Of a DNA stretch of 44,179 nt, positions 1 to 44,179 are shown in pieces. Source of the DNA: Desulfocapsa sp. (GTDB taxonomy: Bacteria; Desulfobacterota; Desulfobulbia; Desulfobulbales; Desulfocapsaceae); NCBI GenBank assembly GCA_030145625.1, contig JAQYVF010000034.1:1-44179 (forward strand), read 5' to 3'. The notes under the pieces are model-generated. The model did no database searches, was not told the origin of the DNA, and saw nothing but the letters and a program-made list of their open reading frames with translations. How positions within the stretch are numbered: position 1 is the stretch's first letter; each line of letters starts with the position of its first letter. The position numbers and the translations under genes are program-made.

Positions 1-1
1 A

Positions 2-157
2 CAATACGGAGGAAAAGTAAGAATGGACATTATGAGGTATCACCCTGAAGATGAGAGTAAACCCTACAAAATGGTCTATTTAGAAGATCCTTTTGGAAAC
101 CTTTTTGAACTCTATTCCCATTCATATGGAGAAACATATTCTTCTGAATATGAATAA
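2..157 (+). CDS. VOC (glyoxalase/bleomycin-resistance fold) family protein, C-terminal fragment
   Basis: An open frame enters from the left edge and ends at the TAA at 155-157, giving about 51 residues. The segment MVYLEDPFGNLFELYSH is the typical last beta-hairpin of vicinal-oxygen-chelate proteins, where the Glu of the 'FELY' strand is usually a metal ligand. The N-terminal part, including the other metal ligands, lies outside the window, so substrate and exact function cannot be assigned. The tail after the domain is short and polar. A hairpin begins 20 nt after the stop. VOC membership rests on one motif only. Confidence 0.6.
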   Translation, partial: QYGGKVRMDIMRYHPEDESKPYKMVYLEDPFGNLFELYSHSYGETYSSEYE

Positions 158-176
158 AAAAAATCTATAATCAATC

Positions 177-210
177 AACTGACTGGACGGTGTTCAGCCG
201 CCAGTCAGTT
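177..210 (+). terminator. Hairpin after the VOC gene, probable transcription terminator
   Basis: A perfect 10-bp inverted repeat (AACTGACTGG at 177-186, CCAGTCAGTT at 201-210) extends inward with CGG/CCG around a 7-nt loop. It begins 20 nt after the stop codon at 157. No long T run follows, so termination may be weak or assisted. The position directly behind a gene end supports the call. Confidence 0.5.
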
Positions 211-562
211 CAACCGTTAAGATTGCCAAGACGAAGATCTTAATTTTCTATGAAGTCATACTGTTAGGGTTATTCCTGTTTATACGTAATAGAATAACGA
301 TCGGACTTATGCATTCATAAGGTCATCAATATTCTTTTTTCCGATGAAAAAAGAGGTGAAGATGACCATCTTGCAAAGTTTGTTTGAAAGTTACTGCCAT
401 ACTGATTGAATTGAATCTGTTCAATTATTTCGGTGTGTTATCTGTTTCACTTTGCATGGGCATGTGAAATCGGATGGAGTGACAATGCGATTACTGACTG
501 CAGCTTTTCCTGTATGCTGTTTCAATTTGTGAAAACTGGTGTTTTCTGAGGTAAATAGACTA
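211..562. other. Intergenic region between the VOC gene and the 3' end of hrpA
   Basis: About 350 bases without a supportable gene. It holds a short self-complementary hairpin at 531-546 (GAAAAC/GTTTTC, 4-nt loop), just beyond the hrpA stop, which could help end the minus-strand transcript but has no T run. A 21-codon ATG frame near 344 lacks a ribosome binding site and was not called. No tRNA-like or other RNA structure was recognised. Confidence 0.4.
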
Positions 563-3500
563 TCAGAGATTTGGGCATGAGGAACTGATCACCTGCCATT
601 GCTGTTTCAACTTCTTCTCAGAGACCTGCATCTCTCTTTTAACCTCTGGGGCAAAGAGGGCAATCCGAAATTCATTGATCATTACTCGAAAGAGGGACAC
701 GGCCTCTCTGCATTCTTTTGGCAGATCGGAGGAATCCGCTGGTATTTTCTTCAGTTTCTGCAGGTGGGGTTCGAGTTGTTTGGACTTTGTTCGATCTTTG
801 GCAGGATTGGCATGAGCTCGCTCGATTCGAATCATGAGGGCTTGAAAAAAACGAGTGCAGCCCTGAAGTTCATCAAAGTGGGTAGTCTCAAGAAAGTCTG
901 TCGGAAGAATTTCTTCCAATAGTGTTGCATACTCCTGAAATCTGTCTGCTTCGTAAGAATGAGTCTGGCGTGCCAGCTCGGTAAAGCGAATGATATGGTC
1001 TGAGACTTCTTTGCGTTTGCGCAGGAGGAGAAGAACTGTGTCGCATATCTCCTGGCCTTTCTGGTAGAGACCGAGTTGTTGTACCTTCTTAATTTTCTGC
1101 TCAAAGATTTCTTTTTCAGGTATTTTCTCCAGATCTGTATCAAAGAGTGCTTTCATGATGTAGCGTATTAAGGTGTCTACCGCTTTTTTTCTATTGCCGA
1201 TCAAGTTGGTGAGCCAGAGAGATGACGGTCCGGAGAGACTGGTATGGCAATATTTTTTTAAGCTTTTATAGGGTTCTGGGAAGTGCACTTGGTAGAGAAA
1301 AAGCGATCCTTTCTCGTTGAGAACCATGGCCTTTTGTTTGTCGGTCTCAAAGGAAAGTGTGACTCCGCCGCGATCTCTTTCCACATGGAGGGCAGGATAG
1401 AGAGAAGCACCCATTTCTTTTCCGGAAGTAAAGAGCGGGGTTCGTCTTTCAAGTCCTTCAAAGTTCCAGGTCTTGAACAATTTTCCCTGCCAGCGTGCGA
1501 GATGCTGTGGGGGCGCCTGGTTTGTGTCGATTTTCCGGGCAGGTGTACTGTCAACATCCTGAAGCAGTTTGTGTAATTTCCTTCCTGCAGCAATGGTCCT
1601 GCCGTTTTGGTCATAGAGAAGAAAGCGCATGCACAGGTGAGGTGGCAGCGGACTGGGCCAGTCTGCTCGTCCAACCTTGATCCGAAACATCTTGAAAATC
1701 CCTTTTTCGAGGCCATGATAGAGAGATCCCTGATAATGTGTGCAGCCATCCAAAAGGAGATCTGCCGTGCTGCTCAGGGGGATAAGGTGCTTGCGAATTC
1801 GTTTTGGTAGTCCTTTGAGTAAAAAGAGGGATTTTTCCCGGATAAGACCGGGAACCAGCCATTCAAAACTGGTCTCCGGCACTGAGTCGGCTGCATCCAG
1901 GGGAACACGTACTGTGACCCCGTCATCATCGTCGCCTGGTGAAAGATGGTATTGAAGGCTGAATCTGCGGGAGCCCACAGTGAGTTGTCTGGGGAAGTCC
2001 TGCAGCTCCCGGTCTTCAGGTTTGCGGCTAAGGATGTCTGTCTCTTCCATTTCCAGAAAAGAGTGGTTGTTTTTTTTCCGCAGAAAACGGTTCAGGGTAA
2101 AGCGATCATAGACCCCGGCGGGGAGCCGTTGTTCATAAAACTGGTGGAGAGTGGTGTCGTCCACTAACAGGTCTCGCTTTCTGAGACGTTCTTCCGTGTC
2201 CTGCCATTTTCTGAGGAGATCACGGTTTTTTTCTAAGAATGGATAGTTGCCGTTGATCTCATGTTCCAGCAGTCCCTGCTGAATAAAAATCTGCCTTGCT
2301 GCTTCCTTATTTTTCTCCGATGTCCTGCCAAAGTTGACCAGTCTGTCGGCAGCAATGATCAAGCCAAAGAGGCTGATTTTTTCATCGGCCACCACTTGGC
2401 CACTTTTTTTCTGCCAGCGGGGATTGGACCAGGATCGACGGCAGAGATGATCAGCTGCTTCGATCAGCCATTCAGAATCAATGTTGGCGACAGTGAGTGC
2501 ATAGAGCCGGTTGGTCTCAAGAAAAGATGCAGCGATGATCCATTTGCCGGAACTGTGGAACTGGTGGGAACCCGGAAATACCATCAATTCTTTGTTACCG
2601 GCTCCCTGGTAGAGTTTCTTTTCTTTTTTGAGTCCGATATTGCGCAGGAAACCGGTACACATGCTTTTATGTATGGCCTGGTAAGAAGCAGGTGCTGTAT
2701 TTTCTGTGAATCCTTTTTCCCGGTTGAGAAGGGAGGCCAGTTGATCGTGGAGGTCTATCCATTCCCGCATCCGTTGAAAAGAGAGGTAGTGGCTTAAACA
2801 AAATTTTTTCAGTCGGTTCCAGGAACGAACCTTGTCCTGGACATCATGAAAAAGATTCCAGATATTGAGGAGCGTGAGAAAGTCGGATTGTGGATGAGCA
2901 AACTTTTTGTGTGCCGCGTCAGCTTCGGATTCACGGTCTGCAGGGCGAACCCTTGGATCCTGGATGGCCAGGGCCGGTGCAATGATCTTGATCTCCCTGA
3001 GACAGTTGTTATCTCTGGCTGCAACCAGGATGCGGGAAATGGGCGGATCTATGGGGAGTCTGGCAACGAGTTGACCGATTTTGGTCAGCCTGTTTTGACT
3101 GTCAAGTACACAAAGTTCCTTAAGCAGTGCGTAGCCGTCACGAATGGCACTGGAGTGGGGCGGTTCAATAAAAGGGAAGTCCAGGGGCGAGCCCAGGTTC
3201 ATGACAATCATTTGCAGGATGACTTCGGCCAGGTTAGATCGTTTAATCTCCGGCAGGGTATACTGGTCTCGATCAAGATAGTCTTCTTCCGAATAGAGTC
3301 TGATACAGATTCCTGGACCAACGCGTCCACAGCGGCCTTTGCGTTGATCGGCACTGGCTTGTGAAACTCTGGTTATCGGTAGACTGGTGGTTCTGGCTCG
3401 CACGTTATATTGAGAAATCCTGGCCAGACCGGTGTCAATAACATAACGGATACCGGGTACAGTGATGGAGGTTTCGGCCACGTTGGTTGCGATAATGATC

Positions 3501-4321
3501 TTCGTTAATTTTGATGGTCTGAAGATCTTCTGTTGATCAGCAGCAAGCAGTCTGCCGAACATGGGGAGAATAAGGCTTGATGCAATCTTATTTTCGAGAA
3601 GGGCACAGCATTCCCTGATATCTTTTTCCGTGGGCAGAAAGACAAGTGTGTCACGAGACGCTTCATTGTGATGCAACTGTACGATGGTCTCCACGCAATG
3701 TTCCACGTAGGAAAAGTTGTCTTTTTCCTCAGTTGCCGCTGGGGGCTGGTAATGTACCTCCACAGGAAAACTGCGTCCTTCCACATTGAGAATTGGGGCC
3801 TTGTCAAAATGACGTGAAAAGATTTCCGTGTCAATGGTGGCAGAGGTAACGATCAGTTTCAGATCAGGACGGCTGGGCAAAAGTTTCTTGAGGTAACCAA
3901 GGAGGAAATCGATATTGAGACTTCGTTCATGGGCCTCATCGATAATAATTACACCATAGCGACGGAGGAGCGGATCCTGTCGCGTTTCTGCCAGGAGGAC
4001 ACCATCGGTCATGAATTTGATTCTGGTGGCCTTGCTTGTTTTGTCATGGAATCGGATCTTGTAACCGACAAGATCCGCACGCTCTTTCAACTCTTCAGAT
4101 ACGCGGGAGGCAACTGAAGTTGCTGCCACTCGTCTTGGCTGGGTACAGCCGATGAGTAATGTGGAGTCAGGGGAGGATTCGAGACAGAATTTAGGAAGCT
4201 GCGTGGTTTTGCCTGAGCCGGTTTCTCCGGAAATAATAATTACCTGATGTTCCTGGAAGAGTTCGAGAAAAGAATCTCGGTAGGAAACAATAGGGAGTTC
4301 TGTGGGGTAGTGAAGTCGCAT
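563..4321 (-). CDS. hrpA: ATP-dependent RNA helicase HrpA (DEAH box)
   Basis: A 1252-residue protein, close to the roughly 1300 aa of HrpA. HrpA is a 3'-5' DEAH-box RNA helicase acting on structured RNA and stalled ribosomes in the cytoplasm. Visible motifs are the Walker A P-loop GETGSGKTTQ (around residues 31-40), DEAH at 128-131, the SAT motif, and the motif VI region QRKGRCGRVGPG. Helicase-associated and OB-fold-like regions follow. The long C-terminal half matches the HrpA-specific extension that short DEAH helicases such as HrpB lack. The ATG at 4321 is the only usable start in this frame: an in-frame stop lies about 22 codons upstream with no GTG/TTG between. No clear Shine-Dalgarno precedes it. 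It is divergent from priA. The N-terminal leader seen in enterobacterial HrpA is missing. Confidence 0.93.
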   Translation of the reverse strand: MRLHYPTELPIVSYRDSFLELFQEHQVIIISGETGSGKTTQLPKFCLESSPDSTLLIGCTQPRRVAATSVASRVSEELKERADLVGYKIRFHDKTSKATRIKFMTDGVLLAETRQDPLLRRYGVIIIDEAHERSLNIDFLLGYLKKLLPSRPDLKLIVTSATIDTEIFSRHFDKAPILNVEGRSFPVEVHYQPPAATEEKDNFSYVEHCVETIVQLHHNEASRDTLVFLPTEKDIRECCALLENKIASSLILPMFGRLLAADQQKIFRPSKLTKIIIATNVAETSITVPGIRYVIDTGLARISQYNVRARTTSLPITRVSQASADQRKGRCGRVGPGICIRLYSEEDYLDRDQYTLPEIKRSNLAEVILQMIVMNLGSPLDFPFIEPPHSSAIRDGYALLKELCVLDSQNRLTKIGQLVARLPIDPPISRILVAARDNNCLREIKIIAPALAIQDPRVRPADRESEADAAHKKFAHPQSDFLTLLNIWNLFHDVQDKVRSWNRLKKFCLSHYLSFQRMREWIDLHDQLASLLNREKGFTENTAPASYQAIHKSMCTGFLRNIGLKKEKKLYQGAGNKELMVFPGSHQFHSSGKWIIAASFLETNRLYALTVANIDSEWLIEAADHLCRRSWSNPRWQKKSGQVVADEKISLFGLIIAADRLVNFGRTSEKNKEAARQIFIQQGLLEHEINGNYPFLEKNRDLLRKWQDTEERLRKRDLLVDDTTLHQFYEQRLPAGVYDRFTLNRFLRKKNNHSFLEMEETDILSRKPEDRELQDFPRQLTVGSRRFSLQYHLSPGDDDDGVTVRVPLDAADSVPETSFEWLVPGLIREKSLFLLKGLPKRIRKHLIPLSSTADLLLDGCTHYQGSLYHGLEKGIFKMFRIKVGRADWPSPLPPHLCMRFLLYDQNGRTIAAGRKLHKLLQDVDSTPARKIDTNQAPPQHLARWQGKLFKTWNFEGLERRTPLFTSGKEMGASLYPALHVERDRGGVTLSFETDKQKAMVLNEKGSLFLYQVHFPEPYKSLKKYCHTSLSGPSSLWLTNLIGNRKKAVDTLIRYIMKALFDTDLEKIPEKEIFEQKIKKVQQLGLYQKGQEICDTVLLLLRKRKEVSDHIIRFTELARQTHSYEADRFQEYATLLEEILPTDFLETTHFDELQGCTRFFQALMIRIERAHANPAKDRTKSKQLEPHLQKLKKIPADSSDLPKECREAVSLFRVMINEFRIALFAPEVKREMQVSEKKLKQQWQVISSSCPNL

Positions 4322-4633
4322 GGAAGAGGATGGTTTTAGACGGGAAGTGTGGTATGTTTGCCAAGATATTATACTGACTGCCGAATTTCATCTCCTGAAT
4401 ACTTGAATAGTTACTATATGTCATTGAAAAAGAATAATAGTACATCAAGACTTTAACTCTTAATAAAAACTCATGCCTGTAAAAGTACATCGAGATGGAG
4501 GTCTGTTTCCTTTAGATTTCGTGCTCTCCATATCCTATGTGAACAGTGTAAAACAGACTAACCACTATGCTATGATACCTGAAACAGTGGGACCTGATGT
4601 GAAGATGTCTATTAGGAATCAGGCCGTGGAATT
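4322..4633. other. Divergent hrpA/priA intergenic region
   Basis: 312 bases between two divergent genes, so it should carry promoters for both. The only clear candidate is the extended -10 element at 4568-4576 for priA. No convincing promoter was identified for hrpA, and no gene or structured RNA was recognised. Confidence 0.4.
4568..4576 (+). promoter_or_regulatory. Candidate extended -10 promoter of priA
   Basis: TGC-TATGAT matches an extended -10 element (TGnTATAAT with one mismatch) about 58 nt upstream of the priA ATG. No good -35 hexamer lies 16-18 nt upstream, which extended -10 promoters can tolerate. Weak evidence from sequence alone. Confidence 0.3.
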
Positions 4634-7132
4634 ATGACTCGGATTGAGGTGGCTGTTGCCGCGCCATTGTTACAGACTCTTTCGTATTCATTTGATCCGG
4701 ACGCAAATGGTAACCCTGTGGGGAGAAGGGTGCTTGTCCCTTTGGGTAGACAAAGGGTGACTGGATATGTGTTGGCACTACTCCCTGAAGAAGATGTCAG
4801 TTACAGGATCTTTCCGGTTCTTCAATTCCTGGATAAAGAGGCGCTGTTTCCAGAAAATCTTGTCTCGTTCTTTCGCTGGATTGCAGATTATTATCATCAT
4901 CCCATCGGTGAGGTTGTCAGAACCGCACTTCCAGGTGGTTTGACCTCACGCAACCGGAAAATTATTCAATTGACTCCTGTTGGGAAAGAGAAACTGACTT
5001 CCTGGCCACAATCTAATACATCTGAGCCGGAATGGTTTACACGGCTTTTGGATAAAGGGGAACTCAGCCCGGCTCTTACCGGTAAAGTGTCGGCCGATAA
5101 ACAATGGCGCAAGCTTCTTGCCGATTTCAACAGACATGAATTTATCTGTTATACAGAGACTCTTGCTGAATCAAAAATTCGGGAGAAGCTGGAACAGTGT
5201 TATGTCATGCAGACTCCATTGGAACTTCCTGAGTCCATCGAGGGAAAAGAGGGGAGAAAGGCCCTGGCAGCAGCAGCAAAACAAGAGGGGCAAGAGCTTC
5301 TGACCATTCCTCTGGTGCGCACGCTCTTTCACCTCTCTAGTCTTTCCCGTGAACAGGGGCAGGAGGCCGTGGCTGCAAAAGATTTGAGACATGTCTACAG
5401 TGGGGCTTCTAAGTCTCTGCCCAAACTAGAAGGAATGGGGCTTGTCCGTTCCACGGATCGTCGTATTTATAGGGATCCTTTTGGGGAAACACTTCCCTTT
5501 TTTGAAAAACCGGCACGGCTCAGTGCAGAGCAAAACCAGGTCCTTGGTCAGATTTTGCCAGCCATCAGGGAGCAAGCTTTCTCTCCTTTTCTTCTCCATG
5601 GAATTACCGGCTGCGGGAAGACGGAGGTCTATCTGCGGGCGGCCGAACTTGTTTTGGAAATTGGCCGTGATGTCCTGGTTCTGGTTCCTGAAATTGCCTT
5701 GGCTACCCAACTTGAGGCCCACTTTGTTTCTCGTTTTGGTGACCAGGTGGTCCTGCTCCACTCCGGGCTTTCTCCAGGACAACGCTTTGATCAATGGAGC
5801 CTTGCTGCCAAAGGAGAGGCCAGGGTGGTGATTGGTGCCAGGTCTGCAGTTTTTGCTCCTCTTGCGGATCCGGGATTGATTGTAGTGGATGAGGAACATG
5901 ACTCCGGTTACAAACAGGAGGATGGGTTGAGATATCATGGCCGTGATTTGGCCATCCTTCGAGGTCGTTATAATAAGGCTGTTGTTCTTTTGGGCTCAGG
6001 GACTCCGACCATAACCAGCTACGCCAAGGCAATGAGTGGAAAGTTTACCTTGTTGACCATGAAAAAGCGTGTGGAAGATAGACCACTGCCTGAAGTTTCC
6101 ATCGTTGATTTGCGTGAAAAAAAAGAAAAGGAATGGGGGCGGGCCATAGGCAGGAAACTGCAGCAGGAGTTGGCTCAGAATCTTAAAGTGGGGCAACAGT
6201 CCATTCTTCTCCTCAACCGTCGTGGGTTTTCTTCCATTTACCTCTGCCAGGATTGTGGTGAACCAGTTCGTTGTATGCATTGTCATGTCTCTTTGACCTA
6301 TCATAAAAAAAAGGCACAGCTGGTCTGCCATTACTGCGGATATGTCTTGAAAGAGAATGTCGTCTGTGGCAGCTGCCGTTCCGATCAGCTCACCCCTGTG
6401 GGATTTGGTACAGAACGAGTTGAGCAGGAGATAACAGATCTTTTTCCAGAGGCATCTGTGGCCCGAATCGACTCGGATACCGTCACGGATCGGCGAAAAT
6501 TTCTATCCCTGCTCAAGAAAATGCACCAGTTGGAAATAGATATACTGATCGGTACCCAAATGATAGCCAAGGGGCATGATTTTCCCAATGTTACACTTGT
6601 TGGCGTGGTTTGGGCCGACGGTGGGTTGAGTATGCCTGACTTTCGAGCCGCCGAGCGTACTTATCAGCTTCTGTCACAGGTTACCGGGAGGGCCGGAAGA
6701 GGAACAAAACCGGGTAGAGTGATTATTCAGACTCTGCGTCCGGAACATTATGCCATCAAACTGGCTCAGGCCCATGATTATGAACAGCTTTTAGAAAAGG
6801 AGATGGAGATCAGGAAAAATCCTCTTTTCCCCCCCTATCTGCGTTTAATAAATCTGAAGATTTCAGGTACTAAAGAGAGCGAGGTACAGCGAGTGGCAGG
6901 GTTGACCGCAGAGCTTTGTCGCTCTTGGCGGGAGAAGGGGATAGAGGTACTGGGGCCGGCCCCGGCTCCCATTGACCGGATTCGTGATCGCTATCGCTGG
7001 CAGGTTTTGTTGAAAGGGAGTGACTCCTCACAGCTTCATGCCGCTTGTGGGCAAGTTTTGGAGAATCAGTCAAGTCTTGCCCGGGGAGATACCAGAATTG
7101 CTGTGGACGTGGACCCCGAAAGTATGATGTGA
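4634..7132 (+). CDS. priA: Primosomal replication restart helicase PriA (N')
   Basis: An 832-residue superfamily 2 DNA helicase that recognises stalled forks and reloads the replisome. The N-terminal DNA-binding domain is followed by Walker A GITGCGKTEVYL (from residue 323) and the DEEH box at 419-422. The aromatic-rich loop with GYKQEDGLRYHGRD comes next. A two-zinc cysteine domain, about residues 538-580, has four CxxC pairs beginning CQDCGEPVRC, and the second helicase lobe contains QVTGRAGR. Length and domain order are those of a full PriA. The ATG is chosen because similarity starts immediately (beta-strand VAVAAPLLQTLSY). Only a weak GTGG-type ribosome site precedes it. It is divergent from hrpA and convergent with the downstream signalling operon, so probably monocistronic. 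Confidence 0.96.
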   Translation: MTRIEVAVAAPLLQTLSYSFDPDANGNPVGRRVLVPLGRQRVTGYVLALLPEEDVSYRIFPVLQFLDKEALFPENLVSFFRWIADYYHHPIGEVVRTALPGGLTSRNRKIIQLTPVGKEKLTSWPQSNTSEPEWFTRLLDKGELSPALTGKVSADKQWRKLLADFNRHEFICYTETLAESKIREKLEQCYVMQTPLELPESIEGKEGRKALAAAAKQEGQELLTIPLVRTLFHLSSLSREQGQEAVAAKDLRHVYSGASKSLPKLEGMGLVRSTDRRIYRDPFGETLPFFEKPARLSAEQNQVLGQILPAIREQAFSPFLLHGITGCGKTEVYLRAAELVLEIGRDVLVLVPEIALATQLEAHFVSRFGDQVVLLHSGLSPGQRFDQWSLAAKGEARVVIGARSAVFAPLADPGLIVVDEEHDSGYKQEDGLRYHGRDLAILRGRYNKAVVLLGSGTPTITSYAKAMSGKFTLLTMKKRVEDRPLPEVSIVDLREKKEKEWGRAIGRKLQQELAQNLKVGQQSILLLNRRGFSSIYLCQDCGEPVRCMHCHVSLTYHKKKAQLVCHYCGYVLKENVVCGSCRSDQLTPVGFGTERVEQEITDLFPEASVARIDSDTVTDRRKFLSLLKKMHQLEIDILIGTQMIAKGHDFPNVTLVGVVWADGGLSMPDFRAAERTYQLLSQVTGRAGRGTKPGRVIIQTLRPEHYAIKLAQAHDYEQLLEKEMEIRKNPLFPPYLRLINLKISGTKESEVQRVAGLTAELCRSWREKGIEVLGPAPAPIDRIRDRYRWQVLLKGSDSSQLHAACGQVLENQSSLARGDTRIAVDVDPESMM

Positions 7133-7263
7133 TTTGTTACTGTTTAGTACTTCGTAAGATTTTTTTTGTTTATGGAGAAAGCGGTGTCCGAGAAGTATGG
7201 GGTGGTGGTGTTTTATGTAAGAGCGGCTGGCAGTGTCTGTTTTGTTTATATGAAGATATTCGT

Positions 7264-9039
7264 CTAAGCGACATCATTAAAGGAGATATCATCCAGAACC
7301 AGTTGCGTAAAATCTTCTGCCGGGATCGCAGGGCTGAAAAGATAACCCTGGCCGATATCACATCCCATGTCACGCAACATCCTGAACTGTTCCTTTGTTT
7401 CAATTCCTTCAGCTATCACTGTTAGTTCCAGGCTTTGTGCCATGGCAATAATAGCCCGCACAATGGCTGCATCCTGGGGGCTGGTTATGATGTCCTTGAC
7501 AAAGAAACGGTCTATTTTGATTGAATCGATGGGGAAGTTTTTCAGGTACATCAGACAAGAATAACCGGTGCCAAAGTCATCCACAGAAATAGTAAGACCT
7601 AGCTCCTTGAGATCTTGCAGAACCTTTAAAGTTTCGCCGCTTTGTTCGGCTAATACACTTTCGGTAATCTCAACTTCGAGAGAATTTGGTATCAAGCTGT
7701 TTTCTTTAACCGCGCATATCAGCTTTTTGGGCAACTGCTGCTGGACAAAGTGTTTACTGGAAATATTGACAGCAATATGTATGGGGCGAATCCCGCTTTT
7801 TAGCCAGTCCAGTTGCTGGCTACCTGCCTGGCGTATGACCCAATCGGTAAAAGGAATAATCAGGCCCAGCTCTTCAATAGAGGGGATGAAGTCAGATGGT
7901 TGAACCTCACCAAGAATGGGATGGTTCCAGCGTGATAAACTCTCTGCTCCAGTGATACGGCCATCCTGCATGTTGATCTGAGGCTGGTACCAGAGTTTAA
8001 ATTCCTTGTTGGCTACTGCCTTACGGATATCGTTTTCAAAACTGAGACGTTCCTTTGCCTTGATGTTGAGTGATTTCTTGTAAAACTGAAAACCGTTTTT
8101 TCCTTTTTCCTTGGCGTGGTACATGGCCAGGTCAGCATGTTTCATCAGTACTTCGGCATCGGTACCATCTAAGGGAAAAATGGAGATACCTATACTGGCG
8201 GAGATAAAGATTTCGTGTCCCTCTACTTTGAACGATTTGGCTAAAAATTTATTGATGCGTTGTGCAACCCTACTTGCATCTTCAGGGTTTATAAGTCGAG
8301 GCAGCATGATGGTAAATTCATCTCCGCCCTGGCGTGAAATATAGTTTTTAGATTCGCCTTTATCCAAACGGTTGAAGGCGTCTGAATCACGAATACAGGA
8401 ATTGATTCGTGCAGCAACATTTTTTAAGAGAATATCACCGATATGGTGACCAAGGGTATCGTTGATTGTTTTGAAACGATCCAAATCCATGAACAGCACT
8501 GCGAGTTGGGACTCTTCAGTAGCACTTTCGGCCAGAAGAAGTTCCAGTGAATCTTTGAACATGGTTCGGTTTGCCAAACCGGTGAGATGGTCAAAAAAGG
8601 CCAACTCCTGGATCTGCTTTTGTTTGTCAATGACATCGTAAAAAGCTTCACTGGCACGCAGCATGTATTTGACCCGGTAGTTCAGCACCGGCCAGTTGAT
8701 TGGTTTAGTAATGAAATCGGTTGCACCGGAGTCGAAGGAACGATGGATGGATTCGAGATCTTCAAGGCCGGTTACCATGAGAATCGGTGTATGATGCCCA
8801 TTTGAGTGCCTACGGATGGCTCGACAGGTATCGAAACCATCGAGTTTTGGCATCATTACATCAAGCAAGATGGCATCTGGTTGTAATTCTTCGAATTCAG
8901 CAACTGCTACCAGGCCGTTTTGTGCCTCGGAGACTCTGAACCCCGCTTTTTCAAGACTGGCCCGCATTAACAGGCGAGTGGCAAGATCGTCATCTACCAC
9001 TTGAATCAAGGGGGCATGTTGCTGAATAGTTTTTTTCAT
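7264..9039 (-). CDS. Response regulator with GGDEF and EAL domains (c-di-GMP turnover)
   Basis: A 591-residue protein in the order REC (about 10-125, phospho-acceptor Asp in ILLDVMMPKLDG, Lys in FITKPI), GGDEF (about 150-330) and EAL (about 345-585). The cyclase signature GGDEF is intact at 238-242. The segment just before it, where an RxxD inhibitory site would sit, carries an insert of about a dozen residues (NRLDKGESKNYIS). The EAL signature reads ESL (366-368), with the metal-binding Glu kept. Other phosphodiesterase motifs, such as the Glu in EITES, DDFGTGYS and the Glu in AEGIE, are present, so both activities are plausible. It starts 2 nt after the stop of the hybrid kinase and is the likely output of that kinase's phosphorelay. 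Which activity dominates cannot be told from sequence. Confidence 0.93.
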   Translation of the reverse strand: MKKTIQQHAPLIQVVDDDLATRLLMRASLEKAGFRVSEAQNGLVAVAEFEELQPDAILLDVMMPKLDGFDTCRAIRRHSNGHHTPILMVTGLEDLESIHRSFDSGATDFITKPINWPVLNYRVKYMLRASEAFYDVIDKQKQIQELAFFDHLTGLANRTMFKDSLELLLAESATEESQLAVLFMDLDRFKTINDTLGHHIGDILLKNVAARINSCIRDSDAFNRLDKGESKNYISRQGGDEFTIMLPRLINPEDASRVAQRINKFLAKSFKVEGHEIFISASIGISIFPLDGTDAEVLMKHADLAMYHAKEKGKNGFQFYKKSLNIKAKERLSFENDIRKAVANKEFKLWYQPQINMQDGRITGAESLSRWNHPILGEVQPSDFIPSIEELGLIIPFTDWVIRQAGSQQLDWLKSGIRPIHIAVNISSKHFVQQQLPKKLICAVKENSLIPNSLEVEITESVLAEQSGETLKVLQDLKELGLTISVDDFGTGYSCLMYLKNFPIDSIKIDRFFVKDIITSPQDAAIVRAIIAMAQSLELTVIAEGIETKEQFRMLRDMGCDIGQGYLFSPAIPAEDFTQLVLDDISFNDVA

Positions 9040-9041
9040 GA

Positions 9042-11837
9042 TTATTTCATTTCAGCACGCAGGGGGATAATTATTTGTTGGTATTCACTTTCTGCTCTGG
9101 CAAAGAGCTCTGCTGCCCCTTGCAGGGAATTGGCGCGACCTTTGTTTTCTATTTCCTTGAACAGAGTAGACAGGTGCAATGCTCCAAGGTTGGCACAACT
9201 TGACTTTAAGCTGTGGGCAATGGAGAGAACCTCGACGGCATTATTGCTGCGTATTGCCTGATACAATTTGTCAAGCTGTTCCGGGGTATCTTCAAGGTAG
9301 AGCGTGATGATTCTGGTCAGGAGATCCGGTTCCCCTTCAGTCTGAAGAGCCCGGATATTATCAAGCTCTTTGTGGTTGAGCAGTTCTTCTTCCGGGTCAT
9401 TGCTAACGGGTTTTGCTTCAGTTAAAATTGTGTCTTCAGCTGGTGATGTTTTATTGAATTGCTGGTTTTCGGGAAGCCAGTGTTTGAGTATTGTTGCGAT
9501 CTGTTCCATCCCAAAGGGTTTGCTGATATAATCATCCATCCCTGCGGCCAGGCATTTTTCTCTGTCACCAGTAAGGGCATTGGCGGTCAGTGCAATTACC
9601 GGGATTCTGTCACTGTTGGCAATAATATTTTCCATTCGTCGGATTTCGGTAGTGGCTTCGTAACCATCCATACGTGGCATCTGGCAATCCATAAATATGA
9701 TATCATAATGGTTGTTTTCAAAAGCACGCACTGCTTCCTGACCATTCATGGTTAAGTCGACCTTGCAACCCAATTTGCGGAGCACGCCTATGGCAACTTG
9801 CTGATTCACGATATTGTCTTCAGCGATCAGAACATTAGCATCAAAGATGATTTTATCTTTTTCGAAGTTGTACTGGGTGATGAGTTGATCTTTTGCAGTT
9901 TGATCTCCCTTCATCAGGGCGACCAGACTGTTATACAAATCGATCTGACGAACCGGTTTGGTCAGGTAGATTTTAATTCCGGCTTCCCTGGCAAGGCGTG
10001 CATCACCACGAATTCCAACAGAGGTGAGCATAATCATACGGATTTTATTGAGAGAAGGGTCCTTTTTGATCAATCTGGCAACTTCTATTCCATCGATATG
10101 AGGCATATGCATATCGAGGATTACCATGTCAAAAGGTTTGTTGTCTGCTGCGGCTTGATGTAACATTGTCAGCCCTTCAATGCCGCCTTCCGCACTCGCT
10201 TGCTCGACCCCCCAACTGGTCATCTGATGTACCAGCAATTTCCTGTTGGTGGCGTTATCATCAATGATCAAGGCCCTGAGGTCGGAGAGGGCATTGGCCT
10301 TGGCCATTGGGACAATTTGTGTCCCGGTTGCTTTTGTCAAGGTTAGCTCAAGTCCAAATTCAGAACCTTCCCCTGGCTGACTGCTGCAATCAATTTGTCC
10401 CTCCATCATCTCAGCCAGTTGTCGTGAGATGGCAAGTCCGAGACCGGTTCCGCCAAATTTGCGGGTCGTTGAATCATCTGCCTGGGTAAAAGGTTGGAAT
10501 AAATGATGCTGTTCCTCTTCACTAATACCAATACCTGTGTCACGTACCGAAAAGCGGATGGTTGCAGTGTCTGTAGATTGCTTCAGCAGTGCAAGCTGTA
10601 TCAACACTTCGCCCTGATCGGTAAATTTAATGGCATTGCCAAGCAGGTTGGTCAGGATCTGACGAATACGGCTGGGATCGGCTCTGGCGTAGAGAGGAAT
10701 AGTATCGGGCACATCAACGATTAACTCTAAGCCCTTGGCATGGGCGCGCTGGGCCAGTAATTGAGCAACATCTTCAACCAGAGACGGCACATGAAAGTTG
10801 ATAGTTTCCAGTTCCAGCTTACCAGCCTCAATCTTGGAAAAATCAAGGATATCGTTGATGATAGTCAACAGCGATTCGCCAGAGATTCTGATTGTTTCTA
10901 TGGAGGTACGCAGTTCCTGGCTAAGCTTTGTATCCAAGGCCATTTCCGCCATACCCAAAATTCCGTTCATAGGGGTGCGGATTTCATGACTCATGTTGGC
11001 GAGAAATTGTGACTTGGCCTTACTTGCGCCTTGTGCTTTTTCGGCCAGGACAATTGCTTCATCCATGGCCTTTTGCAGTTCAGTGGTGCGTTTTTGAACC
11101 TGTTCCTCAAGATGTTCATCTCTTTTCTGTATCTGAGTGAGCATATCGTTAAAACCGACGGCCAAAAGGCCGAGCTCATCGTCACTGGTTTGTTCAACAC
11201 GGAGGCTGTAATTCTTTTTATCCGAAACCTGTTTGATGGTGTCGGTCAAATTAAGTAACGGACGAGTAATGATCCACTGCAGACGGTTTGTCAGAAGAGT
11301 GGCAATGGCCAGTCCGCCACAGAGGATAATCAGTAGAAAAATACCGACTTGGATCAGGTTGCTGTAAAGATCGCTCAGGCTGACCTGTAGATAGAGGTCA
11401 CCGATTTTTTCTCCATCAAGAAATATTGGTTGAATCATATGGATATGTTTATTGTGAAAGATATGACTCTTTTGGATGAACTCTGGATTGGCAATTTCAT
11501 GCTGGTGAAAGTCAGCTGAGTCAGGATTTTGAGAAAAACTGGCAAGGAGCTGGCCGTCAGCCCGCATGAAACGAGAATCGATGATTGTTTTTTTCTTGGT
11601 CAGGGATTTTAGATTTTTTTCCAGTGCCTCCACATCCTGAAAAACCAGAGCGGCTGTGCTGTTCTCTCCAACGACTTTAGCGAGCGTGTGGAGCTCATCA
11701 AGAGTTTTTTGTTTGTATAGATAAAATTGACTGACAAAAGTTATTACAAAGGTCAGAATGAGAACGGATGAACAGATGCCCAGGATAATGAGGTTTAGTT
11801 TGTGTTTGACGGGCAGTTTCCTGAATAAAGCAGTCAT
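9042..11837 (-). CDS. Membrane hybrid sensor histidine kinase: CHASE8-like sensor, HAMP, HisKA, HATPase, two REC, Hpt
   Basis: A 931-residue BarA-type tripartite kinase. Two membrane helices (about 15-38 and 165-185) bracket a periplasmic region whose motif [12 protein letters not shown] is typical of CHASE8, the sensor domain of YfiN-like cyclases. HAMP follows, then a HisKA domain with phospho-acceptor His284 in [11 protein letters not shown]. The ATPase domain has N, G1 and G2 boxes ([21 protein letters not shown]). Two receiver domains follow, the second clearly complete (DCQMPRMDG), and then a C-terminal Hpt with His875 in AHSLKSS. The start ATG overlaps the stop of the upstream YfiR-like gene (ATGA), implying translational coupling. 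The inferred role is sensing through the YfiR partner and phosphotransfer to the downstream REC-GGDEF-EAL protein. Confidence 0.93.
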
Positions 11838-12376
11838 TTTTGGGACTCCAGAATTTCAATAGCCAGAGAAAGTAGTTGTGAATCAATCTTAATGCCTTCT
11901 TCCTTAATGACTTTCAGATTGACTATGAAATCCAGACGTTCTCTACTTGTTACAAACTGGATAGCTCCTCCAAGAGTGGCGAAATTATTGTCGTCACCAA
12001 TTGTTATTGTTCGCTTTGAGCTGAGGCTTTTGAGGGTTTCCTGGAGGTCGTTTGCTGTTGACGGGCTGATGTACAGGAGCTGACAGCTTTGTATATCCTG
12101 GACGTTTTTGAAATGGAGAATTTCAATCGATCGGTTTCGAACTTTTCTCCCGGTTAAGGGAGTTAAAGCTGCGTTCAAGGAATTTTCACCGAGCACTCCG
12201 ATGATGAATGGGGAGTGTGCATTGGCAAACGTGTCCTCTGGCCAATAGATAAATTTGGCAAAGTTATAGAGGTAATCTGCTTTGAGTTGAGAGTGGGAGG
12301 TGATATCGGCCGTAAGCCCAAATGGAGCATGGCAGAGCACAAATACTAAAGTAAGGATTGAAAGTAATTGTCTCAC
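11834..12376 (-). CDS. YfiR-family (DUF4154) periplasmic protein
   Basis: A 180-residue protein with a Sec-type signal peptide (hydrophobic residues 3-22, probable cleavage after GLTA). The YfiR/DUF4154 signatures are [16 protein letters not shown] near the N-terminus, the central LLYIS strand, and [19 protein letters not shown] near the C-terminus. YfiR is known as the periplasmic repressor that binds the CHASE8-type sensor of the cyclase YfiN. Here the coupled neighbour is a CHASE8-like hybrid kinase, so the inference is a periplasmic input subunit for that kinase. The start is GTG at 12376; an AAAGGA stretch lies about 12 nt upstream, and no better start keeps the signal peptide. First gene of a three-gene operon. 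Confidence 0.88.
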
Positions 12377-12898
12377 CGATTCCGTTTTCCTTTAAATTGT
12401 CTGGTCAGCTTGGTCTACACACTCTGTCCATTTTGTAAGTGGAGGGAAGTATATGTTTATGCGTTTCAGGTGGTTGGAATATGGAAGATCATGGCTCGTC
12501 AATAATAATATGAGATTGTGGGTTGATTTTAAAGCCATATTGATATCCCGGGTGGTATGCTCCTCAGCCTCTGTAGACATTTTGTCTTGTTTGGCTCATA
12601 TTGTTTTACAATGGGCACTGTTATCGACTTTCTCTGTAATGATATTTTTCAATGCCAGGAGGGAAACAGACATGGAGTTAATCTCATGAGATTGAAAGAA
12701 CACATTTTGAGAGTGTATCTCTATTGATGGTATGGCTTTTCAATACTACTTTGCAAGTGGTATTTTCTTTTCTCATGAAAGAGTATGACAGTGAGCTGAA
12801 AACGTGAAACATTATTCACTGTCTGTAACATCTTAGTGGAGTAAAAAATGCTATTGCAGGTGTGGGGAAGATGATGCGGAAAAAGATCTTGGCTGTCT
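12377..12898. other. Intergenic region upstream of the YfiR operon
   Basis: 522 bases between the 3' end of the cysteine-containing hypothetical gene and the GTG start of the YfiR-like gene, both on the minus strand. It should hold the promoter of the YfiR-kinase-GGDEF/EAL operon, but no convincing -35/-10 pair was identified. The only coding candidate is the small plus-strand frame at 12453-12689. Confidence 0.35.
12453..12689 (+). CDS. Possible small membrane protein (78 aa), uncertain
   Basis: A frame of 78 codons with an unusually good ribosome site: GGAGGG at 12441-12446, six nucleotides before the ATG. The predicted protein has a basic, Trp-rich N-terminal half and a hydrophobic stretch near the C-terminus (ILSCLAHIVLQWALLSTFSV) that could span the membrane. 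No family is recognised. It lies on the opposite strand from its flanking genes in what would otherwise be promoter DNA, so chance is a real alternative. Confidence 0.2.
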   Translation: MFMRFRWLEYGRSWLVNNNMRLWVDFKAILISRVVCSSASVDILSCLAHIVLQWALLSTFSVMIFFNARRETDMELIS

Positions 12899-13579
12899 TC
12901 AGGTAAACAGGCGTTTAAATGAATCCAGGTCTTCGTCAACCTCCATGACAAGAATTTGGGCCAGGGAGTTGAGCGTGATGATGGCATTTTTGTCGGCATC
13001 CATTTCCGAGGTCATATTGATTCGTTTCAGAATACCTTCGTTTACCTGTTGAACTTCGTCATAATGGTCCTGGATCCGGTGCATGAAAAAATCACAGTTT
13101 TCACCATTTTTATGAGAAAAATATTGGCGGAGAAGGTAGACGGATACGGACCGGAACATGGATTCTTCAACGGTGGCAAAAGGGAGATGAAAGCAGGCCA
13201 TGGGTTTGAGGATGGACATGCTGGGGCAACCGGAGGTGGCCATGATGATTCCCATGATCGATGCCAACCCTTCCTGGACAGTGGTATCTTTAGTGCAGGT
13301 TCTGGCAGCAGAAATACAGGACACAAGGCAAGAACTGTGGGAAGCGGTGTCTTTGAATGCGATGACCAATTCAGCGATATTGGCTGCTATGGGGCAGTAA
13401 TCATGCTGGGAAAGTTCAAGCTTACAGCATTGACAGCGGGCGATACCAAGGAGTGCCCAGTCAGGAGGATTGTTCCCTGAGGATTTATACTCAAGGGTGA
13501 CGGGATCTAACTGGATTAGAAAACGTTTTTTGCTGTTGTCGGGAAAATCAAAGCAGTAGTTGAAGGTGATCTCTGTCAT
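12899..13579 (-). CDS. Conserved hypothetical protein with Cys-rich N-terminal region, DUF6901-like
   Basis: A 226-residue soluble protein of unknown function. The N-terminal third looks like a beta-rich module (FDFPDNSKKRFLIQLDP) followed by a cysteine cluster, CQCCKL and then DYCPIA, that could bind metal. The middle has further cysteines (SCLVSCISAARTC, then TSGCPSMSI), and the C-terminal half is predicted helical. I recall similar proteins as DUF6901 in deltaproteobacteria, but that name is from memory and not tested. It lies downstream of the HDOD-GGDEF gene on the same strand and is separated from it by a terminator-like hairpin, so it is probably expressed on its own. No clear Shine-Dalgarno precedes the ATG. 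Confidence 0.7.
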   Translation of the reverse strand: MTEITFNYCFDFPDNSKKRFLIQLDPVTLEYKSSGNNPPDWALLGIARCQCCKLELSQHDYCPIAANIAELVIAFKDTASHSSCLVSCISAARTCTKDTTVQEGLASIMGIIMATSGCPSMSILKPMACFHLPFATVEESMFRSVSVYLLRQYFSHKNGENCDFFMHRIQDHYDEVQQVNEGILKRINMTSEMDADKNAIITLNSLAQILVMEVDEDLDSFKRLFT

Positions 13580-13599
13580 AGCATTTTTTGATTGTTACG

Positions 13600-13655
13600 A
13601 AAAAACGATCACATCCTTTAGAATAAAGGCACAACTGCTCATAGCCGGATGTGAT
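13600..13655 (-). terminator. Rho-independent terminator of the HDOD-GGDEF gene
   Basis: On the minus strand a perfect 9-bp inverted repeat (ATCACATCC at 13655-13647 pairing with GGATGTGAT at 13616-13608) is followed by CG and six T residues. It lies about 90 nt beyond the stop of the HDOD-GGDEF gene. The loop is long (about 30 nt) but can fold further. Confidence 0.6.
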
Positions 13656-13746
13656 AATTGGCTATAGAGGGATCCTTTGAATCTGGCATTGTAACAGAAT
13701 TGGGGCAATATCTCAGTAGAAAAACACAATGGTGTGACAAGTTGTA

Positions 13747-15297
13747 TCAGAATTTGTACCATTTTTTCTTTGCAGCATAGATGGCCACTTGATTTCTTCC
13801 CCCCTCTTTTGCCTCATAGAGGGCTGCATCTGCCTGGCTTATAAAATCACTTTTCTCAAAATCATCAATGGTTGCAGGTTGTGCTGAGGAGATTCCGAAA
13901 CTGGCAGTGATGTGGTATTCTTCTCTACCGTCCTCAAAAGTTGTGTCGTCTACGGTCTTCCTGAGTTTTTCTGCAACGACCAATGCATCTTCAGCATTGG
14001 TGTCTGGAAGGACAACTGTAAATTCTTCTCCTCCGTACCTGGCAAGGGTATCATATCTGCGGATGTTTTTTTTAAGTATTTGGCTGAATTCCTTAAGGAT
14101 GAAATCTCCAACCTGGTGGCCGTAGGTGTCGTTGAATTTTTTAAAGTGATCAATGTCTATGAGAAGGAGAGAGAGTTGTGCTGTGTTACGAATGGAACGA
14201 TCAATCTCGTTTTCAAGGGTATTTTGAAAATACCGATGATTGTAGATCTCGGTGAGACCATCCATGTTTGCCAGGTTGGCAAGTATCTTGTTCTTTTTCT
14301 CTAGTTCCTCGGTGATATTTTCCAGTTTAATTTTAGCTTTGATGAGTTCTTGATTCATCTGGTCAAAGTCAAGGTTCATCAGGCTGAGACGGATGTTGGC
14401 TTCCTGGAGAATTTCCTGAATAGATTTGGTGTGTTTTATTCGCAGTCCGAAGTATTCACCCGCCTGGTCTACCTGGGTATGAACCTCGTTGAGGATATAT
14501 TCTACGTCATTGCTCTTCAGGCCCAGAAGGGATTTTGCCTCTTTGTTGAAACGTTTGTGGAATTCTTCGGGTTTATCAGAGTAAAGGATGCTGATGAGGA
14601 GATCTGAGAGATAGAGAGCTTTTGTGGTGGTATCTATCTTTGGGTCTCCTCCTTTATAAAGAGCAGGGTCGTGGTGATAGAGAATAGGGAGAAGAAGAAC
14701 TTCAGGAAACCCCCAGTTTTTGGCAACTTCGTAGCCAATGGTAGGATGAATGGTACCGAAGACTTCTTCTTCGGCATTTAGAGTATCATATTGTGCATCA
14801 TTAACCTTTTTCAGTACTTCTTCGTATTCTTCTGCAAAGGTTCGGGCAAGGATCAGTTCTCCGAGGTTTTGTAATATTCCGCAGACAAAAATTTCTTCAG
14901 TATCTGCTCCTTTTACCCGTTCGAGGATAAGTTTGGAAGCCACTGCACCGGCAAGGGAAATTTTCCAGAAATTCTCAAAATTAAAGTGGCCCTTTTTTTT
15001 TCCGGCTTTCATGGTGAGAAAGGAGAAGGAGAGTACCAGGCTTCTGACTGCGTTGATACCGAGTATGGAAACGGCCTGGTTTATAGAGCTGATCTGCTGG
15101 GGAAAGCTGTAAAATGCCGAGTTGGAAACCTTGAGTATTTTTGCAGACAGAGCCGTATCTTTTGATACCAGGTTCCCTATGTCGGAGAGGGTGGTGTCTT
15201 CACGAGCAGTCAGGGTGATGATCTCGGAGGCAACTGTGGGTAGCGTAGGCAGTTCATCAGAATGAAGTACTGCCGCAAGAGTCTGTTCCTGGTTCAT
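13747..15297 (-). CDS. HDOD domain protein with C-terminal GGDEF diguanylate cyclase
   Basis: A 516-residue protein. An N-terminal HDOD domain (about 12-280; LPTLPTVASEI, SAKILKVSNSAFYSFP, ILQNLGELIL) joins through a coiled coil (KIKLENITEELEKKNKIL) to a GGDEF domain (about 345-512). The signature is GGEEF at 422-426, which is compatible with activity. HDOD modules are known scaffolds in bacterial signalling and motility, so this is probably a soluble diguanylate cyclase with HDOD-controlled output. The frame can be read upstream to a TTG at 15375. The ATG at 15297 is preferred because it is followed by the usual HDOD N-terminus and preceded by AAGTGAG at ribosome-site distance. It lies downstream of the KamA-family gene on the same strand with a gap of about 108 nt. 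Confidence 0.92.
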   Translation of the reverse strand: MNQEQTLAAVLHSDELPTLPTVASEIITLTAREDTTLSDIGNLVSKDTALSAKILKVSNSAFYSFPQQISSINQAVSILGINAVRSLVLSFSFLTMKAGKKKGHFNFENFWKISLAGAVASKLILERVKGADTEEIFVCGILQNLGELILARTFAEEYEEVLKKVNDAQYDTLNAEEEVFGTIHPTIGYEVAKNWGFPEVLLLPILYHHDPALYKGGDPKIDTTTKALYLSDLLISILYSDKPEEFHKRFNKEAKSLLGLKSNDVEYILNEVHTQVDQAGEYFGLRIKHTKSIQEILQEANIRLSLMNLDFDQMNQELIKAKIKLENITEELEKKNKILANLANMDGLTEIYNHRYFQNTLENEIDRSIRNTAQLSLLLIDIDHFKKFNDTYGHQVGDFILKEFSQILKKNIRRYDTLARYGGEEFTVVLPDTNAEDALVVAEKLRKTVDDTTFEDGREEYHITASFGISSAQPATIDDFEKSDFISQADAALYEAKEGGRNQVAIYAAKKKWYKF

Positions 15298-15405
15298 AAG
15301 CTCACTTAGGGATAGATGGGTGAATGAAATATGAAATGTATATAAACTATATCTTTTTCTGATGGTGAAGATCAAGAAAATGGAGGATTTTTAAAAGAAA
15401 AAAAA

Positions 15406-16455
15406 TTAGAAAGGATCGCCATTTTCCGGATAGGTACAAAGTTTTCCAAGGTAATTGTGAAAGTGTAGATCCGCTCCTTTTTCTATAATATAGTCTGGAG
15501 TGAGCGGGATTTTTCCACCGCCCTCCGGGGCATCAAGGGCGTAGGTGGGAACAGCCATGCCGGAGATATTGCCAATGAGTTTACGCATGAGGGTAATGCC
15601 TGTTGTTGTGTGGGTGCGAAAATGATTGGTTCCCTTGGTTAAATCTGCCTGGAAGAGATAGTAAGGCTTTACACGGAGGCGCAGGAGGCCACGAAAAAGG
15701 GTGGAGAGGGTTTCGGGGTCATCATTTATCCCCTTAAGGAGAACAGTCTGGCAGCCAAGGGGGATTCCTGCATCAGCAAGTAGCGTACAGGCCTTTGTTG
15801 CCTCAGGGGTGAGTTCATTTGGATGATTGAAATGTGTGTTAATATAAAGAGGATGGTATTTTTTGAGTATGGCCGTCAGTTCTTTGGTCACCCGCATGGG
15901 TAAGGTGCAGGGGATGCGAGTGCCGATTCTGATGATCTCCAGCGTTGGGATAGAACGGAGGCGACTGAGTATGGAATCCAGCTTGTCGTCAGAAAGCAGT
16001 AAGGGATCCCCTCCGGAAATTAGGACTTCCCGGACCTTTTCGTTGTTACGAATATAGTCAATACCCGCTTGAATAGTATCTTCTGTAATGCGCATCCTGG
16101 CTGTGCCGACTTTTCTTTTTCTGGTACAAAATCTGCAATACATGGCACATTCGTTGGTAACAAGAAAGAGAACTCTGTCTGGATATTTGTGTACCAGATT
16201 AGGTACGGGACTCAGGTCCTCTTCCGCAAGCGGATCAGCCATACACACGGAATCGCGAAGTTCTTTCGGATCTGGGATGGCCTGTTTCCAGATCGGGTCA
16301 TTTACCTTTTTGATGAGGTCAAAATAATAAGGATTAATTCGTATGGGAAAGGTTGCTATTACCTCTTCCAATGCGCTACAATCAACATTAAACCGACGGG
16401 CAAGCTCTTCGGGGGTGGTTACGGATTCCTGCAGAATTTTTTTCCAATGTGTCAT
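15406..16455 (-). CDS. KamA-family radical SAM protein (lysine 2,3-aminomutase-like)
   Basis: A 349-residue radical SAM enzyme. The cluster-binding motif CAMYCRFC gives Cys103, Cys107 and Cys110 (CxxxCxxC). GGDPLLLSD (SAM-binding region), the central HFNHPNEL and the C-terminal DAPEGGGKIPL are hallmarks of the lysine 2,3-aminomutase/EpmB family, which needs PLP, SAM and a [4Fe-4S] cluster. At this length it lacks the extra segments of clostridial KamA (about 416 aa) and is nearer EpmB. Whether it acts on free lysine or on elongation factor P cannot be decided: no efp, epmA or lysine-degradation gene is in the window. The frame extends to a TTG at 16509, but the ATG at 16455 fits the family's N-terminus (WKKILQESVTTPEEL). 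Divergent from the malic enzyme. Confidence 0.87.
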   Translation of the reverse strand: MTHWKKILQESVTTPEELARRFNVDCSALEEVIATFPIRINPYYFDLIKKVNDPIWKQAIPDPKELRDSVCMADPLAEEDLSPVPNLVHKYPDRVLFLVTNECAMYCRFCTRKRKVGTARMRITEDTIQAGIDYIRNNEKVREVLISGGDPLLLSDDKLDSILSRLRSIPTLEIIRIGTRIPCTLPMRVTKELTAILKKYHPLYINTHFNHPNELTPEATKACTLLADAGIPLGCQTVLLKGINDDPETLSTLFRGLLRLRVKPYYLFQADLTKGTNHFRTHTTTGITLMRKLIGNISGMAVPTYALDAPEGGGKIPLTPDYIIEKGADLHFHNYLGKLCTYPENGDPF

Positions 16456-16528
16456 GTGCGCATTATGGAGGATAGCAGGGCAAAAGTCAATTTCCCAATG
16501 CACAGGCAAGATGGCCGAGGGAGTGGGA

Positions 16529-18265
16529 ATGTCAGAGAATCAATACGGGTTTAAGTACGACGAGTATGGAAATACAAGGGAGATCCTTGTTTATTCCAGC
16601 GGGGCAACGGTAAGTGGTATCAGTTTTGTGAATAAAGGTACGGCCTTTACTCTGTCGGAAAGGAAACGATTGGGACTGGAAGCTTCTTTGCCGCCAGCGG
16701 TTCGCAGTATGGAGCATCAAGTTGAAAATTCAATAATTAAGGTAAACAGTAAAGAGAAGCCTATAGAAAAATTTATCTATGTACGTTCGCTTTTTGACAG
16801 GAACGTAACACTCGCCCATGCCCTGATCAAGAGTGATATTGAGAATCTGATGGGGATTATCTATACCCCAACCGTCGGGCTTGCAGTTCAGCAATATTCA
16901 TCGATGTTTCGACAGGCTAATGGACTCCATTTCTACCCGGGCAATATTGATCAGGCAGAGGATATTCTGCGTCGTTATGCTCACAGGGATATCAGAGTTG
17001 CAGTAGTTACTGATAATCAGGGGATACTGGGTATTGGTGATCAGGGAGCAGGAGGAATTGCTATCTGCCTTGGAAAGCTCATGCTCTATACTCAAGGCGC
17101 TGGGATCGCTCCCTGGCATTGTCTGCCTATTTCTCTTGATGTGGGGACCAATAATGAAGCTTTGTTGGCAGATAACGAATACCTGGGCTGGCGTCATCAT
17201 CGTTTAACAGGTGATGAGTATCTTGAATTTGTTCGTCGCTTTGCCTGTGCATTTAGAAATGTTTTCCCCAACGCCCTATGCCAATGGGAGGATTTTTCCA
17301 AGCAGAATGCCTTTGCTATTCGTGATTCCTACCTTCATGATCTGATCTCTTTTAATGACGATATTCAGGGAACCGGCGCTATCACTTTGGCAGGAATTCT
17401 CACTGCCATGCGGATTAAATTGGAGAAGCTGGAAGATCAGGTCTTTCTTGTTCATGGCGCAGGTGCCGGAGGCGTTGGGGTTGCAGAACAAATCGGTGTG
17501 GCTCTGATGGAGAAGGGGCTTACTGAGGAAGAGGCCAGGGATCGAATATTCACTCTGGATTCTCGCGGAGTTGTGACCAGTGACCGGGATATAGAACAGT
17601 ATAAAATGAAATTTGCCAAAGATAAGGAAGCCTTTCCCTGGCTTCAGGATCCTGCAAATTTATCTCTGCTGGAAGCTGTGCAACATGCCAAAGTCACTGT
17701 CTTGATAGGTACGTCCGGTCAAGGTGGGTGTTTTACGCAGGAGGTGGTGGAGGCTGTGGCCGCCAACACTGATCGTCCGGTAATTATGCCTCTTTCCAAT
17801 CCCACGGATATGACTGAGGCCCTGCCTGAAGATATTTATCGCTGGACACATGGTAAAGCTCTGGTGGCAACTGGCAGCCCCTTTGATCCTGTGACTTACG
17901 ATGGGGTTACCCATAAGATTGGTCAGTGTAATAATGTTTTTGTTTTCCCTGGCGTTGGATTAGGCGTGGTGGGCTCCGGTGCGCGTGAGGTCTTACCCCA
18001 ATTCTTTACTGCAGCCGCCCATGCGGTTTCTGCTTGTGTCTCTAAGGTTGAAATGGAAGAAGGCTGTCTTGTTCCACCAGTACATAGTTTAAATGATGTA
18101 AGCGGTAAGGTGGCTTTGGCTGTTGCCATGTCTGCAGTGGAGAGTGGTGTCAGTCGCCCATGTGTTTTTTCTACTTTTCAGCATGAGGGAGAAGAGGTCA
18201 GAATGAAGGAACTGTTGCGTAAGATGCGCTGGGAGCCTGAATACCTGCCCATTGTCGCCATGTAG
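16529..18265 (+). CDS. maeA: NAD-dependent malic enzyme (oxaloacetate-decarboxylating)
   Basis: A 578-residue protein of the large (SfcA/eukaryotic-like) malic enzyme family, which converts malate to pyruvate and CO2 with NAD(P)+. Visible motifs are the catalytic Tyr region GIIYTPTVGLA, VVTDNQGILGIGDQGAGG, the metal-binding stretch SFNDDIQGTG, and the Rossmann dinucleotide motif GAGAGGVGVAEQI. Length is close to E. coli MaeA (565 aa). NAD versus NADP preference is inferred from family only. The frame is open much further upstream, overlapping the divergent KamA-type gene. The ATG at 16529 is chosen because GAGGGAG lies 4-10 nt before it; an ATG at 16511 is the alternative. A strong terminator follows, so it appears monocistronic. 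It may link C4 acids to pyruvate for anabolism. Confidence 0.93.
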   Translation: MSENQYGFKYDEYGNTREILVYSSGATVSGISFVNKGTAFTLSERKRLGLEASLPPAVRSMEHQVENSIIKVNSKEKPIEKFIYVRSLFDRNVTLAHALIKSDIENLMGIIYTPTVGLAVQQYSSMFRQANGLHFYPGNIDQAEDILRRYAHRDIRVAVVTDNQGILGIGDQGAGGIAICLGKLMLYTQGAGIAPWHCLPISLDVGTNNEALLADNEYLGWRHHRLTGDEYLEFVRRFACAFRNVFPNALCQWEDFSKQNAFAIRDSYLHDLISFNDDIQGTGAITLAGILTAMRIKLEKLEDQVFLVHGAGAGGVGVAEQIGVALMEKGLTEEEARDRIFTLDSRGVVTSDRDIEQYKMKFAKDKEAFPWLQDPANLSLLEAVQHAKVTVLIGTSGQGGCFTQEVVEAVAANTDRPVIMPLSNPTDMTEALPEDIYRWTHGKALVATGSPFDPVTYDGVTHKIGQCNNVFVFPGVGLGVVGSGAREVLPQFFTAAAHAVSACVSKVEMEEGCLVPPVHSLNDVSGKVALAVAMSAVESGVSRPCVFSTFQHEGEEVRMKELLRKMRWEPEYLPIVAM

Positions 18266-18300
18266 TCTCTGTTCATTAATGAGATAGCTTTTTTCAAACA

Positions 18301-18361
18301 ACACTATCCGGCTACTGTTTTTGTATGAAGGCAGTGGCTGGATAGTGTGGAAAGGTTTTTT
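18301..18361 (+). terminator. Rho-independent terminator of the malic enzyme gene
   Basis: A long hairpin with perfect outer arms (ACACTATCC at 18301-18309, GGATAGTGT at 18340-18348) and a nearly paired inner stem lies 36 nt after the stop codon. A short purine stretch and six T residues (18356-18361) follow. Good terminator architecture. Confidence 0.8.
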
Positions 18362-19049
18362 CCGGTGGATTCTCAATATCTTGCCAAGGTACCTTTTTCC
18401 TTCTGTTCGCTTCTTTTCGTACCTTCCACATCCTGTTAATATCTGGGGGCAGTGGATTTCTTTTGTCAGCCCTTTACAACCCATGGTGATTGCATCATAA
18501 CAGCTCTCTGGCGTCCTGTTTTTCTAAAGAAGTTTGTGGGGAGGGGATAGGGCGGGATTTCCTTGAACAGGAGATGGTTTGTCCCGATCAGGCTCTGTAT
18601 GAGGTAGAGGTTGTTGGGTGTGAATATTGATTTACTTCTTTACTGCGCGTTAATCCTTACTCATATTTTCCATAATAATTTCCTTTTCTTTTAATTAGTA
18701 GTAACTCTTTTTCGAGAAATAATATATGTTGTTTCAGCTTGTTCCGTCATTTGTGACGACTACCTCCGTGTTGGCAGTGCCGCCCTATATCGATTTTTTT
18801 TAACAACAAACTAAAAAATATTGATCTGTTACTTGAAAAAAAATGAGAAACCTATTAATTTGTCAGCCGATCGTGCCCAGATAGTCGTGCTAATCCGGGG
18901 TGTTTTAAGAAAATTCTGTCAGGGCTGTTCCGGTAATATCTCAAGGTTGTAGAGATTCACATGAACGGCTCGTCCTATCACAAACTAAAGGATGTTCCGA
19001 TGTCGTTTTCTGATACTTTCGGCCATCATAATTACTTGAGGAAAAATAA
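18362..19049. other. Long leader/promoter region upstream of the Wood-Ljungdahl cluster
   Basis: Almost 690 bases between the malic enzyme terminator and folD without a supportable ORF. As it precedes the first gene of an eight-gene cluster it should contain the main promoter and any regulatory leader. Notable is the short perfect palindrome at 18745-18758. I looked for known riboswitch signatures (cobalamin, tetrahydrofolate) and saw none I can support. AT-rich tracts at about 18650-18720 and 18790-18850 could be promoter DNA, but no clear -35/-10 pair stands out. Confidence 0.4.
18745..18758. promoter_or_regulatory. Candidate operator palindrome upstream of folD
   Basis: CGTCATTTGTGACG is an inverted repeat of five bases on each side of a 4-nt spacer, about 290 nt before the folD start. 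It resembles the dyad sites of dimeric regulators but does not match the canonical Crp/FNR (TGTGAN6TCACA) or Rex spacing. Low confidence. Confidence 0.25.
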
Positions 19050-19937
19050 ATGACGGCAAAGCTTATAAACGGTACAGAGGTAGCTAAGGCAATTCGCGAG
19101 GAGTTGACTGTTGAGGTTTCTGAATTAAAAGAAAAGTATAGTATAGTACCTGGTCTTGTAACTATTCTTGTCGGAGAGGATCCTGCATCTCAGTCCTACG
19201 TTGCTGCCAAAAATAAAACTGCCCATGCCTTAGGTATCCATTCTGAGCAGGTTACCCTTGATGTTGACACCAGTGAAGAAGATCTGCTGGCCCTTGTCGA
19301 TAAATATAACAACGATCCAAAAATTAACGGTATTCTTGTTCAGTTACCCCTTCCCAAGCACATCAATGAAGCAAAAGTATTATATGCCATTAATCCGGAT
19401 AAGGACGTGGACGGTTTTCATCCGGTAAATGTCGGTAAGATGGTGCTTGGAGAGGAATGCTTTCTCCCTTGTACCCCCCACGGTATACTTGAACTGCTCA
19501 CCAGGAGCGGAGTAGAAACCAGTGGAGCGGAGGTTGTGATCATCGGCAGGTCCAACATTGTTGGTAAGCCCATCGCCAATTTGATGTTGCAGAAGCGCAA
19601 TGCTGGCAATGCCACCATTACCCTCTGCCACACAAGGACCAAAGACATGGCAGCTCACTGCAGACGTGCAGATATTATCATTGCCGCAGTCGGTGTTCCC
19701 AAGATGGTTACCGCTGACATGGTCAAAGATGGAGCAGCCATTATTGATGTTGGTGTGAACCGCATAGGCCAAGCTGCCAACGGAAAAGCGATCCTGGCCG
19801 GTGATGTCGATTTTGAAGGAGTGAAGGAAAAGGCTTCATGTATCACCCCGGTTCCTGGTGGCGTTGGTCCCATGACCATTACTATGTTAATGAAAAACAC
19901 TGTACAGGCCGCCAAGATGGCAGCCAATCTTAGCTAA
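19050..19937 (+). CDS. folD: Bifunctional methylene-THF dehydrogenase / methenyl-THF cyclohydrolase FolD
   Basis: A 295-residue FolD. It interconverts methylene-, methenyl- and formyl-tetrahydrofolate with NAD(P)H, here as the middle of the methyl branch. The active-site set Tyr50, Lys54 and Lys56 (YVAAKNK) has the same numbering as E. coli FolD. QLPLPKHI, DVDGFHPVN, GRSNIVGKP and TPVPGGVGPMT are all present. The ribosome site TTGAGG precedes the ATG at suitable distance. It is the first gene of the co-directional cluster, 63 nt before cooS. A weak ACGG/CCGT hairpin in that gap may be a processing or attenuation site. Direction (CO2 fixation or C1 oxidation) cannot be read from sequence. Confidence 0.96.
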   Translation: MTAKLINGTEVAKAIREELTVEVSELKEKYSIVPGLVTILVGEDPASQSYVAAKNKTAHALGIHSEQVTLDVDTSEEDLLALVDKYNNDPKINGILVQLPLPKHINEAKVLYAINPDKDVDGFHPVNVGKMVLGEECFLPCTPHGILELLTRSGVETSGAEVVIIGRSNIVGKPIANLMLQKRNAGNATITLCHTRTKDMAAHCRRADIIIAAVGVPKMVTADMVKDGAAIIDVGVNRIGQAANGKAILAGDVDFEGVKEKASCITPVPGGVGPMTITMLMKNTVQAAKMAANLS

Positions 19938-20000
19938 TATCTAGAAACAAGATTTTTAAGACGGTTTTTGTGCCGTTTATCATTGTTCCGGAGGATAATT

Positions 20001-21989
20001 ATGAGCAACAGCAAAGGTGGATGCGAATCCTGTAACGAAATCACCGGTGCTTCTACCAAAGACCTGCTGAACCAGGATTTGGCTAAACAGGTAAGGACGG
20101 CCTACGACCGTATTGAGGATCGTGGCGTTGCATCCTGTCTTTTTGGTTCAGGAGGAACCTGCTGCCGTAACTGTAATATGGGTCCATGCCAGATCATCGA
20201 TGGGGTTGAGTCTATGATCGGCGTTTGTGGTGCCACGGCTGCCACTGTTGTCGCCAGAAATTTTGCCCGTACTGTTGCTGCTGGAACTGCAGCACATACT
20301 GATCATGCTCGTGAAATGGTCATGGGCTTTATTGAGACTGCCAAGGGGAATACTCCGCATGGAATCAAGGATGTTGCCAAACTGCATGATATGGCAAAGA
20401 TCTTCGGAGTGGAGATCGAAGGCAGGGATAAGAACGAGATAGCTTTGGAGCTAGGTGAGAAAGCCTTGGCTGAATTCGGCCAGCAGAAGGGTACCCTCGC
20501 CATGCTCAAGCGTGCTCCCGAAAAACAGCAGAAGATCTGGAAGGAAAAAGGTGTTGAGCCCAGAGGGATTGATCGCGAGGTTGTAGAGACCATGCACCGC
20601 ACTCATATGGGTGTGGATCAGGAATACAAAAATATCATGAAGCAGGCTGCCCGTTGTTCTCTGGCCGACGGCTGGGGGGCGTCCATGCTCTCCACTGAAC
20701 TCACGGACATCATGTTCGGTACCCCTGTTCCCAAGCGTGCCATTGTTGATCTGGGTGTGCTCAAGGCCGATCAGGTAAATGTCACCGTGCATGGGCACGA
20801 ACCACTGCTTGCCGAGGCCCTCTGTCTGGCCGCCGAAGATGAAGAGGTGTTGGCTCTAGCCAAAAAAGTTGGTGCCAAGGGTATCAATCTAGCAGGTGTC
20901 TGCTGTACCGGCAATGAGATCCTTATGCGTCGTGGGATTCCGGTTGCCGGCTCTTTTATCCAGCAGGAGATGGTCCTGGCCACAGGCGCTGTTGAGGCCA
21001 TGGTCGTCGACGTTCAGTGTGTCATGCAGTCGGTGGCACAGGTGGTTAAAGAGAAACATACCGATATTATTACCACCAACTACCGGGCCAAGATGCCCGA
21101 TGCGATTCATATGCAGTTTGAGGAAGAGGATGCATTGGGTTCTGCCAAGAGAATTCTCACCCATGCCATCAATAACTTCAAAAAGCGCGGCGAATACTAC
21201 ATCCCTAAAAATAACAAGATTGATGTCGTTGTCGGATTCAGTCATGAGACCATCAATTATATGCTTGGTGGTCGTTTTCGTCAGAGTTATCGTCCGCTTA
21301 ATGACAATATTATCAATGGCCGTATTAAGGGGATCGGTGCTCTGGTTGGCTGCGAGCATTATAAATACTCCGATGATGTCCACTTCAAGATAGCTGTTGA
21401 ACTCTTAAAAAATAACGTTCTTGTCCTGGCTACAGGCTGTGCTGCACAGGCCTTGGGAAGAATGGGGCTGATGCGGCCCGAGGCGGCATCGGAGTATTGC
21501 GGTGCAGGGCTTGCCGAGGTCTGCGAGACTGTAGGTATGCCTCCGGTTCTGCATGTGGGTTCTTGTGTTGACAACAGTCGCCTGCTTATTGCGCTTACTG
21601 AAATTGTTAAAGAAGGTGGGCTTGGAGATGATATTTCACAAGTTCCTGCCTGTGGTACCGCGCCTCTCTGGATGAGTGAAAAAGCGGTGGCCATCGGGCA
21701 ATATTTTGTTACCTCCGGAGCGCATGTCATCTTCCAGAATCTCCCGATAACCGGATCCAAACAGATGAGTGACTTTCTTCTGGATGGAATGAAAGAAGAA
21801 TACGGTGCCTGCTGGGATTGTGAAGAAGATCCAATTAAACTTGCACAGAAGATGATCAAGGCCATTGACGGAAAGCGTGAGGCCCTGGGAATTAATAAGA
21901 AACAGGATCGCGTACTCTTCGATATGGAGATGCGTCGTGATCTTAGCTCCGGACAAGGTGTTTCCGGAGTGGGATGCGGACAGAAGTAA
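20001..21989 (+). CDS. cooS: Anaerobic Ni-containing carbon-monoxide dehydrogenase catalytic subunit (CooS/AcsA)
   Basis: A 662-residue protein that reversibly reduces CO2 to CO at the Ni-4Fe-5S C-cluster. The N-terminal cysteines (ESCNE, then SCLFGSGGTCCRNCNMGPCQI) supply the D- and B-clusters. C-cluster motifs are the His-containing VHGHEP near residue 264, GVCCTGNE, VVDVQC, GCEHYKYSDD, TGCAAQALG and HVGSCVDNSR. All expected ligands appear present. The frame opens 33 nt earlier, but the ATG at 20001 follows a perfect GGAGG. Next to acsB and the corrinoid protein genes, it is most likely the CO-generating partner of acetyl-CoA synthase (AcsA role), not an energy-converting CO dehydrogenase. 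No cooC/acsF nickel-insertion ATPase is in the window. Confidence 0.96.
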   Translation: MSNSKGGCESCNEITGASTKDLLNQDLAKQVRTAYDRIEDRGVASCLFGSGGTCCRNCNMGPCQIIDGVESMIGVCGATAATVVARNFARTVAAGTAAHTDHAREMVMGFIETAKGNTPHGIKDVAKLHDMAKIFGVEIEGRDKNEIALELGEKALAEFGQQKGTLAMLKRAPEKQQKIWKEKGVEPRGIDREVVETMHRTHMGVDQEYKNIMKQAARCSLADGWGASMLSTELTDIMFGTPVPKRAIVDLGVLKADQVNVTVHGHEPLLAEALCLAAEDEEVLALAKKVGAKGINLAGVCCTGNEILMRRGIPVAGSFIQQEMVLATGAVEAMVVDVQCVMQSVAQVVKEKHTDIITTNYRAKMPDAIHMQFEEEDALGSAKRILTHAINNFKKRGEYYIPKNNKIDVVVGFSHETINYMLGGRFRQSYRPLNDNIINGRIKGIGALVGCEHYKYSDDVHFKIAVELLKNNVLVLATGCAAQALGRMGLMRPEAASEYCGAGLAEVCETVGMPPVLHVGSCVDNSRLLIALTEIVKEGGLGDDISQVPACGTAPLWMSEKAVAIGQYFVTSGAHVIFQNLPITGSKQMSDFLLDGMKEEYGACWDCEEDPIKLAQKMIKAIDGKREALGINKKQDRVLFDMEMRRDLSSGQGVSGVGCGQK

Positions 21990-22045
21990 TCAAACGAGAA
22001 TACTATTCTTGAACAGGTTTATTCTTGGCAGGAGGGGTCCAACCG

Positions 22046-24694
22046 ATGAAGTCGGGCAGTAATCTAGAAACACTATTGAAAGAGGGGACATTCGCTGTAA
22101 CTGGTGAACTCGGTCCCCCTAAAAACGGTAATCCGGAGATAGTTCGCGAAAAGGCGAGGCTGTTAAAAGGAAATGTGGATGCAGTCAATATCACCGACTG
22201 CCAGACAGCCATTGTGCGCATGTCTTCCATTGCAGCTGGCTTGATTGCCAAAGAGGAAGGGCTTGAACCCGTTATCCAGATGACTTGCCGTGATCGAAAT
22301 CGGATCGGAATGCAGTCGGATATTTTGGGTGCCTCAGCTCTTGGCTTGAAAAACCTGCTCTGTCTCACTGGAGATCACCAGAAGTTTGGTAATCATCCCG
22401 GATCAAAAGGGGTCTTCGATATGGACTCCATTCAACTTCTCGGCATGATGAAGGGGATGCGTGATGATAAACGGTTCCAGTGCGGAGAAGAGATCAAGAG
22501 CAATGAGCCCAGGCTTTTTTTAGGAGCTGCAGCCAATCCCTTTGCCAATCCCTTTGAATATCGTGCGGTACGCCTTGGCAAAAAGGTGACAGCCGGCGCT
22601 GATTTTGTCCAGACGCAGATCATCTACAATGTAGAAAAATTTGCTAAATTCATGGAGATGGTCAGGGATCTTGGTCTCGATGAGAAATGTTATATCCTTG
22701 CCGGTGTCACACCGCCCAAGTCATTGGGTATGGCACGTTATATGAAAAACTTTGTTCCCGGTATGGATGTCACGGATGATGTGATCCAGCGAATGAAGGA
22801 TGCCAAGGATAAGCAGGAAGAAGGAATCCAGATCTGTGTTGATATTATCAACCAAGTAAAAGAGATCAAAGGAGTTTCTGGTGTCCACTGTATGGCCATT
22901 GAGTGGGAAAGCGCAGTTCCTGAAATTCTTCAGCGAGCAGGACTTCTTCCCAGGCCCGGTATCACCGAAACTGATGAACCAGCCGTCGCAGAAGAAACGC
23001 GAGAGTCCATTAGCGTGCAATCGGCCGGTACGGATGAATTGCTCGAAAAGGCCAAAGTTGAGGCAGAACAGATTATTGCGGCGGCTCGAGCTGAGGCAGA
23101 AAAACTCATGCAGAAGGCCAAGAGCGATGCTCCACAGGCTTCGACTCCTGCAGCCATCGATACAATTACTAGCAGAACAACTGACGTACCTCAGGGTGCG
23201 GATGATTCAGGAGAGCATGAAATGAATGAGAAGGAACGGATCATGGCCCTTGAAGCGGTACATCAGGGTCTTGCCGCATTGAAGAAAGCGTATGGATTGA
23301 GTGACGATCAGTTTGAAGCCTTAGCAAGTTTTGCCGGAGCCCAGGTCATTTTAAAACGGGAACCTGAGATGACACCGGTTGCTACTCCAACTCCAGTTGC
23401 ACCAGCAACTGCGGCTGCACCTGCTCCTCCTGTCGATGATAGTGCTGAAAAGGCTGCAGCAGCAGCCAAGGTCAAAGCTGAGGAAGAGGCCAAGATCGCA
23501 GCTGAGGCAAAGGCAAAAGCCGCGGCCGATGCGGCAGTTGCAAAGGCAAAGAGTGATGCAGATGCCAAAGCTGCAGCAGATGCTAAAGTCAAGGCTGAAG
23601 AAGAAGCAAAAGTGAAAGCTGAAGCAGATGCCAAGGTTAAAGCTGAGGCCGATGCAAAAGCTACTGAGGACGTTAAGGTCGTAGCACCTGCTCCTGGCTC
23701 TGATGCTGTTGAACTTGCTAAAGAAAGTATCACTCTTGTTGATCGTGGCAGCAAGATAGACCCCAAAAGTTATCAGGCCAAATACACAGGTAATATTCGT
23801 TCGGTAAAACTTGGAAATGGTGATAATATCAGGACCATAGGTGGCTCTTCTTCCATGCCTTTCCAGCTCTTTGAGGGGGAACATCCTAATAAGCCTCTCA
23901 TCGCTATGGAAGTTATGGATGTAAAACCTGATGAATGGCCGGAAACATTGACCCAACACTTCAGTGATGTTCTGGACAATCCTGTTGCATGGGCGCAAAA
24001 ATGTGTAAAGACCTATGGTGCAGAAGCCGTTGCCATCTCCCTCGGTTCCACTGACCCTAACGGTATGAATCGTCCTGCTGCCGATGCCGCCAAAGTTGCA
24101 GCAGAGGTTATTGCAGCAGTTGATGTGCCGATTATTGTTTGGGGTTGTGGAAATGCAGATAAAGATACCGAGACCTTAAGAGAGATTACTTCCATCATTG
24201 GTGACAAAAAGGTCTGTCTCTCTCCTCTGGAAGATTCCAACTACCGCACCATCGGTGCTACTGCCATGGCCTTCCAGTATCCCATAGTTGCCGCATCCCC
24301 CATTGATGTCAACTTGGCCAAGCAGCTGAACATCCTGTTGGAAAATCTCGGTGTACCTTTGGACAGTGTGCTCATGGATCCTTCTGTCGGTGCCCTTGGT
24401 TATGGTATCGAGTATACCTACTCGGTCATGGAACGTATCCGCATTGCAGCCCTGACCCAGCAAGATGATAAGCTCCAGGTCCCCATTATTTGTAACCTTG
24501 GTTGCGAGGTATGGAAGGCCAAAGAGACCAAACTGCCCAGTGATGATATGATTGGAGATCAGGAGATCCGTGGCATCATGATGGAAGCCGTTACTGCCAG
24601 CTGTATGCTCATGGCGGGTGGGGAAATCATGATCATGCGTCATCCCAAGGCTATTTCCATGACTAAATCACTGATTTCAGGTCTCATGGACTGA
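22046..24694 (+). CDS. Fusion: methylene-THF reductase MetF - coiled-coil linker - corrinoid Fe-S protein small subunit AcsD
   Basis: One continuous 882-codon frame. Residues 1 to about 300 are a MetF TIM barrel (FAVTGELGPPKNGN, NITDCQTAIVRMSS, CLTGDHQKFGNHPG, FVQTQIIYN, LAGVTPPKSLGMARY) that makes methyl-THF. Residues about 330-360 are a coiled coil (LLEKAKVEAEQIIAAARAEA). A 393-440 segment looks like a small helical domain (NEKERIMALEAVHQGLAAL). Residues about 467-545 are an Ala/Lys/Glu repeat (VKAEADAK units). Residues about 556-882 are AcsD/CdhD-type delta subunit (PFQLFEGEHPNKPLIAMEV, MDPSVGALGYGIEYTYSVM). The TTG at 22025 is less likely than the ATG at 22046, which follows AGGAGGGG. An internal ribosome site and ATG at 23222 could yield a separate 490-aa AcsD. 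The two enzymes act in sequence through methyl-THF and the corrinoid protein. No zinc-binding MetV partner is seen. Confidence 0.9.
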   Translation: MKSGSNLETLLKEGTFAVTGELGPPKNGNPEIVREKARLLKGNVDAVNITDCQTAIVRMSSIAAGLIAKEEGLEPVIQMTCRDRNRIGMQSDILGASALGLKNLLCLTGDHQKFGNHPGSKGVFDMDSIQLLGMMKGMRDDKRFQCGEEIKSNEPRLFLGAAANPFANPFEYRAVRLGKKVTAGADFVQTQIIYNVEKFAKFMEMVRDLGLDEKCYILAGVTPPKSLGMARYMKNFVPGMDVTDDVIQRMKDAKDKQEEGIQICVDIINQVKEIKGVSGVHCMAIEWESAVPEILQRAGLLPRPGITETDEPAVAEETRESISVQSAGTDELLEKAKVEAEQIIAAARAEAEKLMQKAKSDAPQASTPAAIDTITSRTTDVPQGADDSGEHEMNEKERIMALEAVHQGLAALKKAYGLSDDQFEALASFAGAQVILKREPEMTPVATPTPVAPATAAAPAPPVDDSAEKAAAAAKVKAEEEAKIAAEAKAKAAADAAVAKAKSDADAKAAADAKVKAEEEAKVKAEADAKVKAEADAKATEDVKVVAPAPGSDAVELAKESITLVDRGSKIDPKSYQAKYTGNIRSVKLGNGDNIRTIGGSSSMPFQLFEGEHPNKPLIAMEVMDVKPDEWPETLTQHFSDVLDNPVAWAQKCVKTYGAEAVAISLGSTDPNGMNRPAADAAKVAAEVIAAVDVPIIVWGCGNADKDTETLREITSIIGDKKVCLSPLEDSNYRTIGATAMAFQYPIVAASPIDVNLAKQLNILLENLGVPLDSVLMDPSVGALGYGIEYTYSVMERIRIAALTQQDDKLQVPIICNLGCEVWKAKETKLPSDDMIGDQEIRGIMMEAVTASCMLMAGGEIMIMRHPKAISMTKSLISGLMD
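23209..23224 (+). promoter_or_regulatory. Internal ribosome binding site and start codon within metF::acsD
   Basis: AGGAGAG (23209-23215) is followed, six nucleotides later, by an in-frame ATG at 23222 (codon 393 of the fusion) starting MNEKERIMALEAV. Quality and spacing are as good as those of the real starts in this cluster. It would give a 490-residue AcsD with its Ala/Lys-rich N-terminal extension, alongside the full fusion. Confidence 0.5.
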
Positions 24695-24750
24695 TTGTCT
24701 GAGCCGAACGAAAACGTACCAAACAATGGTTTAATACAGGGAGTTTTGAT

Positions 24751-26955
24751 ATGTCGAAAATAATTTGTTCTGCTGCCATTCGAGGAGCGCAGAAAATTAT
24801 AGATATGGCTGAAAACAGTTATGAAGAGGCTGTGAAAAAATATGGTGAGGAAAAGGAAGTATCTTTTCCCAATACAGCTTATTTCTTACCTATTATCTAC
24901 AGTATGCTTGGAGCCAAGGTAGAAAAACTTGGCGATATGAAAGATATTTTTCAGGAGTGCCGAAAACTCATGCCTGCTGTGGTAACTGAAGATATCTGGT
25001 TGCCGTATCTGGCACCAGCACTGGATGCTGGTATGGCCACCTTCTTTGCCGAAGAGATGTATGAGTCCATCCGCTACCTCAATGAGCCCAATCTTTACAC
25101 GGCCACAGAGGATCCCACAGCTGATAATTACTGGCTCGGTGCAGCAGACGACGTTGTTTTCCGTAAACGTGGTGTTGAGTTTGTTGACGGTACTGCTCCT
25201 GGTTTTGCTGCAATCTTTGGTACTCCTGCTGATCCAGAGATGGCAGCTAAGATTGCCCTTGAACTGCAGGAGAAAAATCTCTACATCTTTATGCATGATC
25301 AGACCAACGGACTCAGTATGCCTGAGCAGCTGATAAAACAGAATGTTCAGGTAGGCTGGAATACCCGCCTGGTACCATTTGGTCGTGAATACACTACAGC
25401 AGTTTTTGCCATCGGTTTTGCCTGCCGTGTAGCTCTCGCTTTTGGTGGAATCAAACCCGGTGATTACAAAGGCAACCTGCTCTATAACAAAGATCGTACT
25501 TTCGCTTTTGTCATGGCCTTTGGCGAGGTCAGCGATGAGTGGTACGCAAATGCGGCAGGTGCCATCAACTGGGGTTTTCCCACCATCTCCGACTATGATA
25601 TCCCAGAGGTACTGCCCACAGGGATCTGTACCTATGAACATGTTGTTGCCAATGTTCCTCACGAGGAGATTGTGCAGAAGTCTATCGAGGTTCGCGGTCT
25701 GAAGGTCAATGTGACCAAGATCGATATTCCCATGTCCTTTGGCCCTGCCTTTGAGGGTGAGCGAGTTCGTAAAGACGATCTCTTCATGGAGTGTGGCGGC
25801 GGTCGTACTCCTGGTGTAGAGGTTCTTATTTCCAAGGAGATGGATGAGGTTGAAGATGGCCTTGTGACCCTTGAAGGACCCGACATTTCTGATATCGAAC
25901 AGGGCCAGAACCTGCCCTTGGGAATACTGGTTGAGGTTGCCGGACGTGAGATGCAGTCTGATTTTGAACCTATTCTTGAGCGACAGTTCCATCATCTGAC
26001 CAACTATATTCAAGGCATCATGCATATGGGCCAGCGAAATATTATGTGGGTGAGAATTGGTAAGGCGGCTGTGGAAAAAGGATTCTCTTTCAAGCATATC
26101 GGTGTTGTTCTTCATGGAAAACTTCATCAGGAGTTTGGAGCCATCGTCGATAAAATCCAGGTTAAGCTCTTTACCATAGAGGAGAAGGTCAAAGAGGTCC
26201 AGGATCTTGCTGCCTCCGTATATGCTGAAAGAGATCTGCGTCTCGGTGCCATGACAGATGAGACCGAGGATGTTTTCTACTCCTGTACCCTCTGTCAGTC
26301 ATTTGCTCCAAGTCATGTCTGCGTCATCACTCCTGAGCGTATCGGGATGTGTGGTGCCTACAACTGGCTTGATGGAAAGGCATCTTATCAGATCAATCCA
26401 ACCGGTCCCAACCAGCCTATCCAAAAGGGCGAATGTACAGATACCGATAACGGATATTTTGTCGGTATCAATGACTTTGTTAACCAGGCTTCCCGTGGCG
26501 CAGTTCCAGAGGTCAGCTGTTATTCCCTTATGAACAATCCCATGACCGCCTGTGGCTGTTTTGAGGCCATTGCCGCCATGCTGCCCCAATGTAACGGCAT
26601 TATGGTTGTGAATCGTGATTATCTCGGCATGACCCCGTCTGGCATGAAATTTACTTCGCTTGCCGGTATGGCCGGCGGCGGTATGCAGACACCTGGATTT
26701 ATGGGTGTGAGTAAGCACTATATGACCTCCAACAAATTGTTTAAGGCGGAGGGTGGACTCAAACGCGTTGTCTGGCTGCCGAAGATGCTCAAAGAAGAGA
26801 TCGCCGATAAATTAAAAAAGGTTTGCGAAGACATTGGCATGCCTGAACTGTTTGACATGATTGCCACAGAAGAGCAGGGGATTACTGAGGAAGAGATCCT
26901 CGCATTCCTCAAAGAAAAAGGGCATCCTGCGCTTGAAATGGAAATGGCCGTTTAA
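24751..26955 (+). CDS. acsB: Acetyl-CoA synthase (CODH/ACS beta subunit) AcsB
   Basis: A 734-residue bacterial-type acetyl-CoA synthase that assembles acetyl-CoA from CO, a corrinoid-bound methyl and CoA at the Ni-Ni-[4Fe-4S] A-cluster. Ligands are Cys512, Cys515, Cys524 and Cys534 (SCTLCQS ... MCGAYNW) plus the Ni-binding pair Cys601 and Cys603 in ACGCFEA. All are offset by +6 from the Moorella enzyme, so the A-cluster is complete. The full N-terminal domain that contacts CO dehydrogenase is present, unlike the short archaeal beta subunit. AGGGAG precedes the ATG. It lies between the AcsD part of the fusion and acsC, with a 175-nt gap and leader element after it. Confidence 0.97.
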   Translation: MSKIICSAAIRGAQKIIDMAENSYEEAVKKYGEEKEVSFPNTAYFLPIIYSMLGAKVEKLGDMKDIFQECRKLMPAVVTEDIWLPYLAPALDAGMATFFAEEMYESIRYLNEPNLYTATEDPTADNYWLGAADDVVFRKRGVEFVDGTAPGFAAIFGTPADPEMAAKIALELQEKNLYIFMHDQTNGLSMPEQLIKQNVQVGWNTRLVPFGREYTTAVFAIGFACRVALAFGGIKPGDYKGNLLYNKDRTFAFVMAFGEVSDEWYANAAGAINWGFPTISDYDIPEVLPTGICTYEHVVANVPHEEIVQKSIEVRGLKVNVTKIDIPMSFGPAFEGERVRKDDLFMECGGGRTPGVEVLISKEMDEVEDGLVTLEGPDISDIEQGQNLPLGILVEVAGREMQSDFEPILERQFHHLTNYIQGIMHMGQRNIMWVRIGKAAVEKGFSFKHIGVVLHGKLHQEFGAIVDKIQVKLFTIEEKVKEVQDLAASVYAERDLRLGAMTDETEDVFYSCTLCQSFAPSHVCVITPERIGMCGAYNWLDGKASYQINPTGPNQPIQKGECTDTDNGYFVGINDFVNQASRGAVPEVSCYSLMNNPMTACGCFEAIAAMLPQCNGIMVVNRDYLGMTPSGMKFTSLAGMAGGGMQTPGFMGVSKHYMTSNKLFKAEGGLKRVVWLPKMLKEEIADKLKKVCEDIGMPELFDMIATEEQGITEEEILAFLKEKGHPALEMEMAV

Positions 26956-27000
26956 TAACTCTCAAATATTTTTCTGTAATTTTCAATCAGGGAAATATTT

Positions 27001-27073
27001 TGTTTAGCTACTTACACCCCTCAAGGGGGTACGGAACTAAGTCCCGACTTGTCTATTGTCTATCGGGGTTAGA
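27001..27073 (+). promoter_or_regulatory. Structured leader element upstream of acsC (copy A)
   Basis: In the 175-nt acsB-acsC gap. It starts TGTTTAG (27001-27007), then ten bases later forms the hairpin ACCCC/GGGGT (27016-27030) followed by TAC. A second hairpin, CCCGA/TCGGG, spans about 27042-27066, and GTTAGAG follows. The first 30 nt recur with the same spacing upstream of mvhD. It may be an internal promoter region, an RNA processing signal or a translational regulator. Confidence 0.45.
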
Positions 27074-27130
27074 GCCTGTTACACGAATTAAATTACTAAT
27101 CCAACTGTATAGAGAACTGGAGGAATAACC

Positions 27131-28483
27131 ATGGCTTTAACCGGTATTCAAATCCTTAAGATGCTGCCTAAAACAAACTGCGGTGAATGTAGCATCCCTA
27201 CCTGCCTTGCCTTTGCAATGAAAGTAGCGACAGGTCAGGTGGAAATTGACGCATGTCCCTATGTCTCTGATGAGGCTAAGGCCACCATCGGCGAGGCCTC
27301 CGCGCCTCCCATCCGCACCATCAAACTTGGTGGTGCGGATGGTTTTACCGCTGGCGGTGAAACCTGTATGTACCGTCATGAGAAACGATTTGAGAATCAG
27401 ACTGGTATTGCAGTGCTTGTGACCACTGAGATGAGTGAGGATGACATCGATGGTCGAATAGAACGTTTTAATAAGCTGGAGTATGAACGTGTCGGTGTTA
27501 TAATGCGTGCCGATCTCATTGCTGTGAAAGATGCCAAAAATGATGAGGCGTCTTTTACTGCTCTGGTTCAGAAAGTGTTAGATGGATCAGCCAGGGCTTC
27601 TCTTATTCTGATGAGTGATTCAGCTGCAAATCTTGCCGCAGCAAACAAGGTCTGCGGAGACCGAACCCCCCTCCTCTATGGTGCCACCCTCGACAATGCT
27701 GATGAGATGGCAAAACTTGGTCAAGAGGCCAAGGCTCCCATTGGAGTGAAAGGTTCCAATCTTGACAACTGTGTTGAGGTTTCAGAGAAATTGCTTGCGG
27801 CAGGTCTCAAGGATGTGGTTATCGATACCGGAGCTCGTACTGTCCGCGCAGCTTTTGAGGATAATGTTGTTGCCAGACGTGCCGCAGTCACCGCTAAATT
27901 CAAGCCGTTAGGCTTTCCCACTATTACCTTCCCCTGTGAGATCACTGACGATCCCATGATGGAGGCCATGGTGGCATCTGTGCTTATTGCAAAATATTCC
28001 GGAATTATAGTTCTTTCTGATCTACAGGGTGATCTTCTTTTTCCACTTTTCCTTGAACGGTTGAATCTTTTTACCGATCCACAGCGACCGATGGTCGTTG
28101 CCGAGGATATCTACCCCTTGACTGGTCCTGGCGAGGATTCACCGGTGGTCATCACCTGTAACTTCTCTCTCACCTATTTTATTGTTTCAGGTGAAATTGA
28201 AGGTTCCAAGGTTCCCACCTGGCTGCTCATTAAAGATACCGAAGGTCTCTCCGTACTTACCGCCTGGGCTGCCGGAAAATTTGGTGCCGATCTCATTGCC
28301 CAGTTTGTGAAGAAGAGTGGAATCGAAGACAAGGTCAAACATCGTGACCTCATTATTCCCGGTTACCTTGCATCACTCAAGGGTGAGCTTGAAGAGGAGC
28401 TTCCAGATTGGACTATCATTATTGGGCCTCGTGAGGCGGGACATCTTCCAGTATTCCTTAAAGAATGGAAACCCTCTAATTAG
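27131..28483 (+). CDS. acsC: Corrinoid iron-sulfur protein large subunit AcsC (CODH/ACS gamma)
   Basis: A 450-residue protein that carries the methyl group on a corrinoid and delivers it to acetyl-CoA synthase. The N-terminal [4Fe-4S] domain has Cys17, Cys20, Cys25 and Cys42 (CGECSIPTCLAFAMK ... DACPY), the same positions as in Moorella AcsC. A TIM barrel follows (about 95-310), and the C-terminal corrinoid-binding domain contains NFSLTYFIVSGEIEG. The ribosome site CTGGAGGAA precedes the ATG. The partner small subunit is the AcsD half of the upstream fusion. The methyltransferase that would load it (AcsE) is not in the window. fdhA follows after 21 nt, implying co-transcription. Confidence 0.97.
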   Translation: MALTGIQILKMLPKTNCGECSIPTCLAFAMKVATGQVEIDACPYVSDEAKATIGEASAPPIRTIKLGGADGFTAGGETCMYRHEKRFENQTGIAVLVTTEMSEDDIDGRIERFNKLEYERVGVIMRADLIAVKDAKNDEASFTALVQKVLDGSARASLILMSDSAANLAAANKVCGDRTPLLYGATLDNADEMAKLGQEAKAPIGVKGSNLDNCVEVSEKLLAAGLKDVVIDTGARTVRAAFEDNVVARRAAVTAKFKPLGFPTITFPCEITDDPMMEAMVASVLIAKYSGIIVLSDLQGDLLFPLFLERLNLFTDPQRPMVVAEDIYPLTGPGEDSPVVITCNFSLTYFIVSGEIEGSKVPTWLLIKDTEGLSVLTAWAAGKFGADLIAQFVKKSGIEDKVKHRDLIIPGYLASLKGELEEELPDWTIIIGPREAGHLPVFLKEWKPSN

Positions 28484-28504
28484 TAACAACAGCCTTGTGA
28501 ATTC

Positions 28505-31500
28505 ATGAATACTGTAACGCTTAACATAAACGGCTGTGAGGTCGTTGCTGAAAAGGATCTAACCATCTTAGAGGTGGCCAGGCGATCCGATGTTACCATT
28601 CCCACCCTCTGTCATGTGGAAGGAAAACCTTCGGACACGCCTTGTCAGATGTGTGTGGTCGAAGTTGAGGGCCGGGATGAGTTGATGCGTTCCTGTGTGA
28701 CCCTGGCAAAAGAGGGAATGGTGGTGAATACTGTTTCCGATAGAATCACTGCCCACCGTCAGGAACGACTCGGCATCTTAGCTGAGACGCATTTTGGTGA
28801 CTGCAAGGCTCCCTGTAACTTGACTTGCCCAGGTCAGATTAATGTGCAGGGCTATATCGCTCATGTGGCTAAGGGGCAGTATGAAGAAGCCTTGCGTCTG
28901 GTCATGGAACGTAATCCCATGCCCTTTTCTGTCGGTCGTGTCTGCCCACGTTTTTGTGAAACCAGATGCCGTCGTCTCCTTGTGGATGAGCCTGTCTCCA
29001 TTAATCACCTCAAGCGCTTCGTTGCAGATTGGTGCATGACACATGAGATCGAGCTTAAAATTCCTAAGGATAAACCCACCGGAAAACGTGTTGCCGTTAT
29101 CGGTGGTGGTCCAGCCGGACTTACAGCCGCCTATTTTCTTACCAGAAGAGGGCATGATGTAACCATCTACGAAGCCGCTCCAAAACTTGGAGGAGCTCTT
29201 CGTTACGGTTTTCTTGAGTATCGCATACCGCGTGATGTACTTGATTATGAGATCAATGCCATTCTGCGCCTTGGAATTTCAGTGAAGTTGAGTCAGAAAT
29301 GGGGTGTTGATTTTACCATTCAATCTCTCAAAGATCAGGGCTATGATGCCATTTTTATTGCATCAGGCGCTGGTGTAGATATACCTCTCAATATTAAAGG
29401 GTGTGTCAATCCCCATGTATATTCTGGCATGAACTACCTCAAAAAGGTGGCTGAGGGCAAGAAGCTTGATATGGGGAAACGCTCTGCGGTCCTTGGCGGC
29501 AACAACATAGCCATGGAAATAGCCCGTACCTTACTGCGTCAAGGAGTAGAAGAGGTCACCGTTGTTTATCCCCAGGCCAGGGTAGAGATGCCAGCCCACC
29601 AGCGAAATATCAGGGAGGCAGGAAAAGAGGGGACTCAGTTTTTGCTTATGGCCTCTCCTGTAGAGATATGCGATGCTGAAAATGAACCCACTCGTCTGAA
29701 ACTTGAAGTGGTCAGGATGAAACTGGGTAAACCTGACGATAAAGGAAAGAGAAGTCCCGAACCTATTCCAGGTTCTACGACTATCCTGCAAGTTGATTCC
29801 ATTGTTTCATCTCTTGGCCAACTCGCTGTCAGCGAGCACTTCGAAGGGGGAGAGCTGGAAGAATCCATTGCACTTTCGCCTCGCAACATGATTGTTGCCA
29901 ATCCGAGAAGTTCTCAAACCAATATAGATGGAGTTTTTGCCGGTGGGGATGCTGCCACCGGACCAAAATCAGTCATTCAAGCCGTGGTCTCTGCGAGAAG
30001 GGCTGTCACCAACATGCATGCCTATATCATGGGTGTGGAAAAAGAACCGGCTGATAATCGTTTCAATTTTACCCGTGGTAAGGGGTTTGATGATGTATCC
30101 CTCAAAAATTTTGATGATGTTAAAGTTACTCTCCGTGAAAAAATGCCTACCAGGCCACCGGAGATCTGTCGTCAGGATTTTGACGAGGTTAAGTTGGGTT
30201 TTACAGAAAAAATGGCAATTAGAGAGGCAGAGCGGTGTCTATCCTGTGGGTGTACTGCATTTGAGCGCTGTGATCTGAAAAAACTCTCCATTGATAACAA
30301 GGTCAATATCAATAAGACCGGAATGGGTACAACGCCAATCTATGGCAAGGATTACTCACACCCCGCCTTTATTGTTGACCGTGATAAGTGTGTATTCTGT
30401 AAACGTTGCGAACGTGCCTGTGAATACGATGCCTTGACAATCACAGCTGATTCTTTAGATGAGAAAGGGCGTCCCCTTGGGCTCGGAATCAACTTTAAAG
30501 AAAACTGTGTTTCTTGTGGTGCCTGTGTAGATAATTGCTCCACAGGAGCTCTGAACAAAAAGGCTCAGATTATCCCAATACAGGGAGAAGAGATTAAAGA
30601 TGTACGTACTACCTGCCCGTATTGCGGAGCAGGATGTCAGATGCTTCTCCGGGTTAAGGGCGATACCATTATAGAAGTGACTTCTGAGAAGCATCTTGCC
30701 CCCAATTATGGTGCGCTCTGCGTCAAGGGTCGTCTGGGGCATGAATTCATTCAGCATAAAGACAGGTTGAGAAAACCCTTGATCCGTAAAAATGGAATGC
30801 TGGTCGAGACTACCTGGGATGAGGCCCTGGAATACACTGCCAAGAAGTTTTTTGACATCAAGGCCATGCATGGCCCTGATTCCATTGCCGGTTTCAGCTG
30901 TGCCCGTGCAACCAATGAGGAAAATTACCTCATGCAGAAGTTCATGCGAACTTCCATAGGGACGAACAATATAGATCATTGCGCTCGACTCTGACACGCT
31001 CCCACGGTGGCCAGTTTGGCCCTCACCTTCGGAAGCGGCGCAATGACAAACTCAATCATGGATTCGAGGAACACAGACCTGTTCCTCATGATTGGTTCCA
31101 ATCCGGATACCGGGCATCCGACAATCGGTATGCGAATTCACCAGGCAGTCAAGCGCGGTGCAAAACTCATTGTCGTCGATCCACGCAAGACAAGACTTGC
31201 TGAAAATGCCGATCACTGGCTGCGAATAATACCAGGTACTGATGTTGCTTTCTTGAATGGCCTCATGCACATAATCCTGGAAGAAGATCTTTGGGATAAG
31301 AAGTTTGTAGAAGAACGGACCGAGGACTTTGACGAATTGGTCCAGGTGATGAAAAAATATACACCGGATTACGTCTCTGAAATAACAGGATTATCCACTG
31401 AACAGCTTTTCACGGTAGCAAGGATGTATGCCGCTCAAGGTCGTCATGCGATCTATCATGGAATGGGTATTACCCATTATGTTACCGGGACTGATCGTGT

Positions 31501-32620
31501 CAAATCCATTGCCAACCTTGCCATGCTCTGCGGAAAGGTTGGTGTGGAAGGGGGGGGCTGTAATCCTCTTCGTGGTCAGAATAATGTTCAGGGTGCCTGT
31601 GATATGGGCGCCTTGTTTAATAATCTGCCGGGCTACACTGCCCTTGATAATGTTGATCTCTTTGACCGTTATGAAGAGGTGTGGCAGGTTAAATTACCGC
31701 GTACCCCCGGAAAGCCAGCTACAGAGGTGTGGGACAATGTGCTCACCGGTGATATACGAGGCCTGTATATCTTTGGTGAAGATCCTGCCGTAGCAGACCC
31801 CAATATTGCCCATGTCCAGAAGGCCCTTGAGAAAGTGGATTTCCTTGTTGTTCAGGATATCTTCCTTACCGATACGGCAAAGGCCGCAGATATTGTTTTA
31901 CCTGCAGCCTGTTTCGCTGAGAAAGATGGTACCTTTACCAATACCGAACGCAGGGTACAACGGGTACGTAAGGCTGTGAATCCTCCAGGTCAGGCGCGTC
32001 CCGACTGGCAGATCTTCTGCGATCTTTCCCACAAAATGGGCTATAACATGGGCTACAAGTCGGCCGAGGATGTCTTTGAAGAGATTCGCAGCCTTTTGCC
32101 GCAATATAAGGGCATCAGATATGAGCGCTTAGAAGAAGTTGGTCTGCAGTGGCCTGTACCAGATGAAGATCATCCTGGTACGCCTGTACTTCATACCGAG
32201 AGTTTCACCAGAGGGAAGGGGCTTTTTATCCCTGAAGATTATATCCCACCTGTGGAACAGATAGATGAAGAATACCCGATGTACTTTACCACCGGACGTG
32301 ATCTGGCCCGCTATAACTTCAGCTCCATGACCGGAAAGACTGCCGAGTTGAACGCGATTAGCCCGGAAGCTAAAGCGCAAATCAATCCGGCAGATGCAGA
32401 ACGTATGCATATCTATGAAGGTGACTGGATCCGAATGACCTCTCGCCGTGGCTCTGTTGAGATGGTGGCAACCATCACCGATCGTTCCCAGGAAGGTACT
32501 ATTTTTACCACCTATAATCATATTGAAGCGCTGGTAAACTTTCTCACCCTGGATGCCCTGGATCGACTGTCCAGAACTCCGGAGTATAAACTTTGTACTA
32601 TCAAGGTCGAAAAGGTTTAA
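28505..32620 (+). CDS. fdhA: Selenocysteine formate dehydrogenase catalytic subunit fused to ferredoxin/GltD-like flavoprotein (UGA = Sec830)
   Basis: Read through the in-frame UGA at 30992-30994 this is one 1371-residue protein. Domains in order: [2Fe-2S] ferredoxin (1-80), DPYD/GltD-type Fe-S domain (about 95-190), FAD/NAD(P)H oxidoreductase (VIGGGPAGLTAAYF from about 198; GGDAATGPKSVIQ about 478), and a Cys cluster at about 574. Two [4Fe-4S] motifs follow (CVFCKRCERAC about 626, CVSCGACVDNC about 668). Then come the molybdopterin [4Fe-4S] domain (TCPYCGAGCQ about 703), the bis-MGD domain with DHCARL-U-HAPTV at the active site, and the C-terminal dinucleotide-binding domain. It oxidises formate or reduces CO2. 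The flavoprotein half suggests NAD(P)H coupling. A SECIS hairpin lies 12-33 nt after the UGA. The continuous family signature on both sides excludes a true stop. The conserved Sec/Cys ligates Mo or W. Confidence 0.93.
31006..31027 (+). other. SECIS-type hairpin directing Sec insertion in fdhA
   Basis: GGTG/CACC and GGCC/GGCC pair around the five-base loop AGTTT (31013-31017), which begins 19 nt after the UGA. That is the spacing of the loop in E. coli fdhF. The loop carries GUU in place of GGUC, so it is less canonical than the two other SECIS elements in this cluster. Confidence 0.65.
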
Positions 32621-32674
32621 GCCTCACGATCTGTTAAATAATATACCACCCAGGTATTAGTTAGGAGTAACATT

Positions 32675-35600
32675 ATGGGTAAAGCAATACTGCACAGGGA
32701 AGGGGCTGTGATGATACTCGGCGGAGGTATCGCCGGTATTCAGGCCGCCCTGGATATGACCGAGCTTGGTTATTATGTCTATCTGGTCGAAAAATCAGCT
32801 GCCGTGGGCGGTGTTATGGCCCAGTTGGATAAGACTTTTCCGACCAATGACTGCTCGCTCTGAATCCTGGCGCCTAAGCTGGTAGAGGCCGGTCGGTCTC
32901 CCAATATAGAGATGGTCACCAATGCAGATTTACTCGCATTGGAAGGAAAACCTGGAAATTTTACTGCCAAACTGAATATTCGTCCGCGTTATATTGATGC
33001 GGATGCCTGTACTGCCTGTGGGCTTTGTACTCAGTACTGCCCTAAACACCATGTGGATCCTTACAATGAAGGGTTGGCAATCACGCGCCCCATCCACATC
33101 GATTATGCCCAGGCCGTTCCTGCAACTTATTACATCGATCCTTCGTCCTGTATGTATCTTCAGCACGATACCTGTCAGATCTGTGTTCCTGTCTGTCAGA
33201 GCCATGCGATCAATTTTAATCAGAAACCTGAGGCACGCGACCTGAAGATAGGAGCAGTGATCCTTTCTCCCGGCTTTGGTAAGATTGCTCCTGAAACTCT
33301 GGAAAAATACGGATACGGCAAACATCCTGACATTGTCACTGCTTTTGAATATGAGAGGATGACCACAGCTTCAGGACCGTTCTTAGGTGAGATTAAATGC
33401 TTTTCTGACGGTCGCCATCCAAAGTCTATGGCCTTTATTCAGTGCGTCGGCTCCAGGGATATTGGTTGCAATAACGGCTACTGTTCTTCGGTCTGCTGTA
33501 TGTATGCCATCAAAGAGGCCTTGGTAACCAAGGAACATGATCCGGACGTGGATATAACCATCTACTACATGGATATTCGTACTCAGGGTAAGGACTTTGA
33601 CGCGGCCCGCGAACGTGCAGAGGCCATAGGGATTAAATTTGTCAGGGCCAAGGTTGCTGATGTGACCCCTTGGGAGAATCATCTCAAATTGACTTATTCC
33701 ACCCTCGATGGTCAACATAAATTTGAATCCCACGATATGGTCGTTCTTTCTGTGGGGCTTGAATCTCCAAAAGACGCTGAAAAGATAGCAGATATCACTA
33801 AGATCGATCTCAATCACTATAATTTCTGTAAGACTGATACGTTTTCCCCACTGCAGACCAGCCAGGAAGGAATTGTAGTCGCAGGTGCCTTTCAAGGACC
33901 CAAGGATATTCCTGAGTCTGTAACCCAGTCTTCCGGTGCCGCCTCTCTTGCCTCTTCTGTGCTGAAACAACAACGAGGGAAGGGAACAGTAAGTAAAGAG
34001 TATCCGGAAGAACTTGTTGTTACCGATGACGACGAGGTACGGATCGGTGTCTTTGTCTGTCACTGCGGCATTAATATCAGCTCTGTGGTTGATTGTCCTG
34101 AGGTCGCAGAGGATGCCGGTGGCATGGAAAATGTCACCTACTACACTGAGAATCTCTACTCTTGTTCTCAGGATGCACAGGAACAGATCAAAAACACCAT
34201 TAAAGAGAAAAAACTGAATCGAGTCGTTATTGCCGCATGTTCGCCAAGGACTCACGAGCCCCTTTTTCAGGAGACCCTGAAGGATGCCGGTTTGAACCGG
34301 AATCTCTTTGAGATGGTAAATATTCGTGACCAATGTTCCTGGGTTCATGCCAACGAGCCGGAAGAGGCCACCGCAAAATCCAAGGATCTCGTGCGAATGG
34401 CCGTTTCCAAGGCCGCGCATATTCAGCCCTTGCCAGAGCAGACTGTTCCTGTCACTCCCAAGGCCGTTGTCCTTGGCGGAGGTGTTGCCGGAATGACTGC
34501 CGCTCTCTCTCTTGCTGATCAGGGTTTTGATTCTGTCATTGTTGAGAAATCTGCCAAGATCGGCGGTAACCTACAGAACCTGAAAAACACCCTTGCTGGT
34601 GATGAGGTTGCAGGGTATCTGAAGACTCTTACTGATAATGTGAAGAAGTCTAAGAGAATCGATGTAATAACTGATGGTAGACTTGCCCAGACTTCCGGCT
34701 TTGTCGGCAATTTTGCATCTGTTATCGAGAGTGGAAAAGGTACAAAAAAGAAAGAACTGACCGTTGATCACGGTGTTATCGTTGTGGCAACCGGTGGTCA
34801 TGAGCATCGTCCTGATAAATATCTGCTTGGTAAATCCAAGAAGGTTCTGACGCAGCAGGAACTGGAAAAACAATTGGCTGGTCGGGCCAAAAATCGTGCA
34901 CCCGATTCAATTGTCATGATTCAGTGTGCAGGTTCCCGTGGTGATGATCTGAATTACTGTTCCAAGGTCTGCTGTAACCATGCCATTAAAAATATCCTCA
35001 AGATAAAAGAGATCAACCCGGCCTCCCAGATTATCGTCCTTTATCGGGATATGCGTACCTACGGATATGCCGAAGATGCTTATCTTGAGGCTCGCAAGAA
35101 AGGTGTTATCTTTATTCCTTATGAGGTTGATCGCAAACCGGAAGTGAGCCAGAAATCAGGGAAGGTACAGGTTGATTTCTTTGATTCCATCATGCAGGAA
35201 GAGGTGAGTTTCAATCCTGATCTGGTAGCTCTTTCTGTGGGTGTTGTTCCTGACGGTACCGCTGAACTTTCCAAGATGTTGAAGCTGCCTGTTACTGCCA
35301 ATGGTTTTTTCCTGGAGGCTCATGTCAAGCTTCGCCCTGTTGAGCTGGCAGTGGAGGGTGTCTATGTCTGTGGACTTGCTCATGGACCGAAACCCGTCGA
35401 TGAAACAATCGTCCAGGCCCAGGCCGCTGCTGCTAAAGCTGCCATTCCTCTGGTTAAAGGCTACGTCAAAGTGGATCCTATTGTTTCCAGTGTGGAAAAG
35501 GATGCCTGTATTGGTTGCGGCATCTGTGTCAGCCTCTGTCCTTATGGAGCCATCCAGATGATAAAGGTGGATAAGAAACGAAAGGCCGAGACCATCTCTG

Positions 35601-35740
35601 CCTCATGTAAGGCGTGCGGGATTTGTGCCTCTCACTGTCCGACTTTTGCCATATCCATGGGTGGCTTTACCAATGAGCAGCTTGTTTCTCAAATTGAGGC
35701 TTTTGGTAATAAAAAGGTCGAGGAAAAGGTCGTGGCCTGA
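32675..35740 (+). CDS. hdrA: Selenocysteine HdrA-like heterodisulfide reductase subunit A, long two-FAD form (UGA = Sec63)
   Basis: Read through the UGA at 32861-32863 this is 1021 residues. HdrA is the flavin-based electron-bifurcating subunit of cytosolic heterodisulfide-reductase-type complexes. The N-terminal FAD motif LGGGIAGIQAALD (from residue 15) leads to TNDCSL-U-ILAPKL, where relatives have Cys. An inserted ferredoxin-like cysteine cluster follows (CTACGLCTQYC about 112, CQICVPVC). Further motifs are CVGSRDIGC...CSSVCC, a CHCG motif, and a second FAD half (VLGGGVAGMTAAL about 598) with CAGSRG...CSKVCC. Two C-terminal [4Fe-4S] motifs are at about 946 and 982 (CIGCGICVSLC, CKACGICASHC). 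TAGGAG precedes the ATG. It is co-transcribed after fdhA (54-nt gap). No hdrB or hdrC follows. Known Sec-containing HdrA proteins support recoding over pseudogene. Confidence 0.92.
32885..32900 (+). other. SECIS-type hairpin directing Sec insertion in hdrA
   Basis: GAGGCC (32885-32890) pairs with GGTCTC (32895-32900) around the tetraloop GGTC, the textbook bacterial SECIS apical loop. The stem can extend outward (GG/CC with a small bulge). The loop starts 28 nt after the UGA, slightly further than in fdhF but in the range seen for bacterial elements. Confidence 0.7.
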
Positions 35741-35756
35741 AACTGTATTGATTAAA

Positions 35757-35799
35757 GAGGGAGACAATGAGTGATTCCCTCACTTGTTTGACAACTTAG
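35757..35799 (+). promoter_or_regulatory. Hairpin and ten-codon leader frame in the hdrA-mvhD gap
   Basis: A mini-ORF (ATG 35767 to TAG 35799, ten codons, MSDSLTCLTT) has a good AGAGGGAG ribosome site. That site is the left arm of a perfect 6-bp hairpin (GAGGGA 35757-35762, TCCCTC 35776-35781), so folding would hide it. This could be a leader peptide or an RNA processing structure. Chance cannot be excluded. Confidence 0.25.
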
Positions 35800-35815
35800 T
35801 AGAATGAGTAGCAAC

Positions 35816-35846
35816 TGTTTAGACGCTTGTTTCCCTTAAGGGGTAC
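35816..35846 (+). promoter_or_regulatory. Leader element upstream of mvhD (copy B)
   Basis: TGTTTAG (35816-35822), ten bases, then the near-palindrome CCCTTAAGGGG and TAC (35833-35846). Sequence and spacing match copy A upstream of acsC, including a shared CTT inside the ten-base spacer. AGTC and GTTAGAG follow downstream in both copies. It ends 43 nt before the mvhD start. Together with copy A it suggests a shared regulatory or processing signal. Confidence 0.45.
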
Positions 35847-35889
35847 TAAAAAGAGTCTTTTAGAGTTAGAGATATATGGAGAAGAACTA

Positions 35890-36492
35890 ATGTCAGAGAA
35901 CACTTTCAGCCCAAAGATTCTTGGGTTCCTCTGTAACTGGTGCTGTTATGCGGCCGCAGATGCAGCGGGAGTTTCACGCTTCCAATACCCGCCAAACCTT
36001 CGCACTATCCGGGTGATGTGTACCGGCAGGATTGACCCTTCCTTTGTCCTTAAAGGCTTTCTGGAGGGGGCTGACGCCATCTTCAGCGGCGGCTGACAAC
36101 TTGGTGAATGTCATTACCAGGTCGGTAATTATGATGCAATGGGAATGGATGCACTGGTAAAAAAGGTGCTCAAAGATGTTGGGATCCGAGAAGAGCGTTT
36201 TAGTCTGCAATGGGCATCTGCTGCCGAGGCCCCTCGTTTCGTCCAGTTGATTACAGAATTCACCCAACAGATGAAAGAACTTGGCCCAATTGGTGAGGCG
36301 GAAGGGCTCTCTAAGGAAGAGGTTCATGAAAGAATCTCCAAGGCCCTGGATGCCGTATCCAGTCAAAAGGTTCGTGTCAGTTTTGGTAATGCCGCAAAAG
36401 CTGTTCGTAAAGACGGCATCTGGACCAACGAACACATCAGTGAGATTATCAATACAAAGATGGAGAAGTCTCTCGCTTCGTTGAGTAAGTAA
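35890..36492 (+). CDS. mvhD: Selenocysteine MvhD-like electron-transfer subunit (UGA = Sec69)
   Basis: Read through the UGA at 36094-36096 this gives 200 residues. MvhD is the small iron-sulfur protein that passes electrons to HdrA from a hydrogenase or formate dehydrogenase. [17 protein letters not shown] and [22 protein letters not shown] are family hallmarks. The Sec lies in [15 protein letters not shown], where most MvhD proteins have Cys in the metal-binding GC(H/Q)xGxCHY segment. It is longer than the roughly 140 aa of methanogen MvhD because of a helical C-terminal extension. The frame opens at 35827; the ATG at 35890 is preferred as it begins the conserved N-terminus and follows GGAGAAG. 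Last gene of the cluster, followed by a strong hairpin. Next to hdrA it should link FdhA or MetF to HdrA. Confidence 0.92.
36113..36129 (+). other. SECIS-type hairpin directing Sec insertion in mvhD
   Basis: ATTACC (36113-36118) pairs perfectly with GGTAAT (36124-36129) around the loop AGGTC, which contains the canonical GGUC. The loop starts 23 nt after the UGA, close to the ideal spacing. Best SECIS of the three. Confidence 0.75.
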
Positions 36493-36513
36493 AGACTTTT
36501 ATCAAGAAGTAAG

Positions 36514-36562
36514 CAAAGAGCCCTGTTCCTTTTGATTGAGGGACAGGGCTCTTTGTCGTTTA
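36514..36562 (+). terminator. Terminator of the Wood-Ljungdahl/Hdr cluster
   Basis: A near-perfect 15-bp hairpin (CAAAGAGCCCTGTTCC at 36514-36529 with GGACAGGGCTCTTTG at 36541-36555, one bulged base) begins 21 nt after the mvhD stop. The 3' arm ends in TTTG and is followed by a T-rich but interrupted stretch. The strongest hairpin in the window and a natural end for the long operon. Confidence 0.8.
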
Positions 36563-36769
36563 GGATTAAGTCGTCTTATTGTGAGGGTAGCGGCGGCGTG
36601 GTCGAATGTTGTACTGGTGATTGGCTTGACGTTGCGGTTGGCCAGACTTGACCAGACAAGACAGGCCCCCAAAAGCATATGAGCCTGTGGTCATGGTCTG
36701 TCCATGTAATATAAACAGTAGCCGCATCACCTTGGGTTTGCTAATCAGCTCAATGCATTTGTTTTACTT

Positions 36770-37135
36770 TTACTCTTTGACCCACTTCCAGGCATCCTTA
36801 ATTTTTAACGGTTCAAAATGTTTTTCACTAATGTCAACCAGTTTTGCGAAAGGGCTATCTAATGCAATCAGCCACTTGTAAACGCTGCTCTTTGTAACAA
36901 TAGCAATTTTATTGATTTGTTTCATATGTGTCAGAATCCATTTCAGGTCTTCGATGCCAGCCTCAACACCCCATCTGGCTTGCTCTCCTAAAATAACCAA
37001 AACACTTACTTTGTCATGTTTTGCAATTTCCTTTTCAATTTTTGCTATCCATTCCTTTTCCATCTCCAAGCTCACCTTGCCAGTAACTTCAAAACCTAAA
37101 ACCGGACTTTCACTTTCTGGTAATTCTGTAATCAT
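36770..37135 (-). CDS. SpoIIAA-like / STAS-SEC14 fold protein
   Basis: A 121-residue soluble protein that fits the SpoIIAA-like (PF11964-type) family. It opens with a short strand and GFEVTGKVSLEMEKEWI, then VSVLVILGEQARWGVEAGIEDL, and KIAIVTKSSVYKWL after the central helix. The alternating strands and helices suit a STAS/CRAL-TRIO-like fold. Members have no established enzymatic role; lipid binding or regulatory contacts have been proposed. AGAAGAGA precedes the ATG at a reasonable distance. It stands alone on the minus strand, facing the terminator of the large cluster, so it is not part of that operon. Confidence 0.8.
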   Translation of the reverse strand: MITELPESESPVLGFEVTGKVSLEMEKEWIAKIEKEIAKHDKVSVLVILGEQARWGVEAGIEDLKWILTHMKQINKIAIVTKSSVYKWLIALDSPFAKLVDISEKHFEPLKIKDAWKWVKE

Positions 37136-37352
37136 TTTATTCTCTTCTGTTGAGTTGATTAAGTGTTATGAGTCTACCAGGTTATTGTCAGGCAATTTGC
37201 CCCGATAAGTTAATAACAAGATTGTACATTGGGCGTTTTGTCATTTGTATTTATCAAAGTATAAAGGGGCAATCCCTGATTATCAGTGTCTCACAAATTA
37301 TCGTCTAAAGCAAAAAAAAATCTGAGTCCGTATGAAGCTCAGCGACTTTTTT

Positions 37353-37422
37353 TGTCATTCCCGCAAGGCTGGAATCTAGGAGTTTAGCATGTAGATGGAT
37401 CCCAGCCTACGCGAGGGTGACA
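37353..37422. repeat. REP-like imperfect palindrome
   Basis: A 70-nt imperfect inverted repeat. The left arm starts TGTCATTCCCGC and continues through GGCTGGAATC; the right arm, read in reverse complement, starts TGTCACCCTCGC and continues through GGCTGGGATC. This is the familiar form of dispersed extragenic palindromes in many Proteobacteria and Desulfobacterota. Only one copy is in the window, so repeat status rests on resemblance. Confidence 0.55.
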
Positions 37423-37571
37423 TTCCGAGTGCATTCGTTTTTTGATTTCTTTATCTTTAGGTTGCGCTTGTGTATATGGGTTTGCTGACGTGACCTCAAT
37501 TCTCTTTAGGTCTTGTGTAAAATATTGTCGTACCATTAAGTAGTTAGGTGGCGTTGTGGCACATCGAATTG

Positions 37572-37599
37572 TTGACAAAACAGTTCATCACAATATAAT
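37572..37599 (+). promoter_or_regulatory. Perfect sigma70-type promoter hexamers
   Basis: TTGACA (37572-37577) and TATAAT (37594-37599) are both exact consensus, with a 16-nt spacer. No intact gene follows for about 800 nt. The -35 overlaps one arm (37575-37584, ACAAAACAGT) of a perfect 10-bp inverted repeat whose other arm is at 37641-37650. It may drive an unannotated small RNA or be a leftover of a lost gene or insertion sequence. Confidence 0.5.
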
Positions 37600-38064
37600 A
37601 TTCTTTAAAGGTAAATTTTTCTGGAGTAGGGGAAGGAACTACTGTTTTGTTATTGGTCAATGAGTGAAAAAGCATAGACAAATCTTTGTTTGTTGCGTTT
37701 CCACCATTCATATTATTGAATCATTGCTTGGCAACAGGCACTATTAGACTTTTATTTTTATAGTAAGCAACTTGGAATTTTTTTATTGTTGCTCAGGTGG
37801 CTAAGTAGTTGATTTGTTAAGAATAGAATGTTTGGGGTCGTTCGGAATAAGTTATAACGTGATTTGGCCTGTACTGGAGTATTTTCATAAATGATCGAGT
37901 TTTTTTGGTGAGATTGTTTACTGTCTTGGCAGAAATTCCTGAGGCCTTACCCGCAGGGGAATTATAAATATTTTTTTGTTACAACCTCTAGCCAAACTGA
38001 AATCCTGGAAGAGTCGAGAAAAGCAAAGTTTCCAACTGAGTATTGTCTAGAGTTACTTAAAGTT

Positions 38065-38293
38065 TTAATGCAGTGATATCAGTATCCGGACAGCATAACG
38101 AGTCCAAAGGGCAAATGAAAGTTCCAATTGCAGTGGGGTATTGTCGATCAACAGCTTTTGTAAAACATTCTCTTGTTCCTGTGAAAGAGTACGCTTTGCA
38201 CCAAGTTGATGTTGTTTCATTCAGTGCTTGATAGCTTTAATTCCGCCACGTTGACATTTCTGCTAAATGGCCCTCTCTGATACCTGCTTGCAC
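38065..38293 (-). pseudogene. Decayed IS630-family transposase fragment
   Basis: Minus-strand translation from 38220 to the stop at 38065 reads LGAKRTLSQEQENVLQKLL, then NTPLQLELSFALWTRYAV. That is the conserved region following the helix-turn-helix of IS630-family transposases. Upstream in the same frame CQRGGIKAIK continues the match, broken by in-frame stops at about 38221 and 38263. The DDE catalytic domain is entirely missing after 38065. No terminal inverted repeats or TA duplication were recognised. A non-functional remnant. Confidence 0.75.
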
Positions 38294-38417
38294 GTGGAAC
38301 TGGGTCTCTTCAATCTTGGAGCAGTCACTATGGAAATTTCTGTTTCAGTGAATTGAAGCAGGATAAACAGGAACCGTATACGAGGCTTGTACATATGGCT
38401 TTGAGAGAGGCTGAGAT

Positions 38418-39947
38418 GTGCGTAATTGGCCTCAGCATACTCAATTTTTTAACCACTGTATCAATATGCAAAAGAAACAATCGGTATCAGGTTCTGAGGG
38501 TGTTGTTCAGATAAAAACACCACCTCTATTGAAAGAAAAGATAATTCCAGATACTGCAAAAATATTAATCGCAGGCAATGAGCGCTGCTTTATAAAAAGC
38601 ATGCAGAAACTCCTTGTTCAGCAGGGCTACGAGTCACACATTGCCCTGACTGTGCAGGAGACCGTTGCCCTGCTGAATCAGTATCGTTTCGAAGTGATAA
38701 TACTCGATCTCAAGGTAGTGGAGATTGGTGGACTCCAGGCGATGGAGCATATAAAGAGTAAGCAGAGGACTAGCAAGCTTATCATGCTCAGCAATAATTC
38801 TATTTTTGATCAGGTTGTCTGGGCATTGCGTCAGGGGGCCAATGATTTTTTCAGAACGCCCTACTCACCAGACGAACTGCTCTGCTCCATTGACAAGATG
38901 CTGAGCAGGAAGGCAGTGGCCAAGAGAAGTCAGCGCAAGCATGACCAGCTGCTGAATTCGGAGATATTGCATCGTTTTATGATCAATAACTCACCTGATG
39001 TCATCTACTTACTCAATCAAGATGGGCAATTTTCATTTTTTAACAACCGGGTTGAAAAGCTCCTTGGTTTTTCTAGGGAAGAACTGCTGGGCAAACACTA
39101 CAGCACACTGATTTCCCCTGAAGATCTGGAGAAATCCCGTTATGTCTTCAGTGAGAGACGAACCGGACAACGTGCTGCAAAAAATGTTGAACTTCGTTTG
39201 CAGCAGAAAAAGAATGGGGCATCCCATGTCTCTTTCAAGCCGTTGTATGTATATGTTGAACTTAATGCCATCGGAGTATATAGGGACAACAAAGAAAATC
39301 GGGAGAAGATTTTTCTTGGTACCTATGGAGTGGTACGGGATATTTCGGAACGTAAAGAAACGGAAAAGCAATTCCATCATCAGCTATATCATGATGCACT
39401 AACTAATCTTCCCAATCGAAGCTTATTTCAGGACCGCCTTCGCTTGGCCCTTATTCAGGCCAGGCGCTACAATCAATCTTTGGCTGTGATGTTTTTGGAT
39501 ATAGATGGATTTAAGGCTATTAATGACTCTTTTGGTCATGCTTTGGGCGATAAGCTTCTGCAGGTATTCAGTGTTCGTTTGAAGTCCTGCTTGCGGGAAG
39601 GCGATACACTGGCCAGAATCAGTGGCGACGAGTTTACTATTCTGATTCCCCAGGTAACCAGCCGTAAGGATACAAAGAAAATTGCTCAAAAAATTATAGA
39701 GGAATTTAAGGTTCCATTTAAAATGGAACGCATTGAAATTACAATCGGAGTCAGTATTGGTATTGCCCTAGCGCCGGGAGACAGTGATTCTGATGAGGAG
39801 TTGATTCAAAATGCGGATTTGGCCATGTACTACGTCAAGCATCACGGAAAAAATGGTTTCGCGTATTATGAGGATAGTGAACGCCAGTTAGATCATAGTT
39901 CTCCTCCTGGCGAGGGGGAAGAATATAAAGCTCCTTTGAAAAATTGA
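38418..39947 (+). CDS. Degenerate receiver - PAS - GGDEF protein
   Basis: A 509-residue soluble signalling protein. The receiver-like domain (about 45-165) keeps an Asp in VIILDLK. It lacks the usual acidic pair (ILIAGNER where ILIVDDE is expected) and the conserved Lys (FFRTPY where xKPF is expected), so normal phosphorylation is doubtful. A PAS domain follows (about 185-310; NSPDVIYLLNQDGQFSFFN ... VVRDISERKE), then a GGDEF domain with the signature SGDEF at 402-406, a variant often still active. The start is GTG at 38418, supported by GAGAGAGG seven nucleotides upstream. The ATG at 38466 has no ribosome site but would also keep every domain. The next gene starts 5 nt after its stop. Confidence 0.85.
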   Translation: MRNWPQHTQFFNHCINMQKKQSVSGSEGVVQIKTPPLLKEKIIPDTAKILIAGNERCFIKSMQKLLVQQGYESHIALTVQETVALLNQYRFEVIILDLKVVEIGGLQAMEHIKSKQRTSKLIMLSNNSIFDQVVWALRQGANDFFRTPYSPDELLCSIDKMLSRKAVAKRSQRKHDQLLNSEILHRFMINNSPDVIYLLNQDGQFSFFNNRVEKLLGFSREELLGKHYSTLISPEDLEKSRYVFSERRTGQRAAKNVELRLQQKKNGASHVSFKPLYVYVELNAIGVYRDNKENREKIFLGTYGVVRDISERKETEKQFHHQLYHDALTNLPNRSLFQDRLRLALIQARRYNQSLAVMFLDIDGFKAINDSFGHALGDKLLQVFSVRLKSCLREGDTLARISGDEFTILIPQVTSRKDTKKIAQKIIEEFKVPFKMERIEITIGVSIGIALAPGDSDSDEELIQNADLAMYYVKHHGKNGFAYYEDSERQLDHSSPPGEGEEYKAPLKN

Positions 39948-39952
39948 CTCAA

Positions 39953-42130
39953 ATGGACAGTAAAAACAAAATATACGATCGTCTGAAAAGGTCAAAAAAC
40001 CTGCCTTCGCTACCCCAGGTATTGCTGAAGCTCATTGAAACCTGTGATAAGGATGATATTCATCTCTCTGAGCTTTCTCAGATTATCATTAAGGATCCCT
40101 CTATTAGTTCCAAGGTACTGACGTTAGTCAACTCATCCTACTTTGGTTTGAACAACATATTTTCAAACCTTGATCAGGCTGTATGTTATCTCGGCGCAGA
40201 TACAATTAAAAATATCTCAGTTACGGCCTCTGTGGAACAGGTCTTCAGCAAACTACAGAAAAACGATCAGTTTTCAATGAGTCGTTTTTGGTGGGATTCG
40301 TTTACCACTGCCATTTATGCTAAAAGAATTGCTCGGCAAATAGCTTATGCGAACGTGGAAGAGGCCTACCTCGCCGGTCTGCTACACGATCTCGGCGAGT
40401 TGTTATTGTGGATGAATTTCGCTGAAGAATGTATGACGGTTCACGATCTTGTCACTGGTGGAATGGACCACTGTCGTGCTGAAGAAGAACAGATCGGAAT
40501 TAATCACTGTGAGGCTGGTGCCTGGCTGGTAAGGCAATGGAAATTGAATTCTTTTATTGCAGATACGATTCTGTACCATCATGCCTCTCTGGAGCAGATT
40601 AAAGGTGCTTTTCCGTTAGTTAAACTTGTTTATCTTGCTGAAAAATGTTGTCAGGTCGGAGATGGAGATTATGAGTCAATTTATGATGTAGGCGGTGAGC
40701 TTCTTGGTCTGGGAACAGATCAGATGGATGAAGTGAGAAGCGGTGTCGATGAGGAAATAAAAGAAGTTGCCGTGAGCCTTGGAATAAAAGTAAAGCCACC
40801 ATCAGAAAAATCTGATGAAAAAATACCTGAGTCAACTGGACATGATCTTGACCTACTTCGTCAGGTTAAAAATTACTCTTTGCTCCATGGGCTTCTAGGG
40901 GGGCTGGTTCAGGCAGAAAGCAGAGATGCAATTTTCAGAGTCATAGAGGAGGCTCTCAATATCCTCTTTGACGTTAAAACGATCTTCTTTTTTCTGCACG
41001 ATTTTGAGCAGCAAAAAATGTATGGCTGTGGGTCAACTGTCAATCGGTATAGTCAACAGTTGCATAATCTTGTCCTTTCTGCTGAAAAGGGCACGAGTCT
41101 TCTCGTTAAATCAATGCTGGAGAAAGAAACAATCCCCAGCCTGCAGGCTGTAGATTGTCATCTGGACAGCCTGGCAGATTCTCAATTACTTGAAGCTGTT
41201 GGCGGTAAGGGAATGCTTTATGTCCCAATGAACGCTAAAAAAAGATCGGTTGGTGTTATAGTCATCGGGCTGCCAGATATCCCCGGCAATAATTTGAACA
41301 GTCAGGCTGAGTCCGGGCTTTTACAGTTGTTAGCCAACCAGGCTGCAATATCTCTTTATTTGGATGAGGTAAAGAAAAAGCAGGCACAGAAAATACAAGC
41401 TGCCCGCCTGGCAGTAGCTACCATGGCTGCTGCGAAAGTTGTGCATGAGGTCAATAATCCTCTTGGTATTATCAGAAATTACTTGAAAATTCTTGAAATG
41501 AAATTGCCGGAAAAGGATTCGCTTATTAAAGAGCTAACCATCCTGGATGAGGAAATAAAACGTATTTCAACGATTATTCAGCAGCTAGATGATTTTTCCA
41601 CCCCGGTCAAACACAGCTTTGAGTTGACGGATATAAACGCCTTGCTTTCCAATTTACTGAGTATTCTTTCCAAATCTGTTTTTTACTCTTCCCGGCTCCA
41701 TGTTCATTTTAAACCCGATCCTGATTTGCCGACTATCATGACGGATGCAGGAACCATAAAACAAATCACCATCAATCTGGTGAAGAATGCCGCAGAAGCA
41801 ATGAAAGACGGTGGAAATGTATATATCAAGACTAGCGTAAGGGCAGCAGATGCGTCTGTTAAGGTGTATGAGGAAGGTGAGATGCGAGACAGCATTGAAC
41901 TCACTGTCCACGATGACGGCCCCGGCTTACCTGAGGATCTTTTGTCTCAACTGTTTGAACCATTTACCAGCACAAAAGGAAAGGGGCATTCAGGGCTGGG
42001 GCTTTCCATTGTTCGCACTCTTGTCACAGAGTTGAAAGGGTCAGTGACGTGTCAGAGTGATAAGAAAAATGGTACACGTTTTACTATTTCTTTACCAATC
42101 ACACAGAGGTCAGGTGATCTGTTAATCTAG
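39953..42130 (+). CDS. HDOD - GAF - sensor histidine kinase
   Basis: A 725-residue soluble protein. The HDOD domain (about 15-260) has NLPSLPQVLLKLIE, SKVLTLVNSSYFGL and AGLLHDLGELLLW, and a GAF-like sensor region lies at about 310-465. The kinase core has phospho-acceptor His498 in VVHEVNNPLG. ATPase boxes follow (NLVKNAAEAMKDGG, DDGPGLP, GHSGLGLSIV). Combining HDOD with a kinase is uncommon but known in Desulfobacterota and related groups. The ATG at 39953 lies 5 nt after the upstream stop, and a TTG at 39944 overlaps that stop, so translation is probably coupled. It lacks membrane helices. The likely partner is the REC-kinase-REC protein encoded 72 nt downstream. Confidence 0.9.
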   Translation: MDSKNKIYDRLKRSKNLPSLPQVLLKLIETCDKDDIHLSELSQIIIKDPSISSKVLTLVNSSYFGLNNIFSNLDQAVCYLGADTIKNISVTASVEQVFSKLQKNDQFSMSRFWWDSFTTAIYAKRIARQIAYANVEEAYLAGLLHDLGELLLWMNFAEECMTVHDLVTGGMDHCRAEEEQIGINHCEAGAWLVRQWKLNSFIADTILYHHASLEQIKGAFPLVKLVYLAEKCCQVGDGDYESIYDVGGELLGLGTDQMDEVRSGVDEEIKEVAVSLGIKVKPPSEKSDEKIPESTGHDLDLLRQVKNYSLLHGLLGGLVQAESRDAIFRVIEEALNILFDVKTIFFFLHDFEQQKMYGCGSTVNRYSQQLHNLVLSAEKGTSLLVKSMLEKETIPSLQAVDCHLDSLADSQLLEAVGGKGMLYVPMNAKKRSVGVIVIGLPDIPGNNLNSQAESGLLQLLANQAAISLYLDEVKKKQAQKIQAARLAVATMAAAKVVHEVNNPLGIIRNYLKILEMKLPEKDSLIKELTILDEEIKRISTIIQQLDDFSTPVKHSFELTDINALLSNLLSILSKSVFYSSRLHVHFKPDPDLPTIMTDAGTIKQITINLVKNAAEAMKDGGNVYIKTSVRAADASVKVYEEGEMRDSIELTVHDDGPGLPEDLLSQLFEPFTSTKGKGHSGLGLSIVRTLVTELKGSVTCQSDKKNGTRFTISLPITQRSGDLLI

Positions 42131-42202
42131 ATCTCTGGACACTGAAAATTCTGACAAAAATAACTTTGGTTTTATTTTCTACGCAGTGCAATAGGTGCCA
42201 AG

Positions 42203-44113
42203 ATGAACGTTTTAGCACGAATTCTTCTCGTTGATGATGAACCCCGTTTTTGTGAAAGTTTATCAGGAATTCTAAATCTGTCCGGCTACCTGGTGACAAC
42301 CGCCCAGAGTGGAGAAGAGGCGATTGGATTTTTGACAAAGGATGTTTTTGATCTTCTTCTCCTGGACGTGGAGTTACCGGACATGCTCGGTTATCGGATA
42401 ATGGACAGTCTGAAGGATGAGAATGTCGGGGCAGTTACGATTATGTTGACCGGCAATGCTGCTGTGGAAACAGCCATAGAGGCCTTAAAGAAGGGTGCCT
42501 ATGACTACTTGAAAAAGCCTGTAGATCATGATCTGCTTTTCAAAACTATTGGAAAAGCACTGGTGCATAGTCGTCTGGAAAAGGCTTTAAGGGTCAGCGA
42601 GGAGCGATCAAAAACTATGGCTGAGGCATCCTGGGAGGGGATTGTGATTCATGACAATGGTCAGTTACTTGATGCCAATAGGCAGTTTTTTGATATGTTT
42701 GGCTATCAGGAAAATGAACTTCTCGGTGAGCAGATATTGGATAAAATCGTCTCTATAATGTCCCTACCTGAGGTGAGTTTAAGAATTGAAAATGATATTA
42801 TTGGATTCCACGAGGCCATAGGTGTCAAAAAGGATGGAACGGAATTTCCCATTGAGACCAGTAGCAGGCATATGGAATACCGGGGAAAGAGAGTACGGAC
42901 CTGTGCTATTCGGGATATTACCGAAAGGGTCAAGGCTGAACAGGAAAAAGTTGAGCTTCAGAAGCAGCTAGCCATTAGCAATAAGATGGAAATCCTGGGA
43001 TTAATGGCCGGTTCTGTTGCCCACGACTTGAATAATATTCTATCCGGAATAGTGACTCTGCCTGAATTGTTGTTAATGCGAATGGATGAAAATCATGAGT
43101 ACAGAAAAACTATTACGCTTATACAGGAGACAGGCCAGATGGCGGCATCCGTTGTTTCGGATCTGCTAACTGTAGCAAGGGGAGCTACTGCTGAAAAGTG
43201 TGTATGGGATCCGAACATTCTTGTAAAGAATTATGTGGCGACTGCCAAGGAGAAAGCACTTGACTCCCAGCTGCAAGATATTGATGTGAAGCTTGATTGT
43301 GAGTTCGGATTGTCAAATATCTATTGTTCTGCAGTGCATATTAACAAAATTCTGATGAATCTGATTGGTAATGCAGTAGAAGAGACTGAAGGAAAGGGCA
43401 CGGTTGTGATCAGTACAAAAAATATCTCCCTTAAGCATCCTTTTGTTGGCTATGAGCCTATAGCGGCTGGAGATTATGTTGTCATCAGTGTCTCAGATGA
43501 CGGCCCTGGAATTCAACAGGAAAACATAAAAAAAATATTTGAACCCTTTTATTCCAAAAAACAAATGGGAAGGAGTGGAACCGGCCTTGGATTAGCCATA
43601 GTCTGGAACACAGTTCATGACCATGGTGGTTTTATTGATGTGCAAAGTGATGATGGTGGTACCACCTTTAACCTTTATTTTCCTATAACAAAGAAGGCTG
43701 CCGAGGAAGAGAAAGAGCTGCCCTCAATTGAACAATACAGGGGATGCGGAGAAAAAATACTGGTGGTGGACGACCAGGAAACACAGCAACGGATTGCCCG
43801 TGATCTTCTGGATGGTCTTGGCTATAAGACTGAGACAGTGGGCAGTGGAGAAGAGGCCGTTAACTATATAAGGACGAATGAAGTGGATTTGATTGTCCTT
43901 GATATGATCATGGATTCCGGTATTAACGGGCGTCAAACATATGAAGAAATCCTGAAGATAAATCCCAAGCAACGAGCCCTGATAGCCAGTGGTTTTGCAG
44001 AGAATGGTGAAGTCAAACAAACCCTTCTTCTAGGGGCAAGTCAGTTTGTCAAGAAACCGTATGGCCTGGCTCAGATGGGACAGGCAGTGAAGCAGGCGTT
44101 ATCTTGGATGTGA
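42203..44113 (+). CDS. Hybrid histidine kinase: REC - PAS - HisKA - HATPase - REC
   Basis: A 636-residue soluble protein. The N-terminal receiver is complete (ILLVDDEP, LLLLDVELPD, YLKKPVD), followed by a PAS domain (about 130-250; EASWEGIVIHDNGQLLDAN). The kinase domain has phospho-acceptor His274 in GSVAHDLNNIL. ATPase boxes are NLIGNAVEETEG, DDGPGI and [10 protein letters not shown]. The C-terminal receiver (ILVVDDQE, IVLDMIMD, FVKKPYG) is also intact. AGGTG lies 5 nt before the ATG. It follows the HDOD kinase gene on the same strand and may accept phosphate from it. No DNA-binding output is present, so the final effector is elsewhere or is the GGDEF protein upstream. The last 66 nt of the window after it show nothing. 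Confidence 0.92.
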   Translation: MNVLARILLVDDEPRFCESLSGILNLSGYLVTTAQSGEEAIGFLTKDVFDLLLLDVELPDMLGYRIMDSLKDENVGAVTIMLTGNAAVETAIEALKKGAYDYLKKPVDHDLLFKTIGKALVHSRLEKALRVSEERSKTMAEASWEGIVIHDNGQLLDANRQFFDMFGYQENELLGEQILDKIVSIMSLPEVSLRIENDIIGFHEAIGVKKDGTEFPIETSSRHMEYRGKRVRTCAIRDITERVKAEQEKVELQKQLAISNKMEILGLMAGSVAHDLNNILSGIVTLPELLLMRMDENHEYRKTITLIQETGQMAASVVSDLLTVARGATAEKCVWDPNILVKNYVATAKEKALDSQLQDIDVKLDCEFGLSNIYCSAVHINKILMNLIGNAVEETEGKGTVVISTKNISLKHPFVGYEPIAAGDYVVISVSDDGPGIQQENIKKIFEPFYSKKQMGRSGTGLGLAIVWNTVHDHGGFIDVQSDDGGTTFNLYFPITKKAAEEEKELPSIEQYRGCGEKILVVDDQETQQRIARDLLDGLGYKTETVGSGEEAVNYIRTNEVDLIVLDMIMDSGINGRQTYEEILKINPKQRALIASGFAENGEVKQTLLLGASQFVKKPYGLAQMGQAVKQALSWM

Positions 44114-44179
44114 ATGGTGTCTTTGCAAGATGCCCATCCGTCAGGACAGCAGTAGCTTGATACAGGTTTTCCCAAACTG

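Follow-up and report, generated by a model that had tools for sequence, protein, structure and literature searches.

In the window (the whole stretch of DNA analyzed here, 44,179 nucleotides, from a Desulfocapsa sp.), genes of the Wood–Ljungdahl pathway flank a single long gene that joins metF, encoding methylene-THF reductase, to acsD, encoding the small subunit of the corrinoid iron–sulfur protein. The gene, its two enzyme domains, and its neighbors are arranged as follows.

19050–19937, + strand: FolD-like gene (methylene-THF dehydrogenase/cyclohydrolase), named from a reading of the translation, not from a family scan
19971–21989, + strand: CO dehydrogenase catalytic subunit (AcsA/CooS), NCBIfam TIGR01702
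22030–22035, + strand: Shine–Dalgarno sequence AGGAGG of the first start (ATG at 22046), read from the sequence, pairing energy −10.8
22046–24694, + strand: metF–acsD fused gene, 882 residues, product of 94.3 kDa, one open frame conserved in relatives
22046–22960, + strand: MetF (methylene-THF reductase) domain, residues 1–305, Pfam MTHFR and Foldseek
23771–24691, + strand: AcsD (small subunit of the corrinoid iron–sulfur protein) domain, residues 576–882, Pfam CdhD and structural match
24751–26955, + strand: AcsB, acetyl-CoA synthase, NCBIfam NF040764
27131–28483, + strand: AcsC, large subunit of the corrinoid iron–sulfur protein and partner of AcsD, NCBIfam NF003195

The fused gene adjoins the genes for AcsC, AcsB, and CO dehydrogenase, which agrees with the assignment of its second half as AcsD, and genes for formate dehydrogenase, HdrA, and MvhD lie 3′ of the AcsC gene. 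Two further partners are encoded on other contigs: AcsE together with its activator RACo on C103, and MetV on C34, where it adjoins genes that we read as MvhD- and HdrC-like.

Enzyme domains and linker of the fused protein

The frame opens with the ATG at 22046, its stop codon ends at 24694, and it holds no internal stop. An earlier reading of the DNA made without database searches (the sequence-only reading) had described MetF and AcsD in one 882-codon frame, and the coordinates, Pfam and NCBIfam profiles, and Foldseek searches all bear this out. The MetF half contains a full-length MTHFR domain (PF02219; residues 8–299, profile positions 3–287 of 287, E-value 6e-38) and matches Thermus and other MTHFR structures in Foldseek. 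Glu21 and Asp110, which we take to correspond to the catalytic acid and aspartate of characterized enzymes, are invariant across 51 aligned rows. The AcsD half contains a CdhD domain (PF03599; residues 587–865, E-value 2.9e-42) and scores 371.6 bits against NCBIfam NF003376, above its cut-off of 280, while its scores fall under the NCBIfam cut-offs of NF003377, NF040759, and TIGR00381. Its fold is that of AcsD, as indicated by Foldseek matches to 4djd_D (1e-29), 2h9a_B, 2ycl_B, and 9fzy_E, among which the AcsD chains 4djd_D and 2h9a_B are 41 to 44% identical to this half.

Enzymes of neighboring Wood–Ljungdahl steps are thus joined in one frame, as had been claimed. The additional claim that the fusion connects the methyl and carbonyl branches was an overstatement: MetF and AcsD both act in the methyl branch, and it is AcsE, made from its own gene, that moves the methyl group. 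Because AcsE is encoded separately, the fusion does not replace the methyl-transfer enzyme.

The linker comprises residues 306 to 575; with 270 residues it is indeed long, and the initial figure of roughly 250 was somewhat low. Three parts can be distinguished.

23030–23125, + strand: predicted linker helix (coiled-coil-like), residues 329–360, from the AlphaFold model and a sub-threshold match to ATP synthase b
23228–23353, + strand: conserved helical hairpin, residues 395–436, from the AlphaFold model and column conservation
23441–23695, + strand: Ala/Lys/Glu-rich arm, about residues 466–550, from alignment, AlphaFold model, and composition

The AlphaFold model of the 882-residue protein (mean pLDDT 74.2, pTM 0.46; low confidence in the linker parts) places, in this order, the MetF barrel, a helix (residues 329–360), a hairpin (395–415 and 420–436), a long helix (467–524), and the AcsD barrel. 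Ala makes up 36, Lys 17, and Glu 11 of the 86 residues from 467 to 552. Model and composition agree with the coiled coil, small helical domain, and Ala/Lys/Glu repeat that had been read from the sequence.

Conservation differs sharply along the linker, with a mean majority fraction of 0.38 to 0.51 over residues 306 to 386 (0.40 over 367–386) and of 0.77 over residues 387 to 440. The conserved block opens with D-[SA]-G-E-H-E-M-N-E-K-E-R. Linker length ranges from 214 to 451 residues in the 51 aligned rows, and the hairpin and long arm are retained across Desulfobulbales. TPR repeats occur inside the linkers of L051, L058, and the cut L050. We rejected an origin of the linker domain as a piece of the extension found on separate AcsD proteins, because these carry their arm at the C terminus. 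We do not claim a likeness of the hairpin to TAL-effector repeats because the whole-chain E-values add together a large number of nearly identical repeats; when the family profile is used, none of the individual stretches passes an E-value of 1, and Pfam gives 0.11.

Spread, intactness, and origin of the fusion

The same fusion, which the sequence-only reading had suggested seeking in relatives, occurs, uninterrupted from stop to stop, in 40 or more of the 395 genomes of the phylum, closed ones included. In this search, 292 of the 395 genomes matched at 1e-60, and 40 genomes with a long joint frame stood among the matches listed. A stop-to-stop recheck, made because the open-frame column of the search reads across stops, confirmed 40 of 40. 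Two other genomes, G399 and G417, are long in that column, yet their metF and acsD genes are separate. Full-length matches, each in one stop-to-stop frame, were also obtained in the 2-contig genome G009 and the 1-contig genome G038. Matches in the genome search were found for 53 of 56 relatives; among the 395 phylum genomes searched, six genomes of family f12, which belongs to the window's order, gave no match.

A survey of loci was restricted to the + strand (− strand loci were left out) and to MetF matches of at least 250 bits, which yielded 92 loci. Unbroken fusions make up 77 of these and represent 62 different proteins, some of them truncated where the contig ends. Eleven of the 15 remaining loci reach a contig end (L011, L012, L013, L044, L045, L047, L049, L050, L053, L072, and L106); of the other four, L022 has a TAG within the MetF half, two carry frameshifts, which fall in the Ala/Lys/Glu repeat of L034 and in the small domain of L071, and L037 has Ns in the linker. 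In genome G052 (L125), a TAG lies in the AcsD half. Neither the 15 loci nor L125 include a case of two intact separate genes. Such breaks in a few draft genomes (L022, L034, L037, L071, L125) are what one might cite for an assembly or sequencing error, that is, a stop or frameshift missed between neighboring genes. The 77 unbroken loci and the 40 rechecked phylum genomes, all open from stop to stop and single-contig genomes among them, speak against such an error, and the repeated unbroken frame across genomes rules it out.

Full-length relatives carry the titles Desulfocapsa, Desulfobulbaceae, and Candidatus Electronema, and one cut relative (L050) is titled Thermodesulfatator. In the window's own family, some genomes encode MetF and AcsD separately, the latter with about 516 to 544 residues.

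Two trees were built by a quick method from a selected subset, one of 56 MetF halves and one of 56 AcsD halves, each with 30 fused and 26 separate rows. Both require two changes between the fused and the separate state. In the AcsD tree, which carries a long-branch warning for L123, L224, and L201, the fused rows form a single clade with L206 and L207 (support 99), a grouping that is weak in the MetF tree (support 43). In L206 and L207, the latter from a single-contig genome, metF and acsD are split and the pathway genes still adjoin. In these two relatives a stop does separate the halves, a finding that the sequence-only reading had named as one that would count against the fusion; in both trees, however, they are nested within an 11-row subclade of fused genes (support 99 each time), a position that points to later re-splitting and leaves the fusion standing. 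The trees fit one fusion and one later re-splitting, the AcsD tree strongly and the MetF tree weakly. The state before fusion may have resembled that of family f64, in which metF adjoins acsD (L204, L205).

Conserved internal Shine–Dalgarno sequence and proposed start codon

Within the conserved linker block, the DNA reads ATTCAGGAGAGCATGAAATGAATGAG, with AGGAG, a spacing of 8 bases, and an in-frame ATG. Three features were assigned here.

23209–23213, + strand: internal Shine–Dalgarno sequence AGGAG, from the sequence and the invariance of codon 389 (0 changes on the tree)
23222–23224, + strand: internal ATG (Met393) at which free AcsD is proposed to begin, from sequence conservation
23222–24694, + strand: proposed free AcsD of 490 residues and 51.7 kDa that begins with the hairpin and the Ala/Lys/Glu arm

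The product of about 95 kDa expected by the sequence-only reading is close to the calculated mass of the full-length protein; the predicted free AcsD would come in addition, its internal start having been missed.

The codon for Gly389, which provides part of AGGAG, is GGA in all 56 distinct Desulfobulbales-type genes that have the motif, although GGA accounts for 576 of 3383 Gly codons. In the other 34 of the 35 conserved Gly columns, the corresponding fraction is at most 0.71, and among 302 conserved columns only Gly389 and Gln78 are invariant in codon. On a tree of both halves, calculated with the linker excluded, codon 389 shows 0 changes, compared with at least 7 in each of the other 123 conserved four-fold columns (median of all 124, 19). 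When six-codon windows are compared, third-base conservation peaks at window starts 386 to 392, slightly aided by the invariant Met. In L066, titled Candidatus Electronema, codon 389 is the sole GGA among 61 Gly codons. It is therefore very improbable that selection at the protein level alone accounts for the conservation of GE-H-E-MNEKER: the residues themselves are indeed conserved in Desulfobulbales, but selection on the protein cannot fix the third base of Gly389, which never changes where comparable positions do so repeatedly.

The peptide EHEMNEKE was among the locus search patterns and could favor motif-bearing genes; Gly389 lies outside that pattern. Whole-genome searches without the peptide pattern returned the motif in 32 of 32 loci (L080–L108, L142–L144), and GGA occupies codon 389 in 46 of 46 whole-genome-search loci, which represent 14 distinct 21-base versions, some loci repeating one genome. 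The motif is absent in six of the 62 distinct genes (L046, L051, L052, L056, L058, and L140), all from outside Desulfobulbales.

Other signs of a start accompany the codon pattern. Of the 19 conserved Met columns, Met393 is the sole one preceded by GGAG with constant spacing in every gene; the runners-up with a Shine–Dalgarno-like word are Met864 (68% of genes, without plausible role) and Met250 (29%). The third base of the codons just after the ATG is A or T in fractions of 0.82, 0.79, and 0.93, versus 0.47 overall, and the mRNA window around the ATG is less stable than about 85% (median) of random windows from the same gene. The locus thus has one hallmark of a gene with two starts, an in-frame start codon with a Shine–Dalgarno sequence conserved beyond the protein code.

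Pairing with the anti-Shine–Dalgarno sequence, which is assumed because the 16S 3′ end pattern was not found in this genome's assembly, has a mean energy of −7.38 (n = 56) at the internal site. This is comparable to the values at starts in the operon (FolD, −6.2; AcsB, −7.7; HdrA, −6.8), and 9.2% of 1746 other in-frame ATGs pair as strongly. When the codons before Met393 are redrawn synonymously according to the codon usage of the gene concerned, the redrawn sequences pair as strongly with the extended anti-Shine–Dalgarno sequence in 48% of cases (median). Pairing energy was therefore dropped as proof of the site, and the case rests on codon invariance. Counting words of at least 5 bases in 58 genes, the share of ATGs with a Shine–Dalgarno sequence is 0.275 for the linker, compared with 0.025 for MetF and 0.046 for AcsD; other groups give 0.173 versus 0.025 and 0.032 by the same word criterion.

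One alternative is that the full-length fusion is the sole product, AGGAG acting as a ribosome pause that allows MetF to fold before synthesis of the linker and AcsD, and the ATG merely coding for a conserved Met. The position of the site would suit a pause: it separates the MetF half and the variable linker part from the conserved hairpin. Pausing does not need a start codon, yet an ATG stands at a fixed distance in 56 of 56 genes; A/T-rich downstream codons and open mRNA are marks of a start; and acsD of the split relatives begins at the matching place. We consider this alternative quite unlikely.

Outside Desulfobulbales, the signal for an internal start is weaker and less well supported. 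A linker ATG with a Shine–Dalgarno sequence is present in 21 of 32 genes, with a mean of 0.72 against 0.48 expected from synonymous redrawing (near-copies included in both figures). In the fused genes of family f42 (L147, L148, L169, which equals L192 and L210, and L170), an ATG follows a strong Shine–Dalgarno sequence (−10.2) just 5′ of a helical stretch, and acsD of the split L206 and L207, from the same family, begins with MQNEKELLK.., aligned with this internal ATG. A site before the hairpin has ATG in L150 and L165 and GTG in L160 and L163; there is none before the hairpin in the short fusions L184, L185, and L189, nor at the matching place in L145 and L146. Profile comparison does not establish homology between the hairpins of Desulfobulbales and f42 (hhalign probability 11.5%), and the common location of the starts is therefore positional evidence. 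A candidate start further upstream, MASQKEAEV.. at about residue 376, occurs in 8 of 21 more distant fused genes by the motif used, and its Shine–Dalgarno word could come from Glu-Glu-Ala coding alone.

A proposed two-product gene and its relation to known systems

Taken as a whole, the sequence comparisons lead us to propose, with a probability of roughly 0.7, that the metF–acsD fusion kept the old ribosome-binding site and start of acsD within its linker, so that one mRNA would yield two proteins. Initiation at the ATG at 22046 would produce the full-length MetF–AcsD of 882 residues, and initiation at the ATG at 23222 a free AcsD of 490 residues that begins with the helical hairpin and arm. 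Each copy of AcsD would pair with AcsC to form the corrinoid iron–sulfur protein. Copies from the first start would bear MetF on a long, jointed tether, such that methyl-THF could be produced beside the methyl-accepting corrinoid protein, to which AcsE, a separate protein, would help to pass the methyl group. Initiation at the second start would allow more corrinoid protein than MetF to be made and keep AcsD in step with AcsC.

The two products could also arise with a tether that has no job, the fusion being harmless read-through of a lost stop, with the free AcsD doing the work and the full-length protein serving as MetF only. Re-splitting of the gene in two related genomes, with the pathway genes still adjoining, fits this idea, as do linkers that vary widely in sequence and in length (214–451 residues). 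Against it, no fewer than 40 of the 395 phylum genomes still have the open frame, whereas a join without use should have been broken more often, and the conserved hairpin and long arm have been maintained throughout Desulfobulbales. An idle tether thus appears unlikely to us.

In its boldest form, which we consider rather likely, the proposal is that of a conserved two-product gene central to bacterial CO2 fixation, whose old acsD start has been retained by selection and in which the ratio of the two ribosome-binding sites would set the share of corrinoid protein that is tethered to MetF. If this holds, one gene would show how a fused pathway enzyme can keep its parts in proportion, by supplying both a tethered form and a free subunit, and fusion, buried gene border, and later re-splitting would be traceable within one family. 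Annotations and proteomics of this gene in Desulfobulbales, which include disproportionating sulfur bacteria and cable bacteria, would be giving one product where two are likely.

The MetF–AcsD fusion itself is already in print, contrary to the sequence-only reading, which knew of no described fusion of this kind. Melton et al. 2016 (PMC5016858) name an “mthfr/acsD” fusion in Desulfurivibrio alkaliphilus AHT2 (DaAHT2_0827), and their figure follows an MLMS-1 gene cluster published elsewhere. It is the same joined gene in the same acs gene cluster as here; the passages of that paper on mthfr/acsD, unlike the present analysis, contain nothing on the linker, the spread, or an internal start. Among the article passages searched, only those of Melton et al. 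2016 name the fusion, and none describes an internal start for acsD or for a MetF–AcsD fusion. For D. dismutans, PMC12142623 places the pathway genes RS08760–08740 beside fdhAB, hdrL, and mvhD and reports similar expression of the cluster RS08760–08725, which is compatible with either presence or absence of the short form. MetFV–HdrABC of Moorella, as described in PMC10553843, has counterparts here in hdrA and mvhD of this operon and in MetV beside mvhD- and hdrC-like genes on C34; unlike in Moorella, MetF is here joined to AcsD.

Separate AcsD proteins of Moorella and Carboxydothermus (4djd, 2h9a, 4c1n) have an AcsD domain that is 41 to 44% identical to the one described here, with TM-scores of 0.88 to 0.92 by target length, and, unlike the fusion, lack MetF, the hairpin, and the arm. 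Those of other Desulfobacterota (e.g., L114–L122) are closer, with a domain about 49 to 53% identical and likewise an Ala/Lys/Glu-rich arm, but this arm is C-terminal and ends in a short conserved motif, and MetF is a separate gene. Genes with two starts are a known kind: among bacterial examples with two in-frame starts, aerR (PMC6199135) and N-terminal proteoform pairs of Salmonella (PMC11005335) resemble the gene proposed here in having one frame, two starts, and a long and a short product. What would set the metF–acsD gene apart from these cases is that its short product is a whole enzyme subunit released from a fusion and that its internal start is an old gene border.

In-frame TGA codons downstream of metF-acsD

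The genes for formate dehydrogenase, HdrA, and MvhD, which lie downstream in the same operon as the gene for the MetF–AcsD fusion, contain in-frame TGA codons at the following positions:

30992-30994, in-frame TGA in the formate dehydrogenase gene, context ..DHCARL-TGA-HAPT..
32861-32863, in-frame TGA in the HdrA gene, context ..TNDCSL-TGA-ILAPK..
36094-36096, in-frame TGA in the MvhD gene, context ..FSGG-TGA-QLGECHY..

Judging from these reading frames, the three products are likely selenoproteins encoded within one operon.

MetF and AcsD in other genomes

At a threshold of 1e-60, neither MetF nor AcsD was matched in six of the searched genomes, all from family f12 and belonging to the same order as the window (G045, G055, G141, G170, G223, and G331); for G045 and G055, relaxing the threshold to 0.001 also gave no match. 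Locus L129 (contig C90, 956-2482) encodes a second protein, a single chain 508 residues long, that combines a MetF-like half (31% identity) with a MetV C-terminal domain. The separate AcsD of other Desulfobacterota (loci L114-L122) carries an Ala/Lys/Glu arm at its C-terminus, which is closed by a short conserved motif, ..EKIL.MLNR.H+R.

Features of the linker

In the more distant fused genes of L051, L058, and L050, the MetF–AcsD linker contains TPR repeats, as if the tether would also bind a partner. A methionine near residue 376 (MASQKEAEV..), upstream of the linker hairpin, is conserved in eight more distant fused genes (L046, L056, L058, L152, L156, L157, L159, and L161) and is preceded by GAGGAGG in most of them. 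This residue is a possible alternative internal start, the signal being inseparable from its coding.

The hairpin itself (window 23186-23395; residues 381–450) is scored in the database as similar to the helix-loop-helix repeat of TAL effectors. The family profile gives no single significant stretch for this likeness, which probably reflects chance or convergence.
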